From contig CAMARK010000011.1 in assembly GCA_945860205.1 (NCBI GenBank), forward strand, positions 1 to 64,000: a stretch of DNA of 64,000 bases, in the 5' to 3' direction. Made by a program: the position numbers and the translations under genes. This document shows positions 1 to 64,000 of this stretch, piece by piece. The notes under the pieces were generated by a model. The model ran no database searches. It saw only the letters and a list, made by a program, of their open reading frames with translations, and was not told the DNA's origin. The stretch comes from Reyranella massiliensis 521 (GTDB lineage: Bacteria; Pseudomonadota; Alphaproteobacteria; Reyranellales; Reyranellaceae). Numbering within the stretch: the first letter of the stretch is position 1; every line of letters begins with the position of its first letter.

Positions 1-818
1 CGAGCGGCGCCGACCGGCTGCTGGCCGACGGCGATCGCGTCGAGTTCGGCCGCCGCGCGCTGGAAGTTCGCGCCACGCCCGGCCACACGTCGGGCTGCGT
101 CACCTACGTGCTCGACGACGAGAGCATGGCCTTCACCGGCGACTGCCTCCTGATCCGCGGCTCCGGCCGCACCGATTTCCAGCAGGGCGATCCGCGCGCG
201 CTCTATCGCTCCGTGCGGTCGCGCATTTTCGCGCTGCCCGAGGGTTGCCTGCTCTATCCCGCGCACGACTATCGCGGCCTCACGGTCAGCAGCGTGATCG
301 AGGAGAAGAAGTTCAATCCGCGGCTGGGCGGCGAGGTCGGCGAGAATGACTATGTCGGCTACATGAAGAACCTCGACCTGCCGCATCCCAAGAAGATCGA
401 CGAAGCCGTGCCGGCCAACCTGCGCTGCGGCCAGCCCGGCAACGAGACGGTGATCCCGACGGAGCCTGACTGGGCCCCGTTGCGGTTCACCTTCGGCGGC
501 GTCTGGGAGGTCGAGCCGCACTGGCTGGAAGAGAACCTCGCCAAGGTGCGCGTGGTCGATGTGCGCGAGCCCGCCGAATTCAGCGGGCCGCTTGGTCACA
601 TCAAGGACGCCACCCTGGTGCCGCTGGGGGAACTCGCGCAGCGCGCCAAGGACCTGCCCAGGGACAAGCCGATCGTGGCGGTGTGCCGCGCCGGCAGCCG
701 CTCGGCGCACGCCACGGCGATCCTGCAGAAGGCGGGCTTCGCCGACATCGCCAACCTGCCGGGCGGCATGCTGCGCTGGCGCGCCGAGGGCCGCAGTGTC
801 GAGGGTGGTGCTGCCTGA
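1..818 (+). CDS. Persulfide dioxygenase (ETHE1-like MBL fold) fused to a rhodanese domain, 5' partial
   Basis: The reading frame is open from base 3 and the gene begins outside the window. The visible N-terminal part is the end of a metallo-beta-lactamase fold of the ETHE1 type: TPGHTSG, then [16 protein letters not shown], then YPAHDYRG, which carry the His, Asp and His iron ligands. The last 100 residues are a rhodanese domain with VDVREPAEF and the active-site loop CRAGSRS. In this family the dioxygenase oxidises glutathione persulfide to sulfite, and the fused rhodanese passes sulfane sulfur to or from glutathione. The role is sulfide detoxification in the cytoplasm. It converges on the transporter gene, leaving only 2 bp between stop codons. 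The family call is firm; the missing start is the only gap. Confidence 0.85.
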
Positions 819-820
819 TC

Positions 821-2080
821 TCAGGAGTCGCGGTAGCTTTCGCGGAACGTCAGGATGCTGGCGAAGGAGACCGCCGCCGCCGCCATCATCATGTAGGCGG
901 GGCTCAAGTCCATCGCCGTGCGGTCGATCAGCCAGGCGGCGGCGAGCGGCGTCAGCCCGCCCATGATCCCGAAGGCGATGTTGTAGCCCAGTGAAATCGC
1001 GGTGACGCGCACGCCCTGCGGCGTCGCCTCGACCATGGTGGCGGGCATGATGCCGAGCACGGTCGCCAGGATCAGCACGAAGCCCGCCTCGCCCAGCAGG
1101 ATCATCGCCGGCTGCGGATGATGCATCAGCCAGAACAGCGGCAGCGCGCCCACGAAGCCCAGCGTCGTGGCCGCCAGCAGGAGCTTCTTGCGGCCGATGC
1201 GGTCGGAGAGCCAGCCCATGGCGAACATCAGCGGCAACAGCAGCAGCATGCTGGCGGTGTTGAAGCCGAGTGCGCGGGCCGGCGCGATGCCGTCGACGGT
1301 TTGCAGCCAGCTCACGGCATAGAGGAACACCAGGTAGAAGCTGGTGGCGTTGAAGGACGCGAGGCCGGCCAGCCGCAGCACGAGCCGCCAGTGTTCGCGC
1401 AGCGTCTCGACCAGGGGCAGCGTGTGCCGCCCGGTCGCGGCGGCGCGCGGCGCCTCGGCGATGTGGCGCCGCAGGAAATAGCCCGCGACGCCCACCAGCA
1501 GGCCCAGCACGAAGGGGATGCGCCAGCCCCAGGCGTCGAGCATCGCCACCGGCATGGCCGCGGCCAGCAGCGCTCCGGCGGCCGATCCCGACAGCATGCC
1601 GAGGTTGGCACCGCACGAGGCCAGCGCACCGATCGCGCCGCGGCGGCCCGGTCCGGCGCGCTCGACCAGGAACACGAAGGCAGTGGTGGCCTCGCCGCCG
1701 ACCGACAGGCCCTGGATGACGCGGAGCAGGGTGAGCGCGATGGGCGCCGCCACGCCCAGCACCTCGTAGCCGGGCAGCACGCCCACCAGGAAGGTCGGCA
1801 CCGCCATCGCCATCACCGAAAAGGTGAGCGCGGCGCGGCGACCGAAGCGGTCAGCGATGTGGCCGACCACGATGCCGCCCAGCGGTCGCATGAGGTAGCC
1901 GACGGCGAAGATGCTGAATGCCGCCAGCACCTGCGCCGTGGGATCCTCGGCCGGGAAAAAGGTGCGGCCGATGATGGCGGCGAAATAGCCGTAGATGGCG
2001 AAATCGTACCATTCGAGCACGTTGCCGATGGTGCCGGCGGCGACGATGCGGCGTGTGTTGGGAGGTTCCATTGCCATCAT
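821..2080 (-). CDS. MFS transporter, metabolite:H+ symporter (MHS/ProP-KgtP-like)
   Basis: About 419 residues with twelve predicted hydrophobic segments. The N-terminal LEWYDFAIYGYFA and the loop HIADRFGRRAAL are hallmarks of the MHS branch of the major facilitator superfamily (ProP, KgtP, ShiA), which imports small organic acids or compatible solutes with protons across the inner membrane. The substrate cannot be read from sequence. ATG codons at 2080, 2077 and 2071 all suit the family N-terminus; an upstream in-frame ATG at 2152 would add an unlikely basic extension and would collide with the divergent gene's promoter. No strong ribosome binding site decides between them. It is transcribed away from the DUF1254 gene. 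Confidence 0.82.
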   Translation of the reverse strand: MMAMEPPNTRRIVAAGTIGNVLEWYDFAIYGYFAAIIGRTFFPAEDPTAQVLAAFSIFAVGYLMRPLGGIVVGHIADRFGRRAALTFSVMAMAVPTFLVGVLPGYEVLGVAAPIALTLLRVIQGLSVGGEATTAFVFLVERAGPGRRGAIGALASCGANLGMLSGSAAGALLAAAMPVAMLDAWGWRIPFVLGLLVGVAGYFLRRHIAEAPRAAATGRHTLPLVETLREHWRLVLRLAGLASFNATSFYLVFLYAVSWLQTVDGIAPARALGFNTASMLLLLPLMFAMGWLSDRIGRKKLLLAATTLGFVGALPLFWLMHHPQPAMILLGEAGFVLILATVLGIMPATMVEATPQGVRVTAISLGYNIAFGIMGGLTPLAAAWLIDRTAMDLSPAYMMMAAAAVSFASILTFRESYRDS

Positions 2081-2161
2081 TATGGCAGACGCCCGCGCGA
2101 TTCGCCCAACACCGCCGTTCGCCGCCTTGAAGGGCGACGGAGCCGGGCGCATGTTCCAGGT

Positions 2162-3583
2162 ATGTTGCGAGCCTTAGCCCTTGCCGTTCTGGCGACGACC
2201 CTGTCGGCCGGCGCGCGTCTGCCGGTTCACGCGCAGATCATAGGCGTTCCCATGGAAGAGGCGCGCGAGATCGCCAAGCAGGCCTACCTCTACGGCTTCC
2301 CGATGGTGGAAGCCTACAAGACGCTCTATGGCCAGGCCGTCGAGACCGGCGGGCTTAACTACAAGGTGCCGTTCAACACCATCGGCAACACCGCGCAGGT
2401 CTTCACGCCCAAGGACACGGCGATCGTCACGCCGAACTCCGACACGCCCTATTCGATGATGTGGATGGACCTGCGCGCCGAGCCGCTGGTGCTGACGCTT
2501 CCTGAAGTCGACACGAAGCGCTTCTATCATGTCCAGCTGATCGACCTTTACACCCAGAACTTCGCCTATCTCGGCAAGCGCGCGACCGGCAGCAAGGGCG
2601 GCAGCTTCCTGGTGGCGGGCCCTAACTGGAAGGGCGAGACGCCGCCGGGGATTCAGAAGGTGGTGCAAAGCGAGACCGAGATTGCCTACGCGCTCTACCG
2701 CACCCAGCTCTTCGGTCCGGCCGACCTCGACAACGTCCGGAAGATCCAGGCGCAATACAAGGTGCAGCCGCTCAGTGCATTCCTCAAGCAACCGCCACCG
2801 CCGGCGCCACCGACGATCGACTGGCTGAAGCCCGAGCCCCGCAACATGACGATGGCGATGACGACGACGCCGGAGATCTTCCGCTACCTCAATTTCCTGC
2901 TCGCCTTCTGCCCGACCGATCCCAATGAGAAGGACCTGATGCGGACCTTCGCCAAGATCGGCATCGTTCCCGGCAAGCTCTTCGATGCAAAAGCGCTCGT
3001 GCCCGACCTGCGGAAGGCACTGCAGGACGGCATCGACGATGGCGTGAAGGAATTCGAGTTCTTCAAGCGCACCCAGCTCGACACCCACAAGGTCGGCACG
3101 CCGGCCCTGTTCGGCACGCGCGAGCATCTCGGCAACAACTATCTCTTCCGCTACGCCGCTGCCCGGCTCGGCATCTTCGGCAACTCGGCCGAGGAGGCGA
3201 TCTACCACGGCTACTTCCTCGACGGATCGGGCGCGCCACTCGATGCCGCCACCAAGCGCTATGCGCTCACCTTCGCCAAGGACAAGATGCCGCCGGCCAA
3301 CGCCTTCTGGTCGGTCACGATGTACGACGGCAAGACCCAATATCTCGTCGACAATCCCCTCAATCGCTACCTGATCAACTCGCCGATGCTGCCGCAGCTC
3401 AAGTTGGATCCCGACGGTGGGCTCACACTCTACGTCCAGAAGGACCAGCTCGGCGCCGACAAGGCCAGCAACTGGCTGCCGGCGCCCGCGGGGCCGTTCT
3501 TCCTCGTGCTCAGGCTCTACGAGCCGAAGGCGGAAGCGCTCGACGGCACCTGGCAGGTGCCGCCGTTGCGAGCGCTCGAATAG
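2162..3583 (+). CDS. Exported DUF1254/DUF1214 domain protein
   Basis: 473 residues. The first 24 form a signal peptide ending in VHA. After it comes a DUF1254 domain (roughly residues 60-190, with NSDTPYSMMWMDLR and FYHVQLIDLYTQNF), and the C-terminal third is DUF1214 (NAFWSVTMYDGKTQYLVDNP to the end). This two-domain architecture is common in soil proteobacteria and presumed periplasmic, but no biochemical activity is established, so none is assigned. The ATG at 2162 is chosen because it opens the signal peptide; the frame remains open far upstream only because it lies antisense to the transporter. It probably stands alone, with a hairpin following. Confidence 0.8.
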   Translation: MLRALALAVLATTLSAGARLPVHAQIIGVPMEEAREIAKQAYLYGFPMVEAYKTLYGQAVETGGLNYKVPFNTIGNTAQVFTPKDTAIVTPNSDTPYSMMWMDLRAEPLVLTLPEVDTKRFYHVQLIDLYTQNFAYLGKRATGSKGGSFLVAGPNWKGETPPGIQKVVQSETEIAYALYRTQLFGPADLDNVRKIQAQYKVQPLSAFLKQPPPPAPPTIDWLKPEPRNMTMAMTTTPEIFRYLNFLLAFCPTDPNEKDLMRTFAKIGIVPGKLFDAKALVPDLRKALQDGIDDGVKEFEFFKRTQLDTHKVGTPALFGTREHLGNNYLFRYAAARLGIFGNSAEEAIYHGYFLDGSGAPLDAATKRYALTFAKDKMPPANAFWSVTMYDGKTQYLVDNPLNRYLINSPMLPQLKLDPDGGLTLYVQKDQLGADKASNWLPAPAGPFFLVLRLYEPKAEALDGTWQVPPLRALE

Positions 3584-3624
3584 GAGAGAGCGACGTCCAG
3601 CCTGCGCGAATCAAAAAGCGGCCT

Positions 3625-3659
3625 GACCCCCTCCGCCTCCGAAGGAGACGGAGGGGGTC
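3625..3659. terminator. Hairpin between convergent genes, possible bidirectional terminator
   Basis: Arms GACCCCCTCCG and CGGAGGGGGTC pair perfectly around a short spacer, between the stop codons of the DUF1254 gene and the PRC-barrel gene. An A-run at 3613-3617 would give a short U-tract for the minus-strand transcript. Nothing comparable follows on the plus strand. Confidence 0.5.
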
Positions 3660-3669
3660 GAAGCTTCGC

Positions 3670-4038
3670 CTACAGCCAGTACGTCGGTACGCCGTAGTAC
3701 TTGTCGACCTTGCGGCCGTAGTCCGGCGTCCATGAGAAGTCGTCATCGCTGTCGTAGCTCGGGGCGCCTTCCAGCGTCGTCTTGTCGAGATTCACGACAT
3801 AGCCTTCCATGCTCGTGTCGTACTTCAGGCTCGCCCACGGCAGGGGGTGGTGCTTGTCGCCGATGCCGAGGAAGCCGCCGAACGACATCACGGCATAGAT
3901 CGCCTTGCCGCTGACCTTGTCGATCATGATGTCCTCGACATTGCCGAGCTTGTCGCCATTGGGATTGTAGACGTTGGTACCGGTCACCTTTTCGGCGGCG
4001 ATCAGCGTGCTCGACGTGATCGAAGTGGCGTCTGCCAT
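3670..4038 (-). CDS. PRC-barrel domain protein
   Basis: 122 residues. The centre carries a PRC-barrel fold: GTNVYNPNGDKLGNVEDIMID followed by GFLGIGDKHHPLPWASLKYD. These small beta-barrels bind proteins or RNA in RimM and the photosynthetic reaction centre H subunit, and stand-alone copies are common in alphaproteobacterial stress regulons; the specific partner here is unknown. The ATG at 4038 is supported by AGGAG upstream; an earlier in-frame ATG at 4158 would run through a tandem repeat and lacks this support. A near-match to an EcfG promoter lies about 50 bases upstream of the start, so control by the general stress response is inferred. Confidence 0.85.
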   Translation of the reverse strand: MADATSITSSTLIAAEKVTGTNVYNPNGDKLGNVEDIMIDKVSGKAIYAVMSFGGFLGIGDKHHPLPWASLKYDTSMEGYVVNLDKTTLEGAPSYDSDDDFSWTPDYGRKVDKYYGVPTYWL

Positions 4039-4089
4039 TTGTGTCTCCTGCGTTGGGGTGAGACCGCGCATCGCGCGGGTCACCTGGAG

Positions 4090-4114
4090 AACGCTGCTGT
4101 CTCGGCAGAGTTGC
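4090..4114 (-). promoter_or_regulatory. Near-match EcfG-type promoter for the PRC-barrel gene
   Basis: On the minus strand the sequence reads GCAAC, 16 bases, CGTT, one mismatch from the GGAAC-N16/17-CGTT consensus of the alphaproteobacterial general stress sigma factor. The -10 element lies about 50 bases before the start codon at 4038. It is weaker than the four exact copies in this window, but its placement matches theirs. Confidence 0.5.
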
Positions 4115-4130
4115 CGCCGTTGATGCCTGC

Positions 4131-4182
4131 AAATTTCAGGCGCAAATTTCAGGTGCAAATTTCAGGTGCGAATTTCAGGTGA
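4131..4182. repeat. Four tandem copies of a 13-bp unit
   Basis: The unit AAATTTCAGGTGC begins at 4131, 4144, 4157 and 4170, with single-base variations in the first and last copies. The array overlaps the final codons and stop of the VOC gene and ends the spacer behind the PRC-barrel promoter. It resembles replication-slippage duplication rather than a protein-binding array or CRISPR. Confidence 0.85.
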
Positions 4183-4537
4183 CGGCGCGATGCGACGGGG
4201 CCTTGCCCTGGGCGAAGACGATCTGATTACCATCGGGATCGGCCACGATCGCGAGCGCCACACTGTCGGACCGGCTCGCCGACTTGACCGGGATGCCCTT
4301 GGCCTCCAGGTCGGCGATCCGTGCCTCGACGTCGGTCTCCACCAGGGTCACGGACGAGGCGCCGGCACGCCCGGAATCCTGGAAGACCTGGATCCAGCCA
4401 CCACCGCTGAATTCCCATTCCGCGACTTCCTTCATGGGCTGCAGATCGGGCTGGCGGCCGAGCAGTTTGACGTACCAGCCGATCGCGGCGTCGAGATTGC
4501 CGACGGCGACGCCGGCCAAGGCATTTCTGGTCGTCAT
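4175..4537 (-). CDS. VOC (glyoxalase/bleomycin-resistance fold) family protein
   Basis: 120 residues with two beta-alpha-beta-beta-beta halves of the vicinal oxygen chelate superfamily: VAVGNLDAAIGWYVKLLG opens the first half, and IVADPDGNQIVFAQ closes the second, the Glu/Asp-Gly-Asn signature of the C-terminal strand. Members are metal-dependent lyases, isomerases, dioxygenases or binding proteins; substrate cannot be predicted. AAGGAAG precedes the ATG. An exact EcfG-type promoter lies about 60 bases upstream, suggesting induction in the general stress response. The last codons run into the 13-bp tandem array, so the C-terminus may vary between strains. Confidence 0.82.
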   Translation of the reverse strand: MTTRNALAGVAVGNLDAAIGWYVKLLGRQPDLQPMKEVAEWEFSGGGWIQVFQDSGRAGASSVTLVETDVEARIADLEAKGIPVKSASRSDSVALAIVADPDGNQIVFAQGKAPSHRAVT

Positions 4538-4576
4538 GGGGCTTCCTTTCGGGCATGGCCGGGTGGGGCATGCTCA

Positions 4577-4604
4577 AGACAACGGTCGGGAGACAACGGT
4601 CGGG
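4577..4604. repeat. Tandem duplication of 14 bp overlapping a promoter
   Basis: AGACAACGGTCGGG occurs at 4577-4590 and again at 4591-4604. Each copy contains AACG, which on the minus strand is the CGTT -10 element of the adjoining EcfG-type promoter. Only the second copy is spaced 16 bases from the GGAAC -35 box. Confidence 0.85.
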
Positions 4605-4619
4605 CGGGCGGGGTGTTCC
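4595..4619 (-). promoter_or_regulatory. EcfG-type (general stress sigma) promoter of the VOC gene
   Basis: Minus strand: GGAAC at 4619-4615, exactly 16 bases, CGTT at 4598-4595, a full match to the known alphaproteobacterial general stress consensus. The predicted transcript start is about 50 bases before the VOC start codon at 4537. Confidence 0.72.
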
Positions 4620-4646
4620 CCGCGGGTATTTGCCCGGCGCGAGCTT

Positions 4647-5234
4647 CTACCCGCGCTCGATGACGCGCTCGAGCCGCCGACTGAGGACCCAGGCGAGGCC
4701 CAGGAACACCACCAGCAACCCAACGCCGAGGCCCGACGAGGCGTTGCTCAGCGTCTTCTCGGAGACGTAACCGAAGGCATAACCGGAGCCGACGGTGGCC
4801 ACCGACCAGACGCCCGCCGCCACGAAGTTCAGGACCAGGAAGCGGGGCCACGGCAGCGACGAGGCGCCGTAGGCAAAGCCCGCGATGCCGCGGATGCCGT
4901 AGGGATAACGGTGGATCAGGATCATCCAGAGATAGTGCCGGTCGGCGAGCCGGGCCACGAGCCGCACCGCGCGCTCGATGCGCGGCCAACCGCCCAGCCA
5001 TCTCGTGCCGAACCGCCGCCCGACCCAGAAGCGCACGACATCGCCGGTGAAACTGCCGACCCAGCACACCGCGATCAGCGGCCCGAGCTCGAACGCGCCG
5101 CCTTGGGCCGCATAGCCGGCGAAGATCGCCAGCAGCAGCGTATGCAGCATGGCGTAGGCGAACATGAAGCTGTAGGCCGCCTCGCCGTGCTGGCGGAGGA
5201 CGGCGAGGAAGGACGCGAGGTCGGTGGGGAGCAT
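4647..5234 (-). CDS. DedA/VTT-domain membrane protein
   Basis: 195 residues with four to five hydrophobic stretches and the VTT (SNARE-associated, DedA) core: VCWVGSFTGDVVRFWVGRRF in the first half and LIHRYPYGIRGIAGFAYG in the second, which supplies the re-entrant loop with conserved Arg. The family includes undecaprenyl-phosphate and phospholipid flippases of the inner membrane and supports envelope homeostasis and proton-gradient tolerance. Substrate here is unknown. The start at 5234 has AGGGAGA upstream. No EcfG-type promoter was seen in front of it. Confidence 0.82.
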   Translation of the reverse strand: MLPTDLASFLAVLRQHGEAAYSFMFAYAMLHTLLLAIFAGYAAQGGAFELGPLIAVCWVGSFTGDVVRFWVGRRFGTRWLGGWPRIERAVRLVARLADRHYLWMILIHRYPYGIRGIAGFAYGASSLPWPRFLVLNFVAAGVWSVATVGSGYAFGYVSEKTLSNASSGLGVGLLVVFLGLAWVLSRRLERVIERG

Positions 5235-5388
5235 GGCTCTCCCTACCGGAGTGCTTGCCCCGCCTCAACACTGACGAAAAAGTGCTCACCCTCGGGGCCA
5301 CCGGCTCGGGGGGAGCAGGTATGGTGGCCCTGAGGGGAGCGACCGGAGCAGGGTATGGCTCCTCCGGTGTCGGTGGCTCGACGAACTC

Positions 5389-6567
5389 TCAAAAGCGCCT
5401 GGATATGCCCTTGGCGCTGTTGACCATGATGCTCGCCAGCGGTGCTTCGATCTCATAGACCAACCCGTCAGGCGCAAAATTAATCCTCGGCAAGGCATGA
5501 AGGTCGAGTGCGACCGCTTTTTCGAGCAGCAAACGACCGAAGCCCTGGCGGGTCGGCGGATCGACGGGCGGTCCGTTGAGTTCCCGCCACAGGAATCTGA
5601 ATCTCTTCTCCGTATCCTCGCCCTCGGTCGACCACTGAATCGCGACCTTGCCCCATGGCCCGGACAGGGCGCCGTATTTGGTCGCATTCGTGGCAAGTTC
5701 ATGCACGGCGAACGTGAAGGTCTGCGCCACTTTGGGATTGAGCATGATATCGGGGCCAACGGCTTTGACGCGGCCGGAAAAGCCTTCCAGCTCGAGCCGG
5801 ATGATCTCGGCCACGGACGCGCCTTCGAAACCGGCAACCGCCAGCACCGATTGGCCTCGCGCGAGCGCTTGCAGGCGCTGCGTCAACACCTCGCGCGCCT
5901 CGGCAAGCGTTCGGGGACTGGTCAGGCTGAGGGCCACGATGGATTGAATCACGGTGATCAGGTTTTTCCCGCGGTGCTCGAGCTCGCTCATGAGGAAGCG
6001 CTGGCGCTGTTCCGCCTCCCGGCGCTCGGTGACATCGTAGAAGCAACTGATGGCGCCGATGATGTCGCCGCATTTGTTCCGCAGCGGGCGAATGTTCACG
6101 ATCACGATGATTCGAGACCGGTCGGGCCGCTCGATGACCACTTCCGTATCAAGCGCCACCGGCATGGTGCCGTTCAACACGTCGGCCATCGGACACTGCT
6201 CGTGGGGAACAAATCTGCCGTCCGGATCGAACAACTTGAACGAGCCGCAAAACCGCTCGTCATTGTCGCCTGCCGTGGGCTCGCGGCCCCACAGTTCGAC
6301 GGCGCGACGGTTGAAGTCCTGGATCACACCAAGAGCGTCGCAGGAATAGACAGCCATGGGCCCTAACTCGAACAAGGCCCGATAGCGTTCCTCGCTTTCG
6401 CGCAACGCCTTCAGTTCGAGCTCGCAGCTTGCGACTGTGCGCTGCCCCAGGCTTTCAGGCTTGGAAAACACGCAGATGTCCGCGGGGGGGGTGTTGCGGG
6501 GCATGACGCCCTCACTTCCCCGGCAATCTTTGCCGGCCGTTGTCTCCTGGTTACCTGAAGCGGACAT
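5389..6567 (-). CDS. PAS-domain HWE-family sensor histidine kinase
   Basis: 392 residues, no membrane segment, so cytoplasmic. A PAS domain covers about residues 55-185 (ESEERYRALFELGP to FYDVTERREAEQ). The HWE/HisKA_2 phosphoacceptor helix follows, with His198 in SELEHRGKN, then the ATPase domain with HELATNATKYG near residue 290 and the diagnostic WRELNGPPV near 327. HWE kinases in alphaproteobacteria commonly feed PhyR, the anti-anti-sigma regulator of the EcfG stress response. No partner response regulator is adjacent. It diverges from the Crp-like gene, which has an EcfG-type promoter. A later ATG at 6504 is an alternative start. The ligand or light cue sensed by the PAS domain is unknown. 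Confidence 0.85.
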   Translation of the reverse strand: MSASGNQETTAGKDCRGSEGVMPRNTPPADICVFSKPESLGQRTVASCELELKALRESEERYRALFELGPMAVYSCDALGVIQDFNRRAVELWGREPTAGDNDERFCGSFKLFDPDGRFVPHEQCPMADVLNGTMPVALDTEVVIERPDRSRIIVIVNIRPLRNKCGDIIGAISCFYDVTERREAEQRQRFLMSELEHRGKNLITVIQSIVALSLTSPRTLAEAREVLTQRLQALARGQSVLAVAGFEGASVAEIIRLELEGFSGRVKAVGPDIMLNPKVAQTFTFAVHELATNATKYGALSGPWGKVAIQWSTEGEDTEKRFRFLWRELNGPPVDPPTRQGFGRLLLEKAVALDLHALPRINFAPDGLVYEIEAPLASIMVNSAKGISRRF

Positions 6568-6685
6568 CCGTCAGGCATGTCGATGCATGTCTTGTGTGGT
6601 GCTCTTGGACAAACTTTTTTGTTTTTGAGAGGGAACCTATTCACGCGCCCAATTTGGCGCAGAGTTCACACACAATGTCTGAAGT

Positions 6686-6702
6686 CGGACAGTATGTGTC
6701 CG
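6686..6702. promoter_or_regulatory. Palindrome CGGACA-N5-TGTCCG, possible operator
   Basis: Perfect 6-bp arms flank GTATG in the spacer between the divergent kinase and Crp-like genes. The inner motif GGACA-N5-TGTCC recurs at 16607-16621 upstream of an SDR gene. It is the right size for a dimeric regulator; the regulator is unknown. Confidence 0.45.
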
Positions 6703-6732
6703 GTAATCGACATAAGTGTTCAATATTGGACA

Positions 6733-6757
6733 GGAACGGTTCCCTGGTTTGGACGTT
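6733..6757 (+). promoter_or_regulatory. EcfG-type (general stress sigma) promoter of the Crp-like gene
   Basis: GGAAC at 6733-6737, 16 bases, CGTT at 6754-6757, a full consensus match. The start codon at 6820 lies about 55 bases beyond the expected transcript start. Confidence 0.72.
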
Positions 6758-6819
6758 CTATGCTTGAACCGGCTCGACAACGAACCACAATGCGCGCCTG
6801 TTGGCAGCCATCGAACACA

Positions 6820-7602
6820 ATGAGGAAGGACAACGCGGTGGTCGCCAGGCGCACGGCTGCGGAGGCTCCTGCCAACCGATTGCTCGGTTTGCTGTCGTCC
6901 AAGGACTACAAGCGGCTTCTGCCGCATCTTCAGCATGTGCCGCTGACCTACAGGCAGTCGCTCTATCGGGCCCGTCAGCGTCTGGAGTTTGTCTACTTCA
7001 TCGAGACCGGCGTCGGCTCCCTGGTCAACACCATGGCCAACGGTCAGGCGGCCGAGGTCGGCACGATCGGCAACGAGGGCGTGGTCGGCCTGCCGCTGCT
7101 GCTTGGCGACGACCGCGCGCCCACTACCGTCTATATCCAGGTGCCCGGCGCCGGCCTGCGCATGACGGCGGCGCGGTTCAGCGCTGAACTGGCGCGTAGC
7201 GCTTCGATGCGCACGGTGATGCACCGTTATGCCCATGCGCTCTTCAACCAGGTCGCGCAGTCGGCGGCGTGCAACCACTTCCATACCCTCCAGCAGCGCT
7301 GCTGCCGCTGGATTCTGATGACTCACGATCGCATGCAGTCCGACGAGTTCCTGCTGACCCAGGAGTTCCTCGCCATGATGCTGGGCGTCCAGCGCACCGG
7401 GGTCTCGGCGGCGGCGGGAGGACTCCAGCGCGCCGGCCTCATCCGCTACAGCCGCGGTGTCGTCACCGTCCTCGATCGCCGCGGCCTGCGGCAGGGCTCG
7501 TGCGAATGCTACGGAGTTTCCAAGCGGGAGTTCGATCGTCTGCTTGGCGACCCGCCCCGTCGTGACGTCCAGCGGCGCAAGACACGCGCCGGCGGAGTTT
7601 GA
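6820..7602 (+). CDS. Crp/Fnr-family transcription regulator
   Basis: 260 residues from the chosen ATG. The N-terminal half is a cyclic-nucleotide-binding-type beta roll (LEFVYFIETGVGSLVNTMANG, then VGTIGNEGVVGLPLLLG). The C-terminal half is a winged helix (LTQEFLAMMLGVQRTGVSAA), the Crp-type recognition helix region. There is no N-terminal Cys cluster for an iron-sulfur centre, and the cAMP phosphate-binding Arg-Ser pair is not evident, so the signal is unknown. ATG codons at 6790 and 6820 are both possible; neither has a good ribosome binding site. The exact EcfG promoter upstream puts it probably within the general stress response as a second-tier regulator. Confidence 0.82.
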   Translation: MRKDNAVVARRTAAEAPANRLLGLLSSKDYKRLLPHLQHVPLTYRQSLYRARQRLEFVYFIETGVGSLVNTMANGQAAEVGTIGNEGVVGLPLLLGDDRAPTTVYIQVPGAGLRMTAARFSAELARSASMRTVMHRYAHALFNQVAQSAACNHFHTLQQRCCRWILMTHDRMQSDEFLLTQEFLAMMLGVQRTGVSAAAGGLQRAGLIRYSRGVVTVLDRRGLRQGSCECYGVSKREFDRLLGDPPRRDVQRRKTRAGGV

Positions 7603-7737
7603 AGCCAAAGTGTGACGGCCTACGCGGTGAATTGACTGATCTCTGCGCGTCCGATTCGACGAATTTGAGAGCACAGTTGGTCAGATTCGTTCTTAGTGTT
7701 GGCTCTATAGTTACGTGGCATTCTTTTTGGAGATGTC

Positions 7738-9030
7738 ATGCTCGTCGTCGAACTGGCCATCGTCGTTTGCCTGATCGTGGTCAACGGTTTTCTGGCAATG
7801 TCGGAGCTGGCCCTGGTGTCGGCCAAGCGGCCGTTGCTGGAACAGATGGCGCGCGCCGGGTCGCGCGGCGCCGGCGTTGCGCTCGAGCTGACGCGCGAGC
7901 CCGGCCGGTTCCTGTCGGCGGTGCAGATCGGCATCACCCTGGTCGGCATCATCGCCGGCGCCTTCAGCGGCGTCACCATTGCCGAGCGTGCCGACGCCTG
8001 GCTCGAAAGCTACGGCGTGCCGACGCGCTTCGCGGAGCCCGTGGCGTTCGCCGTCGTGATCGTGACGATCACCTATTTCTCGGTCGTGCTCGGCGAGCTG
8101 ATCCCCAAGCAGGTCGGGCTGCGCAACGCCGAGCGGGCCGCGGTGATCGTCGCCCGGCCGATGCAGCTTCTCGCCATGGCCGCCAGTCCGGTCGTGAGCC
8201 TGCTCGACGTGTCGGCCCGGCTCGGCCTGCGCCTGCTTGGCCAGTCGCGGCAGCAGGGAGCGAGCGTCACCGACGATGAAATCAGGACGATGATCGACGA
8301 GGCCGAGCGGACCGGGCTCGTCGAACCGGAGGAACGCTCGATGATCTCGCGCGTCATGCGCCTCGGCGACCGCTCGGTGCGCGCCATCATGACGCCGCGG
8401 CCGGACGTCGAATGGCTCGATCTCAAGGACAGCGAGGACACGATCCGCGATGAAGTCCGCAACGCCAAGCATGGTCGCCTTCTGGTGGCGGACGGCGACA
8501 TCGACGAGATCGTGGGCGCGCTCCCGGTCCGGGCCGCGCTCGTCGCCCTGATGGATGATGGCGTCAGCGCGATGTGGGCGCTGGTCGAGAAGGTGCCGGC
8601 CGTGAGCGACCGGCTGGGCGCAATCGACGTCGTGGAGCAGTTGCGCCAGTCGCCGCTCAACATGGTGGTGGTCGTCGATGAGCATGGCAGCGTCGAGGGC
8701 ATCGTCACCGAAGGCGACATCCTCAAGACCATCGTCGCGGACATCGAGGAGGACGAGGGGCCGCAGATCGTGCAGCGCGACGACGGCTCGCTGCTGATCG
8801 ACGGCAGCTTTCCCATCGACGAACTGGGCGAGCGGCTCGGCATTCCGCTGCCCTCGAGCCACGACTATCACACGGTCGCGGGCTTTGCGCTTACCCGGAT
8901 GCGTCGCCTGCCGAAGGTGGGCGAGTCGTTCCGCCACGGTCTGTGGCGCTTCGAGATTGTCGACGTCGACGGCCAGCGCATCGACAAGGTGCTGGCGGCG
9001 CCGCAGCCGGCGCTGCATCGCGGCGTCTGA
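7738..9030 (+). CDS. CNNM/CorC-type hemolysin-family protein with CBS domains
   Basis: 430 residues. The N-terminal CNNM (DUF21) membrane domain spans about residues 1-160 and contains FLAMSELALVSAKR and VVLGELIPKQVGLRN. A CBS pair follows (IMTPRPDVEWLDL; VVVVDEHGSVEGIVTEGDIL), then the CorC_HlyC domain (about 345-425, DYHTVAGFALTRM). Relatives (CorB/CorC, YoaE, TlyC) handle Mg2+ or Co2+ efflux and are wrongly called hemolysins. The ATG at 7738 follows TTGGAGA. The 135-base spacer upstream holds no clear promoter motif. It is monocistronic and followed by a nested inverted-repeat element. Confidence 0.85.
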   Translation: MLVVELAIVVCLIVVNGFLAMSELALVSAKRPLLEQMARAGSRGAGVALELTREPGRFLSAVQIGITLVGIIAGAFSGVTIAERADAWLESYGVPTRFAEPVAFAVVIVTITYFSVVLGELIPKQVGLRNAERAAVIVARPMQLLAMAASPVVSLLDVSARLGLRLLGQSRQQGASVTDDEIRTMIDEAERTGLVEPEERSMISRVMRLGDRSVRAIMTPRPDVEWLDLKDSEDTIRDEVRNAKHGRLLVADGDIDEIVGALPVRAALVALMDDGVSAMWALVEKVPAVSDRLGAIDVVEQLRQSPLNMVVVVDEHGSVEGIVTEGDILKTIVADIEEDEGPQIVQRDDGSLLIDGSFPIDELGERLGIPLPSSHDYHTVAGFALTRMRRLPKVGESFRHGLWRFEIVDVDGQRIDKVLAAPQPALHRGV

Positions 9031-9050
9031 CGTGCGGCGACAAGTCGCCG

Positions 9051-9235
9051 CTAGAGTCCTTCCGACTGGTATCGAATCGCCTGATCTGGCGGACAAAACA
9101 ACCTCATGCTGAGGAGCCGTGCGAAGCGCGGCGTCTCGAAGCATGGGCTGCAGCATGACTGGTTCCCACCCTTCGAGACGGCGCTGCGCGCCACCTCAGC
9201 GTGACGTGAGTTTGGGTGAGTCGGAAAGACTCTAG
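9051..9235. repeat. Nested inverted-repeat element (185 bp) with 17-bp termini
   Basis: The ends CTAGAGTCCTTCCGACT (9051-9067) and AGTCGGAAAGACTCTAG (9219-9235) are inverted repeats matching at 16 of 17 positions. Inside, 9101-9206 is a second large palindrome: CCTCATGCTGAGGAGC pairs with GCCACCTCAGCGTGACG, and CGTCTCGAAG pairs with CTTCGAGACG. The inner part matches the widespread CCTCATGxTGAGGAGC/GTCTCGAA intergenic palindromes of Rhizobiales. No open frame is present. It fills most of the 284-base gene-free spacer. Confidence 0.75.
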
Positions 9236-9314
9236 AAGAGCAACCGCTGGTCGCGCGCGGCTCGGCGCGACGCGCCGTCCTTGCACACCGGCCCGCCGTC
9301 GTTCCGCCGGAGCC

Positions 9315-9929
9315 CTACCTTCCTTTCGCCTTCAGCCAGGCATCGATCACCGCAATTTCCTTTTCCTGCGCCGTGATGATGTCCTGCGCCAGCTTCTTGA
9401 CCTCCGCGTCCTTGCCGTTGGCGAGATCGACCTTGGCCATGTCGACGGCAAGCTGATGGTGGGGCCGCATGTGGATCATGAAATCGAGATCGGCGTCGCC
9501 GGTGAACTTCATCATCGGCATCCCGTCCATCATCTTCATCATGGCGGCCTTGTAGCCCTTGGTGGAGGCCGAGTCGCTCGGATCGGGGGCCATCATTTTC
9601 ATGTCCATGCCCGACTTCATTTCCATGCCCTTCATGTCCATGCGCTTCATGTCCATGTTCGTCATCATGCCCATGGCCTTGTGCAGTTGGGCACTGCAGC
9701 CCTTCTCGTCTTTCTTCGCCATCATGTCCTTGGCGATGTCCATTTCCTTCATGACCGCCATCTTCTTGCCGGCGTCCGTCATGGTCATCATGGAGTCGTT
9801 GGCGGCCTTCATGCTGGCCTCGGAGCAGGTCATGCCGGCCATTGTGCCGGAAGTCTGGGCAAAGGCCGGGACTGCGCCGAGCAACGCGGTCGAGAGAGCG
9901 ACGCAGATTAGCGGGCGGATCATCCTCAT
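9315..9929 (-). CDS. Exported Met-rich DUF305 protein (probable metal-binding)
   Basis: 204 residues: signal peptide 1-24 (cleavage after AFA), a Met-rich centre (repeats of MDMK, MEMK and MDMKMM about residues 90-115), and a DUF305 domain at the C-terminus with DFMIHMRPHHQLAVDMAK followed by a long amphipathic helix. The His-His and Met clusters resemble periplasmic copper or silver binding proteins; DUF305 proteins often sit in copper-resistance clusters. Metal binding is inference. GGAAGGAA precedes the ATG. An exact EcfG promoter lies about 50 bases upstream and faces a second one for the divergent small-peptide/DUF302 pair. Confidence 0.82.
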   Translation of the reverse strand: MRMIRPLICVALSTALLGAVPAFAQTSGTMAGMTCSEASMKAANDSMMTMTDAGKKMAVMKEMDIAKDMMAKKDEKGCSAQLHKAMGMMTNMDMKRMDMKGMEMKSGMDMKMMAPDPSDSASTKGYKAAMMKMMDGMPMMKFTGDADLDFMIHMRPHHQLAVDMAKVDLANGKDAEVKKLAQDIITAQEKEIAVIDAWLKAKGR

Positions 9930-9980
9930 GGCGGTTCCTTCCGGGTGGTTACGGTCAATTGATTGATCGGGCTCGGATCA

Positions 9981-10005
9981 AACGCACGGGCACGCGCCAA
10001 GTTCC
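9981..10005 (-). promoter_or_regulatory. EcfG-type promoter of the DUF305 gene
   Basis: Minus strand: GGAAC at 10005-10001, 16 bases, CGTT at 9984-9981. Full consensus match, with the -10 box about 50 bases before the start codon at 9929. Its -35 box is 19 bases from the -35 box of the divergent promoter. Confidence 0.72.
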
Positions 10006-10024
10006 GCGATTGCAGGCAAGTCGG

Positions 10025-10049
10025 GGAACTACCGGCCGATCCGTGCGTT
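10025..10049 (+). promoter_or_regulatory. EcfG-type promoter of the 42-residue peptide and DUF302 genes
   Basis: GGAAC at 10025-10029, 16 bases, CGTT at 10046-10049. Full consensus match. The next start codon, at 10113, is about 57 bases past the expected transcript start. Confidence 0.72.
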
Positions 10050-10112
10050 GCCCCGTTGGGTTGGGAGGCCCGCTCGTCAAAGCCCGCCCAAACCTTTCTG
10101 AGGAGTACGAAC

Positions 10113-10241
10113 ATGATGGGCGGCAGCGACGGCTGGGGGATGGGTTGGGGAATGGGTGGCTTCGGCGGGATCGGGACGATCGTGGTCGTGTTGGTCGTCC
10201 TGGGTATCGTCTTCTTTGCGTTGCGGCGCCGGAATTCGTGA
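10113..10241 (+). CDS. 42-residue Gly/Trp/Met-rich single-span membrane peptide
   Basis: Begins MMGGSDGWGMGWGMGG and continues with one hydrophobic segment (about residues 19-36) ending in three Arg, a typical inward stop-transfer. AGGAG lies 7 bases before the ATG. The Gly-Trp-Met head would face the periplasm, a composition seen in short peptides of copper or heavy-metal gene clusters, often annotated as SHOCT-like though the SHOCT helix is absent here. It is the first gene after an EcfG promoter and is probably co-transcribed with the DUF302 gene 61 bases on. Its function is unknown. Confidence 0.7.
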   Translation: MMGGSDGWGMGWGMGGFGGIGTIVVVLVVLGIVFFALRRRNS

Positions 10242-10302
10242 CCATCGGAGTTCGTGACCGAGGGCAGGCCCGTCCGCATCCCGACTCCGTTGAGGTATTC
10301 GA

Positions 10303-10689
10303 ATGAAATATTATATTTCCAAGGTCGTGAGCGGCGGCTTCCCGGCCGTCGTCGAGCGCGTCGTCGAGGCCCTCAAGGCCGAGGGTTTCGGCGTCCTGAC
10401 CGACATCGACGTCAAGGCGACGATGAAGAAGAAGCTCGATATCGACTTCCGCGATTACCGGATACTCGGCGCCTGCAACCCGCCGCTGGCCCACGAGGCG
10501 CTGACCGCCGACGACAAGATCGGAACCATGCTGCCGTGCAACGTGATCGTCCAGGACCTCGGCGGCGGCCGGATCGAGGTCGCCGCCATCGACCCGGCGA
10601 TATCGATGCAGCAAGTCGGCAATCCGGCGCTCAAGACGATCGCCGAATCGGTCACCGGCAAGCTCGGGCGGGTCATCGCCGCCATCTAG
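10303..10689 (+). CDS. DUF302 domain protein
   Basis: 128 residues, all DUF302: VVERVVEALKAEGFGVLTDID at the start, then YRILGACNPPLAHEAL and MLPCNVIVQDLGGGRIEVAAIDP, including the conserved Cys of LGACNP and of PCNV. There is no signal peptide. The fold is a small alpha/beta domain of unknown function, often linked to thiol, metal or heat stress loci. It lies 61 bases after the small membrane peptide gene and probably shares its general-stress promoter. Confidence 0.85.
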   Translation: MKYYISKVVSGGFPAVVERVVEALKAEGFGVLTDIDVKATMKKKLDIDFRDYRILGACNPPLAHEALTADDKIGTMLPCNVIVQDLGGGRIEVAAIDPAISMQQVGNPALKTIAESVTGKLGRVIAAI

Positions 10690-10736
10690 CGCGGGACAGA
10701 TCGTCGTCGTTGCCGACGGCCAGAGCGTGACCGCGC

Positions 10737-11303
10737 CTACCGGAAACGGTCTTCCAGCTCCGCCCAGCGCGACGAACCCTCCTTGAACACGACCAGGAAC
10801 AGCTCGCGGAACAGCCGCTCGATCCGGGGATCGTTCGGGCCCGAAGCGTCGGTCCAAGCCGTGGTGTAGGACAGCATGCGGTCGTTCCGGCAATAGATCG
10901 CATAGACGTAGAACACACCCGGCTTTCCGGGGCGGAAGCGCGCGGGTTCGCCGGCGCAGACCGGATCGGCGTTGAGGTTGAGCGCCGGATCGAACACCAG
11001 CACCAGCCGATAATCGGGCCTGGGCGCCGGCGCGGGCCGATCATAAGTGAAGGTGAGCGCCGGCCGCGGCTTGGCCGATTGCATCATCGGCAGCAGCGTG
11101 GCTGCTACAGTGGCCGGATCGACGCCGGGGAAGGGGTTGCCCGCCAGCACGACCTGGAACGGCTTGTTGTCGGTGGCGGACCAGAACTCGCGATAATCGT
11201 ACTGCGGCGCGTAATAGGCGCCGCCAACGGTGGCGGCGACAGCGATTGCCGGCAGCACGATCAGGGAGACGAGCGCGACTGCAATCCGGCGGGGTATACG
11301 CAT
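10737..11303 (-). CDS. Exported protein of unknown function
   Basis: 188 residues with an N-terminal signal peptide or anchor (RRIAVALVSLIVLPAIAVAA). The mature part contains PDYRLVLVFDPALNLNADP, FYVYAIYCRNDR and DPRIERLFRELFLVVF, which look like a conserved domain I cannot name. Two Cys at about 123 and 142 could form a disulfide in the periplasm. The ATG at 11303 has CCAGGAG upstream; the frame also extends to 11357 without support. It converges with the DUF302 gene and is followed on the other side by the rpsT terminator. Confidence 0.7.
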   Translation of the reverse strand: MRIPRRIAVALVSLIVLPAIAVAATVGGAYYAPQYDYREFWSATDNKPFQVVLAGNPFPGVDPATVAATLLPMMQSAKPRPALTFTYDRPAPAPRPDYRLVLVFDPALNLNADPVCAGEPARFRPGKPGVFYVYAIYCRNDRMLSYTTAWTDASGPNDPRIERLFRELFLVVFKEGSSRWAELEDRFR

Positions 11304-11386
11304 GGGAAACTCCTGGTTTGAGCCCCGCCTATGAACCTGGGGCCCAGGTCGCGCCAATCAGGCTTCCGTGAGGCTTGTGTGAATGC

Positions 11387-11417
11387 AAAAGAAAACGCCG
11401 CTCGGATGAGCGGCGTT
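11387..11417 (-). terminator. Rho-independent terminator of rpsT
   Basis: On the minus strand, AACGCCGCTC pairs perfectly with GAGCGGCGTT around a 4-base loop and runs into a U-rich TTTTCTTTT tract. It lies about 30 bases after the rpsT stop. Confidence 0.88.
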
Positions 11418-11445
11418 CATATCCACTGAAGAAGAGAGGCGTGGC

Positions 11446-11709
11446 TCAGGCCATCGCCTTGATGCGCGCGCTGAGGCGCGACACGCGACGCGAGGCGGCA
11501 TTCTTGGTGACGATGCGCTTGATCGCGCCACGCTGGATCTCCGGCTGCGCCGCGCGCAGCGCTTCCTGGGCGGCCTTCTTGTCGCCGCCGGCGATCGCTT
11601 CCTCGACCTTCTTGACCGAGCCGCGGATGCGGCTGCGCCGTGCCGTATTCACGGCAGTGCGGGTCTCCGTCTGGCGGGCGCGCTTCTGGGCCGACTTGTG
11701 ATTAGCCAT
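11446..11709 (-). CDS. rpsT: 30S ribosomal protein S20
   Basis: 87 residues, starting [13 protein letters not shown] and highly basic throughout, with the helical [11 protein letters not shown] and [18 protein letters not shown] of S20. It binds 16S rRNA early in 30S assembly. Length and composition are standard for alphaproteobacteria. The terminator behind it makes it a single transcription unit. In many alphaproteobacteria rpsT lies beside dnaA; here it neighbours a DNA methyltransferase instead, so the locus has been rearranged or the replication origin lies elsewhere. Confidence 0.97.
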
Positions 11710-11784
11710 TTAGTCCTCGTTGCTCGAAGCGCGCGCTTATACGGGCCGCATGGCGACCGGTCAAGAATGCCAAAACAGGCGTAA

Positions 11785-12684
11785 TCATGGTTTGACCGCC
11801 TTGCGCGCATATTGAATGCGACGATTGGATGCCGCCACCTGCTCCGGATCGACCTCGAAGCCGACATACGAACAGCCGAGCTTGAGGGCGGCTATGCCGG
11901 TGGTCCCCGACCCGGAGAATGGGTCGAACACGATCACGTCTTCTCCGGTCTTTCCGTAGGCTTCGATGCATCGACGGGGAAGCTCCTCCGGGAAGCGGGA
12001 GAAGTGAGCAAGCCCGTCGACTTTTTCATTGCCGAATTCCCAGACGCTGGCGACCGGCGGAGTCACGCGAAACGAATGGCTTTCGTTTTTTGCGAAGAGA
12101 TAGATTGCCTCGTGCTGCCGATGCGGCCGGCGGCAGCGGCCCTCCGGCATGGCGTTGCGCTTGCGCCAGATAACCTCGCCTCGCGAGAGATATCCGGCAT
12201 CCGAGAGTGCGATGACGAGGCGATACGGCAAGGCAAGGAGATTGCCATATCGCAACCAGCCTTCATCCTTGTCGATGAAGGCCTTCCGTTTGGCGCGGGG
12301 CTTCGTATAGGCGGAATTGCTCGACTTGAGGCCGTCCTTGCCGGGCCCGAGCGAACTATAGGCTCTGTCGTCCAACCGCCATTTGACCGGGGTGTTGTAG
12401 GCGTCCCCCAGGTTGATCCAGACAAGCCCATCGGACTTGAGCTTCGGCATGAAGGCCGTGAATATCGCCACGAGGGCTCGCAGATAATCGCGGGGATCCT
12501 CCTCCACGCCGGTGCCGGACGAGGTGCGCTGTCCCCAATATGGCGGCGACGTGACCAGCACATCGATGCTCTCGTCGGGAAGTTCCCGGATGAGTTGCGC
12601 GCAATCTCCAAGGACCACTTCGTCCAACCGGAATGGACCAAGATTGCCCGACCGCTTTTTCTCCAAGGTGGTGCTCATGCTCAT
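11785..12684 (-). CDS. Beta-class DNA methyltransferase (N4-cytosine or N6-adenine), apparently solitary
   Basis: 299 residues. The catalytic motif IV, TSPPYWGQR (residues 45-53), precedes the S-adenosylmethionine motif DPFSGSGTTG (254-263), the permuted order of beta-class methyltransferases. Residues 100-200 between them form the target-recognition region. SPPYW is most often seen in N4-cytosine enzymes, while CcrM uses DPPYN, so this is not the cell-cycle methylase. No restriction endonuclease, controller protein or specificity subunit lies nearby. Its base composition appears less G+C-rich than its neighbours', suggesting acquisition. It sits 1 base downstream of the antiporter gene but may have its own promoter. 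Target sequence unknown. Confidence 0.88.
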   Translation of the reverse strand: MSMSTTLEKKRSGNLGPFRLDEVVLGDCAQLIRELPDESIDVLVTSPPYWGQRTSSGTGVEEDPRDYLRALVAIFTAFMPKLKSDGLVWINLGDAYNTPVKWRLDDRAYSSLGPGKDGLKSSNSAYTKPRAKRKAFIDKDEGWLRYGNLLALPYRLVIALSDAGYLSRGEVIWRKRNAMPEGRCRRPHRQHEAIYLFAKNESHSFRVTPPVASVWEFGNEKVDGLAHFSRFPEELPRRCIEAYGKTGEDVIVFDPFSGSGTTGIAALKLGCSYVGFEVDPEQVAASNRRIQYARKAVKP

Positions 12685-12685
12685 C

Positions 12686-14416
12686 CTAGCCCAGAGGCAG
12701 CACGTCCTTGATGATGCGCTGGGCGATCTCGTCCTCGCCCATCACCACGAGCTCGGCGCCGAGACCGCGCAGATAGTCCACCTCGGCGTCGGTATGCGCC
12801 CGCGCCATGACGCGGATCGACGGGTTGGCCTTGCGCGCGCGTTCGATCAGGTTGCCGGCCTCGAACGGGTCGGGGATGGCGGAAATCAGCCATTTCGCAG
12901 CCGGTAGGTTGAGCTGCTCCAGGGTTGATTCCTCGCCCGCAACGCCGCTGATGGCCAGGATCCCGCGTGCCTTCAGGGCTTCCACGTGTGCCTCGTCATC
13001 CTCGATCACCAGCAGCGGCACGTTGGCGGCCTTCAGCGCCTCGGCGATGCGGCTGCCGACGCGGCCGTGGCCGACGATAACGGCGTGACCTGTCGGCGCG
13101 GCCGGCGTCTCGCCGGGGGCGGGCGGGGCGGGGACCTTTGCCTTCGCTTCGGCCTCGGCGGCGCGGCGCGTCATGCGGTCGAGCAGCAGGAAGATCAGGG
13201 GATTGACCAGGATGGAGAGCAGAGCGCCGGCCACGATCAGGTCGCGGCCGCGCGGCGGCATGATGTCGAGCTGGACGCCCAGCACCGCCAGGATGAAGGA
13301 GAACTCGCCGATCTGGGCCAGGCTGGCGGCGATGGTGAGGGCCACCAGGTTGGAATGGCCGAAGGCGCGCAAGATCAGGTAAGCCGCCGCCGACTTGCCC
13401 AGCACGATGATCAGGAAAGTCGCCAGCACCGTCAGCGGCTCGGCCACCAGGACGCTGGGATTGAACAGCATGCCGACGGAGACGAAGAACAGCACGGCGA
13501 AGGCGTCGCGCAGCGGCAGCGTCTCGCGCGCCGCCTGCTGGCTCAGTTCCGACTCCGCCAGCACCATGCCGGCGAAGAAGGCGCCCAGTGCAAAGGAGAC
13601 GGCGAAGAGATGCGTGGCGCCGAAGGCGACGCCTAAGGCAATTGCCAGCACGGCGAGGCGAAACAGCTCGCGTGAGCCGGTGTGCGCCACATAATGCAGC
13701 AGCCAGGGAATGGCTTTGCGGCCGACTACCAGCATGAGCACGACGAAGGCCGAGACCTTCAGCGTCGTGACGCCCAGCGTGCCCCAGAGGCCGGCGACGC
13801 CGAGCAGGCCTTCCAGCCAGCCGCTCGCCACAGGCGTCGCGGCCGTGCCGCCCATCAGTCCGGCCAGCGGCGGGATGAGGACGAGGGTGAGCACCATCAC
13901 CAGGTCCTCGACGATCAGCCAGCCGACGGCGATGCGGCCGCGGTCGGTCTCGACCAGGCGGCGGTCCTGCAGCGCCCGCAACAGCACGACGGTGCTGGCC
14001 ACCGAGAGGGCGAGACCAAAAACGAGACCGGCGCCGAGAGTCCAGCCCATCAGCAGCGCGAGGCCGATGCCCATCGCGGTCGCCACCGCGATCTGGCCGA
14101 GCGCGCCGGGCACCGCGATGGTCTTCACCGACATCAGGTCTTTCAGCGAAAAATGCAGCCCGACGCCGAACATCAGCAGGATCACGCCGATCTCGGCCAG
14201 TTCGGTGGCGAGCTTGCCGTCGGCCACGAAGCCCGGCGTGAAGGGACCGATCATGACTCCGGCCAGCAGATAGCCCGCGATCGCGGGCAGGCGCAGCCGC
14301 TGGGCGATGAGGCCGAAAATGAAAGCGAGGCCGAGGCCCGCCACGATGGTGGCGATCAGGGGCGTGTCGTGCGGCAGAACGCTTACTCCTCGGCTGGCAG
14401 GATGATCCCCAATCAT
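12686..14416 (-). CDS. ybaL: YbaL-type K+/H+ antiporter (CPA2) with TrkA-N domain
   Basis: 576 residues. Residues 18-400 form the CPA2 exchanger with about twelve spans (AGYLLAGVMIGPFTPGF, LAEIGVILLMFGVGLHFSLKD). The cytoplasmic end is an RCK_N Rossmann domain (HAVIVGHGRVGSRIAEALK). This is the YbaL/KefB type of monovalent cation:proton antiporter in the inner membrane, gated by nucleotide binding. The start is uncertain. ATG at 14416 is the usual choice, but GAGGAG sits 8 bases before a CTG at 14377 that would give MPHDTPLIATIV, the family's normal N-terminus. The ATG lies within a palindrome. Confidence 0.88.
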   Translation of the reverse strand: MIGDHPASRGVSVLPHDTPLIATIVAGLGLAFIFGLIAQRLRLPAIAGYLLAGVMIGPFTPGFVADGKLATELAEIGVILLMFGVGLHFSLKDLMSVKTIAVPGALGQIAVATAMGIGLALLMGWTLGAGLVFGLALSVASTVVLLRALQDRRLVETDRGRIAVGWLIVEDLVMVLTLVLIPPLAGLMGGTAATPVASGWLEGLLGVAGLWGTLGVTTLKVSAFVVLMLVVGRKAIPWLLHYVAHTGSRELFRLAVLAIALGVAFGATHLFAVSFALGAFFAGMVLAESELSQQAARETLPLRDAFAVLFFVSVGMLFNPSVLVAEPLTVLATFLIIVLGKSAAAYLILRAFGHSNLVALTIAASLAQIGEFSFILAVLGVQLDIMPPRGRDLIVAGALLSILVNPLIFLLLDRMTRRAAEAEAKAKVPAPPAPGETPAAPTGHAVIVGHGRVGSRIAEALKAANVPLLVIEDDEAHVEALKARGILAISGVAGEESTLEQLNLPAAKWLISAIPDPFEAGNLIERARKANPSIRVMARAHTDAEVDYLRGLGAELVVMGEDEIAQRIIKDVLPLG

Positions 14417-14424
14417 ATTTGGGG
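14407..14424. promoter_or_regulatory. Palindrome CCCCAA-N6-TTGGGG at the ybaL start
   Basis: Perfect 6-bp arms around TCATAT. It contains the ATG at 14416. If translation truly begins at 14377, it is a likely operator about 30 bases upstream of the start; if at 14416, it is an mRNA hairpin over the start codon. Confidence 0.45.
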
Positions 14425-14462
14425 TTGTTCAGCCTCCGTGCAACCGAGCAGTTCTACAGGCG

Positions 14463-14777
14463 CTACGCCGGCGGGATCGTATAGCCGTTGCGCCGGAGGA
14501 GCTCTTCCATCGTGCGGACACCGCTGTCATGACGGCCGGCGATGCAATCGATCTCGGCGGATTTGCGCGGCATATCCCAGCCGCCGCCACCTTCGCTCTT
14601 GCTGCCGCCATGGCGGACCCAGAATTCGATGAGCTGCTGGCAACGCGTCAGGGGATCGCTGCTCAAGGTTTGGACGTTGGCAACTTGGGCAACGGCGACA
14701 CCGGTTGCCGCCAGGAGCGCGATGACAGCGAGAGGCGATCGGATCACGGGTATGCGGATCATGGCTAGGCGGATCAT
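14463..14777 (-). CDS. Small exported protein, coupled to the ClpP-like gene
   Basis: 104 residues. The N-terminus repeats MIRLA-MIRIP-VIRSP from a 15-base microduplication, then continues as a signal peptide ending in VAVAQ. The mature part has Cys at about 46 and 78 and a WVRHGGSKSEGGGGWD stretch. The ATG overlaps the stop of the upstream gene (ATGA), so the two are translationally coupled; a second ATG at 14762 is an alternative. I do not recognise the family. The coupling suggests that it works with the ClpP-like periplasmic protein. Another hypothetical reading is a secreted Cys-bridged peptide. Confidence 0.65.
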   Translation of the reverse strand: MIRLAMIRIPVIRSPLAVIALLAATGVAVAQVANVQTLSSDPLTRCQQLIEFWVRHGGSKSEGGGGWDMPRKSAEIDCIAGRHDSGVRTMEELLRRNGYTIPPA

Positions 14778-15943
14778 GGGCGCGGGTTGATCACGGCGGT
14801 CTTGTCGTGGAGGTAGAGTCCGCGACAGTCGCGGGGCGCCGCCCAGTTGGGATGCGACCACTTGGTCGGCCGCCGGATGGCGACGGCGTACTTGTTGGGG
14901 TCTTCCAGCGAGAGGCTGACGAAGCATTGCGCCTCGCCGCCACCGCTCCGGTAGCCGCTCACTTCGAACACCGGGCCGACGATCTCGGGCAGGCGCACGC
15001 CCGCCGCGCGGAGATCGGCGTAGAGCTTGTCGATCGCTCGCTCGCTGCGCATGACCGGGTAGGAGGCGAGCTGGTCGGACAGCGCACCGTTCACCTTCAG
15101 CGATGACATGTTCTGCTGGATGTTTTCCAGCATGTACCGCTTGGCCTGCCGTGCCGTCATCGCTCTCACCTGCTCGGGCTTCGCCGGATTGGTCCAGCCG
15201 GTCGAATGGTTGCAGATGTTGAGCGCCTGCTCGGCCGGGTCGATCGCGGGACGGTCGAGGCCGATGGGGCAGACCTTGAGCGTCAGGAATTCCTCGTTGG
15301 TATTGGTGTAGGCGAACTCGTCCTGCGGCTTGGTCATCATCGAGGCCACGAACCGGGGATCGATGCCGAGGTCGGCGGCATAGAGCATCACCGCCGTGGT
15401 CGCGGCCCTGGCCTCGATGAAGCCCTGGCGCCGGCCCTGCGTCGGATCGTCGGCGGTCGGCGCCTGGGCGCTGTTGGGGTTGAGGTAGAAAGCGTGGAAG
15501 CCCAGCTTGGCGCCGATCTCGAGGCGGTGGCTGCGGGTCCTTTCGGAAGGCTCGTTGGTTTCGCCATGCGACGAGGTTCCGCCCAGGAAGGCCAGCGCAC
15601 AGGCCGACAGGCAGATGTCCCTTTTGCGCACCACGGTGGCGACGTTGTAGTCGCGGAACAGGTAGCCGACTTTCAGCCCCTCGTTCAGGTCGCCGCCCAG
15701 GCTGCTCAACTCGACGGTGGCCAGCGGTGCCCCAGGCGCGGCCTTCGACTGACCCTCCAGGCGCGCGAGGAGTTCCCGCATCGCTTCGGCGTCGCCCTGC
15801 CGGAACGGACCCGAGAAACGGATCATGGTCGAGAGACCAGGGCCCGGCCTGGTCTTGACGTCGATGTCCGCGGCCTGCGCCCCAAGCGAGCACAGGAAAA
15901 ATAGGCCTGCCGACAAGCATCCACCGATAGGCTGTCTCGTCAT
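14774..15943 (-). CDS. Exported ClpP/crotonase-like protein (COG3904 type)
   Basis: 389 residues with a signal peptide (1-24, cleavage after AQA). The central 60-200 region has SSLGGDLNEGLKVGYLFRD, then VVRKRDICLSACALAFLGG, the pattern of periplasmic ClpP-fold proteins in COG3904, where the Gly-Gly loop and the Ser in CxSAC stand where ClpP has its oxyanion loop and nucleophile. His159 or so in KLGFHAFY would be a candidate catalytic His. Whether it is a protease is unproven. The C-terminal half is unrelated to ClpP and Cys-containing. GAGGG precedes the ATG. It is coupled to a small exported protein. Confidence 0.7.
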   Translation of the reverse strand: MTRQPIGGCLSAGLFFLCSLGAQAADIDVKTRPGPGLSTMIRFSGPFRQGDAEAMRELLARLEGQSKAAPGAPLATVELSSLGGDLNEGLKVGYLFRDYNVATVVRKRDICLSACALAFLGGTSSHGETNEPSERTRSHRLEIGAKLGFHAFYLNPNSAQAPTADDPTQGRRQGFIEARAATTAVMLYAADLGIDPRFVASMMTKPQDEFAYTNTNEEFLTLKVCPIGLDRPAIDPAEQALNICNHSTGWTNPAKPEQVRAMTARQAKRYMLENIQQNMSSLKVNGALSDQLASYPVMRSERAIDKLYADLRAAGVRLPEIVGPVFEVSGYRSGGGEAQCFVSLSLEDPNKYAVAIRRPTKWSHPNWAAPRDCRGLYLHDKTAVINPRP

Positions 15944-16161
15944 CGTACCCTCAGCACCAGAAACGCGGGGTCATATTTTGGGTACGGCGCGCGATGCCTC
16001 GCGGACGGGACACGCTGGATCACAGAGGTGTGAGCGGTCTCCGGAAGTAGATGGCAAGTGGCATTCCGCCGGCAGATAGTTCCCCGGAAAAGGCAGTAAA
16101 ATCATGATGTTGTCACGGGACTTTCATGGCCGGGCAAAGCCGCTGGGTGTTGAATGGCACA

Positions 16162-16380
16162 ATGGAGCCCATCGCCATCGCCGATTCCCTCGACCGCTTC
16201 CATTGGGAAGCCCTGCGTGCCCTGGGCGCGCCCTCCCCGGACGCCAGCCGCCTGAGCGAGGCGGTGCTGAAGCAGCTCCTAGGCTCGGACCTGCTGGAAC
16301 TCCACGGCGACCGCCCCGCGATCACGGCCAAGGGCCGCCGCGTGGTGGCCTGCGGCTCGCCGCGCCTGTGGAATTCCTAG
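16162..16380 (+). CDS. Small protein of unknown function
   Basis: 72 residues from the ATG at 16162, or 84 from 16126; neither has a good ribosome binding site. It reads MEPIAIADSLDRFHWEALRA and continues as an alpha-helical, soluble, winged-helix-like fragment (SEAVLKQLLGSDLLELHGD; AITAKGRRVVA), similar in outline to the end of MarR or ArsR-like domains, but too short to call. Coding composition is normal for the region. No neighbour explains its role. Confidence 0.55.
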   Translation: MEPIAIADSLDRFHWEALRALGAPSPDASRLSEAVLKQLLGSDLLELHGDRPAITAKGRRVVACGSPRLWNS

Positions 16381-16606
16381 AGTTGCAAGTTCAGCAGGAA
16401 TAAGGTAGGAAAAAGCCTACGGTGGGCGGAGACTGCCCCGCCTCCTTTTCCCGTCTCTGATCGTCTTTTCCCCCGCGACGCGGGCGGCAAGCGCTTGCGA
16501 GGGGAGGGTGACTTTTCAGACAGGCCCACCATTTTGGCCTGCGTTGAAAAGAATCGTCCGGTTCAATCCGGCTGGCGATTTGCGAATTTTCAGACAGACA
16601 CATTCT

Positions 16607-16621
16607 GGACAACTCGTGTCC
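16607..16621. promoter_or_regulatory. Palindrome GGACA-N5-TGTCC upstream of an SDR gene
   Basis: Perfect 5-bp arms around ACTCG, 44 bases before the SDR start. The same motif and spacing occur at 6687-6701. The rest of the 284-base spacer contains an 11-bp direct repeat, TTTTCAGACAG, at 16513-16523 and 16587-16597, and a CCCGCG-A-CGCGGG hairpin near 16470. I see no gene there. Confidence 0.45.
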
Positions 16622-16664
16622 ATTAATTGCTATCTGTGAGGCTGCATTTCTGGAGGAACGCTCA

Positions 16665-17435
16665 ATGGCATCGCCGCTTTTCGACCTCACCGGCAAGGTC
16701 GCCGTCGTCACCGGCTCGAGCAAGGGCATCGGCAAGTCGATCGCCCTGCATCTCGCCCTGCAGGGCGCCAAGGTCGTGGTGTCGTCGCGCAAGGCGCCGG
16801 CCTGCGAGGAGGCGGCGGCGGAGATCCGCAAGGCCGGCGGCCATGCCACGGTCATCCCCTGCAACATCTCCGACAAGGCCCAGGTCGAGCGGCTGATTTC
16901 CGAGACCCGCAAGCAGCTCGGGCCGGTCGACGTGCTGGTCTGCAACGCGGCCTCCAATCCCTACTACGGGCCGAACGAGAAGCTGCCGGACGATGTCTTC
17001 ATGAAGGTGATGCACAACAACATTCTTTCCAACATGTGGCTGGTCAATCTCTGCCTGCCCGACATGCGGGCCAAGAAAGACGGCTCGATCATGATCGTGT
17101 CGTCGATCGGCGGCGTGCGCGGCTCAGCGGTGATTGGCGCCTACTGCATCTCCAAGGCCGCCGACATGCAGCTCGCGCGCAACCTCGCGCTCGAGTACGG
17201 GCCCGACAACATCCGGGTGAATACCATCGCGCCCGGCCTGGTGCGCACCGACTTCGCCAAGGCGCTGTGGGACGATCCGGTCTATCTCGACAAGCGCCTG
17301 GCGACCGCGCCGCTGCGCCGCATCGGCGAGCCCGACGACATCGGCGGCATCGCCGTCATGCTGGCCGGCAAGGCCGGCGCCTTCATCACCGGCCAGACCA
17401 TCATCGCCGATGCGGGGGTGACGATCGGAGGTTAG
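16665..17435 (+). CDS. Short-chain dehydrogenase/reductase
   Basis: 256 residues, classical SDR: cofactor motif TGSSKGIG (17-24), NAAS at about 94, catalytic Ser146/147, Tyr160 and Lys164 in YCISK, and PGLVRTDFAK after the active site. The Arg in SSRK after beta2 hints at NADP(H). A strong GGAGGA precedes the ATG. It is the first gene of a run with a Bug receptor and LigA/LigB-like genes, so it probably oxidises or reduces an intermediate of the same catabolic route. Substrate unknown. Confidence 0.88.
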   Translation: MASPLFDLTGKVAVVTGSSKGIGKSIALHLALQGAKVVVSSRKAPACEEAAAEIRKAGGHATVIPCNISDKAQVERLISETRKQLGPVDVLVCNAASNPYYGPNEKLPDDVFMKVMHNNILSNMWLVNLCLPDMRAKKDGSIMIVSSIGGVRGSAVIGAYCISKAADMQLARNLALEYGPDNIRVNTIAPGLVRTDFAKALWDDPVYLDKRLATAPLRRIGEPDDIGGIAVMLAGKAGAFITGQTIIADAGVTIGG

Positions 17436-17475
17436 GGGCGGGGGGTAAAGTGGCGAAAACACGGAGGAAACAACA

Positions 17476-18441
17476 ATGAAGCGCATAAGCGTATTGATCG
17501 GCGTTCTCGGCCTGCTGCTCGCCGCACCGGCGGGCGCGCAGCCCTATCCCAGCAAGCCGATCCGTATCGTGGCGCCGTTCCCGCCGGGCGGCGTCGCCGA
17601 CGTGCTGGCGCGGGCGATCCAGCCCGGGCTGCAGGAGGCGCTGGGCCAGCAGGTCATCATCGACAACAAGCCGGGTGCCGGCGGCAACATCGGCGCCGAG
17701 ATCGTGGCCAAGGCCGACCCCGACGGCTACACGCTGCTGCTGGCCTCGGCCGGCATCCTGACGATCAACGAGTTCCTCTATTCCAAGATGCCGTTCGATC
17801 CGGCCAAGGCCTTTGCGCCCATCACCGTGGTCGGCGACATGCCCAACATCGTCGTGGTCAATCCCAAGACCGGCCTGAAGACGCTGAAGGAGCTGATCGA
17901 CAAGGCCAAGGCCGAACCCGGCAAGCTCAACTTCGGCTCGGCCGGCAACGGCACCACGACCCATCTCGCCATCGTGCTGCTGGAGCAGGCGGCCAAGATC
18001 AAGCTCGCGCATGTGCCCTACAAGGGCGCCGCACCGGCCGTGCAGGATCTCGTCGCGGGCCAGATCGACGGGCTGGTCGACAATCCGCCGCTGGTGGTCG
18101 GCCACATCAAGAGCGGCACGCTGACGGCGCTCGCCTGGGCAGCACCCCAGCGCATGGCGATTCTCCCCGACGTGCCGACGGCGGCTGAAGCGGGCCTGCC
18201 GGGCTTCGAGGCGTCCTCGTGGTTCGCCCTCGTTGCGCCCGCGGGAACGCCGCCCGAGATCGTGGCCCGCCTCAACACCGAGACCGCAAAGATCCTGAAG
18301 GATCCCAAGATGGTCGAGCAGTTCGCCGCCCGCGGCGTGCGGCTGGTCGGCGACTCGTCGGCGTCGTTCAGTGCGTTCATTCCGCCGGAACGCGCCCGCT
18401 GGGGCGAGATCGTGAAAACCTCGGGCGTGAAGCTGGACTGA
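17476..18441 (+). CDS. Bug-family (TctC-like) periplasmic solute receptor
   Basis: 321 residues with a signal peptide ending in AGAQ. It has the typical Bug sequence: YPSKPIRIVAPFPPGGVADV for ligand binding, VIIDNKPGAGGNIG, PDGYTLLLAS, and VPYKGAAPAVQDLVAGQ. These proteins bind carboxylates for tripartite tricarboxylate transporters, but no TctA or TctB membrane gene is in the window, as for most orphan Bug genes. Its TGA overlaps by one base the ATG of the LigA-like gene, so its ligand is probably the aromatic or derived acid handled by that dioxygenase. AGGAAACAAC precedes the start. Confidence 0.9.
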   Translation: MKRISVLIGVLGLLLAAPAGAQPYPSKPIRIVAPFPPGGVADVLARAIQPGLQEALGQQVIIDNKPGAGGNIGAEIVAKADPDGYTLLLASAGILTINEFLYSKMPFDPAKAFAPITVVGDMPNIVVVNPKTGLKTLKELIDKAKAEPGKLNFGSAGNGTTTHLAIVLLEQAAKIKLAHVPYKGAAPAVQDLVAGQIDGLVDNPPLVVGHIKSGTLTALAWAAPQRMAILPDVPTAAEAGLPGFEASSWFALVAPAGTPPEIVARLNTETAKILKDPKMVEQFAARGVRLVGDSSASFSAFIPPERARWGEIVKTSGVKLD

Positions 18442-18755
18442 TGAGCCTCTACCAGGTCCAGAAGCTGATCTACGAGCTCAACCGCGATCCGCGCACCCGC
18501 GAGCGTTTTACCGCGGGGCGAGACGCGGTCCTGGCCGAGTACGCGTTGACCGACGAGGAGAAGGGCGCGCTTACCAGGCCCGACATCGGCCTGCTCTATG
18601 TGTTGGGCGTGAACGGCCAGCTGCTGATGCACTTCGCGGCCCTGCACAAGATCGAATGGCCCGACTATCTCGAGCGCATGCGGCAGGGGCTGAAAGACCA
18701 TGGTCAGGTACGCGAGGGCGTCTATGCCGCCACCGGCTATGAAGGAGTCCCCTGA
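18441..18755 (+). CDS. LigA-like small subunit of an extradiol ring-cleavage dioxygenase
   Basis: 104 residues matching the LigA superfamily: YQVQKLIYELNRDPRTRERF, then YALTDEEKGAL, and a C-terminal VLGVNGQLLMHFAALHKIEWPDY. LigA is the all-helical alpha subunit that caps the active site of protocatechuate 4,5-dioxygenase. The ATG shares its A with the preceding TGA, and its own TGA shares one base with the LigB-like ATG. Such TGATG junctions on both sides mean strict co-translation with receptor and catalytic subunit. Confidence 0.85.
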   Translation: MSLYQVQKLIYELNRDPRTRERFTAGRDAVLAEYALTDEEKGALTRPDIGLLYVLGVNGQLLMHFAALHKIEWPDYLERMRQGLKDHGQVREGVYAATGYEGVP

Positions 18756-19579
18756 TGCCTCTGGTCTATTGTGGCGCCTGCAGCCATGCGCCGGGCATCA
18801 CCGCCCGCGCCGAGCGCGCCGATCCGGCCAAGCGCGCGGCGCTGGAGAGCGCGTTCCACCGCATGGGCGAGGAGATCCGCGCCACCCGGCCCGACGCGCT
18901 GGTGGTGATCGCGGCTGAGCATTTCGCCAATTTCTTCATGAACAACATGCCGGCCTTCGCGATCGGCATGGCCGATTCTTACGGGGGGCCGATCGAGGAC
19001 GAGGCGTTCCTCCGGATCAAGCGCACCACGGTACCGGGCAACAAGGCCCTGTCCAAAAGGCTGATCGAGCGCGTGATGCAGACGGTCGACGTGGCCTATG
19101 CCGAGGAGTGGAAGTTCGACCATGGGATTTCCGTGCCGCTGCATTTCCTGACGCCGGATTACGATCTCCCGATCATCCCGGCCAACATCAACTGCCAGGG
19201 ACCGCCGCTCGCGCCGCTCGCACGTGCCTGGGCCTTCGGCGAGGCGTTGCGGACGGCGGCGGATTCAGTACCGGAGCGCATCGCGCTGATCGGCACCGGC
19301 GGCATCTCGCATTGGCCGGCAACGCCCGATTCGGGAAAGATCAATGCCGCCTGGGACCAGGAATTCCTGCGCCGCTGGTCCGCCAACGACCGCGAGGCGC
19401 TGCTCTCCTACACCGACGCCGAGACCTACCGCGACGCAGGCCAGGGCGGGTTCGAGATCCGGACCTTCATCGCGGCGGCAGCGGCAGCCCGCGGCGCCAA
19501 GGGCACGGTGCAGTTCTGCGAGCCGGTGCCGATCTTTGCCGTGAGCTGCACCATCGCGCGGATGGCAATCGCTGCCTAG
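18755..19579 (+). CDS. LigB-like class III extradiol dioxygenase catalytic subunit
   Basis: 274 residues of the LigB family. The N-terminal His11 (GACSHAPG) and His56 (AAEHFANFF) match the two iron-binding His, and GGISHWP near 186 carries the acid/base His. The enzyme would open a catechol-type ring next to the diol using Fe(II) and O2; relatives act on protocatechuate, gallate or 2,3-dihydroxyphenylpropionate. With a separate LigA partner, protocatechuate 4,5-dioxygenase or a close relative is the likeliest, yet downstream lig genes (ligC, ligI, ligJ, ligK) are absent, so the substrate is open. Confidence 0.85.
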   Translation: MPLVYCGACSHAPGITARAERADPAKRAALESAFHRMGEEIRATRPDALVVIAAEHFANFFMNNMPAFAIGMADSYGGPIEDEAFLRIKRTTVPGNKALSKRLIERVMQTVDVAYAEEWKFDHGISVPLHFLTPDYDLPIIPANINCQGPPLAPLARAWAFGEALRTAADSVPERIALIGTGGISHWPATPDSGKINAAWDQEFLRRWSANDREALLSYTDAETYRDAGQGGFEIRTFIAAAAAARGAKGTVQFCEPVPIFAVSCTIARMAIAA

Positions 19580-19591
19580 GTCTCCTTTCGG

Positions 19592-20332
19592 CTAGGTCTT
19601 CTTCCGGAACGTCACCACCAGCACGTCGCGATAGGCCGGCACGGCGGGGTTCTCCGGCTCGACCGGCGTCACGCCATGAAAGCAGCGCCGGTCGTCGACC
19701 AGGGCAGCGTCGAGCGGATCGGTGAGGGTGAAGCTGCCCAGCGCGCGCTTGTCGAGGTCGTGCACCGTCGTGGTGCCGCTTCGGATATTGCGGCGGTCGA
19801 TCAGCAGCACCAGCACATAGTCGACGCCGTCGCGGTGCATGCCCTCGGGCGTGGGCTTGCCGTGCTGGCCGGGCTTGGCTTCTATGCGGAACTGGTGGAC
19901 TTCGACGTGCCACTTGATGGCGTCGGGTGCGAGCTTGCTGAAGAGGGCGCGGCAGTATTCCAGGATGGTGCGCATGGAAGCGCCGTCGCCGATCTCGTCG
20001 GCCACCGGCTTGAACCAGCGTTCGATGCCGCCGTTCAGCGTGTTGTAGTCGACCTCCTGGTAGTGCGGCTGGTGCGCGCCGCGCACGATCGGCCCCTGGC
20101 GTTCGGCGGCATAGACACCAAACCGCCGGCGGCGGTAGCGGCCGCCGTCACCCATGTAGGTATCGACGTCGAGATCGCCCCAGCTTTCGGCGAATTCGGG
20201 CCAGTCGGCCAGCGCCCCGAAGCGCACGAAGGCGGTGCGCATGTCCGAGGCTTCGACGAAGGCATATCCCGCGCGGGCCACCGCGTTGCGGATGCCCGTG
20301 GCGTTCTGCAGGCCGGTTCCGATTTCGCTCAT
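19592..20332 (-). CDS. 2OG-Fe(II) dioxygenase (PF10014 type, amino-acid hydroxylase-like)
   Basis: 246 residues. Ligands are visible as His166-x-Asp168 in GMHRDGVDYV and His219 in RRCFHGVTPV, with Arg235 placed to bind 2-oxoglutarate. The family includes the Bacillus L-isoleucine 4-hydroxylase and BsmA. Hydroxylation of a free amino acid or similar small acid is therefore plausible. ATG at 20332 is preferred; a TTG two codons upstream is the alternative. It faces the extradiol dioxygenase end-to-end with a 12-base gap and diverges from the alpha/beta hydrolase. Confidence 0.78.
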   Translation of the reverse strand: MSEIGTGLQNATGIRNAVARAGYAFVEASDMRTAFVRFGALADWPEFAESWGDLDVDTYMGDGGRYRRRRFGVYAAERQGPIVRGAHQPHYQEVDYNTLNGGIERWFKPVADEIGDGASMRTILEYCRALFSKLAPDAIKWHVEVHQFRIEAKPGQHGKPTPEGMHRDGVDYVLVLLIDRRNIRSGTTTVHDLDKRALGSFTLTDPLDAALVDDRRCFHGVTPVEPENPAVPAYRDVLVVTFRKKT

Positions 20333-20402
20333 GGGCAAAGCCTATCACTGCCGCAGACGTCCGCCACATGAGCTAAAGTCGGGGCCGACCCGGAGGAAAA
20401 CG

Positions 20403-21287
20403 ATGCCATATGCCAGGACCGACGACGGCGTGAATCTCCACTACGAGGAGACGGGCGCGGGCGCGCCCATCGTCTTCGTCCACGAGTTCGCCGCCGACCA
20501 CCGGTCCTGGGAAATGCAGATGCGCCATTTTGGCCAGCGCTATCGCGCCATCACCTACGGCGCCCGCGGCTACCCGCCGTCCGACGTGCCGGAAAAGCCC
20601 GAGAGCTACAGCCAGGAGCGCGCCACCGACGACATTGCGGCGGTGATGGATCATCTCAAGATCGACAAGGCGCATATCGTCGGCCTCTCCATGGGCGGCT
20701 TCGCCAGCCTGCATTTCGGCCTCCGCCATCCCAAGCGTGCCCTGTCGTTGGTGTTGGCGGGCGTGGGCTACGGCGCCGAGAAGGACCAGCAGGCGAGGTT
20801 CAAGGCCGAGGTCGAGGTGGTGGCCAAATCGCTGCTGCAGGAGGGCATGGCGGCCTTCGCCGAGAAATACGCCTACGGGCCCACGCGCGTGCAATTCGAG
20901 AACAAGGACCCGCGCGGCTTCGCCCAGTTCAAGAAGGAGCTGGCCGAGCATTCGGCGCTGGGCTCGGCCAACACCCAGATCGGCTGCCAGGGTCGGCGGC
21001 CCTCGCTCTACGACCTCGTCGATGGGATGCGCGCCATGACGGTGCCGACGCTGGTCCTGACCGGCGACGAGGACTGGCCGTGTCTCGCGCCATCGCTGCT
21101 GATGAAGCGCGAGATTCCCTCGGCGGCGCTGGCGGTGATGCCGAACTGCGGCCACACCATCAATCTGGAGGACCCCGACCAGTTCAACCGGATCGTCGGC
21201 GATTTCATCGTCCAGGTCGAGGCCGGCCGCTGGCCCAAGCGCGACCCGCGCGCCATGAGCACTTCGATCACGGGGATGAAGTCTTAA
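20403..21287 (+). CDS. Alpha/beta hydrolase
   Basis: 294 residues. The nucleophile Ser96 lies in GLSMGG; a probable acid Asp in TGDEDWP near 219 and the His in NCGHT near 247 complete the triad. The oxyanion region is VFVHEFAADH, where the usual HG is HE. Meta-cleavage-product hydrolases and enol-lactonases share this outline, which would fit the neighbouring ring-cleavage genes, but the substrate is not evident. GGAGGAAAAC precedes the ATG. It converges on the first SDR with a 9-base gap. Confidence 0.82.
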   Translation: MPYARTDDGVNLHYEETGAGAPIVFVHEFAADHRSWEMQMRHFGQRYRAITYGARGYPPSDVPEKPESYSQERATDDIAAVMDHLKIDKAHIVGLSMGGFASLHFGLRHPKRALSLVLAGVGYGAEKDQQARFKAEVEVVAKSLLQEGMAAFAEKYAYGPTRVQFENKDPRGFAQFKKELAEHSALGSANTQIGCQGRRPSLYDLVDGMRAMTVPTLVLTGDEDWPCLAPSLLMKREIPSAALAVMPNCGHTINLEDPDQFNRIVGDFIVQVEAGRWPKRDPRAMSTSITGMKS

Positions 21288-21296
21288 GCTGCCGCC

Positions 21297-22070
21297 TTAA
21301 GCCGTGAGGCCGCCGTCGCAGACGAATTCGGAGCCGGTGGAGAAGGTCGATTCGTCGGACAGCAGGAACAGGATCATGTTGGCAACCTCCTCGGCGTGAC
21401 CGAGACGGCCCAGCGGATGCAGCTCCTCAAGCGCCTGCCGGCCGCTCATGTTGCCGGCGTTCTGCTCAAGCCGGGGCGCGATCATCGGCGTGTCGATGTA
21501 GCCCGGATGCACCGAGTTGCAGCGGATGTTGTACTTCATCTGAGCGCAATGCAGCGCCACGTTCTTGGTGAGCGTCCGCACCGCGCCCTTGCTGGCCGAG
21601 TAGGCCACGGCATGAGCGGCACCACGCAGCCCCAGCACCGAGGAGATGTTCACGATCGAGCCGCCGCCACCCGATCTCCCGACGTGGGCCTTCATGGCGC
21701 CGATGGCGGACTTGCAGCCGAGGAAGGTGCCCAGCGAGTTGATGTCGTTCACGCGGCGGTATTCCTCGAGCGTGCAGTCCTCGATGCTGTTGCGAACGCC
21801 GACGCCGGCTGCGTTCAGGAGGCCATGGATGCCGCCGAACGTCGCCACGGTGGCAGCAACAGCAGCCTGCCAGTCCGGCTCCTGGGTGACGTCGAGGGGC
21901 ACGAAATGAGCCGCGGCGCCCAGTTCCGCGGCAAGTGCGCGGCCTCTGGCCTCGTCGCGGTCGGCCAGTACGGCCTTGCCGCCCTCGCGCACGACCAGGC
22001 GGGCGGTCGCGGCACCGATGCCCGACGCGCCGCCGCTCAACAGCACGACCTTGTCTTCAAGGCGGGGCAA
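21297..22070 (-). CDS. Short-chain dehydrogenase/reductase (tandem copy 2)
   Basis: 257 residues: GGASGIGA (13-20), NAAG at 86-89, catalytic Ser143/144, Tyr157 and Lys161 in YSASK, and IRCNSVHPGYIDTPM. Asp37 after beta2 (LADRDE) points to NAD(H). Its start overlaps the preceding SDR gene by 14 bases. The two proteins share several stretches, for example IRCNSVHPG, and look like an old tandem duplication that kept different substrate loops. Confidence 0.87.
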   Translation of the reverse strand: MPRLEDKVVLLSGGASGIGAATARLVVREGGKAVLADRDEARGRALAAELGAAAHFVPLDVTQEPDWQAAVAATVATFGGIHGLLNAAGVGVRNSIEDCTLEEYRRVNDINSLGTFLGCKSAIGAMKAHVGRSGGGGSIVNISSVLGLRGAAHAVAYSASKGAVRTLTKNVALHCAQMKYNIRCNSVHPGYIDTPMIAPRLEQNAGNMSGRQALEELHPLGRLGHAEEVANMILFLLSDESTFSTGSEFVCDGGLTA

Positions 22071-22845
22071 GGAGCGACCTCCTCATCAGGCCCGAGGTGA
22101 TGCCGCCGTCGGCCACGATCTCGGCGCCGGTCATGAAGCTCGAGCGGTCCGAGGCAAGGAACAGAATGACCTCGCCGAGTTCGCTCGCTTCGGACATGCG
22201 GCCGATGGGATGGCGGGAGCCGATGAAGGCCTTGCCCTGAGCGTGGCCCACCATTTGCCAAAGCGGATTGAAGATCGCGGTGTCGACGCCGCCCGGGTGT
22301 ACCGAGTTGCAGCGGATGTCGTACTTCTGCTCGGCGCAGTAGAGCGCCACGCTCTTGCTCAGGAGCCGCACCGCACCCTTGGCGGCGGTATAGGCGGTGG
22401 GTCCGGCCGAGCCGATGAGGCCTGCGATCGAGGAGATATTGACGATCGTGCCTTTTATGGCGGGCTTGCCCGGGCCGGTCTTCTTCATGCCCTCGATGGC
22501 ATACTTGCTGCCGAGGAACACGCCCTCGGAGTCGACCGCCTGCACTTTCTGCCAGGTCTCGACCGTCGTCGTCTCGGGATTTCCCGAGCCGCCCGAGATA
22601 CCGGCATTGTTGACCATGATGTCGAGGCGGCCCTCGCGCTTCAGCACATCGGCGAGCAGGGCTTTCCAGGACTCTTCCGACGTCACGTCATGGGCGACGA
22701 AGCGGCCGGGGCCGTCCGCAGCCGCCAGCAGGTCGGCCACGATGACCGTGGCGCCAGCCGCCGCCAGCAGAGTAGCGGACGCCGCTCCGATGCCCGAGGC
22801 GCCGCCGGTGACGATCGCCACCCGTCCGGAAAGTTCACCGCTCAT
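22057..22845 (-). CDS. Short-chain dehydrogenase/reductase (tandem copy 1)
   Basis: 262 residues: TGGASGIG (13-20), NNAG (79-82), Ser138/139, Tyr152 and Lys156 in YTAAK, IRCNSVHPGGVDT. Asp38 after beta2 favours NAD(H). The gene leads a two-gene operon and overlaps the next SDR by 14 bases; the upstream gene on the other strand begins 62 bases away. Roles such as alcohol or hydroxy-steroid-like oxidation are common in this subgroup, but the substrate cannot be read. Confidence 0.87.
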   Translation of the reverse strand: MSGELSGRVAIVTGGASGIGAASATLLAAAGATVIVADLLAAADGPGRFVAHDVTSEESWKALLADVLKREGRLDIMVNNAGISGGSGNPETTTVETWQKVQAVDSEGVFLGSKYAIEGMKKTGPGKPAIKGTIVNISSIAGLIGSAGPTAYTAAKGAVRLLSKSVALYCAEQKYDIRCNSVHPGGVDTAIFNPLWQMVGHAQGKAFIGSRHPIGRMSEASELGEVILFLASDRSSFMTGAEIVADGGITSGLMRRSLLAPP

Positions 22846-22907
22846 GTCCGATGGACCATAGCCGAGGAGCCGGCAATTGCAGTAGCCTCGTGTGCAGGGA
22901 GGATCGC

Positions 22908-23234
22908 ATGGCGAAGCTCAGGGGACTTCTTTTCGGTGCGATCGCGCCTTTCATCGTGGCGGCGTGCACGCAGACGGCGGCGACCCCACCGGTCGGCATG
23001 ACGGCGGCACAGGGTCTGGCCTATTGTACCCAGCTCGCCACCTTGTACTCCGAGTATGTCGGCGACACCGGCAGTGACCTCGGCACGACCTACTCCGGCG
23101 GCGAGGAGGCCGATCTCCGGGCCCGCTTCGCCATCGCCGAATGCGAGGAAGGCAATACGGCCAAGGGGATACCGACGCTTCAGAACAGGCTGCGCGACGC
23201 CAAGGTTCCGGTGCCGCCGGCGCCGGCGACCTGA
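22908..23234 (+). CDS. Small lipoprotein of unknown function
   Basis: 108 residues with a lipobox (IVAAC, Cys20) after a hydrophobic signal. The mature part has three more Cys (in LAYCTQL and AECEEG) and a Pro-rich tail (PVPPAPAT). The ATG at 22908 has AGGGAGG upstream. The middle region (QGLAYCTQLATLYSEYVG) resembles short conserved alphaproteobacterial lipoproteins of unknown role. It diverges from the SDR pair. Confidence 0.72.
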   Translation: MAKLRGLLFGAIAPFIVAACTQTAATPPVGMTAAQGLAYCTQLATLYSEYVGDTGSDLGTTYSGGEEADLRARFAIAECEEGNTAKGIPTLQNRLRDAKVPVPPAPAT

Positions 23235-23249
23235 GTCCGGTGAGCTGAG

Positions 23250-23282
23250 CAAAGAAAAGCCCGGGCGGTTGCCCGCCCGGGC
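23250..23282 (-). terminator. Rho-independent terminator of the Liv-type ABC operon
   Basis: GCCCGGGCGG and CCGCCCGGGC form a perfect 10-bp stem with a 4-base loop at 23259-23282; the minus-strand transcript then runs into TTTTCTTT. It lies 26 bases after the binding-protein stop. Confidence 0.87.
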
Positions 23283-23307
23283 CTGATATTTCGGATAGGC
23301 GGCTGAC

Positions 23308-24504
23308 CTAGAAGAGCAGGTCGCCCTTGACCAGTACCCAGCGGCCGTTCTTGACCTCCTGCACCTGGGTGATCGTCGTCGCCAGATGATTGGTCTTCGA
23401 GAACTTGGTCGGCGGCGAGGCGAAGATGTCTTGGTAAACGCTGCCCGACTCGAGGGCATCGAGCAGTTTCTGTCCCGTCAGGTCCTTGCCCGCGGCCTGG
23501 GCATAGTGGGCAAAGGTCATGACGACGTTGTAGCCGATGACCGCCTGGCTGTTGGGTTCGACATTGAACTTCTTGAAGTAGGCCTCGCACCACGCCTTGA
23601 CGGCACCGGTCGAGGTGTCGCGGTAGGGGATCACGAAGCCCGCCGCGGCGTAGAGGCCTTCGACCAGTTCCTTGCCCAATGCGGGGATCTCGAGCACGTT
23701 GACCGGCGTGGCGCCGAGCCAGGTCGGCGCGAAGCCGATCTTCTTGGCTTCGGCCATCAGGCCGATCGTCTCGCGGATCACCGTGCCCATGACGACGAGG
23801 TCGCAACCGTCGGCCTTGAGCTTGGCGGCCTGGGCGCTGAAGTCCGAGGCGCCGCGCTTGTAGGTGGTCACCGAGGCGGCCTTGAGCTTCATGGCGTCGA
23901 GCTGCTGGGTAAAGCCGTCGAACACGTTCTTACCGTATTCGTCGTCCTGGTACATGATGCAAGCCGCCTTGGGCTTCTTCCATTCGATCATGTATTTCAC
24001 CGCCGCCCGCGTGCTCTCGACGTAGGGCAGGAGGTTGTTGAACTTCAGCCGCTCCTGCGGCTTGGCCGGGTCGAATTTGTAGGTGAACTCGGCCGCCGTC
24101 AGTGGGAACAGCTGGGGTACGCCGGCATCGAACAGAACGTCCTGGGCCGCCAGCACGGTGGGCGAGCCCATCGGGCCGACCATGGCGAACACCTTGTCCT
24201 TCTCGACCATCTTCTGGCTGGCGAGCACGGCCTTCTTCGGATCGTACTGCGTGTCCTCGGCGACCAGACGCAGCTTGCGCCCGTTGATGCCGCCCTTGGC
24301 GTTCACGTCGTCGACGCCGAGCTGCATGCCGTTGAGCACCGGCACGCCCCACACCTTGATCGGGCCGGAGAGATCCTGGTGGGTGCCGAGCACGATCTCG
24401 GTGGCCGTCACGCCCTGGTTGGTGACTTTCGTCTGTGCGAGTGCCGGCAGGGCGAACCCGACCGCGGCGCCCAACAGGGCCGCCTTCAATATCCTCTGTC
24501 TCAT
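23308..24504 (-). CDS. Periplasmic binding protein of a branched-chain-type (HAAT) ABC importer
   Basis: 398 residues, signal peptide ending in ALAQ, then a type-I periplasmic binding fold of the LivJ/LivK class (TEIVLGTHQDLSGPIKVWGV near the start; KLRLVAEDTQYDPKKAVLAS). It is the last gene of a six-gene operon and is set off by a hairpin in front and a terminator behind, a usual way to give the receptor more mRNA than the permease. GTAGGAGG precedes the ATG. Because a CoA ligase lies in the operon, the ligand is probably an aryl or acyl carboxylate rather than leucine. Confidence 0.87.
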   Translation of the reverse strand: MRQRILKAALLGAAVGFALPALAQTKVTNQGVTATEIVLGTHQDLSGPIKVWGVPVLNGMQLGVDDVNAKGGINGRKLRLVAEDTQYDPKKAVLASQKMVEKDKVFAMVGPMGSPTVLAAQDVLFDAGVPQLFPLTAAEFTYKFDPAKPQERLKFNNLLPYVESTRAAVKYMIEWKKPKAACIMYQDDEYGKNVFDGFTQQLDAMKLKAASVTTYKRGASDFSAQAAKLKADGCDLVVMGTVIRETIGLMAEAKKIGFAPTWLGATPVNVLEIPALGKELVEGLYAAAGFVIPYRDTSTGAVKAWCEAYFKKFNVEPNSQAVIGYNVVMTFAHYAQAAGKDLTGQKLLDALESGSVYQDIFASPPTKFSKTNHLATTITQVQEVKNGRWVLVKGDLLF

Positions 24505-24521
24505 TCGTTGCCTCCTACGGA

Positions 24522-24560
24522 ACGGCGCCCGTCTTTGTTGGCGGGAGAAGCGGGCGCCGT
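24522..24560 (-). promoter_or_regulatory. Intercistronic hairpin before the binding-protein gene
   Basis: ACGGCGCCCG and CGGGCGCCGT form perfect 10-bp arms around 19 bases, in the 126-base gap between the CoA ligase stop and the receptor start. There is no U-tract, so an RNA processing or stabilising stem is likelier than a terminator. Confidence 0.55.
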
Positions 24561-24630
24561 CCCCCTCCCATCCGGTGTGCTCCCGGCTGGCCGTACTATG
24601 CCATGCCGGCAGACGAATTAAAGTGCCAGG

Positions 24631-26475
24631 CTAGGCGGCCTGGGCTCGGTACATGGCGTCGATCTCGGGCTTGTATTTCGTGTTCACGAAGCTGCGCTTC
24701 AGCTTCATGGTCGGCGTCAGTTCCTCGTCCTCGGGCGTAAGTTGCTGCTCGATCAGGAAGAACCGCTTGATGGTCTCGACCCGGGCAAAGTTGGTGTTGA
24801 CCCGCTCGATCTCCGCCCAGATCAGGTCCTGGACCTCCTTGGTGCGGCACAGGCTGGTGTAGTTGGTGAAGGGCACGTCGAGATCCTGGGCGAACTTCTC
24901 GACCGTCTCGCGCTCGATCATCACCAGGCAGGTCAGGTAGGGCCGCTTGTCGCCTATGACCACGGCGTCGCTGATGTACGGCGAGAACTTGAGCAGGTTC
25001 TCGATTTCCGAGGGCGTGACGTTCTTGCCCCCGGCCGTAATGATGATGTCCTTCATCCGGTCGGTGATCTTCACATAGCCTTCGTTGTCGATCATGCCGA
25101 CGTCGCCGGTATGCAGCCAACCTTCCTTGTCGACGGTCTCGGCCGTCTTCTCGGGCTGGTTCAGGTAGCCCATGAAAACCATGTCGCCCTTGATCAGGAT
25201 CTCGCCGGCAGGCGAGATCTTGACCTCGCCGTAGGGCACGGACTTGCCGACCGTCCCGAGTTTGATGGCGTTGGCGGGCATCGCCGTGGCGAGGCCACAG
25301 TTCTCGGTCTGGCCGTAGACCTCGTACATGTTGAGACCCAGGGCCAGGTACCAGCGGATCAGTTCGGGCGCGATCGGTGCCGCGCCGGTGAACAGCCAGC
25401 GGCAGCGGTCGAGCCCGACCATCCGGCGGATGTTCTTCAGCACCAGCCAGTAGCCGAGCTGGAAGCGCAGCTTCTCGAACGCCGAAGGCTCGCGCCGCGC
25501 CAGGCGAGCGTCGGCGATGGCGAAGCCCGCGTCGATCGCCTTCTTGTAGGCCCAGCGCTGCAGCGGCGTGGCGTCCTTCAGCGCGATCATGATGCCCGAG
25601 TAAAATTTCTCCCACACTCGCGGCACGGCGCCGAACAGGGTCGGCTGAACTTCGCGGATGTTGTCGGGCACTGTCTCGGGGCTCTCGGCGAAGTTGCTGC
25701 ACACGCCGGTCGCCACCGAGTAGTAGCTGCCGGCGATGCGCTCGGCGACGTGGCAGAGCGGCAGGAAGGCCAGCCGCTCGTCGCCTTCGTACCAGGAGAG
25801 CGACAGTTCGGGATGCATGCAGTTCGCCATCGTGTAGACGACGTTGCGATGGCTGTGCATGGCGCCCTTCGGCGGCCCCGTCGTGCCCGAGGTGTAGACC
25901 AGGATGGCGAGATCTTCGGGCTTGCGCGAGGCCACCAGCTCGCCGAACAACCCGTCCTTGCCGTTGGCGTAGTTGCGGCCGGCCGCCATGAATTCGTCGA
26001 GCGACACGACCATGGGGTCGCTGAAGGTGGTGAGGCCTTCCATGTCGAACACCACGATCTTCTTCAGCATCGGGCAGCGTTCGCGGACCTCCAGCGCCTT
26101 GTCGAGCTGCTCGTCGTCCTCGACGAACAGCACCGTGGTGCGCGAATCGTTGAGCAGGTACTCGACCTGCTTGGCCGAGTCGGTCGGGTAGATGCCCGAC
26201 GAGACGCCGCCGCCGCACAGAATACCGAAATCAGCGTAATTCCACTCCGGCACGGTGTTGGCCAGCACGGAGCCGACATCGCCGGGGCGGAAGCCGATCG
26301 AATGCAGGGCATAGGTGACGGCGCGCGCGCGTTCCAGCCACTGGTTCCAGGAGATGGCGTTCCAGATGCCGTAGAGTTTCTCGCGCATCGCGGGCTTGTC
26401 GCCGCGCGTCGTGCACGACAGTACGAAGCTCTTGGGAAGGGTATCCGCAACCGTCAGCGTCGCTTTGTGGGCCAT
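24631..26475 (-). CDS. Long-chain-type acyl-CoA synthetase (AMP-forming) within the ABC importer operon
   Basis: 614 residues of the FAA1/FadD15 branch of adenylating enzymes. The P-loop YTSGTTGPPKGAMHSH is canonical, as are YEVYGQTE, the WLHTGDVG motif and DIIITAGGKNVTP. It makes acyl-AMP, then acyl-CoA, from a carboxylate. The ATG at 26475 has GGGAGG upstream; an in-frame codon at 26544 lies inside livF. Its position, between the ATP-binding genes and the receptor gene, strongly links it to the imported substrate: uptake followed by CoA trapping. Confidence 0.9.
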   Translation of the reverse strand: MAHKATLTVADTLPKSFVLSCTTRGDKPAMREKLYGIWNAISWNQWLERARAVTYALHSIGFRPGDVGSVLANTVPEWNYADFGILCGGGVSSGIYPTDSAKQVEYLLNDSRTTVLFVEDDEQLDKALEVRERCPMLKKIVVFDMEGLTTFSDPMVVSLDEFMAAGRNYANGKDGLFGELVASRKPEDLAILVYTSGTTGPPKGAMHSHRNVVYTMANCMHPELSLSWYEGDERLAFLPLCHVAERIAGSYYSVATGVCSNFAESPETVPDNIREVQPTLFGAVPRVWEKFYSGIMIALKDATPLQRWAYKKAIDAGFAIADARLARREPSAFEKLRFQLGYWLVLKNIRRMVGLDRCRWLFTGAAPIAPELIRWYLALGLNMYEVYGQTENCGLATAMPANAIKLGTVGKSVPYGEVKISPAGEILIKGDMVFMGYLNQPEKTAETVDKEGWLHTGDVGMIDNEGYVKITDRMKDIIITAGGKNVTPSEIENLLKFSPYISDAVVIGDKRPYLTCLVMIERETVEKFAQDLDVPFTNYTSLCRTKEVQDLIWAEIERVNTNFARVETIKRFFLIEQQLTPEDEELTPTMKLKRSFVNTKYKPEIDAMYRAQAA

Positions 26476-26497
26476 GGTCTGCTTGCCTCCCGGGTCG

Positions 26498-27289
<792 letters not shown>

Positions 27290-27300
27290 GTCCACTCCGC

Positions 27301-28059
27301 TCAAGCGCCGAGGTAGGCCGCGATGACGTCGGGATGCGCCTGCACCTCCGACGGCGTACCCGAAGCCAGCACCTTGCCGTAGTTCAGCGCCAGCACGCGA
27401 TCCGAGACGCGATTCACCAGCGTCATGTCGTGCTCGACCATCAGCACCGTGATGCCGAGCTCGCTCCTGATGTCGCGGATCCAGAACGACATGTCGTCGG
27501 TTTCCTCGACGTTGAGGCCGGACGACGGCTCGTCGAGCAGGATGAGCTTGGGCTCCGAGCACAGGGCGCGGGCAACCTCGATCACCTTGCGCACGCCATA
27601 GGGGAGACCGGCGATCAGCTTGTCGCGGTAGGCCTGCAGGTCGAGGAACTCGATGACCTCCTCGACCTTGCGCCGGTGATCCCGCTCGGCGCGACGTACC
27701 GAGGGAAGGAACAGCATCTCCTGCCACATCTGCGTGGTGGCATGGCAGTGACGGCCGACCAGCAGATTGGCCAGCATGGTGGCGTTTTCGAACAGCTCGA
27801 TGTTCTGGAAGGTGCGCGCGATGCCGAGCTTGGCGATCTGGTGCGGCGGCACGTCGGTGATGTCGCGGCCCTCGAAGAACAGCTTGCCCGAGGTCGGGTT
27901 GTAGAGCCTGGAGATCAGGTTGAAGATCGATGTCTTGCCGGCGCCGTTGGGGCCGATGATCGTGAAGATCTCGCCCTTTTCGACGCTGAAGCTCACGGCG
28001 TCGACCGCCTTGAGGCCGCCGAACTGCAGCGAGATGCCGTCGACCGTGAAGAAGCTCAT
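27301..28059 (-). CDS. livG: ABC importer ATP-binding subunit, LivG type
   Basis: 252 residues. Walker A GPNGAGKTS, FQNIELFENATMLANLLVGRH typical of LivG, Walker B LILLDEPSSGLN. The signature before Walker B reads LPYGVRK in place of the canonical LSGGQ, as is common in LivG. The start overlaps the end of livM by 4 bases (ATGA). It pairs with LivF as the heterodimeric ATPase. Confidence 0.92.
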   Translation of the reverse strand: MSFFTVDGISLQFGGLKAVDAVSFSVEKGEIFTIIGPNGAGKTSIFNLISRLYNPTSGKLFFEGRDITDVPPHQIAKLGIARTFQNIELFENATMLANLLVGRHCHATTQMWQEMLFLPSVRRAERDHRRKVEEVIEFLDLQAYRDKLIAGLPYGVRKVIEVARALCSEPKLILLDEPSSGLNVEETDDMSFWIRDIRSELGITVLMVEHDMTLVNRVSDRVLALNYGKVLASGTPSEVQAHPDVIAAYLGA

Positions 28060-29207
28060 CGGTTGCGCTCCGACTTCACGTAGGTCTTCTGCCGCTTGAA
28101 GGTGGCGCGCTTGTAGAGCGGGAAGAGCTGGAAGAAGAGCTTCACCTTGAGCCAGCGGCCGTAGAGACCGTAGGGCTCGAACAGGATGAACATCATGATG
28201 ATGAGGCCGTAGATCGCGCCCTTGAGGCCGGCTGCCGAGCCGATCTTCGAGAATTTTTCCTGCAGTTGCTTCGCGGCGTCCTCGGCCATGCCGAACGACG
28301 AGGCGATGCTGGCCGCCAGCACCGGGACATCGTCCTTCAATGCGGTCAGGAACGGATCGACCATGACCATGAAGATCGCGCCCAGGATCGCGCCGTGCAC
28401 GCCGAAGGCACCGCCAATGATGATCACCATGATGAATTCGATGGAGAGCAGCAGGGTGAACATCTCGGGTGAGATGAAGGTCATCTTGTGCGCGAAGAGC
28501 ACGCCGGCCATGCCGGTGATGGCGGCGCTGATGGCGAACGACTTCACCTTGTAGGCAGCGAGGTCGATGCCCATCGACTTGCCGGCCGTCTCGGAATCGC
28601 GGATGGCGACGAAGGCGCGGCCGGTGGGCGAGCGCAGCAGGTTGAGGGCCAGCAGAATCGCGCCCACCAGCACCAGCAGGCAGAGGAAGTAGAAGGCCGA
28701 ACTGTCGCGCGGCACTGGCATGCCGACAAGGTCGAGGGCGCGCACCCGCATGCCCTCGTTGCCGTGGGTCACCGATTCCCAGCGCGCCAGTATCTCCTCG
28801 ACGATGAAGGCGAAGGCGATGGTGGCGATCACCAGATAGATGCCCTGCAGCCTGAGTGCCGGGAAGCCCACCAGCGCGCCGACCAGCCCGGTGAGGACGG
28901 CGGCAACGGGAAAGTAGACGATGAACGGCACGCCCAGGCTCTGCAGGAACCCGGCCGTGTAGGCGCCGATGGCCAGGAAGGCGGCATGACCCAGGGAGGC
29001 CTGGCCGGTGAAGCCGGTGAGGATCATCAGCGCCACGCCCACGATGGCGTAGATGAAGACGAACACCAGCTGGCTCTGCAGGTAGCTTTCGAGCAGGAAA
29101 GGGGCGGCGATCAGCACCGCCAGCAGCACGCCGTACGACCACCAATAGCCGCTGTGTTTGAGAATTCGGATGTCCTGGTCGTAGTCGGTCTTGAAGACGA
29201 AACGCAT
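28056..29207 (-). CDS. livM: ABC importer permease, LivM type
   Basis: 383 residues, about ten hydrophobic segments. LTGFTGQASLGHAAFLAIGAY and PTGRAFVAIRDSETAGKSMG are the LivM hallmarks, the latter holding the ATPase-coupling EAA-like loop. The ATG at 29207 suits the family; the frame extends to 29249 without support. The C-terminal extension (FFQLFPLYKRATFKRQ) is longer than in E. coli LivM. It overlaps livG by 4 bases. Confidence 0.92.
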   Translation of the reverse strand: MRFVFKTDYDQDIRILKHSGYWWSYGVLLAVLIAAPFLLESYLQSQLVFVFIYAIVGVALMILTGFTGQASLGHAAFLAIGAYTAGFLQSLGVPFIVYFPVAAVLTGLVGALVGFPALRLQGIYLVIATIAFAFIVEEILARWESVTHGNEGMRVRALDLVGMPVPRDSSAFYFLCLLVLVGAILLALNLLRSPTGRAFVAIRDSETAGKSMGIDLAAYKVKSFAISAAITGMAGVLFAHKMTFISPEMFTLLLSIEFIMVIIIGGAFGVHGAILGAIFMVMVDPFLTALKDDVPVLAASIASSFGMAEDAAKQLQEKFSKIGSAAGLKGAIYGLIIMMFILFEPYGLYGRWLKVKLFFQLFPLYKRATFKRQKTYVKSERNR

Positions 29208-29211
29208 GGGC

Positions 29212-30087
29212 TCAGACCTTCTTGCGCATGCTGGGACCGAACAGGCCATGCGGCCGGACCACCAGCATGACGAGCAGCACGATATATGGCGCGACGTCCT
29301 TCCAGCCCTGCGGCAGGTAGAAGCCGGCGAGGCTTTCGATGACGCCGATGATCAACCCGCCGACCAGCGCCCCGGGGATCGAGCCGAAGCCGCCCAGTAC
29401 GGCCGCCGGAAAGGCTTTCAGGCCCAGCACCAGGCCGACGTTGGAATGGATGAAGGTGATCGGCGCCAGCAGGACGCCGGCGCAGGCCGCGACCGCGGCG
29501 CTGATCGCCCAGATCAGCGACACCACGCGCTTGACCGGGATGCCCATGTAATAGGCAGCCAGCATGTTCTCCGACGTCGCCCGCATGGCGGTGCCCATGC
29601 GCGTGTAGTTGAAGAAAGCGTAGAGCACGATGCACAGGATGACCGTGGCGACGATCACCGACAACTTGTCGTGCGCCAGCACGAGATCGCCGACCTTGAG
29701 CACGCCCTCCGAGAACGGGGTTTCGATCCGGAGGTCGTCGGTGCCCCAGATCATGCCGGCGATGGAGCGCAGGAAATAGCCGAGCCCGATCGTGGCCATG
29801 ACGATGGAGAATTGGGGGTAACCCAGGATCGGCCGGACCAGGATGCGCTCGGTCGCCATGCCGAACACGGCCATGCCGCAGACCGCGAACAGGAAACCCA
29901 GCCAGTAGTCGAGGCCCATCAGACCGATGAAGGTGAACACGAAGAAGCCACCCAGCATCATCAGGTCGCCCTGGGCGAAGTTCACGACTTCGGTCGCCTT
30001 GTAGATGAGCACGAACCCCAGCGCGATGAGGCCATAGACGCAGCCGAGCGCGATGCCGCTCACCAGCTGCTGGATGAAATCAAGCAT
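29212..30087 (-). CDS. livH: ABC importer permease, LivH type
   Basis: 291 residues, eight or so hydrophobic segments. GLIALGFVLIYKATEVVNFAQGD and MGTAMRATSENMLAAYYMGI identify LivH. First gene of the operon livH-livM-livG-livF-CoA ligase-receptor. The 182-base spacer to the divergent acyl-CoA dehydrogenase should contain both promoters; no known operator stands out. GGTAGGGGA precedes the ATG. Confidence 0.92.
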   Translation of the reverse strand: MLDFIQQLVSGIALGCVYGLIALGFVLIYKATEVVNFAQGDLMMLGGFFVFTFIGLMGLDYWLGFLFAVCGMAVFGMATERILVRPILGYPQFSIVMATIGLGYFLRSIAGMIWGTDDLRIETPFSEGVLKVGDLVLAHDKLSVIVATVILCIVLYAFFNYTRMGTAMRATSENMLAAYYMGIPVKRVVSLIWAISAAVAACAGVLLAPITFIHSNVGLVLGLKAFPAAVLGGFGSIPGALVGGLIIGVIESLAGFYLPQGWKDVAPYIVLLVMLVVRPHGLFGPSMRKKV

Positions 30088-30245
30088 TCCCCTACCCTGT
30101 ACTCCGGCCGTTTCCGGCCTCGCGCTTAGTCTTTTTGCTTTGGTCTAGTTTCGCGAAGCGCAGTCATAAGACATGGCCGTGCATCCGTGAGTCAATGGAT
30201 TTTCGCGGCCGGCGCGGTACTGTGGGTGAACCCCATCTTCCCCGT

Positions 30246-30269
30246 GGAGAATTCCCCTTGGAGAATTCC
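30246..30269 (+). repeat. 14-bp-period duplication of a ribosome binding site
   Basis: GGAGAATTCC occurs at 30246-30255 and 30260-30269. The second copy supplies the GGAG of the acyl-CoA dehydrogenase ribosome binding site directly before its ATG at 30270; the first is a spare copy without a following ATG. Confidence 0.75.
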
Positions 30270-31442
30270 ATGTCGCTCGCCGCCCAGTTGGCTCCGCCGG
30301 GTGGGCCGCCGTCGCCCTTCTATACCGAGGAGCACGAGGCCTTCCGCAACACTGTCCGCCGGTTCGTCGAGCGCGAGCTGATGCCGCATGTCGACCAGTG
30401 GGACGAAGCGGAAGAGTTCCCGCGCGAGCTCTACCGCAAGGCCTCGGCTGCCGGTCTGCTGCAGCTGGGCTTTCCCGAAGCCTATGGCGGCGTGCCGACC
30501 GATCCTTTCTTCGGGATCATCAAGGCCGAGGAGATGGCGCGCCACGGCAGTGGCGGGCTCAACGCCAGCCTCAACAGCCAAACGATCGGCGCACCGCCCA
30601 TCGCGGCACTCGGGCCGGAATGGATGAAGCGCAAGGTCCTGCCCGAGGTGCTGGCCGGCGAGAAGATTTCTGCCCTGGCCATCACCGAACCGTCGGGCGG
30701 TTCGGATGTCGCCAACCTGAAAACCACGGCGCGCCGTGAAGGCGACCACTATGTCGTGAACGGCTCCAAGATGTTCATCACCTCGGGCATGCGCGCCGAC
30801 TACTTCACCGTCGCCGTACGCACCGGCGGGCCGGGCGCGTCGGGCGTCTCGCTGCTGCTGATTGAGCGTGACCGCGAGGGCTTTGCCCGGACCAAGCTCA
30901 AGAAGATGGGCTGGTGGGCGTCCGACACCGCGCAGCTCTTCTTCGACAATGTGAAGGTGCCGGTCGAGAACCTGATCGGCGAGGAGAACCGCGGCTTCAT
31001 CGGCATCATGCTGAACTTCAATTCGGAGCGGCTCGGCATGGCGGCCGGCGCCTGCGGCTACGCCAAGGTCTGCCTCGACGAGGCGATCGCCTATGCGCGC
31101 CTGCGCCATACCTTCGGCAAGCCGCTGATTGCCAACCAAGTCGTGCGCCATCGGCTGGTCGACATGGCGATGCGCATCAACGCCGTGAAGTCGACGCTCG
31201 AGCTGCTGGCCTGGCGGGTTGGCCAGGGCGAGAAGCCGGTCGCGGAGATCTGCATGCTGAAGAACCTCGCGACCTCGACGATGGAATTCTGCGCCAACGA
31301 GGCGATGCAGGTGTTCGGTGGTGCCGGCTACCTGCGCGGCGCCAAGGTCGAGCGCATCTATCGCGAGACCAAAGTGATGTCGATCGGCGGCGGCTCGGTC
31401 GAGATCATGAAGGATCTCGCCGCCCGCCAGATGGGGCTTTAG
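30270..31442 (+). CDS. Acyl-CoA dehydrogenase (IVD/LCAD-like active site)
   Basis: 390 residues, FAD-dependent. ALAITEPSGGSDVANLKTTA binds flavin, and RHTFGKPLIANQ is the usual ACAD signature. At the canonical catalytic Glu position (IYEGT in medium-chain enzymes) this protein has IGGGS, so the base is probably Glu253 in NSERLGMA, as in isovaleryl-CoA and long-chain enzymes. It introduces the alpha-beta double bond in an acyl-CoA and hands electrons to ETF. The ATG at 30270 has GGAG. It is followed immediately by two thioesterases. Confidence 0.9.
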   Translation: MSLAAQLAPPGGPPSPFYTEEHEAFRNTVRRFVERELMPHVDQWDEAEEFPRELYRKASAAGLLQLGFPEAYGGVPTDPFFGIIKAEEMARHGSGGLNASLNSQTIGAPPIAALGPEWMKRKVLPEVLAGEKISALAITEPSGGSDVANLKTTARREGDHYVVNGSKMFITSGMRADYFTVAVRTGGPGASGVSLLLIERDREGFARTKLKKMGWWASDTAQLFFDNVKVPVENLIGEENRGFIGIMLNFNSERLGMAAGACGYAKVCLDEAIAYARLRHTFGKPLIANQVVRHRLVDMAMRINAVKSTLELLAWRVGQGEKPVAEICMLKNLATSTMEFCANEAMQVFGGAGYLRGAKVERIYRETKVMSIGGGSVEIMKDLAARQMGL

Positions 31443-31916
31443 ATGGACAAGGCCGAACGCCTGAAACTTTTCCAGGAATGGTTCTGCGACACCATTCCGC
31501 ACAACAAGGCGCTGGGATTGAAGGTGGTCGACGCGCGCAAGGGCTTCGCCTCGATGCGGCTCGAATGGCGCGCCGAGCTGGTCGGCAATCCGGTGACCGG
31601 CGTGCTGGCGGGCGGGCCGCTGACGGCGATGCTCGATGGCTGCTGCGGCATGTCGGTGGCCACCATGCTGACCAAGCCCGAGCCTTTCGCCACCCTCGAC
31701 CTGCGCATCGACTATGTGCGGCCGGCAGAGCCCGGCAAGGCGGTGATCGCTGAGGCCGAGTGCTATCGCATCACGCGCTCCGTCGCCTTCACGCGCGCCT
31801 TCGCCCACCATGGCGATGCCAAGGACCCGATCGCGGCCGCCGCCGGCACCTTCATGCTGGGCACCAAGGGCGAGGTGATGCGGCCGCAGATGACCCGCCC
31901 CGAGGTCGGGATATGA
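31443..31916 (+). CDS. PaaI-family hotdog thioesterase (copy 1)
   Basis: 157 residues, hotdog fold. NPVTGVLAGGPLTAMLDGCCGMSV holds the helix with the catalytic Asp (in place of HGGV...D, this copy has AGG...LD), and TLDLRIDYVRPA is the following strand. It begins on the base after the acyl-CoA dehydrogenase stop. It probably hydrolyses acyl-CoA formed in the same pathway. Overlaps the second thioesterase gene by 4 bases. Confidence 0.85.
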   Translation: MDKAERLKLFQEWFCDTIPHNKALGLKVVDARKGFASMRLEWRAELVGNPVTGVLAGGPLTAMLDGCCGMSVATMLTKPEPFATLDLRIDYVRPAEPGKAVIAEAECYRITRSVAFTRAFAHHGDAKDPIAAAAGTFMLGTKGEVMRPQMTRPEVGI

Positions 31917-32374
31917 GCGGTCTCCTCGAAAGGCTGGCCGAAGTCCGCAAATCGGGCGAGGTCGGGCGCCTCGCCGAAGCGATCCCCTACGCGGGCTGGA
32001 TGAGGATCGCGCCGGAGAACGGCACCGGCGAGCTTCTGACGCGCATGCGCTACCACAGCGACCTGATCGGCAACACGTTCCTGCCGGCAATTCATGGCGG
32101 CACCCTGGGCGCCATGCTGGAGATGGCGGCGATCTTCCATCTGCTGTGGGAGACGGAGACCGAGACGGTGCCGAAGATCGTCAACATCACGGTCGACTAC
32201 CTGCGCTCGGCTCGGCCGGTCGACGTCATCGCGCGCGCCACCGTCACCAAGCAGGGAAGGCGGATGGTGAACGTCTTCGTCGACGCCTGGCAGGACGACC
32301 GATCCAAGCCCGTCGCCACCGCCAACGCGCATTTCCTGATCAAGTCCGACGCCGACGCGCCGCCGTCGCTCTAG
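31913..32374 (+). CDS. PaaI-family hotdog thioesterase (copy 2)
   Basis: 153 residues, hotdog fold with AIHGGTLGAMLEMAAIFHLL, the classic HGG...E/D active-site helix, and NITVDYLRSARPVDVIARATV. The ATG lies within the stop region of copy 1 (ATGA). The two copies are diverged in sequence and may form a heteromer, as happens with adjacent PaaI-like pairs; this is inference. Confidence 0.85.
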   Translation: MSGLLERLAEVRKSGEVGRLAEAIPYAGWMRIAPENGTGELLTRMRYHSDLIGNTFLPAIHGGTLGAMLEMAAIFHLLWETETETVPKIVNITVDYLRSARPVDVIARATVTKQGRRMVNVFVDAWQDDRSKPVATANAHFLIKSDADAPPSL

Positions 32375-32379
32375 GACAA

Positions 32380-32877
32380 TCAGCCCAGCGGATTGGCGAG
32401 GTCGATGCCGTAGGTCTTGGCGTTGCGCGCCATGTAGGCGTCGCGCGGTGCTACCGGCTCGCCGCGCAAGGCTGCGGCCACCATGTCGAGATAGGTGTGC
32501 CATCCCATGGCGTTCAGCTTCACGAAACGCTCGAGCACGGGAAGATGGGTGAGGGTGAGCGCGGCATCGTCGCCTGCGGGTTTCAGGTCCAGGGCCAGGT
32601 AGGATTCGGGGTAGGGCGAGACCTCGTCGCCGGGATTGAACACGTTCCAGCTATAGGAGAGCCGCTGATACGGCAGGCACTGCGTGACGGTTCCGCGGAT
32701 GTGGCCGCCCATCAGTTCGACGGCGCCGCCGACCTTGGGCTCGATGCGGCCCTCGCCATACCAGCCCGGCAGCAGAGCCGCCTCGGTCAGCACCCGCCAG
32801 GCGTTCTCGACCGGGCCGGTCAGCAGGCGCTCGAAGCGCACCATATGTGCATGGGTGAATTGCGCATCTTCGCTCAT
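32380..32877 (-). CDS. SRPBCC/AHSA1-like domain protein
   Basis: 165 residues. VENAWRVLTEAALLPGWYGEG and GTVTQCLPYQRLSYSWN are the first helix and central strands of the START/Bet v1-like AHSA1 fold, and LTLTHLPVLERF and MGWHTYLDMVAAALRGEP close it. Such proteins bind hydrophobic ligands or assist ArsR-type regulators; no ArsR gene is adjacent, so the ligand is unknown. It diverges from the transglutaminase-like gene by 36 bases. Confidence 0.83.
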   Translation of the reverse strand: MSEDAQFTHAHMVRFERLLTGPVENAWRVLTEAALLPGWYGEGRIEPKVGGAVELMGGHIRGTVTQCLPYQRLSYSWNVFNPGDEVSPYPESYLALDLKPAGDDAALTLTHLPVLERFVKLNAMGWHTYLDMVAAALRGEPVAPRDAYMARNAKTYGIDLANPLG

Positions 32878-32913
32878 GGACTTTCCCGTCTCTTGCAGTA
32901 AAGAACGCCCGGC

Positions 32914-33654
32914 ATGGATTACGATTCCTTCAGGACGCCGGACGATGCCATCGTGCGCGACGGCGCCGATTTCGAGGCTTACAGGCGGCCGGGCGACCTG
33001 ATCGACTCAGAGCACCCCAAAATCGTGGCCTATGCAAGGCGCGTGGCGGGTGAAGGCTCAGACCGCGAGCGGGCGCTGAAGCTCTACTACGCGGTGCGCG
33101 ACGACCTCCGCTACGATCCCTACAACACGCCGATGAAGCGCGAGGCCTACCGCGCCAGCACGACGCTGGCGGCGGGGCACGGCTATTGCGTCAACAAGGC
33201 GGGAGTCATGGCTGCCGTCTGCCGGGCCGCCGGTCTCCCGGCCCGCGTCGGCTACGCCGATGTGCGCAACCACATGACGACGCAGCGGCTGGCCGAGCTG
33301 ATGGGCAGCGATGTGTTCTTCTATCATGGCTACACCGACGTCTGGCTGGACGGGCGTTGGGTCAAGGCGACACCGGCCTTCAACAAGGAACTCACGGAGC
33401 GCTTTGGGCTGAAGCCGCTCGATTGGGACGCGGTGGGCGATTCGATCTATCACCCGTTCGACCTCGGCGGCCGGCGTCACATGGAATATCTCGCCTACCG
33501 CGGCGTCTTCGCCGACATACCGTTCGACGAGATCCGCGGCGCGTTTCGCCATTACTACCCGCGCATGACGCGGGAGCAGGAGCAGATGCCGCTCGGTGGA
33601 GATTTTGGCGCCGAGGGTGCTGCGGAAGCGAAACCCCAAGTGCCGTCCAAGTGA
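32914..33654 (+). CDS. Transglutaminase-like cysteine peptidase-fold protein
   Basis: 246 residues, no signal peptide. Cys92 (GHGYCVNKAGVM) and His138 (FFYHGYTDVWLDGRW) form the catalytic pair; the usual Asp strand reads KATPAFN, so the third residue is probably Asn or is supplied elsewhere. Known members act as cytoplasmic peptidases or amidases. Its TGA overlaps the GTG start of the exporter gene by 3 bases, indicating that the two are expressed together. Confidence 0.83.
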   Translation: MDYDSFRTPDDAIVRDGADFEAYRRPGDLIDSEHPKIVAYARRVAGEGSDRERALKLYYAVRDDLRYDPYNTPMKREAYRASTTLAAGHGYCVNKAGVMAAVCRAAGLPARVGYADVRNHMTTQRLAELMGSDVFFYHGYTDVWLDGRWVKATPAFNKELTERFGLKPLDWDAVGDSIYHPFDLGGRRHMEYLAYRGVFADIPFDEIRGAFRHYYPRMTREQEQMPLGGDFGAEGAAEAKPQVPSK

Positions 33655-34865
33655 CGCTGACGCCACGGTCCACCGCCTACATTGCCCTGCTGGTGGCGTT
33701 GGGCAGCTTCGGGCCGCTCACCATGAGCATCTACACGCCGGTGATGCCGTCGGTCGGCCATGACCTCCTCACGACTCCCGACAGCGTAAAGCTCACGCTC
33801 ACCACCTACATGCTGGGCTTCGCGGTCGGCCAGCTCTTCTACGGCCCGCTCAGCGACCGCTACGGCCGCCGCCCGGTGCTGATCGGCGGATTGCTGTTCT
33901 TCACCGCGACGACCTTCGCCTGCTCCTTCGCCTCGTCGATCGGCGACCTGATCGTGCTGCGCATCCTGCAGGGGCTGGGCGCCGCTTCCGGATCGGTGCT
34001 GGGGCGCGCGCTGACGCGCGACGCCTACACTTTTAAGGAAATGCCGCTGGTCATGAGCTGGATCTCGCTCGGACAGAACATCGCGCCGTCGCTGGCGCCG
34101 ACGGTCGGCGGCTTCCTCGGCGAGTGGTTCAGCTGGCGGGCGACCTTCTGGTTCGTGGGCGGCTTCGGCACGATCCTGCTCGTGGTTGCCACGTTCGGCC
34201 TCGGCGAGACCAACAAGTACCGCAGCGATCGCATCGACCTCGGCAGTCTGCTGCGCGGCTCCGGCGAGATGCTGCGCGATCGCCGCTTCCTCGGCCACAT
34301 CCTGCCGCTGGGCTTCGCCTTCGCGCTGAACTTCGGCATGCTGGCGGGCGTGCCCTTCATCCTGCAGGAGAGCCTGGGCTTCTCGCCCAAGGAATTCGGC
34401 CTGATCGTGCTGCTGTCGGTCGGCGGATTCACCGCCGGCACCTTCGTCAACAACCGGCTGGTCGGCCGCGTGGCGCCAACGACCGTCATCCGCTTCTCGG
34501 GTTGGTTCCACATCGCGGCATTGGTCGTCATGGCCGCGCTTTCGCTGTCGGAAATCGTCACCTGGTGGGCGATCATCGGCCCGCACATGCTGTTGAGCTT
34601 TGGCACCGGCTTGATGGTGGCCAACGCCAATGCCGGCGCCGTCGGCATGTATCCCAAGCTGGCCGGCACCGCCTCGTCGCTGGCCGGCCTCGCGCAGATG
34701 GGCATGGGCGCCATGGGCACGGTCACGGTCGCGATCCTGTCGGTGATCGGCAGTCGCTACATCGCCATGCCGCTGGTGATCGGGCTCGCGCCGTTTGCGA
34801 TCGCCACGGTGCTGAGCGCGCGGCTGTTGCGTCCGGGCACCGGTGCCCCGAAACTGGACTCGTAA
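33651..34865 (+). CDS. Bcr/CflA-type multidrug MFS exporter
   Basis: 404 residues, twelve spans. SIYTPVMPSVGHDL, GQLFYGPLSDRYGRRPVLIGG and RILQGLGAASGSVLGRALTRD are Bcr/CflA hallmarks (drug:H+ antiport, purine or sulfonamide efflux). The start is GTG at 33651, whose GTGA overlaps the preceding stop; no ATG fits. Coupling to a transglutaminase-like gene is unusual and might indicate export of a product of that enzyme. Confidence 0.86.
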   Translation: MTLTPRSTAYIALLVALGSFGPLTMSIYTPVMPSVGHDLLTTPDSVKLTLTTYMLGFAVGQLFYGPLSDRYGRRPVLIGGLLFFTATTFACSFASSIGDLIVLRILQGLGAASGSVLGRALTRDAYTFKEMPLVMSWISLGQNIAPSLAPTVGGFLGEWFSWRATFWFVGGFGTILLVVATFGLGETNKYRSDRIDLGSLLRGSGEMLRDRRFLGHILPLGFAFALNFGMLAGVPFILQESLGFSPKEFGLIVLLSVGGFTAGTFVNNRLVGRVAPTTVIRFSGWFHIAALVVMAALSLSEIVTWWAIIGPHMLLSFGTGLMVANANAGAVGMYPKLAGTASSLAGLAQMGMGAMGTVTVAILSVIGSRYIAMPLVIGLAPFAIATVLSARLLRPGTGAPKLDS

Positions 34866-34880
34866 AGTAGGGAGAAGACG

Positions 34881-35804
34881 ATGACGAACATGCTGAAGGA
34901 CAAGGTCGTGCTGGTGACCGGCGCGGGCGGCGGCATCGGCCGCGAGATGGCGCTGCTGGCGGCCCGCGAGGGCGCCAAGGTGGTGGTCAACGACCTGGGT
35001 GGCGCGGTCGACGGCGAAGGCGGTGGCAGCACGACGCCGGCGCAGAAGGTCTGCGACGAGATCGCCGCGTTTGGCGGCAAGGCCGTCCCCAACGGCGACA
35101 GCGTCACCGATCCGGCCGGCGCCGAGCGCATGGTCAAGGCCGCGGTCGAGAATTTCGGCAAGATCGACGGCGTTATCAACAACGCCGGCATCCTGCGCGA
35201 CCGCATCTTCCATCGCATGAGCCACATGGACTGGAAGATGGTGATCGACGTCCATCTGAACGGCGCCTTCAACGTCAGCCGCGCCGCCGCCAACTACTTC
35301 AAGGAACAGAAGTCGGGCGCCTTCGTGCATTTCACCTCGACGTCAGGCCTTGTCGGCAATTTCGGCCAGGCGAATTACTCGGCGGCCAAGATGGGCATCA
35401 TTGGCCTGTCGCGCTCCATCGCCCTCGACATGGCGGCGTTCAACGTCCGCTCCAACTGCATCTCGCCGTTTGCCTGGACGCGCATGATCGGCACCATCCC
35501 CGCCGATAGCGATGCGCAGAAGGCACGCCTGGAGCGCTCCAAGAAGATGACCCCGGCCAAGATCGCGCCGATGGCGGTGTTCCTGCTGTCGGATGCCGCC
35601 CATGCCGCCGGCGTCAGCTCGCAGATCTTCGGCGGGCGCATGAACGAGATCATGCTGTTCAACGCCAACCGTCCGGTGCGCTCGGTGCACATGTCGGAAG
35701 GCTGGACGCTGGAGGCGATCGACGAGATCGCCGTGCCGGCGATGAAGCCCTACTTCACCGACCTCAAGCGCTCGCCCGAGTACTTCACGTGGGATCCGAT
35801 CTGA
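34881..35804 (+). CDS. SDR, MFE-2/HSD17B4-like 3-hydroxyacyl-CoA dehydrogenase type
   Basis: 307 residues. TGAGGGIG (13-20), VNDLGGAVDGEGGG (the long beta2 loop of the peroxisomal multifunctional-enzyme dehydrogenase unit), NNAG (100-103), Ser155, Tyr166 and Lys170 in YSAAK, and the extended C-terminus with EIMLFNANRPVRSVHMSEGW. NAD(H) is favoured by Asp38. The likely reaction is oxidation of a (3R)-hydroxyacyl-CoA. AGTAGGGAG precedes the ATG. Its TGA overlaps the peptidase ATG by one base. Confidence 0.87.
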   Translation: MTNMLKDKVVLVTGAGGGIGREMALLAAREGAKVVVNDLGGAVDGEGGGSTTPAQKVCDEIAAFGGKAVPNGDSVTDPAGAERMVKAAVENFGKIDGVINNAGILRDRIFHRMSHMDWKMVIDVHLNGAFNVSRAAANYFKEQKSGAFVHFTSTSGLVGNFGQANYSAAKMGIIGLSRSIALDMAAFNVRSNCISPFAWTRMIGTIPADSDAQKARLERSKKMTPAKIAPMAVFLLSDAAHAAGVSSQIFGGRMNEIMLFNANRPVRSVHMSEGWTLEAIDEIAVPAMKPYFTDLKRSPEYFTWDPI

Positions 35805-36967
35805 TGGCTGTCGACAAGACGAAGAACGAACCGAGGATCGATGCCGATGAATTGTTGGGCGGCATCGTCGAATGGGTGTCGATCGAAAGCCCGAGCCATG
35901 ATGCGAAGTCGGTCAACAAGGTCGTCGATCATGTCGAGGGCCAATTCCGCGATCTTGGGCTGAAGCTCGAGCGCACGCCCGGCGTCGATGGCTTCGGCGA
36001 CATCCTGGAGTGCAAGACGCAGCCGGGCTGGAATGAGGGGGGCGAGGGCAAGGGCATCCTGGTGCTGGCCCATCTCGACACCGTGCATCCCATCGGCATG
36101 ATCGAGAAGGAGCTGAAGGTGCGTCGCGAAGGCGACAGCATCTTTGGGCCCGGCATCTACGACATGAAGGCCGGCGGCTACATCGCCTACTATGCGCTGC
36201 GTCATCTGATCCGCCAGGGTAAGAAGACCAAGCTGCCCGTGACGTTCATGTTCATCCCCGAGGAAGAGGTCGGCAGCCCGACCTCGCGCGCGCGCATCGA
36301 GGAAGCGGCCAGGGGCCACAAATACGCGCTGGTGATGGAGCCGGGCCGCGACGGCGACAAGGTCGTGACCTCGCGCAAGGGCGTCGGCCGCTTCACGCTT
36401 ACCGTGAAGGGCAAGGCGGCACATGCCGGCGTGCGCCACCAGGACGGCCGCAGCGCCATCCTCGAGATGGCCAAGCAGATCCTGCGCATCGAGGGCAAAA
36501 CCGACTATGCCCGCGGCATCACCTGCAATGTCGGCCAGATCAAGGGCGGCAGCGGCGTGAACGTGACGCCGGCGGAATGCGTGATCGAGGTCGATCTGCG
36601 CGTACCCAACATGGCGCTGGCCGAGGAGATGACCCACTGGTTCCTCGGCCTCGAGCCGATCGGCCACGAAGTCACGCTCACGGTCGACGGTGGCATGAAC
36701 CGGCCGCCCTACCAGAAGGACGCCGGCATTACCGACCTCTTCGGCAAGGCGCAGGCGATCTATCGCGAGATCGGCAAGGAGCTGGCCGACGTGCCGCTCA
36801 CCGGCGGCGGCAGCGACGGCAACTTTACCGCCGCGCTCGGCATCCCGACGCTCGACGGGCTGGGTGCCGACGGCAAGGGCGCGCACGCCATCGACGAGCA
36901 GATCTATTACTCGTCGCTGGTGCCGCGCACTTATCTCTGCGCGCGCCTGCTGGAGACACTCGACTGA
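35804..36967 (+). CDS. M20-family metallopeptidase (carboxypeptidase G2-like)
   Basis: 387 residues. Metal ligands: His in LAHLDTVHP, bridging Asp in GIYDMKAGG, Glu-Glu in FIPEEEVGS, and a C-terminal His in GAHAIDEQI. The dimerisation domain begins at GKAAHAGVRHQDGRSA. Relatives (CPG2, ArgE, DapE) cut off terminal Glu or acyl groups; the substrate here is open. The ATG follows a TGATG junction. Another TGATG at its 3' end couples it to the damaged transferase gene. Confidence 0.87.
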   Translation: MAVDKTKNEPRIDADELLGGIVEWVSIESPSHDAKSVNKVVDHVEGQFRDLGLKLERTPGVDGFGDILECKTQPGWNEGGEGKGILVLAHLDTVHPIGMIEKELKVRREGDSIFGPGIYDMKAGGYIAYYALRHLIRQGKKTKLPVTFMFIPEEEVGSPTSRARIEEAARGHKYALVMEPGRDGDKVVTSRKGVGRFTLTVKGKAAHAGVRHQDGRSAILEMAKQILRIEGKTDYARGITCNVGQIKGGSGVNVTPAECVIEVDLRVPNMALAEEMTHWFLGLEPIGHEVTLTVDGGMNRPPYQKDAGITDLFGKAQAIYREIGKELADVPLTGGGSDGNFTAALGIPTLDGLGADGKGAHAIDEQIYYSSLVPRTYLCARLLETLD

Positions 36968-37587
36968 TGGCCACGCTCTACCACGTCCCCACCTCGCGCT
37001 CGTTGCGCGTGCTGTGAACGCTGGAAGAGATCGGAGCGACGGTCGAAGTGAAGTCGCTGGGCGTTCGGCCGCGGCTGCACGAGGCCGAGTATCTCTCGGT
37101 CAACCCGGCCGGTACGCTGCCTGCCCTGATCGACGGCGACCGGACGATCTACGAGTCGCTGGCAATTTGCGAATATCTGGCGGCCCGGCATGGCTCCGAC
37201 CTGGTCGTGGCGCCGGGCGAACCGGAACGGCCGGAATACCTGCAATGGCTGCTGTACGGCGAGGCGACGCTGCAGGCGCCGCTCTCGGCGATGGCGCGCG
37301 TCGGCCGCATCCGGAACAAGACGCCGGAGATGCAGGCCGGCATCGACGCCGTGCTGTCCGACTCCCGCCATTCGCTCTCGATGCGGCTCAAGCTGCTCGA
37401 GCAACGGCTGGAAGGTCGCGACTTCCTGGTGGCCGGGCGGATGACGCTCGCCGACATCTCGGTCGGCTATCCGCTTTTCAACTTGGGAAAGCGGGACTTC
37501 GCCTCGCTGCTCGGTTCCCGCGCCGCGGCTTATCGTGAGCGCCTGCTTGCGCGCCCGGCATTCCAGTGCGCCGTGGCGATTCGCTGA
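36967..37587 (+). pseudogene. Glutathione transferase interrupted by an in-frame TGA at codon 17
   Basis: Read through, the frame encodes about 205 residues of a bacterial GST: MATLYHVPTSRSLRVL, stop, TLEEIGATVEV, then NPAGTLPALIDGD and YESLAICEYLAARHG for glutathione binding, and an all-helical C-terminal domain. TGA at 37015-37017 stands exactly where relatives have Trp (RVLWTLEE), so a single TGG-to-TGA change explains it. The rest of the frame is intact and coding-like, which suggests a recent lesion or a sequence error. A restart at GTG 37048 would lose the glutathione-site residues. The start has TGATG coupling to the peptidase gene. Confidence 0.82.
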
Positions 37588-37593
37588 CCTCGT

Positions 37594-38340
37594 CTAGCCG
37601 AGTTGAGTTTCGACCGCGCGTGCGGCGTCCTGCATGTCATGCGCCAGGGCGACCGAGGCCGCGCGGTCGAGTTGGCTCGAGATGCCGACCGAAACGATCG
37701 TCTGTGCGATCGTGCCGGCGACGTTTAGCACCGGCACGGCCACGACGGTGACGCCGGCGATGTAGTTGCCGCGGTCGATGCTGAAACCCTGGCGGCGCGC
37801 CGTCTCGACTTCCTTGCGCCAGGCCGCGTAGGTCGGTGCGTTGTGCCAGCGCAGCGCGCGGAAGCGCTTGTCGATCTCCGCCTGGGGCTGGCCGCTGAAG
37901 GCCGCGACGCAGCGGCCGGTGGCGCTGATTAACGCCGGGAAGCGGCTGCCGATGTCGACATGGAGGCGGACCGGCGCCTGGGTCTGCGAGAGCGCCACCA
38001 CGATCATGTGCTCGAGGTTGGGCAGCTCGACGCCGATCGCGGTGACGGGATAGCGCCTCGACAGCGCGTCGATGTGCGGCTGCACCAGGGTGGGGAAGTC
38101 GCTGTTGTCGAGCGCGGTGCGCGCCAGTGAAAGCGCCCCCATTCCCAGGCTGTACTGCTTGGCGGTATCGACCTTGACCAGTTCCTCGGCCACCAGCACG
38201 CGCAAAATGTGCAGGCTGGTGCTCGGCACCAGGCCCAGCGCCTGTGAGATCGCCTTCATGCCCAGCGGCGTTTTATGGCGGCCAAGCAGGCGGAGGATTG
38301 CGACGGCGCGGGTGACGGCAGGAACGGCGCGAACGGTCAT
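37594..38340 (-). CDS. IclR-family transcription regulator
   Basis: 248 residues: winged helix at 1-70 (RAVAILRLLGRHKTPLGMKA; GLVPSTSLHILRVLVAEEL), then the GAF-like IclR effector domain (VALSQTQAPVRLHVDIGSRFP; SATGRCVAAFSG; GVTVVAVPVLN). It diverges by 66 bases from the CoA ligase - MaoC-like - Bug operon and is likely its regulator, responding to the imported acid or its CoA ester. Confidence 0.9.
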   Translation of the reverse strand: MTVRAVPAVTRAVAILRLLGRHKTPLGMKAISQALGLVPSTSLHILRVLVAEELVKVDTAKQYSLGMGALSLARTALDNSDFPTLVQPHIDALSRRYPVTAIGVELPNLEHMIVVALSQTQAPVRLHVDIGSRFPALISATGRCVAAFSGQPQAEIDKRFRALRWHNAPTYAAWRKEVETARRQGFSIDRGNYIAGVTVVAVPVLNVAGTIAQTIVSVGISSQLDRAASVALAHDMQDAARAVETQLG

Positions 38341-38406
38341 GTTTGTCTATATACAACTATAGAATCCTCTGTACAACAAACCGCGTCTGGTCGAACGTCG
38401 CCGGCG
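38341..38406. promoter_or_regulatory. A+T-rich divergent promoter/operator between iclR-like and CoA ligase genes
   Basis: The 66-base spacer starts with an A+T-rich tract unlike its surroundings. CTATA-N6-TATAG (38347-38362) is a small palindrome, and TGTACA at about 38370 is a second. IclR dimers bind sites of this size between divergent genes. The exact site is not resolved. Confidence 0.45.
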
Positions 38407-39924
38407 ATGACCCGCCTCACGGCCTATACGAGCTATGCCGACGCCCAGGCGCATTTCTCCAGCGCGAAGCTCTGGGAGCTTTTCGATGGCGACCGCGAGC
38501 GCCTGAACATCGCGCATGAGTGCATCGACAGGCATGTCGCCTCGGACCCGGGGGGCGACAGGACTGCCGTCATCGTCGTCAAGGCGGGCGGCGGCGAGGA
38601 CATGCTGAGCTTCCGCCAGATCAGTGAGGACTCCTCGCGCTTTGCCCATTGGCTGATCGGGAAGGGCGTTGTTGCCGGCGACCGGGTCGCCGTCAAGCTC
38701 GAGCCGTCGCGTGCGTTTTACGCCGCGGTGTTCGGCGCCATCAAGGCAGGCGCGATTGCCGTGCCGCTGTTCACGCTGTTCGGACCGGATGGCGTCAGGT
38801 TGCGCGTCGAGGACTGCAAACCGAAGCTCTTGATCGAGGATGACCGGTTCCTGAAGGAACTCGGCGCCTTCTCTCCTTCCTTCATGCCGAGCACCCGCGC
38901 CGACGATCTGGCGATCTTCCAGTACACCTCGGGCACCACACGCGCGCTGCCAGAGGCGGTGAAGCACACGCATCGTGCCGTCGTCACCTTGATGGTCGCG
39001 GCGCTCTACGGTACGGGCTTGCGGCCGGGCGACCGCTTCATCTGCCCGTCGTCACCGGCCTGGGGTCATGGCCTGTGGCACGGCACGCTGGCGCCGCTCG
39101 CGCTCGGCCTGACGATCGGCTGCTATGCCGGCAAGTTCGATGCCGAGCGGCTGCTGAAGGCGCTGCAGGATCACCGCTTCACCAACATCTCGGCGGCAGC
39201 GACGCACTACCGCATGATGCGCGTGTCGGGGGCCGCGCCGCGCTACCGTTACTCGATCGACAAGCTTTCCTTCACCGGTGAGCCGATCGACAGCGAGACG
39301 TCGGCATTTTGCGAGACGACGTTCGGCCGGCCGGTCTGCAGCATGTACGGCACGACCGAGATCGGCGTCATCCTGGTGAGCTATCCGGGTGCGGCGGATT
39401 TCGTCGTGAAGCCAGGCTCGCTCGGCAAGCCTATCCCGGGCGGCAAGGTCGAGGTCCACGACTCCGAGGGCAAACCATGTCCGCCCGGCGTGATGGGCGA
39501 GATGAAGGTGTGGCGGCGGGGCGGCTGGATCGCGACCAAGGATCTCGGCCGCACCGACGACGACGGCTATTTCTTCCATGGCGGCCGCGCCGACGACGTC
39601 ATCATCTCCGCCGGCTGGACCATGAGCGCCATCGAGATCGAGGACGCCGTGCTGAAGCACCCCGACGTGCGCGAGGTGGGCGCCATCGGCGTGCCCGATG
39701 CGCTTCGTGGACAGGTCGTGAAGGCCTTCGTCGTCGCGCAACGCAGTGGCGACGCCGATTTTGCACGCGAGATCCAGGATCTGGTGCGCGAACGCCTCAG
39801 CCAGCACGAATATCCGCGCCTCGTCGAGTTCGTGGCCGAGCTGCCCAAGACACCGGCCGGCAAGGTCAATCGCAAGATTCTTCGCATCAAGGAAATGACA
39901 GGGGAAAAAGTCCATGTCGACTGA
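38407..39924 (+). CDS. AMP-dependent acyl-CoA synthetase with atypical P-loop
   Basis: 505 residues of the acetyl-CoA-synthetase-like (COG0365) branch. The fold motifs MYGTTEIG, DDGYFFHGGRADDVIISAGW and the C-terminal Lys in KTPAGKVNRK are present. The phosphate loop reads YTSGTTRALPEAVKHTH, where the usual Gly and Lys (SGTTGxPKGV) are replaced and one residue is inserted. This subgroup exists in alphaproteobacteria and may use another residue, so activity is likely but untested. First gene of the IclR-controlled operon; overlaps the dehydratase gene by 11 bases. Confidence 0.86.
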   Translation: MTRLTAYTSYADAQAHFSSAKLWELFDGDRERLNIAHECIDRHVASDPGGDRTAVIVVKAGGGEDMLSFRQISEDSSRFAHWLIGKGVVAGDRVAVKLEPSRAFYAAVFGAIKAGAIAVPLFTLFGPDGVRLRVEDCKPKLLIEDDRFLKELGAFSPSFMPSTRADDLAIFQYTSGTTRALPEAVKHTHRAVVTLMVAALYGTGLRPGDRFICPSSPAWGHGLWHGTLAPLALGLTIGCYAGKFDAERLLKALQDHRFTNISAAATHYRMMRVSGAAPRYRYSIDKLSFTGEPIDSETSAFCETTFGRPVCSMYGTTEIGVILVSYPGAADFVVKPGSLGKPIPGGKVEVHDSEGKPCPPGVMGEMKVWRRGGWIATKDLGRTDDDGYFFHGGRADDVIISAGWTMSAIEIEDAVLKHPDVREVGAIGVPDALRGQVVKAFVVAQRSGDADFAREIQDLVRERLSQHEYPRLVEFVAELPKTPAGKVNRKILRIKEMTGEKVHVD

Positions 39925-41056
39925 GACGATCGAACGCAACTTTCCGAAGATCACCGACGAGGGACTCGACGCGCTGCGGCAGCGAATCGGCGTGAAGATC
40001 GGCCAGACGGCCGAGCCGTGGTGCTATGAGGCGACGCGCGACAACATCCGCCACTACGCGCACGGCATCGGCGACGACAATCCGCTGTGGTGCGTGCCGG
40101 AATATGCGCGCAAGACGAAGTTCGGCGAGGTGGTTGCCCTGCCGAGCTTCCTGTTCGCCACCAGCCGGATCATCTCGGGCTATGTCGGCGGCCTGCCGGG
40201 CATCCATGCCATGTGGTCGGGCTCGGACTGGAACTGGCACAAGCCGGTAAACCGCAACGACGAGATCACGACCGAGGCGTGGCTGAAAGACCTGATCCTG
40301 CACGACACCAAGTTCGCCGGCCGGGCGGTGCAGCAGATCTATCACGTCGATTTCTTCAACCAGAAAGGCGAGCTGGTCGCCGACGCCGACAGCTGGTGCT
40401 TCCGCACCGAGCGCGATCACGCCCGCGAGAAGGGCACCAAGTACAAGGAGCTGCGTCAGAAGCCGGTGCGGCGCTACACCGACCAGGAATTGGCGGATGC
40501 CTACAAGCTCTATGCCGAGGAGAAGATCCGCGGCGCCGAGAAACGCTACTGGGAAGACGTCAAGGAAGGCGAGGCACTGCCCACGATGCTGAAGGGCCCG
40601 ATGACCGTGACGGGCTTCATCGCCTATGCCCAGGGCTGGGGCGGCCTCTACATCCGCGCCAACAAGATCGCCTGGAAACTGCAGGACGCCCATCCCGGCC
40701 TCGGCATCAAGAACCGCTTCGGCATTCCCGACTGCCCCGAGCGCGTGCACTGGGAAGAAGAGTTCGCGCATGAGGTCGGCGCGCCAGGTGCCTACGATTA
40801 CGGCCCTGAGCGCGCGTCGTGGCTCACCCATCAGTTGACCAACTGGATCGGCGACGACGGTTTCCTGCGCAAGGCGACCTGCAAGATCCGCCGCCACAAC
40901 CCGGCGGGCGACATCCTGTTCATCAAGGCCAAGGTGACACGCAAGTACGTGGAGGACGGCAGGCACCTGGTCGCCATCGAACAGGAGGCGCACCAGCAGG
41001 ATGGCGAATTGTCGATCCTTGGCACCGCCATCGTCGAGCTGCCCAGCCGCGGCTGA
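39914..41056 (+). CDS. MaoC/FAS1-like double-hotdog dehydratase
   Basis: 380 residues with two hotdog halves. The N-terminal half matches the MaoC N-terminal/FAS1-like dehydratase domain (IRHYAHGIGDDNPLWCVPEYA, PSFLFATSRI); the C-terminal half carries TVTGFIAYAQGWGG. The Asp and His of a hydratase active site are seen in GIGDDNPLW. It would hydrate or dehydrate an acyl-CoA produced by the upstream ligase. It overlaps the ligase gene by 11 bases and is followed by a Bug receptor 28 bases on. Confidence 0.82.
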   Translation: MSTETIERNFPKITDEGLDALRQRIGVKIGQTAEPWCYEATRDNIRHYAHGIGDDNPLWCVPEYARKTKFGEVVALPSFLFATSRIISGYVGGLPGIHAMWSGSDWNWHKPVNRNDEITTEAWLKDLILHDTKFAGRAVQQIYHVDFFNQKGELVADADSWCFRTERDHAREKGTKYKELRQKPVRRYTDQELADAYKLYAEEKIRGAEKRYWEDVKEGEALPTMLKGPMTVTGFIAYAQGWGGLYIRANKIAWKLQDAHPGLGIKNRFGIPDCPERVHWEEEFAHEVGAPGAYDYGPERASWLTHQLTNWIGDDGFLRKATCKIRRHNPAGDILFIKAKVTRKYVEDGRHLVAIEQEAHQQDGELSILGTAIVELPSRG

Positions 41057-41084
41057 CGACCACCGTTTCAAAGGGAGGAAAAAG

Positions 41085-42053
41085 ATGAAAATCAAAGCAA
41101 TCGCGTACCTGGTGGCGCTGTCCGCCGGTCTGTTGACCGGCCTGCCGGCCTGGTCGCAAGCCTATCCCACCAAGCCGGTGACCATCATCGTGCCGTACCA
41201 GGCGGGGCAGGGCACCGATGTCGCCGCCCGGCTGTTCGCCGAGCAGCTTTCCAAGGCGATGGGCCAACAGGTCATCGTCGACAACAAGCCCGGCGCCGGC
41301 GGCAACATCGGCACCGCGGCCGCCGCCCGTTCGGCGGCTGACGGCTACACGCTGCTGATGGGCACGGTCGCCACGCAGACCATGAACGAGTTCCTCTATC
41401 CGTCGGTCGGCTACGACTCGGACAAGGACTTCGCGCCGGTCATCCTGGTCGGCATGCTGCCGATGGTGATCTCGGCCAACCCGTCGTTTGCCGCCAGCAC
41501 GATCGCCGAGCTGATCGCGGCGGCCAAGGCGCAGCCCGACAAACTCAACATCGCGCTGCCCAGCACGACCGCGCGCATCGTCTTCGAGCTCCTGAAGGCG
41601 CGCACCGGCGCACCGTTGTTCGGCGTTCCCTACAAGGGCTCGGCCACCGCCATGAACGAGGTCATGGGCGGCCAGGTCCAGCTCATCATCGACACGGCGA
41701 CGGCCAGCCGCGGCCATGTCCAGAGCGGCAAGCTGAAGGCACTGGCGATCACCACGCTTAAGTCGAGCGAGCTGCTGCCGGGCGTGAAGTCGGTGGCCGA
41801 GCAGGGCTTTCCCGGGTTCGAGGTGACGGCCTGGAACGCGATCTACGCGCCGCGCGGCACGCCGAAGGAGATCGTCGACCGCCTGAATGCCGAGGTGACA
41901 AAGGTCTTGGCCCAGCCCGAGACGCGCCAACGCCTGATGCAGCTCGGCTTCGAGCCGGCCGGCGGCTCACCCGAGGCGCTGGCGGCCTACGAGAAGCAGG
42001 AACGCGCCAAGTGGGGTCCGCTGATCAAGGCAGCCGGCCTCAAGGGCGACTGA
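41085..42053 (+). CDS. Bug-family (TctC-like) periplasmic solute receptor
   Basis: 322 residues: signal peptide ending in AWSQ, YPTKPVTIIVPYQAGQGTDV ligand loop, VIVDNKPGAGGNIG, ADGYTLLMG and VPYKGSATAMNEVMGGQ. The operon context (CoA ligase, dehydratase, IclR) suggests that it binds the acid used by that pathway. No TctA/TctB genes are present. AGGGAGGAA precedes the ATG. The last codons and stop lie inside a triplicated 14-base unit. Confidence 0.9.
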   Translation: MKIKAIAYLVALSAGLLTGLPAWSQAYPTKPVTIIVPYQAGQGTDVAARLFAEQLSKAMGQQVIVDNKPGAGGNIGTAAAARSAADGYTLLMGTVATQTMNEFLYPSVGYDSDKDFAPVILVGMLPMVISANPSFAASTIAELIAAAKAQPDKLNIALPSTTARIVFELLKARTGAPLFGVPYKGSATAMNEVMGGQVQLIIDTATASRGHVQSGKLKALAITTLKSSELLPGVKSVAEQGFPGFEVTAWNAIYAPRGTPKEIVDRLNAEVTKVLAQPETRQRLMQLGFEPAGGSPEALAAYEKQERAKWGPLIKAAGLKGD

Positions 42054-42082
42054 CAAGGGGCGACTGACAAGCGGCGACTGAT
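42045..42082. repeat. Three tandem copies of a 14-bp unit
   Basis: GGCGACTGACAAGG-like units start at 42045, 42059 and 42073. The first copy contains the stop codon of the Bug receptor gene (GGC GAC TGA); later copies repeat the same stop in noncoding sequence. Confidence 0.8.
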
Positions 42083-42099
42083 GCCGGCAGCGCGTGTCG

Positions 42100-42120
42100 C
42101 CGCCGCCTAGTAGGCGGCGG
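42100..42120. terminator. G+C-rich hairpin between convergent genes
   Basis: CCGCCGCCT and AGGCGGCGG form perfect 9-bp arms around AGT. The hairpin covers the stop codon of the minus-strand oxidoreductase gene. There is no T-tract, so terminator function is tentative. Confidence 0.4.
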
Positions 42121-42721
42121 TGAACCGCTTGCGGGTGTGTTTGGGCTTCTCGATCTCGTCGACGATGGCGATCGCGAAATCTTCGCGGCTGATGCGGCTC
42201 TCGCCCTTGGAGTCGACGAGGAACTGATCGAGACCGAGGCGGAACTTGCCGGTGCGCTGGCCGGCCGGGATCGCCGCCGCGGGCGAGACCGCCGTCCACT
42301 CCAGGTCCTTGATCGCCCGGATGGCTTCCAGGGCAAGCATCGCGGGCTTCGAGGTCGGCGGCTGCACGCCTTTTTCCATCATGTGGTCGAAATGGGTGCG
42401 GCCGTCCTTGCGGATCAGGCTGCCGGCGCCGACGACGAACAGCGCGCGCTTCACACCCGACTTGCGGATCGTGTCGATGATCCGGTTGACGTCGTTCTCG
42501 TTCCATTTGACCGACACCACGACGACATCGTGGCCCTTGAGGACCTGGGCCAGCACGACGGGATCGGTCGTGCTCGCGGCCTTGACCGTCATGCCGGGGC
42601 GGGCCGTGAGCTTGCGGGGGTCGCGCGTGATGGCGGTCACCGTATGCGAACGGGCAATCAACTCGGTGAGCACGCGGCTGCCGATATTCCCGGTGGCGCC
42701 GATCAGGGCGATGCTGCTCAT
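42107..42721 (-). CDS. NAD(P)-binding atypical SDR (YwnB-like)
   Basis: 204 residues. IALIGATGNIGSRVL is the extended-SDR dinucleotide motif; DVVVVSVKWNEND and KRALFVVGAGSL follow, and DLEWTAVSPAAAIPAG lies where the substrate site would be. No YxxxK active site is evident, so it may be a redox sensor or reductase of the NmrA/BVR-B kind. Its start overlaps the end of the hydrolase gene by 4 bases. Confidence 0.82.
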   Translation of the reverse strand: MSSIALIGATGNIGSRVLTELIARSHTVTAITRDPRKLTARPGMTVKAASTTDPVVLAQVLKGHDVVVVSVKWNENDVNRIIDTIRKSGVKRALFVVGAGSLIRKDGRTHFDHMMEKGVQPPTSKPAMLALEAIRAIKDLEWTAVSPAAAIPAGQRTGKFRLGLDQFLVDSKGESRISREDFAIAIVDEIEKPKHTRKRFTAAY

Positions 42722-43617
42722 AGGGTAGTTCCTTTCATCAGGTCGCGTAGCGCCGCGATTGTGGCAGACGGCGCTTCTTGCGGCACGTTGTGGCCGACGC
42801 GAGGGATCAGGCGTCGTTCATAGACGCCGGTGAAAAACTTTGCATTGCCGTCGGCTTGCGGTGCTGGCCCGACGCCGTCATGGCCGCCGTGCAGGTTGAT
42901 CGTCGGCACGGCGATCGTGGGCTGGGCGGCGAGCCGTTGTTCGATGCCGGCGAGCGCCGGGTCGCCCGGCGCGTAGCCGTAGCGATGGCGATAGGACTGG
43001 ATCACGACGTCGACGAAGTCGGGATTGTCGAAGGAGACGGCGGACTTCTCGAAAGTCGCCTCGTCGAAGCACCACTCGGGTGACCACAATTTCCAGAGCA
43101 GCCGGCAGATGTCGCGGCGGTCCTTGATGAGACCCGCCCGGCCGCGTTCGGTGTGGAAGTAGTACTGATACCAGAAGCGATGCTCCTGCTCGGCGGGCAC
43201 GGGCTGGCCTGCGCGGGCGATGTTCTGGATATTGTAGCCGGTGCAGCTCACCAGGCAGCGCACCCGCTCGGGCCACAGCGCCGCCACGATGCAGGCGGCG
43301 CGGCCACCCCAGTCGTACCCGGCGAGTGCCGCCCGGCCGAGACCGAGCGCGTCCATGAACTGGAGCAGGTCGTGGCCCAGGGCCGCCTGCTCGCCCGAGC
43401 GCGGGGTGGCGGCGCTCAGGAAGCGGGTCGGCCCGTAGCCGCGCAGGTAGGGCACGAGCACGCGGCAGCCGTCGGCCGCCAGAGCCGGCGCCACTTCATC
43501 GAAGGCGCGGACATCGTAGGGGAAGCCGTGCAGCAGAACGACCACGGCCCCCCCTGGGGGGCCGTGTTCTTCGTAGGCGACGTCGAGGACGTCGGTGCGG
43601 ATGGTCCGGCTCTGCAT
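42718..43617 (-). CDS. Alpha/beta hydrolase, epoxide-hydrolase/dehalogenase-like (Asp nucleophile)
   Basis: 299 residues. The nucleophile elbow is GYDWGG with Asp102 instead of Ser, as in epoxide hydrolases and haloalkane dehalogenases; the oxyanion segment is LLHGFPYDVRAF, and RVGHNVPQE near 275 supplies the His. A helical cap (about 130-215) has several Trp and Tyr. Hydrolysis through an ester intermediate is expected. It is translationally coupled (ATGA) to the NAD(P)-binding protein. Confidence 0.84.
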   Translation of the reverse strand: MQSRTIRTDVLDVAYEEHGPPGGAVVVLLHGFPYDVRAFDEVAPALAADGCRVLVPYLRGYGPTRFLSAATPRSGEQAALGHDLLQFMDALGLGRAALAGYDWGGRAACIVAALWPERVRCLVSCTGYNIQNIARAGQPVPAEQEHRFWYQYYFHTERGRAGLIKDRRDICRLLWKLWSPEWCFDEATFEKSAVSFDNPDFVDVVIQSYRHRYGYAPGDPALAGIEQRLAAQPTIAVPTINLHGGHDGVGPAPQADGNAKFFTGVYERRLIPRVGHNVPQEAPSATIAALRDLMKGTTL

Positions 43618-43694
43618 GCGATTCGCAAGATAGCGGCTTGCCGGCGGCGTTGACAGTGCCGAGACGCGCGCTCAATTTTCGCGGTGAGGGCGGC

Positions 43695-44675
43695 ATGCAC
43701 GCGACCGTTGCCAAAATCAGCGACTATTTGACGCCTGAGCAGATCCGGCAGCTTCGCGGCAAGTCGGACCTCGTGGGCTCGTTGCTGGTTTTGCACGCCT
43801 GGGCGCTGATCGCCGGCAGCATGGCGCTGTTCGTGTGGTGGCCCAATCCCGTCACTTTCCTGCTCGCCGTGATGGTGATCGGCGGCCGTCAGCTCGGGCT
43901 CGCCATCCTGATGCACGATGCCGCCCACGGCCTGCTGTTCGCCAACCGGCGGCTGAACGACGGTGTGGGAAGCTGGCTCTGCGCCTGGCCCGTCTTCACC
44001 AGCCTGGCGCTTTACCGGCCCTATCACCTGCAGCATCACCGGTTCACCCAGCAGCCCGAAGACCCCGACCTGGGGCTTTCGGCGGCGTTTCCAATCAGCC
44101 GCCGGAGCCTCCGCCGCAAGATCCTGCGCGACCTCACCGGACAAACGGCCTACCTGCGACGGGGCGAGCAGATCAGCCGCGCCCTGGGGCCGGCCGATCT
44201 CGGCCTCACGGCGCGGCTGGGCAATCTCTGGTCCAAGGAGAAGGGACCGATCGTCACCAATCTCGCCCTGTTCGGGGTGCTCGCCGCAATGGGGTACTGG
44301 TGGCTCTATCCGGTGCTCTGGTTGCTGCCGCTCGCGACCTGGTACCAACTCATCAGCCGGATCCGAAACATTGCCGAGCATGCGGTCGTTCCCGACAACG
44401 ACGACGCCTTGTGCAATACCCGTACGACCCACGCCAATCCTATGATCCGGCTCCTCTTGGCGCCCTATTGGGTCAACTTTCACCTTGAACACCATTTGTT
44501 CATGTTCGTGCCGTGCTGGCGCCTGCCGGCCGCCCATCGCTTCCTGCTCGCCGGGAACAGCGGACGCCGGATGGAGCTTAAACCGGGCTATAGGGCGGTC
44601 CTTCGGGCGGCGACGTCGCGCCTTGCCGATTCACCGCGCCAAGCCGGCACCCGCGGCGCGACTCAGCACATATGA
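43695..44675 (+). CDS. Fatty-acid-desaturase-family membrane di-iron enzyme
   Basis: 326 residues with about four spans. Three His boxes: HDAAH (74-78), HLQHH (111-115) and HLEHH near 274, as in acyl-lipid desaturases, sphingolipid hydroxylases and carotenoid oxygenases. NIAEHAVVPDNDD gives an extra His. The ATG at 43695 has GAGGG upstream. No electron donor gene is adjacent. Lipid substrate unknown. Confidence 0.85.
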   Translation: MHATVAKISDYLTPEQIRQLRGKSDLVGSLLVLHAWALIAGSMALFVWWPNPVTFLLAVMVIGGRQLGLAILMHDAAHGLLFANRRLNDGVGSWLCAWPVFTSLALYRPYHLQHHRFTQQPEDPDLGLSAAFPISRRSLRRKILRDLTGQTAYLRRGEQISRALGPADLGLTARLGNLWSKEKGPIVTNLALFGVLAAMGYWWLYPVLWLLPLATWYQLISRIRNIAEHAVVPDNDDALCNTRTTHANPMIRLLLAPYWVNFHLEHHLFMFVPCWRLPAAHRFLLAGNSGRRMELKPGYRAVLRAATSRLADSPRQAGTRGATQHI

Positions 44676-44751
44676 AACCATAGTTGTTCTGGCGACCGTG
44701 CCCCAATCAGCGCTAGTATTCGTCCTGCTACGCAATGGGGGAGACAGGATC

Positions 44752-45180
44752 ATGATCAAGAAGCTTTTGGCCGTCGTCGCGGCTGCGTTCCTTCTGGGCG
44801 CCTGCGACGACCCCGCGCCTCAGGCGGCTGCGCCGCCGCCGCCGCCGCCGGTGAAGAACTTCCTAGTGTTCTTCGACTTCGACAAATCGTCCCTGACGCC
44901 GCGCGCCATGGACATCGTGAAGGAAGCGGCTGCGACCGCCAAATCCGGCCAGAACGCGCGCCTGACCTGCACCGGTCACACCGACACGTCGGGACCGGCG
45001 AACTACAACATGGCGCTGTCGCTGCGCCGTGCCAACACGGTCAAGGCGGCACTGGTGCGCCAGGGCGTGCCTGCGGACACGATCACGGTCGTTGGCCGGG
45101 GTGAGACGGCGCTGCTGGTGGCAACCAAGGATGGTGTCCGCGAGCCGCAGAACCGGCGCGTCGAGATCGTCATCCAGTAG
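44752..45180 (+). CDS. OmpA-family peptidoglycan-associated lipoprotein
   Basis: 142 residues: lipobox LLGAC (Cys18), Pro-rich linker with seven Pro in a row, then an OmpA C-terminal domain (FLVFFDFDKSSLTPRAMDIV; TGHTDTSGPANYNMALSLRR; NRRVEIVI). The Asp and Arg for meso-diaminopimelate binding are present. It anchors the outer membrane to peptidoglycan; it is shorter than Pal and has no tol genes nearby, so it is a Pal-like paralogue. GGGGGAGAC precedes the ATG; a strong terminator follows. Confidence 0.87.
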   Translation: MIKKLLAVVAAAFLLGACDDPAPQAAAPPPPPPVKNFLVFFDFDKSSLTPRAMDIVKEAAATAKSGQNARLTCTGHTDTSGPANYNMALSLRRANTVKAALVRQGVPADTITVVGRGETALLVATKDGVREPQNRRVEIVIQ

Positions 45181-45204
45181 AAATTTCCGATCCGAGTGAA
45201 ACGG

Positions 45205-45237
45205 AAAAAGGCGGTCCCTTCGGACCGCCTTTTTTTA
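45205..45237. terminator. Bidirectional rho-independent terminator
   Basis: AAAAAGGCGGTCC pairs with GGACCGCCTTTTT around a 4-base loop, with A-runs and T-runs on both sides. It serves the OmpA-like gene (+) and the lipoprotein gene (-). Confidence 0.92.
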
Positions 45238-45249
45238 TCGTCTGCGCCG

Positions 45250-45807
45250 CTATGCGGCGGGGCAGGGAAAGATGTTCATTTCCGGCCCGAGATCGAACGG
45301 CGGCGGAACCTCGTTCAGCGACGACACCTTGGGGTCAAGCGCCCAATCCAGGGCACGCTTGCTGCGCGAGCAGAATTCCTTGTCGGTCGGGGCGCGCTGC
45401 GCCGTGCGGTTCGCAACCTCGGTGACGAACACATCGACGTTCAACCGCTTGCGCCGGGCGACTTCCGACAGCGCGCGCGAGTTGCTGCTGAGCTCCGACT
45501 GGTACTTGCTGATGAAGGAACTGTACGGAGCCTCGAAGGCACGGCTGCCGCCGGGGTTCTGGCATTGCAGGGTCGCCACCACGAGCTCCTGCTGCACCAT
45601 GCGTGCACGAACGACCGCCAGGTCGGCGGCATTGTAGCAATAGGCCCGAATGTTCCCCGCGGGCGGGGTCGGTGGAACAGGCGCCTGATAGTCGGCGGCC
45701 GCCGCCTTTTGCACGGGCGCCGTGGTCTTGGCCTGATTGAGCGTGCAACCGCCCACCGCCAGGATACCTGCTACCAGAATCGTCGCCTGCGAAAGCATCT
45801 TGATCAT
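45250..45807 (-). CDS. Lipoprotein of unknown function
   Basis: 185 residues. Lipobox AVGGC (Cys21) follows the signal; the ATG at 45807 has TTGGGAG upstream, with an alternative ATG at 45798. The mature part begins Ala/Pro-rich and has Cys in YCYNAAD, LQCQNPGG and EFCSRS, probably disulfide-bonded; ARRKRLNVDVFVTEVANR lies in the centre. No named domain. It converges on the OmpA-like lipoprotein across a shared terminator. Confidence 0.72.
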   Translation of the reverse strand: MIKMLSQATILVAGILAVGGCTLNQAKTTAPVQKAAAADYQAPVPPTPPAGNIRAYCYNAADLAVVRARMVQQELVVATLQCQNPGGSRAFEAPYSSFISKYQSELSSNSRALSEVARRKRLNVDVFVTEVANRTAQRAPTDKEFCSRSKRALDWALDPKVSSLNEVPPPFDLGPEMNIFPCPAA

Positions 45808-45931
45808 CCGTATACTCCCAACGCGTTGGCCGGAAACCGCCAGCGGGTACAACAGTTAGACGCGTGTTTCAAACGCAATTACCGGCCGGAGCCGCACAGA
45901 GGGCGGTCGGGCGCGGAAAAGCTGGATATTT

Positions 45932-47242
<1,311 letters not shown>

Positions 47243-47848
47243 TCAGGAATCCAACAGCGCTGCTCTGACCAGCGGCATGCGGTCGTTGCCGAAGAACATG
47301 TCGTTGCCGACGAAGATCGTCGGGCTGCCGAAGCCGCCGCGGGCGATCAGCTCGTCGGTGTTGGCGCGCAGCCGCGCCTTGCACCCATCGGTCTCGATGC
47401 CGGCGAAGAAGCGCTGGCGCTCGAGTCCGGCGCGCTGGGCGATGTCGGCCAGCACGTCCTCCTTGGAAAGGTCGCGGTCGTCGCCCCAGTAGGCCTCGAA
47501 GGCGGCCGTGGCGTAGGGCGCGAGCTTGCCCTCGTCGAGGGCAACGAAGGCGCCGCGCATGCACTTCACGCTGTTCACCGGGAAGACCGTCGGTGGGAAC
47601 CTGATCGCGAGGCCATAGAGTCGGGCCCAGTCCTGCATATCCTTCTGGCTATAAGCCTGCTTCAGCGGATTGGGCGTGGCGCGGTTGTCGTAGACGGTCT
47701 GGTTGACCGCGTTGAACACGCCGCCGACCAGGATGGGCTTCCACGCAATTTCCGCGCCGACATCGGCCGCGAGCGGCTGCACGGCGTGAAAGGCGAGATA
47801 GGTCCAAGGGCTGGAGCAATCGAAGTAGAAGTCGAGCTGGCGCGCCAT
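47243..47848 (-). CDS. 2-hydroxychromene-2-carboxylate isomerase-like (DsbA/GST kappa fold)
   Basis: 201 residues. LDFYFDCSSPWTYLAFH is the thioredoxin-fold N-terminus with the catalytic Ser/Cys pair (DCSSPW), and GGFGSPTIFVGNDMFFGNDR is the typical C-terminus. Family members use glutathione to isomerise hydroxychromene-carboxylate in naphthalene breakdown, but many act elsewhere. First gene of an operon with dgdA; no naphthalene pathway is visible, so the true substrate is open. Confidence 0.83.
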   Translation of the reverse strand: MARQLDFYFDCSSPWTYLAFHAVQPLAADVGAEIAWKPILVGGVFNAVNQTVYDNRATPNPLKQAYSQKDMQDWARLYGLAIRFPPTVFPVNSVKCMRGAFVALDEGKLAPYATAAFEAYWGDDRDLSKEDVLADIAQRAGLERQRFFAGIETDGCKARLRANTDELIARGGFGSPTIFVGNDMFFGNDRMPLVRAALLDS

Positions 47849-47910
47849 TTCGTCTCTCCGCCTTTGGTTCGCCTTGTCGATGCCACAAGCGACGCGTATC
47901 TTGCAAATCC

Positions 47911-48669
47911 ATGACGGTACCGGCTTTGCAGCCTAAAAAGATTGGTCCCAAGAAAGTAGCGCCTAAGAAGGTAGCAATCGTCGTGCATCAGGAGCACTCC
48001 AGACCCGGTCGGGTCGGTGTCCTCCTCGAGAAGCGCGGATACGAGCTTCACCGCCTTTGCCCAAATCTCGGCTGCGACCTGCCCGAGGACATGTCCGACT
48101 ATGCCGGCGTGGTCATCTTCGGCGGGCCCATGTCGGCCAACGACTGCGGCACCCTGGCCGGCATCAAGTGCGAGCTGGACTGGATTCCGAAGGTGGTCGA
48201 GGCGGGCGTGCCGTTCCTCGGCCTTTGCCTCGGCGCGCAACTCCTGGCGCGTGCCGTCGGCGGTCACGTCGGGCCGCATCCCGAGGGGCTGGTCGAAATC
48301 GGCTACGTCGATGTCGAGCCGACCGAAGCCGGGCGCGAGTGGATCAAGGCGCCGATGAAAGTCTACCAGTGGCATCGCGAAGGCATGCGGGTGCCGGATT
48401 GCTGCGAGTTGCTCGCCACCAACGATCGCTATCCCGTCCAGGCCTTCCGTTACGGCGGCAACGCCTTCGGCTTCCAGTTTCATCCCGAAGTGACACTGGA
48501 GATGAAGCAGATATGGACCCTCAAGGCCGCGGAGCGTCTCAAGATGCCGGGCGCGCAGCAGCGCGGTGTTCATCTCGCCATGCATGCACTCTACGATCCG
48601 CCACTCGATCGCTGGATCGACGGCTTCCTCGATCGCTGGCTGGCGACGGACACTAGAGCCACGAACTGA
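47911..48669 (+). CDS. Class I glutamine amidotransferase-like protein
   Basis: 252 residues. Cys catalytic elbow [17 protein letters not shown] (Cys near 107) and the partners His/Glu in [10 protein letters not shown] form the GATase triad; [10 protein letters not shown] is the oxyanion loop. It stands without a synthetase domain, like the guaA-type domain proteins used on free glutamine or gamma-glutamyl amides. The N-terminus has three Lys-Lys steps ([17 protein letters not shown]), an odd basic extension. It ends by overlapping the convergent nitroreductase gene by 17 bases. Confidence 0.83.
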
Positions 48670-49330
48670 TTTCCTCGAGCGGCTTTCGCAAGCCGCCGTG
48701 CACGGGAACCCGGCAATTCGTCCGGGGATATCCGACGACCAGCAGGATCGTCGGCTTTTCCCATGCCGGCCGATCGCAGATCTCGTTGAGAAATCCCATC
48801 GGGCTCGGCGTATGGGTAAGCGTCGCGAGTCCTGCGTTGTGCAGGGCTGAGATCAGGAAGCCCGTGGCGATCCCGACCGACTCGGGCACGTAGTAGTGCT
48901 TCACCGTGCGCCCATCGGGTCGCGTCCCGGATTTCTGGGCGAATATCGCGATCAGCAGTGGGGCATCCTCGAGGAACGGCTTTTCGGCATCGGTACCGAG
49001 CGGTGCCAGCGCTTCGAGCCACTCCTTGGGCGCGCGGCCATTGTAGAAGGTGCGCTCCTCGGATTCGGCGGCAAGGCGAATGCGCCTCTTCGATGCGGGA
49101 TTTTCGATGACGGCGAAATGCCAGGGTTGAAGATTGGCGCCGGACGGCGCCGTGCCGGCCGCAAGCAGGCACGTCTCGATCACTTCGCGAGGCACCGCGC
49201 GACGGTCGAAGTCGCGCACCGTGCGCCGGCGCCGCAAGTCGGCGTGGAAGGCCAGAGCGCGTTCCGCCATTTCTTCCGGCGCGTAGCTTCGATAGTCGGG
49301 AAGGGGTTCCCAGACGGGTTCAGCCACCAT
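48653..49330 (-). CDS. Nitroreductase-fold flavoprotein resembling iodotyrosine deiodinase
   Basis: 225 residues, FMN-dependent. [14 protein letters not shown] binds FMN phosphate; [37 protein letters not shown], and [12 protein letters not shown] follow in the order of mammalian IYD, including the HYY...SV.IA..L..ALHNAGL run. IYD removes iodine or bromine from halotyrosines reductively. By eye, Glu92 and Lys117 fall at two of the three zwitterion-binding positions; the third, a Tyr, falls on Phe95 or Tyr96. A general nitroreductase is the alternative. Divergent from qmcA. Confidence 0.8.
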
Positions 49331-49425
49331 GAAACCTCCTGTGTCCAGCGCCGAACTCTAGCGGCAGCCATGGTTCGGCGCATCGGCTTGGGCTAGGGTT
49401 CGGCGAAAGCTTGGGAGGCGCTGTA

Positions 49426-50388
49426 ATGTCTGGTGCTCTGATCTTCGTCATCGCGCTTGTGCTCGTGGCACTGGTGCTGGTCTTTGCCGGTGTGAAGACC
49501 GTGTCGCAGGGCACCAACTGGACCATCGAGCGGTTCGGACGCTACACGCGCACGCTGCAGCCTGGCTTGCACCTCATCGTGCCCTTCGTCGACACGATCG
49601 GCCGCAAGATGAACATGCAGGAGAACGTCCTCGATATTCCCCCGCAGAAGGTGATCACCAAGGACAATGCCAGCGTCCAGGTCGACGCCGTTGCCTTCTA
49701 CCAGGTGATCGACGCGGCGCGGGCCGCCTACGAGGTCCAGAACCTGCACCTTGCCATGATCAACCTGGCGCTCACCAACATCCGCAGCGTCATGGGCAAC
49801 ATGGCGCTCGACGAGGCGCTGTCCAAGCGCAACGACATCAACAACACGCTGCTCGCCGTGATCGACCAGGCAACCAGCCCATGGGGCGTCAAAGTGCTGC
49901 GCATCGAGGTCAAGGACATCGCCCCACCGGAAGACATCGTGCTCGCCATGGGCCGGCAGATGAAAGCCGAGCGCGAGAAGCGCGCCACCATCCTCGAGTC
50001 GGAGGGCGTGCGCGAATCGAGCATCCAGCGCGCCGAGGGCGAGAAGCAGTCGGCCATCCTGACCGCCGAGGGCCGCCGCGAGGCGGCATATCGCGACGCC
50101 GAGGCGCGCGAGCGTATGGCCGAAGCTGAAGCAAAAGCGACATCCGTCGTGGCCGCGGCGATCGCTGGCAACGGCGTCCAGGCAACCAACTACTTCCTCG
50201 GCACGAAATACGTCGAGGCGCTGGCCAAGATGGGATCCAGCCCCAACGCCAAGGTGTTCTTCCTGCCGGTCGAGGCGGCGGGGATCATGGCCTCGATCGC
50301 GGGCATCGGCGAACTCGCCAAGGAGGCGCAGGCGCGTGGTGTCGAAGCCGCGGCCCGTCCGCGCGGTTCGGTTCCCAACGCAGGCTAG
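49426..50388 (+). CDS. qmcA: SPFH/stomatin-like membrane protein
   Basis: 320 residues: one N-terminal span (1-22), the SPFH band domain (FAGVKTVSQGTNWTIERFGR to SKRNDINN), a long coiled coil (about 185-245, rich in Glu, Ala and Arg) and a hydrophobic C-terminus. QmcA-type proteins form large cage-like rings in the inner membrane with NfeD partners and influence protein quality control. The ATG at 49426 has TTGGGAGG; the TTG at 49411 is less likely. NfeD follows after 3 bases. Confidence 0.88.
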   Translation: MSGALIFVIALVLVALVLVFAGVKTVSQGTNWTIERFGRYTRTLQPGLHLIVPFVDTIGRKMNMQENVLDIPPQKVITKDNASVQVDAVAFYQVIDAARAAYEVQNLHLAMINLALTNIRSVMGNMALDEALSKRNDINNTLLAVIDQATSPWGVKVLRIEVKDIAPPEDIVLAMGRQMKAEREKRATILESEGVRESSIQRAEGEKQSAILTAEGRREAAYRDAEARERMAEAEAKATSVVAAAIAGNGVQATNYFLGTKYVEALAKMGSSPNAKVFFLPVEAAGIMASIAGIGELAKEAQARGVEAAARPRGSVPNAG

Positions 50389-50391
50389 GCC

Positions 50392-50841
50392 ATGATCAGC
50401 TTCAAGATCGTCTTCTGGTACTGGTGGGCGCTGGCGGCGATGCTGCTCGTCTTCGAGATGATGCTGCCGGGCGTCGTCTTCCTCTTCCTGGCGATCGGTG
50501 CGGCGTCAGCGGGCTTTGTCCTGCTGGTTGCGTCCGACCTGTCGCTCGAATTGCAGCTCGTGATCTTCGCCGTCGTCTCCGTGGTCTCGGCAGTGGGGCT
50601 CCGGCGCACGCTGCGGCGGTTGCAGCATGTCGATGGCCCGGCGACATCGACACTCAATGCGCGCGGTGACGCGCTGATCGGCCAGATCTTCGTGCTCGAC
50701 GCGCCGATCCTGAACGGCCGCGGCCGGATCATCCTGGGCGACGGTAGCTGGACGGTGACCGGCGCCGACATGGTGAAGGGCTCCAGGGTGCGCGTGATCT
50801 CGGTACAGGGTACGGAACTCAAGGTGGAGCCGGCGCCGTGA
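50392..50841 (+). CDS. NfeD-family membrane protein
   Basis: 149 residues. Three or four N-terminal hydrophobic segments (about 8-65), then an OB-fold C-terminal domain (GDALIGQIFVLDAPILNGRG to VQGTELKVEPAP), the short NfeD1b form that pairs with stomatin/SPFH proteins. Next to qmcA it completes that module. Its TGA overlaps the GTG start of the following Bug receptor gene, an unusual functional neighbour. Confidence 0.87.
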   Translation: MISFKIVFWYWWALAAMLLVFEMMLPGVVFLFLAIGAASAGFVLLVASDLSLELQLVIFAVVSVVSAVGLRRTLRRLQHVDGPATSTLNARGDALIGQIFVLDAPILNGRGRIILGDGSWTVTGADMVKGSRVRVISVQGTELKVEPAP

Positions 50842-51812
50842 AACTCAGGATTATTCTGGCAATCGCCGGGTTGCTGGCGCCGGTGCTGACTGTCAATGCA
50901 CAGACGCCGCAAACGCCTTACCCGACTAAAACCGTCCGGTTGATGGTGGGCGCGAGCGCGGGCGGCGGCACCGACATCATCGCCCGCATGCTGGCCGACA
51001 AAATGGCCGAGCAGCTCAAGGGTACGTTCGTCGTCGAGAACAAGCCGGGCGCTTCCAACACCATCGCCGCCGATCTCACGGCCAAGGCGCCCACCGACGG
51101 CCACACGCTGCTGGTGGCCACCAACACCGGCCAGGCCATCGCGCCGCATCTTCTCAAGCTCAACTTCGATGCGATCAAGGATCTGACCCCGATCGGCCTC
51201 GTGGTCAGTGTGCCCAACGTGCTGGTGGTGGGAACGGCTGTGCCGGCCAATACGGTGGCGGAACTCATCGCGCTGATGAAGGCCAAGCCGGGCGACTTCA
51301 AGTACGGCTCCTCGGGCGTCGGCAGCACGCAGCACATCGCGGGCGAGGCGTTCGACATGGCGGCCGGCGTCAAGGGCGTCCATGTGCCTTACAAGGGCAG
51401 CGCCCAGGCCCATCTCGACATCATTTCCGGCAACATACAGATGATGTTCGACACTACTTCGTCGGCGATGGGACAGATCAAGGGCGGCAAGTTCAAGCCA
51501 CTGGCCGTGACCTCGGATCGCCGCAGCGCCGAGCTGCCCGATGTGCCCACGCTGGCCGAAGCCGGCGTGCCGGGCTTCGAGATGACGACCTGGTACGCCG
51601 TCTATGTGACGGCGGGAACGCCGTCCGACGTGGTGGCGCGTTTGCAGGCCGAACTGGCGCGCATCGTGGCGTTGCCCGACGTCCAGGCGAAGCTGAGGGG
51701 CCTCGGCGGCGAGCCGGGAACCATGAGTGCCGGCCAGTTCGCCCGGTTCAATGTCCAGGAATACGAGCGCTTCGGCCGGCTGATCCGAGAAGCGAACATC
51801 AAGCCCGAGTGA
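50838..51812 (+). CDS. Bug-family (TctC-like) periplasmic solute receptor
   Basis: 324 residues, signal peptide ending in VNAQ. YPTKTVRLMVGASAGGGTDI, VVENKPGASNTIAAD, TDGHTLLVA, VPYKGSAQAHLDIISGN. The GTG start at 50838 overlaps the NfeD stop (GTGA). Third orphan Bug gene in the window, with no transporter subunits near. Its natural partner may be the MFS carrier that follows 65 bases on behind a palindromic operator, but that is inference. Confidence 0.89.
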   Translation: MKLRIILAIAGLLAPVLTVNAQTPQTPYPTKTVRLMVGASAGGGTDIIARMLADKMAEQLKGTFVVENKPGASNTIAADLTAKAPTDGHTLLVATNTGQAIAPHLLKLNFDAIKDLTPIGLVVSVPNVLVVGTAVPANTVAELIALMKAKPGDFKYGSSGVGSTQHIAGEAFDMAAGVKGVHVPYKGSAQAHLDIISGNIQMMFDTTSSAMGQIKGGKFKPLAVTSDRRSAELPDVPTLAEAGVPGFEMTTWYAVYVTAGTPSDVVARLQAELARIVALPDVQAKLRGLGGEPGTMSAGQFARFNVQEYERFGRLIREANIKPE

Positions 51813-51832
51813 CGTCCGACCGTCTTGCCAAT

Positions 51833-51852
51833 ACTTAACTAATAGGTTAAGT
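51833..51852. promoter_or_regulatory. Perfect palindrome ACTTAAC-N6-GTTAAGT, probable operator
   Basis: 7-bp arms around TAATAG, 26 bases before the MFS carrier start and 21 bases after the Bug receptor stop. The A+T-rich 20-bp site is of GntR/MarR type size. No such regulator gene is adjacent. Confidence 0.6.
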
Positions 51853-51877
51853 GTCTGGTGAATTCGGGAGGATCGGC

Positions 51878-53086
51878 ATGGAACGGTCTTATGGTTGGGT
51901 GATCGTCGGCGCTGGCGCGCTGATGGGCTGCGTCGCCATCGGCGCGATGTTCTCGCTGGCGGTCTTCCTGCAACCCATGTCCGACGCGACCGGCTGGTCG
52001 CGCACCGGCATCTCGACCGCCATGACGCTCGATTTCCTGACGATGGGCATCGCGGCCTTCGGCTGGGGGGCGCTCACCGATCGCTTCGGCCCGCGCATCG
52101 TCGTGCTGGCGGGCGCGCTTCTCCTCGGCTTCGGCATCGTCCTGTCGAGTCGCGCCACCAGCCTGCTCGAATTCCAGCTCATCTACGGTGTGCTGGTCGG
52201 CGTCGCCGCCGGTGCCGTCTTCGCGCCGATGATGGTCACGGTCACCGGCTGGTTCGGCAAGCACCGCAGCCTTGCCGTCTCGCTCGTGTCGGCCGGCATG
52301 GGCATGGCGCCGATGACGATCTCGCCGTTCGCCCAGTGGCTGATCTCGTCCTACGACTGGCGCACCGCCCAGCTCGTGATCGGGATCATGGCCTGGGTGC
52401 TGCTGATACCGGCGGCCCTTCTGGTGCGTCGGGCGCCCGCCGCCGACGGTGCGGCGCCGGGCGTGCCGGCGGAGGGGGGCGAGGGCATGAAGCTCGGGCG
52501 GGCGCTCCGATCGCCGCAGTTCATCGTGCTCTCACTCACCTTCTTCTGCTGCTGTGCCGCCCACTCCGGTCCGATCTTCCACACGGTGAGCTACGCGCTC
52601 GCCTGCGGCCTGCCGGCGATGACGGCGGTGATGATCTACGGCGTCGAGGGTCTTGCCGGCCTGGGCGGCCGCATCCTGTTCGGCCTGCTCGGCGACAGGT
52701 TCGGCGCCCGCCGTGTGATCGTGGCCGGCCTCATGGTCCAGGCGCTGGGCGCGGGAAGCTACTACTTCACGCGCGACGTCGGGGAATTCTACGCCGTCGC
52801 CATCCTCTTCGGCATGGCCTATGGCGGCGTGATGCCGCTCTATGCCGTGATCGCGCGCGAGTACTTCCCGATGCGCATCATGGGTACGGTATTTGGCGCC
52901 GCCGCCATGATCTCGAGCCTCGGTATGGCGCTGGGACCGGCCGCCGGCGGCTGGATCTTCGATACCTTCGGTGGCTACGGCTTCCTCTACATCGGCTCGT
53001 TCGGCATCGGCCTTGCTGCCGTAGCGATCGCGCTCGCCTTTCCGCCGTTCCCGTCGGAGGCGCGGGGTCGGCTGCAGCCGGCCTAA
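51878..53086 (+). CDS. MFS transporter, OFA/monocarboxylate-like
   Basis: 402 residues, twelve spans. SLAVFLQPMSDATGWSRTGIS and GWGALTDRFGPRIVVLAGALL are typical of the oxalate:formate/monocarboxylate (OFA) branch, and FGAAAMISSLGMALGPAAGG of the C-half. The ATG at 51878 has CGGGAGG; a GTG at 51851 lies within the palindrome and is less likely. It ends by overlapping the convergent lipocalin-like gene by 4 bases. Confidence 0.86.
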   Translation: MERSYGWVIVGAGALMGCVAIGAMFSLAVFLQPMSDATGWSRTGISTAMTLDFLTMGIAAFGWGALTDRFGPRIVVLAGALLLGFGIVLSSRATSLLEFQLIYGVLVGVAAGAVFAPMMVTVTGWFGKHRSLAVSLVSAGMGMAPMTISPFAQWLISSYDWRTAQLVIGIMAWVLLIPAALLVRRAPAADGAAPGVPAEGGEGMKLGRALRSPQFIVLSLTFFCCCAAHSGPIFHTVSYALACGLPAMTAVMIYGVEGLAGLGGRILFGLLGDRFGARRVIVAGLMVQALGAGSYYFTRDVGEFYAVAILFGMAYGGVMPLYAVIAREYFPMRIMGTVFGAAAMISSLGMALGPAAGGWIFDTFGGYGFLYIGSFGIGLAAVAIALAFPPFPSEARGRLQPA

Positions 53087-53502
53087 ATTGCGCGCCGCCA
53101 GACGATCTTCTGCGTTCGTCCGGTGCCGGCCGTGAAGTCCGGGCCCGACAAGGTCAGGCGGTCGCCGTCGAGCTTGATGTGCCGGGTCGAGGTGACGCCG
53201 ATCAGGGCGGGGTTGGTCGCGACCTCGATGGAGTGGAACACGGTGGCGTCGCGCACCTCGTAGCGGCCGGCATAGGCGAAGGCCTCGCCGAAGGCCGCGG
53301 CCCGTTCCGCGTCCGACTCGGGCGCCTTCGCGGCCCGGCCGCCGCGCATGAGGGTGGCGCTCACCTGGCCCTCAGGCGTGTAGAGGATCATACCTTGCGC
53401 GTCGCGGCCGAGCGGAAATTCCTCGGGTCGTCCGTCATCATAGACCAACGACCAGCTTTCCAGGCGCCAGCCGCCAAGGAGAGTTTTTGCCGTGATGGTC
53501 AT
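53083..53502 (-). CDS. Lipocalin-like domain protein (PF13924 type)
   Basis: 139 residues: LLGGWRLESWSLVYDDGR, QGMILYTPEGQVSATLMR and AYAGRYEVRDATVFHSIEVA are the strand-forming segments of the bacterial lipocalin-like family that often follows catabolic or redox genes. Small hydrophobic ligand binding is presumed. The start overlaps the stop of the metallophosphoesterase gene by 4 bases (ATGA). Confidence 0.83.
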   Translation of the reverse strand: MTITAKTLLGGWRLESWSLVYDDGRPEEFPLGRDAQGMILYTPEGQVSATLMRGGRAAKAPESDAERAAAFGEAFAYAGRYEVRDATVFHSIEVATNPALIGVTSTRHIKLDGDRLTLSGPDFTAGTGRTQKIVWRRAI

Positions 53503-54422
53503 GCGCGGCGCAAGGTGATGATGGTGACCTCGCCTCGGCAGTTGAAGCGGACCGCTGGTTCGGCGACGCCGAGGCCGGCGCTCGTGTAGCCGGCCATGCG
53601 GCCCTGGCGCCACAGGCCGGCGGCGGCATGCCGGCATCGCGTCAATTGCGTGATCACTGGTTTTCCTCCGGGCAGGCAGATCTGTCCGCCATGTGTATGG
53701 CCGGACAGATAGAATGCACAGCCCGCCTCGTCGGCGACATCGGCCATTTCGGCGGAGTGAACGAGGGCGATGCGGCATTCGCCATCGCGATCGTCGCCAT
53801 AATCGTTGAGGGCTGTGCGTGCCGCGTCGGTGTAGAAATTGTGAACGTCGTCGAGGCCGGTGACGCGCAGCCGCCCGCCGCCGCGCTCGAGCACCCGCGA
53901 ACGATTGACCAGGACGTCGAAGCCACTGTCCTCGAGCAGGGCGGCCATTTCGACCGGATCGTGGTTGCCGAGCACCGCCAGCCTCGGGCCGTGCACGCGA
54001 ACGTCCTGCAAGGCCTGCATCAGCAGATCGACCGAGTAGGCGATCGGGGCGGACGGCGAGCCGTGGATGTCCCCGGTCAGGGCGAGCAGATCGACCTCGA
54101 CACCCGCCAGCACACGCCGGGCAGCGTCCACGAGCTCGGGAAGAACGTCGAGATGCGTGTCGCTGATCTGCAGGATGCGATAGCCGTCGAAGGACGGCGG
54201 AAGCCTGGGCAGCGCGACTTCTATTTCCACACGTCTCAGGTCGAGAGCATTCCGCCGCCCGCGCGCCTGCAGCGGCGTGAGCCGCAGGCCCAGGGCGAAA
54301 GTCGCGAGGAGCCGGTTGAACATCGCCTTGCGCCACCTGGAGCGGGGACCAACAGGGCTGATCCAATGGCGGCTCTGCTCTATGCCGCGGCGACTGGCCG
54401 CCCAGTGCTCGCTCTGGGTCAT
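53499..54422 (-). CDS. Calcineurin-like metallophosphoesterase
   Basis: 307 residues. The five metal-site blocks are visible: ISDTHLD, TGDIHG, LGNHDPVE, LVHSAEM and GHTHGGQ. The family (YaeI/LpxH-like) hydrolyses phosphomono- or diesters, often of lipid A or nucleotides, at the membrane. ATG at 54422 gives a 33-residue basic lead; the ATG at 54323 (MFNRLLATFALGL) would start with a hydrophobic anchor and fits relatives better, but neither has a clear ribosome binding site. Coupled to the lipocalin-like gene. Confidence 0.85.
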   Translation of the reverse strand: MTQSEHWAASRRGIEQSRHWISPVGPRSRWRKAMFNRLLATFALGLRLTPLQARGRRNALDLRRVEIEVALPRLPPSFDGYRILQISDTHLDVLPELVDAARRVLAGVEVDLLALTGDIHGSPSAPIAYSVDLLMQALQDVRVHGPRLAVLGNHDPVEMAALLEDSGFDVLVNRSRVLERGGGRLRVTGLDDVHNFYTDAARTALNDYGDDRDGECRIALVHSAEMADVADEAGCAFYLSGHTHGGQICLPGGKPVITQLTRCRHAAAGLWRQGRMAGYTSAGLGVAEPAVRFNCRGEVTIITLRRA

Positions 54423-54440
54423 CGACTGCCGCTCATGGGG

Positions 54441-55547
54441 CTAGACCAGCAACTCGGCTTTCTCGATGAACGCTTCCAATGCCCGCTCGTGCGGGGCCAG
54501 ATCGAAGCCCTGGGCCGCGATCCAGTCGTCATTGTAGTAGGTATGGCCGTAGCGCTCGCCGCTGTCGCAGATCAGCGAGACCGGAGAACCTTTGAGGCCA
54601 TCGGCGCGCATGCGCGAGGCTAGCATGCAGAGCGCGAAGAAGTTGGTGCCGGTCGAACCGCCGACCTTGCGGCCGAGCTGGCGCGAGAGCACGCGCATCG
54701 CGGCTAGCGAGGCGGCATCGGCCACCCTCATCATGCGGTCGATCACGTTGGGCACGAAGGAGGGCTCGACCCTCGGCCGGCCGATGCCCTCGATGCGCGA
54801 TGGCCGTTCGCAGATCGCCTGGGAAGTGCCCGTGGCGAAAGCCTCGAAGAACGCCGAATGCTCCGGATCGGCGACACAGAGGCGCGTCGCGAAGCGCTTG
54901 TAGCGGATGTAGCGGCCCAGGGTGGCCGACGTGCCGCCGGTGCCGGCGCTCATCACGATCCAGGTCGGGACCGGATAGCGCTCGCGACCGATCTGCTCGA
55001 AGATCGACTCGGCGATGTTGTTGTTGCCGCGCCAGTCGGTGGCGCGCTCGGCATAGGTGAACTGGTCGACATAGACGCCGCCCAGTTCGGTCGCGAGTTC
55101 CTCGGCTGCCGCGTAGATGCCCTTGCCGTCGGACACCAGGTGGCATTTGCCGTGCTGGCGCTCGATCTCCTGGATCTTTTCGGCCGAGGTCGACGCCGAC
55201 ATCACGGCATGGAAGGGCAGGCCGAGCAGGCGGGCGAAGTAGGCTTCCGAGATCGCCGTCGAACCCGAGGAGGCTTCGATGATCGGCGTGTCGTGGCGGA
55301 TGCGGCCGTTGCAGATGCCGTAGAGGAAGAGGGAGCGCGCCAGCCGGTGTTTCAGGCTGCCGGTCGGATGCGTCGACTCGTCCTTCAGGTAGATGTCGAT
55401 CCCGTCCAGCGCCGGAATGTCGAGCCGCAGCAGGTGGGTATCGGCCGAGCGCCGCTGGTCGTTCTGGATCAGCTCCAGGGCGTGGCGGGCCCACTCGGCA
55501 TCGTCATGCCGAGCTACCGCCTCGCCGAGAAGCTGAGAGCCCGTCAC
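54441..55547 (-). CDS. PLP-dependent L-cysteine desulfhydrase-like (Cds1 type)
   Basis: 368 residues of the fold-type II PLP family (CysK-like). PLP Lys66 in [18 protein letters not shown] and [19 protein letters not shown], the Ser/Thr-rich phosphate loop, are hallmarks of the Cds1 subgroup described in mycobacteria, which makes H2S and pyruvate from cysteine. A cysteine synthase or other beta-substituting enzyme is the alternative. It lies 1 base after the acetamidase stop. H2S made here could feed the persulfide dioxygenase at the window's left end only at cell scale; no local link exists. Confidence 0.8.
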
Positions 55548-55548
55548 G

Positions 55549-56487
55549 TCAACCGCCGATCAGGCTCTTGGCGATCATGCAGTGGATGCCCTTGTTGCCG
55601 TCCACCGTCTGCGTGACGTGCAGGTCGGCCTGCAGGCTGCACAGCATGTAGGCGTCCTCGGGCTTCAGGCCGGTCTTGGCACAGATCAGCCGGATCATGT
55701 CGCGCAGCGCCTCCTTGGCGGCGTCGTCGAGGTCGGGGTCGAAGCCGTGGGTGATCCAGTGCGTGGCGGTCTCGGCGCGTGGGTTGTTGAGCTTGATGTC
55801 CTTGCGCACGGTGAAGCGGAAGGTACCGGAGAGCGAGGTTTCGAGCGCCGTGAGGTTGACCTCGCCGTCGCCCTGCACGCCGTGGCCGTCGCCGGTCGAG
55901 AACAGGCCGCCCGGCGCGAACACCGGCAGGTAGACCGTGGTGCCGACGTTGAAGTGCTTGTTGTCGATGTTGCCGCCGAAGGCGCGCGGCTCGACCGAGC
56001 TGCACTGGCCCCATTCCGGCGGCGGCGCCACGCCCATGATGCCGAAGAACGGGTTGAGCTTGACCTCGAGGCCCCACGGCATGGTGCAGACGCCGCGGTT
56101 CGAATCGATCGGGATGTGGGTCAGGCGATAGAAGGGGAAATCCTCGGGCAGGGTGCCCATCAGCGGCCGCTGCACGTTCCAGCCCCAGTTGGTGCGGAAC
56201 TTGATGTCGAGCACCTCGACCGCCAGCGTGTCGCCGCGCTCGGCGCCCTCGACATGGACCGGCCCGGTCAGGATATGGCGGCCGATATGCGGCTTCAGCT
56301 TGGCCAGGATCTCGCGATGCTCCGGCAGCACGTTCATCGGCGGCTCGGGCAGGATCTCGGCGGCGCCGGACACGCAATGGATGGTGGCGATGTCGCCCGA
56401 CTTGAGGCGGAGCTGGGGTTTCAGCTGGCTGTCGAAGTAGCCCCAGTGGCAGGTCTCTGGGGAGGAATGAAGTTCATGCGTGGCCAT
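55549..56487 (-). CDS. Acetamidase/formamidase family protein
   Basis: 312 residues. [20 protein letters not shown] and [20 protein letters not shown] are FmdA signatures, the second holding the zinc-proximal residues. Formamide or acetamide is cleaved to ammonia and the acid. The ATG at 56487 has GGGAG upstream; a longer frame to 56523 lacks support. First gene of an operon with the cysteine desulfhydrase-like gene; the metabolic link is not obvious. Confidence 0.87.
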
Positions 56488-56563
56488 GTGGTCTCCCATT
56501 CTTACGTGACCGTTGAAGCACATACCGTGCCCCCAAATCCATCGGCGATGCTATAGCCGGAGC

Positions 56564-57430
56564 ATGAACTACCGTCACGGCTACCATGCCGGCAATTTTG
56601 CCGATGTCCTGAAGCACACCGCGCTGTGCGAGCTGCTGCATCTGCTGCTGTCCAAGGACAAGAAGCTGTTCGTGCTCGATACCCATGCCGGCACGGGCGG
56701 CTACGACCTCGCCGGCAAGCTGGCCGAGCGCACGGGCGAAGCCGCGGCGGGCATCGCGCGCCTGATCGCGACGCCGCCGGCCGGCCGGCCGGCCGCTGTG
56801 GTGCGCTATCTTGCGGCGGTGGCCGCTTACGATCGCAAGTTCGGCCCGTCGTCGGGTGGAGGGTTGCGGCGCTATCCCGGCTCGCCGCGCCTGATCCGGG
56901 CAGCCCTTCGGCCTTCCGATCGCTTCATCGCCTGCGAGCTCCACGCCGAAGATGCGCTGTCGCTCCGGCGCGAGTTCGCCGGCGACCGTGCAATCGAGGT
57001 GCGGCAGGAGGACGGCTACAAGGTCCTGAAGGCGATGCTGCCGCCGCTCGAGCGGCGCGGGCTGGTGCTGATCGATCCGCCGTTCGAGGCGGCGGATGAA
57101 TTCGAGCGGCTGTCGCGTGCAGTGCGCCAAGGGCTGCGCCGGTTCGCCACCGGCTGCTATGCGGTCTGGTATCCGATCAAGGACGAGGCGGCGGCCGCTG
57201 CGTTCGTCGCCACGCTGGAGGCGCCCAAGCGTCTGGTCATGGAGCTGCGGTTAAGCGGCGACGCTGGCGAGGGCAAGCTCGCGGCCTGCGGCCTGGCGGT
57301 GATCAATCCGCCGTGGCGTTTCGAGGAAGCGATGGCCGAGGCGCTGCCCTGGATTGCTTCAGTGCTGGGCGGCAAGGCTAGGCTCGTCGCGCCGCCAACC
57401 AGCGCACCGGCTCCGGCATCGCGAGCGTAA
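56564..57430 (+). CDS. rlmJ: 23S rRNA (adenine(2030)-N6)-methyltransferase
   Basis: 288 residues. It opens with MNYRHGYHAGNFADVLKHTAL, which is unmistakable RlmJ. DTHAGTGGYDL binds S-adenosylmethionine; the catalytic motif is IDPPFE near 168. The enzyme methylates A2030 of 23S rRNA before assembly. The 3' end overlaps the convergent MFS gene by 53 bases; the last 20 residues are Pro/Ala-rich and probably drifted to accommodate that overlap. Confidence 0.93.
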   Translation: MNYRHGYHAGNFADVLKHTALCELLHLLLSKDKKLFVLDTHAGTGGYDLAGKLAERTGEAAAGIARLIATPPAGRPAAVVRYLAAVAAYDRKFGPSSGGGLRRYPGSPRLIRAALRPSDRFIACELHAEDALSLRREFAGDRAIEVRQEDGYKVLKAMLPPLERRGLVLIDPPFEAADEFERLSRAVRQGLRRFATGCYAVWYPIKDEAAAAAFVATLEAPKRLVMELRLSGDAGEGKLAACGLAVINPPWRFEEAMAEALPWIASVLGGKARLVAPPTSAPAPASRA

Positions 57431-58610
57431 GGGCAAAGGAGACCAGGCAAAGCGCGGCGCCGGCGAGGATGGCGCCGGTGTAGGAGCCGAAGAAGTCGAA
57501 GGCATAGCCCGCAACAGGCGAGCCGAGCAGGGCGCCGAAGGCGACGCCGCTGTAGAGCGCACCGATGATCGAGCCCAGCGCGCGGCCGCCGAAATAGTCG
57601 GCGGCGAGCGAGGGCGCGATGGCGACGAACCCGCCGTAGAAGGCGCCGAACACCAGGGCGAAGACGATGAGCGCCGGCGCGCTGGTCGATACCGACCATA
57701 TCACCAGCATGACGCCGGCGCCGACATACATCAGGGCGAAGGAGAGGCGGCGGCCGAGCCAGCTGGTAAGGCTGGCGAACAGGAACCGCCCGACGGTGCT
57801 GCCGACGCCCAGCAGGACGATCAGCAGGACGCCGAAGCCTTCGCCCAAGCCGAGGTCGCTGGCATAGGGCGCGAGATGCACGAACGGCACGAACAGGCCG
57901 AACGACATGAGGAGCGCGCCGACATAGATCGTCCAGAAGGGCCGCGACCGCATCGCCTCGCCCAGGGTGAAGCCCGCCGGGATCGCCGGGGCGCCGCCTG
58001 AGGCAGGCGCATCACCGTCGGGCGCCAGGCCGTAGTGCTCCGGCGCCGGGCGCACCAGGATGCCGCTCGCGATGGCGCCGATCACCGTCAGCACGGCCAG
58101 CACGAGATAGGTTTGGCGCCATCCGACGGCCGCGATCATCTCGTGGGCGAGCGGCGCACCGACCAGCGTGCCGACGCCGATGCCGGCGACGGCGAGGCCG
58201 CTTGCCGTGCCGCGGCGGCGGATGAACCAGCGCTGCACCGCGGCGATGCTCGGCACATAGGACAGGCCGACGCCGACACCGACGCCCAGGCCGTAGCCGA
58301 GATAGATCTGCCACAGCGCCGTCGCCTGCGAGGCGACGACGAGACCCAGCGCCACCAGCAGCAGGCCGCCGACCACGAGCGGGCGCGGCCCGCTGCGGTC
58401 GGCGATCAGGCCGGCGGGAAAGCCCAGCTGAAAATAGAGGAATGCCGCAATCGAGAAGACCAGCGAGGTCTCGCCGCGCCGGGCGCCGAACTCGGTCTCG
58501 AGGGCACCGAAGAACGCGGCAAAGGAATAGGCCACCGCGTAGCCGGTCATCATGCACAGGAAGGCGCCGGCGACGACCCACCAGCCGGCGAACGGCCGTG
58601 CAAAGGTCAT
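57378..58610 (-). CDS. MFS transporter, OFA/monocarboxylate-like
   Basis: 410 residues, twelve spans. GYAVAYSFAAFFGALETEFGARRGE and FPAGLIADRSGPRPLVVGGLLL mark the OFA branch, the second in the window but only distantly like the first. Small carboxylate transport is the usual role. The C-terminus (EPVRWLAARRA) is encoded antisense to the rlmJ tail. It is read toward rlmJ; the PPK2 gene ends 14 bases before its start, so PPK2-MFS may be one transcript. Confidence 0.85.
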   Translation of the reverse strand: MTFARPFAGWWVVAGAFLCMMTGYAVAYSFAAFFGALETEFGARRGETSLVFSIAAFLYFQLGFPAGLIADRSGPRPLVVGGLLLVALGLVVASQATALWQIYLGYGLGVGVGVGLSYVPSIAAVQRWFIRRRGTASGLAVAGIGVGTLVGAPLAHEMIAAVGWRQTYLVLAVLTVIGAIASGILVRPAPEHYGLAPDGDAPASGGAPAIPAGFTLGEAMRSRPFWTIYVGALLMSFGLFVPFVHLAPYASDLGLGEGFGVLLIVLLGVGSTVGRFLFASLTSWLGRRLSFALMYVGAGVMLVIWSVSTSAPALIVFALVFGAFYGGFVAIAPSLAADYFGGRALGSIIGALYSGVAFGALLGSPVAGYAFDFFGSYTGAILAGAALCLVSFALTLAMPEPVRWLAARRA

Positions 58611-58623
58611 TTGTCGCGACCTG

Positions 58624-59427
58624 CTAGTTCTTCTTGTCGGGCTTCCAGCCCCACAGCTTGCGCGCCAGGTCGGCGATTTCAGGCGTGAGCTCGTGCTCGG
58701 TCAGCTTGACGTCCCGGCCCAGTTCCTCGACGAGGATCCGCAGCGCCGTCAGCCGCGCCCACTTCTTGTGGTCGGTGGCGATGACATGCCAGGGCGCGTA
58801 TTTGGTGTCGGTACGCTCCAGCATGTCGTCGTAGGCTTCGACATACTCCTTGCGCTTGGCGATGTTGCGGAAGTCCTCGGGGCCGATCTTGTAGCGCTTG
58901 TGCGGGTCTTCGAGGCGCTCGATCATCCGCCTCTTCTGCTCGTCCGCGCTGACATGCATGAGCAGCTTCACGATGCGCACGCCGTCGTCGACCAGCTGAT
59001 GCTCGAATTCGTTGATCTCGTGGTAAGCGCGCTTCCAGGCTTTCTTGTCGCAAAATCCCTCGATCCGCTCGACGAGGACGCGGCCATACCAGGTGCGATC
59101 GAAGATCCCCCAGTCGCCGGGGGCGGGCAGTCGCTGCCAGAAACGCCAGAGATAGTGCCGGCCCTGTTCGGCCGGTGTCGGCGCGCTGATGCGCCAGACG
59201 TGGACCGATTTCGGTTCCAGGCGGCCGACGATCCGCTCGATCAGGCCGCCCTTGCCGGCGGCATCCCAGCCGTCGATCCCGAGGATCACCCGCCCGCCGG
59301 TCTTGATGTGGTGGATTTGCAGGGCCAGCAGCCGCTCCTGAAGCTCCTTCAACTCGCTCTCGTAGCTCTTTTCGTCGATTGGACCGTCGATCATCTCGAC
59401 TTTGTCCAGCACCGGCCGTTTGCCCAT
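58624..59427 (-). CDS. ppk2: Polyphosphate kinase 2
   Basis: 267 residues. Walker A GIDGWDAAGKGG (50-61), the PPK2 Arg/Asp motif FDRTWYGRVLVERIEGF and KRRMIERLEDPHKRYKIG, and the lid region. PPK2 uses polyphosphate to phosphorylate nucleoside mono- or diphosphates, or runs in reverse. The short one-domain form indicates class I or III. Divergent from the Mla operon by 94 bases. GGAGGAATGA precedes the ATG. Confidence 0.9.
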   Translation of the reverse strand: MGKRPVLDKVEMIDGPIDEKSYESELKELQERLLALQIHHIKTGGRVILGIDGWDAAGKGGLIERIVGRLEPKSVHVWRISAPTPAEQGRHYLWRFWQRLPAPGDWGIFDRTWYGRVLVERIEGFCDKKAWKRAYHEINEFEHQLVDDGVRIVKLLMHVSADEQKRRMIERLEDPHKRYKIGPEDFRNIAKRKEYVEAYDDMLERTDTKYAPWHVIATDHKKWARLTALRILVEELGRDVKLTEHELTPEIADLARKLWGWKPDKKN

Positions 59428-59521
59428 TCATTCCTCCGCTGCCGGATCGTGCCAGTGGCGAGGGAGGCGGGCAATGAGGAGAGATTGACAGCGCGAACCG
59501 CGCCCGCGACTAATCTCGCCA

Positions 59522-60649
59522 ATGTCCGAAGCCCAACCGACCATTCGCTATACGATGCGTGCCGGGAAGCCCGTCGTCGAGATCGGCGGCGACTGGACGG
59601 TGCTCCACCTCCGCGGCATCCGGCAAAAGGCCTCCAAGGCCCTCGATGCCGCCGGGACGGGGCGTGCGGCGCGCATGGTGGACGCAAGCGGCGTCGAGCG
59701 GCTCGACACTGCCGGTGCGCTGGAAATCCTGCTCCTTGCCGGCGGTGGTCCCGACACCGAGGTCACGACCAAGGAGAAGAGGCACGCCGACCTGTTCCAG
59801 GTCGTCCAGAAGAACATGTGCGAGGCGATGCCCGAACGGCACGTGAACTGGCTCGCCCACTGGTTCGAGGAAATCGGTCGAAACACCATCGAATTCTACC
59901 ATCAGGCGATCAATCTCTGCGCCTTCTTCGGCGAGATCCTCGTGGTCTTCGTCGAGGCCTGCCTGCATCCGCGCCGGTTCCGCATCAATGTCGTGGTTCG
60001 CCAGATGTACGAAGTCTGGATCAGGGCGCTGGTGATCGTGGGCGTGCTCTGCTTCCTGATCGGCGTGGTGATCGCCTACCAGGGTGTTCAGCAGCTCAAG
60101 CAGTTCGGCGCCGAGACCTTCACCGTCGAGGCGGTGGGCATCGGGATGTTCCGCGAACTGGGGGTCCTGCTTACCGCCATCATCGTCGCCGGCCGGTCCG
60201 GCAGCGCCTTCACCGCCCAGATTGGCACGATGCAGGTCAATCAGGAGGTCGATGCCATGCGCACCATCGGGCTCAATCCGGTGGAATGGTTGGTGCTGCC
60301 GCGCATCGTGGCCCTGGTCGTGTCGATGCCATTGCTGGCGTTCTGGGGCGACATCGCCGGCCTGCTGGGCGGCGCGGTCGCCTGCATCTTCTATCTCGAC
60401 TTTACGCTCGTGCAGTTCTTCGACCGGTTGCGCGACACCGTCGGCATCTGGCATTTCTATACCGGCATGATCAAGGCGCCGGTCTTCGGCATGGTCATCG
60501 CCACCATCGGCTGCTTCGAGGGTTTGCAGGTCCGCGGCAGCGCCGAAAGCGTGGGCCAGCTCACGACGAAGGCGGTCGTCGAGTCGATCTTCTGCGTCAT
60601 CGTGCTGGACGCGGTATTCTCCATCATCTTCCTGCTGGCGAACGTCTGA
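59522..60649 (+). CDS. mlaE: MlaE-type phospholipid ABC permease with N-terminal STAS-like domain
   Basis: 375 residues. Residues 1-110 look like a STAS/MlaB domain (VVEIGGDWTVLHLRGIRQ; MVDASGVERLDTAGALEILLLAG); the rest is MlaE (GMFRELGVLLTAIIVAGRSGSAFTAQIGTM; INQEVDAMRTIGLNP). So MlaB and MlaE are fused here, unlike E. coli. It is the permease that moves phospholipids between the inner membrane and the periplasmic chain. Its TGA overlaps the mlaF start by one base. First gene of a four-gene operon. Confidence 0.88.
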   Translation: MSEAQPTIRYTMRAGKPVVEIGGDWTVLHLRGIRQKASKALDAAGTGRAARMVDASGVERLDTAGALEILLLAGGGPDTEVTTKEKRHADLFQVVQKNMCEAMPERHVNWLAHWFEEIGRNTIEFYHQAINLCAFFGEILVVFVEACLHPRRFRINVVVRQMYEVWIRALVIVGVLCFLIGVVIAYQGVQQLKQFGAETFTVEAVGIGMFRELGVLLTAIIVAGRSGSAFTAQIGTMQVNQEVDAMRTIGLNPVEWLVLPRIVALVVSMPLLAFWGDIAGLLGGAVACIFYLDFTLVQFFDRLRDTVGIWHFYTGMIKAPVFGMVIATIGCFEGLQVRGSAESVGQLTTKAVVESIFCVIVLDAVFSIIFLLANV

Positions 60650-61509
60650 TGGCCGCGACCGATGCCAATAAGGTCACCGAAGACGGAGACCCGAAGGAAC
60701 TGCCGCCGCTGGTGGACGGCGGTCAACTCATCGATCACAGCGACGGCCGGGACGTCGTGCTGCGGCTGCGCGGCGTGCGTACGCAGTTCGGCGACAACGT
60801 CATTCACGACAAGCTCGACTTCGACGTCTTCCGCGGCGAGATCGTCGGGCTGGTGGGCGGCTCGGGCACCGGCAAGTCGGTCTTGTTGCGCACGATCATC
60901 GGCCTCAATCAGGCGTCGAGCGGCACCATCGAGATGATGGGCGTCGACACCGCCACCCTTCACGGCCAGGCGCTACGGGACATGCAGGCCCGGACCGGCG
61001 TCCAGTTCCAGGACGGCGCCCTGTTCTCCTCGCTCACGGTGTCCGACAACATCATCGTGCCAGTCCGCGAGCATGCCGGCTTGGACGAGGAGACGATGCG
61101 GGACATCGCCGCCCTCAAGATCGCACTGGTCGGCCTGCCGGCAGACACCGGCGACAAGAAGCCGTCCGAACTCTCGGGCGGCATGCGCAAGCGGGCGAGC
61201 CTGGCGCGCGCGCTCGCCCTCGATGCCGAGCTGCTGTTCCTGGACGAGCCCACCGCCGGGCTGGATCCGATCGGCGCCGCCCACTACGACGAGTTGGTCA
61301 AGGGCCTGAGCCAGAGTCTCGGGCTCACGATTTTGATGGTAACCCACGACTTGGACAGCCTGAATGCGGTATGCGACCGGATCGCTGTCCTGCTCGACAA
61401 GCGCGTGGTGGTAGGTACGATGGAAGAGTTGCTGGTGTACGACCATCCTTGGGTCAAAGAGTATTTTCACGGTCCGCGCGGGCGAGCGGCTCGACAGGAG
61501 CAGAAGTAG
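60649..61509 (+). CDS. mlaF: MlaF-type phospholipid ABC ATP-binding protein
   Basis: 286 residues. Walker A GGSGTGKSV, signature LSGGMRKRASLARALALD, Walker B LLFLDEPTAGLDPIG, FQDGALFSSLTVSDNI as in MlaF. A 35-residue acidic N-terminal extension precedes the ATPase core. Couples ATP hydrolysis to lipid movement by MlaE. TGATG junction with mlaE; mlaD follows after 6 bases. Confidence 0.91.
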   Translation: MAATDANKVTEDGDPKELPPLVDGGQLIDHSDGRDVVLRLRGVRTQFGDNVIHDKLDFDVFRGEIVGLVGGSGTGKSVLLRTIIGLNQASSGTIEMMGVDTATLHGQALRDMQARTGVQFQDGALFSSLTVSDNIIVPVREHAGLDEETMRDIAALKIALVGLPADTGDKKPSELSGGMRKRASLARALALDAELLFLDEPTAGLDPIGAAHYDELVKGLSQSLGLTILMVTHDLDSLNAVCDRIAVLLDKRVVVGTMEELLVYDHPWVKEYFHGPRGRAARQEQK

Positions 61510-61515
61510 CGTCCG

Positions 61516-62550
61516 ATGGAAAGAAAGTCGCCTTATGTGCTGATCGGCGCGGCGATGATCGCGTTCATCGTCGCCGTCGCGGGTTTTGTCGTCTGGAAGC
61601 TGAGGGCCGGCGACCGGACGTCCTACGCCTACTACGACATTCTCTTTTCCGGCGACGTGCAAGGGCTGACCAACGACTCGCCCGTGTTCTACCGCGGCCT
61701 GCGTGTCGGCCGGGTGCAGAACATCCAGCTCACGTCGCGGGTCGACACACGGCGGGCCACCGGGCGCGAGCGCCTGACGGAAAAGATCGAGGTGACGGTC
61801 GCGGTCGACTGGAACATCGACATCCGGGAACGCTCCTACGCCGTCTTCGAGAAGCCGTTCATCGCCGGCTCTCCTTTCATCCAGATCGTCGGCCGCCTCG
61901 ACGTCGACCAGATCAAGCCGAAGAAGAGGCTGGACGAAAAACCTTATCCGGAAATCCGCGAGGGCGCCTCTTTCCTCCAGGCGACTTCGACGTCGGCGCA
62001 GGAGTTGCTGTCGAAGGCCAGCGTCACGGTCGACCGGCTCAACGATCTTCTCAGCCCCGACAATATCGGCGCCTTCAGCGATACGCTGCGCAACCTGTCG
62101 ACGGCAACGACGGCGCTCGCCAAGCAGGATGCCGCGATCCAGACGACCCTGGCCGAATTGCCGGGGGCGATCACCGAGTTCCGCCACACCTTCAACACGC
62201 TGAACGGTTTGGCGGAGTCGCTCAATTTGGTAGCGCTTGAACTCGGGCCTCAGGACGCCGCGAGCCGCAAGGCATTGGCCGGCAAGGATCCGGGAGAGCT
62301 GCGCAAGGCGCTGGCCGAGGCGCGCACGGCGTTGGCCAACATCGATGCCACCGCCGGGTCGTTCAACAGGCTCGTGGCCGACAACAAGGGGCCGATCAGG
62401 AGCTTCACCGAGACCGGCCTGACCGAGTTTTCCCTGGCTCTTCGCGAGTTGCGCCAGCTCACCGCAAACTTGAATGTCATCGCCACCAAGCTGGAGCGTG
62501 ATCCGGCCAACTTCGTGTTCAGTGGCAAGCAGGGATACACGCCGAAATGA
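61516..62550 (+). CDS. mlaD: MlaD/MCE-domain lipid-binding protein
   Basis: 344 residues: single N-terminal anchor (7-28), one MCE domain (SPVFYRGLRVGRVQNIQLTS to FIAGSPFIQIVG), then a long Ala/Leu-rich helix with repeats near 180-330 (SVTVDRLNDLLS; LRELRQLTANLNVIATKLE), which could form a periplasmic tube. Hexameric MCE rings carry lipid across the periplasm. The long helix makes it nearer PqiB/YebT-like arrangements than E. coli MlaD (about 180 residues). It overlaps the lipoprotein gene by 4 bases. Confidence 0.9.
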   Translation: MERKSPYVLIGAAMIAFIVAVAGFVVWKLRAGDRTSYAYYDILFSGDVQGLTNDSPVFYRGLRVGRVQNIQLTSRVDTRRATGRERLTEKIEVTVAVDWNIDIRERSYAVFEKPFIAGSPFIQIVGRLDVDQIKPKKRLDEKPYPEIREGASFLQATSTSAQELLSKASVTVDRLNDLLSPDNIGAFSDTLRNLSTATTALAKQDAAIQTTLAELPGAITEFRHTFNTLNGLAESLNLVALELGPQDAASRKALAGKDPGELRKALAEARTALANIDATAGSFNRLVADNKGPIRSFTETGLTEFSLALRELRQLTANLNVIATKLERDPANFVFSGKQGYTPK

Positions 62551-63284
62551 TGTTTCGTTGGGCCGTCTGCGCGGCGGCGGTCGTCGCTCTTGCCGGATGC
62601 CAGGCGCTTAGCGCGATCGATTCGGCGGCGGAACCGACCGAGCTCTACACGGTGACACCAAAGAGCACCTTCGATCTCGATCTGCCCAACGTCTATTGGC
62701 AGCTTGCCGTCGAGGCGCCGGTCGCGGCCGCCAGCCTCAATACCGGCCGTATCGCCATCCAGATGACGCCGACCTTGACCGACTACTACGCCAAGGTGGC
62801 GTGGACCGATCGCGCGCCGCTGATGGTGCAGACTCGCATCGTCGATTCGTTCGAAAACACCCGCAAGATTGTCGCCGTGTCACGCGAATCGATTGCGCTG
62901 CGCGCCAACTACGTGCTGCAGCCCGACCTGCGCAACTTCGAGGCCATGTATTTCTACGGCCAACCGCCGATCGTGAAGGTCCGCATCATTGCCAAGCTGG
63001 TGCGCATGCCGGATCGCCAGATCATCGGCGTCGCCTCGTTCGAGCGCTGCGTGCGTGCCCGGGCCGACAAGGTGCCGAAGGTGGTCGATGCCTTTGACCA
63101 GGCGCTGGGCAGCGTCATCAAGCGGCTCGTCTCCTGGACCCTGCGGACGCCGCCGCCGCGGCCGCCAAGCGACGACGCGCCCTACGATATCGGCAGGTAT
63201 CGCAATCCTGCGAACGCGGTGGTCGACAGCGAGAACTGTCCGAAGGGCAACGACACGTCGATGGTACCCTCTACCGACGAGTAG
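62547..63284 (+). CDS. ABC-type transport auxiliary lipoprotein (PqiC-like)
   Basis: 245 residues, lipobox LAGC (Cys18) after the signal. The ABC_trans_aux/PqiC fold follows: ELYTVTPKSTFDLDLP, RIAIQMTPTLTDYYAKVAWTDRAPLMVQ and DRQIIGVASFERC. Such lipoproteins sit at the outer membrane end of MCE systems and complete the lipid path. ATG-ATG at 62547/62550. Its presence replaces mlaC, which is absent. Confidence 0.86.
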   Translation: MMFRWAVCAAAVVALAGCQALSAIDSAAEPTELYTVTPKSTFDLDLPNVYWQLAVEAPVAAASLNTGRIAIQMTPTLTDYYAKVAWTDRAPLMVQTRIVDSFENTRKIVAVSRESIALRANYVLQPDLRNFEAMYFYGQPPIVKVRIIAKLVRMPDRQIIGVASFERCVRARADKVPKVVDAFDQALGSVIKRLVSWTLRTPPPRPPSDDAPYDIGRYRNPANAVVDSENCPKGNDTSMVPSTDE

Positions 63285-63295
63285 CTGGCCGGCGC

Positions 63296-64000
63296 TCAGG
63301 CGCCGTTCTTGACCAGCGACCAGGCAAGATCGGCCAGGACGCGTGCGCGGTTGCCATACTGCTTTGCGGTTTCGGACGATGCGTTGCCGTCGAGGCCGCG
63401 CTTGTAGACGCCCTGCACGATGGCGGCGAGGCGGAACAGCGAGAACGCCAGGAAGAATTTCCAGTCGGGGATTTCCTGGCGCTTGGTGCGGCGCGCATAG
63501 GCGGCAAGATATTCCTGCTCGGTCGGGATGCCGAAGGTCTTGAGGTCCATGCCGGCATAGCCTTCGGATGCGCCGAAGCCCTCGCCAAAATGATACATCA
63601 TGCAGTTGTAGCCGAGGTCGGCCAGCGGATGGCCGAGTGTCGACAGCTCCCAGTCGAGCACGGCGATGACACGCGGCTCGGTCGGATGGACGATGGTGTT
63701 GCCAAGACGATAGTCGCCATGATTGATGCGCGTCTCGTCGCCCGGTGGGAGGTTGGCCGGCAGCCACTGCTTGAGCAGCTCCATCGACTCGACATTGTCG
63801 GTTCTGGCGAGGTCGTACTGGCTGGTCCAGCGCGCGAGTTGGCGCTGGATGTACTGGCCCTCGCGGCCGTAGTCGCCCAGGCCGACCGCGCGATAGTCGA
63901 CATTGTGGATGCGCGCCAGCACGTCGTTCATCGAATCAAAGATTTTGCCGCGATCGGAAGGCGAGATGCCCACCATCTTGGAGTCAGACAGGATTCGGCC
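63296..64000 (-). CDS. Phosphotransferase (APH/ACAD10-like), N-terminus beyond the window
   Basis: 235 residues are visible; the frame is open through 64000. Catalytic loop INHGDYRLGNTIVHP and metal loop VLDWELSTLGHPLADLGYN match the kinase-like aminoglycoside phosphotransferase family as found N-terminal to ACAD10/ACAD11. In bacteria these stand-alone kinases lie near acyl-CoA dehydrogenases and probably phosphorylate 4-hydroxyacyl-CoA. It converges on the Mla operon with an 11-base gap. Confidence 0.85.
   Translation of the reverse strand, partial: GRILSDSKMVGISPSDRGKIFDSMNDVLARIHNVDYRAVGLGDYGREGQYIQRQLARWTSQYDLARTDNVESMELLKQWLPANLPPGDETRINHGDYRLGNTIVHPTEPRVIAVLDWELSTLGHPLADLGYNCMMYHFGEGFGASEGYAGMDLKTFGIPTEQEYLAAYARRTKRQEIPDWKFFLAFSLFRLAAIVQGVYKRGLDGNASSETAKQYGNRARVLADLAWSLVKNGA

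Follow-up and report, generated by a model that had tools for sequence, protein, structure and literature searches.

The locus lies in a stretch of 64,000 nucleotides from Reyranella massiliensis 521, the whole of which we call the window. It holds a DUF305 gene on one strand and, on the other, a short peptide gene followed by a DUF302 gene, with two EcfG-type promoter motifs in the interval:

9315..9929, minus strand: DUF305 gene, an ORF of 204 aa (Pfam PF03713, E 2.3e-9, 38 bits against a cut-off of 27)
10005..9981, minus strand: EcfG-type motif GGAAC-N16-CGTT on the DUF305 side, exact match
10006..10024, no strand: 19-bp spacer between both -35 boxes
10025..10049, plus strand: EcfG-type motif GGAAC-N16-CGTT on the peptide-DUF302 side, exact match
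10113..10241, plus strand: 42-aa peptide with a single span, Gly/Trp/Met composition and an RRR tail, a short form without signal peptide
10303..10689, plus strand: DUF302 gene, 128 aa (Pfam PF03625, E 2.1e-26, 92 bits against a cut-off of 23)

A sequence-only reading of this DNA had placed two exact EcfG-type motifs back to back, 19 bp apart, and we found both the motifs and their coordinates to be right. Open reading frames and Pfam matches also confirm the genes that it described, namely a 42-residue peptide followed by DUF302 on one flank and an exported DUF305 protein on the other, with the peptide N-terminus corrected here to MMGGSDGWGMGWGMGG. The peptide ATG is preceded by GAGGAG, and the end of the motif is separated from the start codon by 63 nt for the peptide and by 51 nt for DUF305, both plausible spacings for a promoter. 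On the far side of the DUF305 gene, between it and a CNNM-type gene, the window contains a 20-nt inverted repeat that is 85% complementary (9128-9184).

To place these genes among their relatives, the DUF302 protein was scanned against a genome collection. The best 80 of 100 loci were kept, several of them from metagenome bins, and among these DUF302 is spread over many phyla. The 11 nearest (L090-L100, 81-89% identity) include nine with a homologue of the peptide 5′ of DUF302, ending 38-102 nt before it. In L094, one of the two exceptions, the peptide's position is occupied by a single-span SHOCT-domain protein that has a Gly/Tyr/Met/Trp head; it belongs to the SHOCT-type small membrane proteins, whereas the window peptide is without a SHOCT domain. 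The other exception, L092, has neither peptide nor SHOCT protein, and the position is taken by a small exported protein (…ELKPSLNCHPPS…). A similar protein is found upstream of DUF302 in L090, and its family was not recognised by eye. For the other 69 kept loci, a filter for the peptide upstream of DUF302 found none, save a SHOCT-like ORF in L151; L119, a partial DUF302 match, has less than 0.3 kb of upstream sequence.

We then asked how much weight the promoter motifs can bear. Counted over the whole genome, GGAAC-N16/17-CGTT occurs at 95 sites and the reversed pattern at 88; because this is no enrichment, a lone site carries little weight. At the site density of simulated windows, a genome should hold 0.012 divergent pairs spaced within 100 bp, or about 0.045 at the real site density (by arithmetic from the 95-site count), and no such pair arose in 60 simulated windows.

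Recurrence of the motif was measured in 16 upstream regions of 300 bp and compared with 2000 simulations. The regions are those of the window's two genes, the nine peptide homologues, two genes for homologues of the N-terminal domain of the DUF305 protein (N-domain genes, L090 and L091), a DUF326-DUF305 operon (L171), and the L092 and L094 genes, which belong to the same DUF302 clade and lack the peptide. In this set, which includes near relatives (L095, L096, L098, L099) and is partly non-blind, the L090 and L091 motifs having been noticed before the N-domain genes behind them were named and the L171 region having entered after the DUF305 search, we found GGAAC-N16/17-NGTT in 11 of 16 regions (simulated mean 0.117, maximum 2 in 2000), the -10 box having been relaxed at its first base for this analysis. 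The exact CGTT form was present in seven (simulated mean 0.036, maximum 2 in 2000), and the reversed pattern gave 0/16 for CGTT and 1/16 for NGTT. Restricted to the 10 peptide regions, the window's among them, the set has 7/10 with NGTT and 3/10 with exact CGTT, the exact motif also standing 5′ of the peptide in L097 and L100. Within the 300-bp regions no motif stands 5′ of the peptide in L090, L091 and L095 or 5′ of the L094 and L092 genes, and none stands at eight more distant N-domain genes examined.

The genome of the window encodes PhyR (C33:9184-10008), and a NepR profile search of the same genome gave no match. Adjoining phyR is a 58-aa membrane-protein ORF, which we take to be DUF1328-like, with an exact EcfG-type motif just 5′ of it (L223, G000:C33:10019-10237). 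The consensus GGAAC-N16-CGTT is the same as that given for the EcfG/PhyR regulon of Sphingopyxis granuli, for which the excerpted account also names CATT and TGTT as -10 variants (PMC7083833). Recurrence 5′ of homologous genes and the presence of PhyR in the genome support the identification of the two motifs as putative EcfG-type promoters. That both are fortuitous and the genes are driven otherwise would fit the near-equal genomic counts of the motif and its reverse, and is rejected as exceedingly improbable given how far its recurrence in homologous and linked gene regions exceeds the simulated expectation.

The peptide itself looks like a real gene from its substitution pattern, pN being lower than pS in 45 of 45 pairs of peptide sequences (for instance 0.04 and 0.26 for L095/L096, and 0.10 and 0.55 for window/L091). 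Eight of the nine homologues are precursors of 75-96 aa with an apparent signal peptide, and the long forms run, by eye, from the signal peptide through a Gln/Gly stretch and a Trp/Gly/Met head to one span and a three-Arg tail. The L095 ORF runs on upstream. A signal is lacking in the window's 42-aa copy and in L097 (Reyranella, 45 aa). By the positive-inside rule, both forms would have their head on the outside. The peptide had been described as tiny, which holds in the window and fails as a rule for the family.

Family models offered no name for it, since none in Pfam or NCBIfam exceeded its cut-off. For DUF3309 (Pfam PF11752; cut-off 22.3 bits) the window peptide scores 19.5 bits and the L097 homologue 18.6, and neither the window peptide nor five homologues matched the SHOCT domain. 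Direct searches with the peptide against 61 relatives, 385 genomes of the class and a plasmid collection returned no clear homologue, nor did a longer homologue against the plasmid collection; the homologues surfaced only through reading upstream of DUF302 matches. One of the 10 genomes matched at E <= 0.01 by a peptide profile run on the 385 class genomes is that of the window, and the other matches are weak. One short profile match (L052, G223) is a 45-50 aa membrane ORF with a Gly/Met/Trp head, and its neighbours appear by eye to be cytochrome-like, thioredoxin-like and multicopper-oxidase-like ORFs. With homologues in nine of the 11 near relatives, the earlier view of a genuine, conserved peptide is borne out, with no family model searched reaching its cut-off.

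An alternative for the C-terminal part is that the span and RRR tail form a processing signal of the GlyGly-CTERM kind, at which an intramembrane protease would release or anchor the Gly/Trp head. Matches to GG_III-CTERM (L091 homologue, 20.0 bits against a cut-off of 22) and to GPS-CTERM in NCBIfam (window peptide, 16.2 bits against 28) point that way; as both fall below cut-off and the L099 homologue has no NCBIfam match, we regard such a sorting signal as very unlikely.

On the opposite strand, the DUF305 protein is exported (signal peptide by eye) and consists of a two-Cys N-terminal domain (residues ~26-90, with C35 and C78), a Met-rich linker and a CopM-type DUF305 domain (~109-204). It had been called Met/His-rich; the methionine part is correct (36 Met, or 19% of the chain after residue 25) and the histidine part is not (only 4 His). 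Judged from its sequence relationships, the protein is a fusion, and one relative, the L090 genome, encodes its two parts as separate genes. Over its first 90 residues it shares 51% identity with a 92-aa exported protein that is encoded separately in L091 (a Pseudolabrys bin), and the L090 N-domain copy is 87% identical to that L091 protein. The L090 genome also has a Cys-rich DUF326 gene behind an exact motif, followed by a DUF305 gene whose DUF305 domain shares 84% identity with that of the window (L171:1080-1920). Since the N-domain and DUF305 of L090 each stand behind a motif, both halves exist separately behind the same kind of motif. A search of the plasmid collection with the N-domain gave no match, and the structural model of the fusion is poor (pLDDT 57) and was used only for its helical outline.

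Among solved structures, CopM is the best sequence match to the DUF305 domain (E 1e-14). The CopM protein of Synechocystis, as described in the available part of PMC4335983, is likewise an exported, Met-rich protein with a DUF305 domain. It has two such domains, no cysteine and copper-responsive CopRS control, whereas the window's protein has one DUF305 domain, an added N-terminal two-Cys domain and an EcfG-type promoter. The score for NCBIfam CopM (NF049983), 86.4 bits, is narrowly under the cut-off of 90, and we therefore do not claim CopM membership. The window's genome also holds a second, 134-aa DUF305 protein (L224, G000:C12:6973-8015), overlapped by an ORF that reads as LTXXQ-type.

Next to peptide and DUF302, the DUF305 gene is a local feature. 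The flanking sequence retrieved around DUF302 in the 11 nearest relatives, up to 4 kb, contains no DUF305 gene, and DUF305 occurs anywhere in 5/10 of their genomes. DUF305 faces peptide-DUF302 only in the window, and the recurrent unit is peptide plus DUF302. The proposal of three genes forming one conserved unit was rejected on the absence of DUF305 from the relatives' flanks; what survives of the proposed order and promoters is the pairing of peptide with DUF302 and the recurring motif.

This arrangement raises the question of whether the two arms belong together. DUF305 and peptide-DUF302 could be unrelated stress genes that share a control region and a sigma factor and do not work together, as their being adjacent in the window only would suggest. 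Against this, two of the nine relatives (L090 and L091) have, close to peptide-DUF302, a homologue of the DUF305 protein's N-terminal half, and we consider an unrelated pair unlikely.

Several relatives place these genes in a copper context. The order in L091 is exact motif, N-domain gene, multicopper oxidase (456 bits for CueO against a cut-off of 525), peptide and DUF302; in L090, peptide and DUF302 are followed by an N-domain gene that has an exact motif to itself, at a locus that also has an outer membrane efflux protein. L097 carries CueR ~2.4 kb upstream (167.8 bits against a cut-off of 147.4) and an LTXXQ protein downstream, L100 a copper P-type ATPase (594.7 bits against 397), and L093 a response regulator with a histidine kinase. 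Around the window's genes and in L095, L096, L098 and L099, no copper genes were recognised by eye. In a Sphingomonadales bin (L115:3560-3970), a DUF326 protein with 17 cysteines is encoded directly 5′ of DUF302. DUF326 proteins can store copper. Copper storage by DUF326 proteins is reported in the title of PMC12510493, and in the excerpted Sphingopyxis account an ecfG2 mutant is copper-sensitive (PMC7083833). The same excerpt contains 0 occurrences of DUF305 or DUF326, and the literature, as far as its available text goes, yielded no description of an EcfG/PhyR regulon arm of this make-up.

The DUF302 protein carries two cysteines, C58 and C79, that are present in 90 of 90 sequences. Its structural model (39 sequences, pLDDT 95) has the same fold as TT1751 (1j3m; TM-score 0.89, identity 40%) and APC35924 (1q9u; TM-score 0.90, identity 30%). 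Both of these are structural-genomics proteins of unknown function, whereas in the window a membrane peptide accompanies DUF302. A tree was built from 56 of the 90 rows (the 34 dropped being L119 and L137-L169), and it places the window's copy within the peptide clade (98/99), apart from seven copies of its own genus (100/97). Those seven have no peptide and no motif upstream; in 7/7 examined, a FAD-type oxidoreductase gene, and not copper genes, ends 14 nt upstream, and one of these oxidoreductases matches Pyr_redox_2 (Pfam). The place of the window's DUF302 apart from its own genus would follow from horizontal transfer or from an old paralogue. In partial texts, DUF302 genes are reported within sox clusters (PMC5037610, PMC11034169) and bordering a metal-resistance island (PMC7760498), and a microoxia table lists a Bradyrhizobium DUF302 protein beside FixG (PMC6515984); these and the other texts, as far as available, assign DUF302 no function.

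These neighbourhoods lead to the main rival of the copper reading, that the stress concerned is one of sulfur or persulfide (thiol), in which the peptide would tether a two-Cys, sulfur-handling DUF302 to the membrane, with the Met-rich DUF305 protein as an accessory. The oxidoreductase next to all seven same-genus copies, the sox clusters (in the excerpts cited above), the two invariant cysteines and the many loci, among the best 80 of 100 for DUF302, that come from sulfur-oxidiser genera such as Thiobacillus and Sulfuricella are consistent with this. The window's DUF302, however, belongs to the peptide clade, in which CueR, a multicopper oxidase and a copper ATPase are found nearby, and DUF305/CopM and DUF326 point to copper; a sulfur role is accordingly a doubtful, if real, possibility.

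We found relatives of the parts again behind a switch of the same kind or next to genes for copper detoxification, and the locus therefore probably represents a kit, little studied so far, that protects against copper (or sulfur). The theme of envelope metal or thiol stress put forward in the sequence-only reading is supported by the CopM-like DUF305 domain, the copper genes of relatives and the invariant DUF302 cysteines, the trio as one unit having fallen away. Our best reading, to which we give about even chances, is an EcfG-switched set for envelope protection against copper or soft metals (thiol), made of a CopM-like binder and a membrane peptide paired with a two-Cys DUF302.

Under this copper or soft-metal reading, the PhyR pathway of the alphaproteobacterial general stress response would free an EcfG sigma factor under stress, and transcription would proceed both ways. 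The leftward transcript would supply a periplasmic, Met-rich copper buffer in which a two-Cys helical domain is fused to a CopM-type DUF305 domain. The rightward one would supply a single-span membrane peptide, with its Trp/Gly/Met head outside and its RRR tail inside, and DUF302, whose two invariant cysteines may deal with metal or thiol at the cytoplasmic face, with the peptide as putative membrane partner. More tentatively, the general stress response may carry a dedicated, pre-emptive Cu(I)/thiol arm, in which CopM-type and DUF326 proteins act as buffers and the new peptide, paired with DUF302, senses soft metal or sulfane sulfur or carries it across the inner membrane.

The shortest members of the peptide family may be skipped by gene callers. 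A small membrane partner and a stress promoter beside DUF302 make the role of DUF302 testable and, if the reading is true, general stress would be linked to copper or sulfur protection through named genes.
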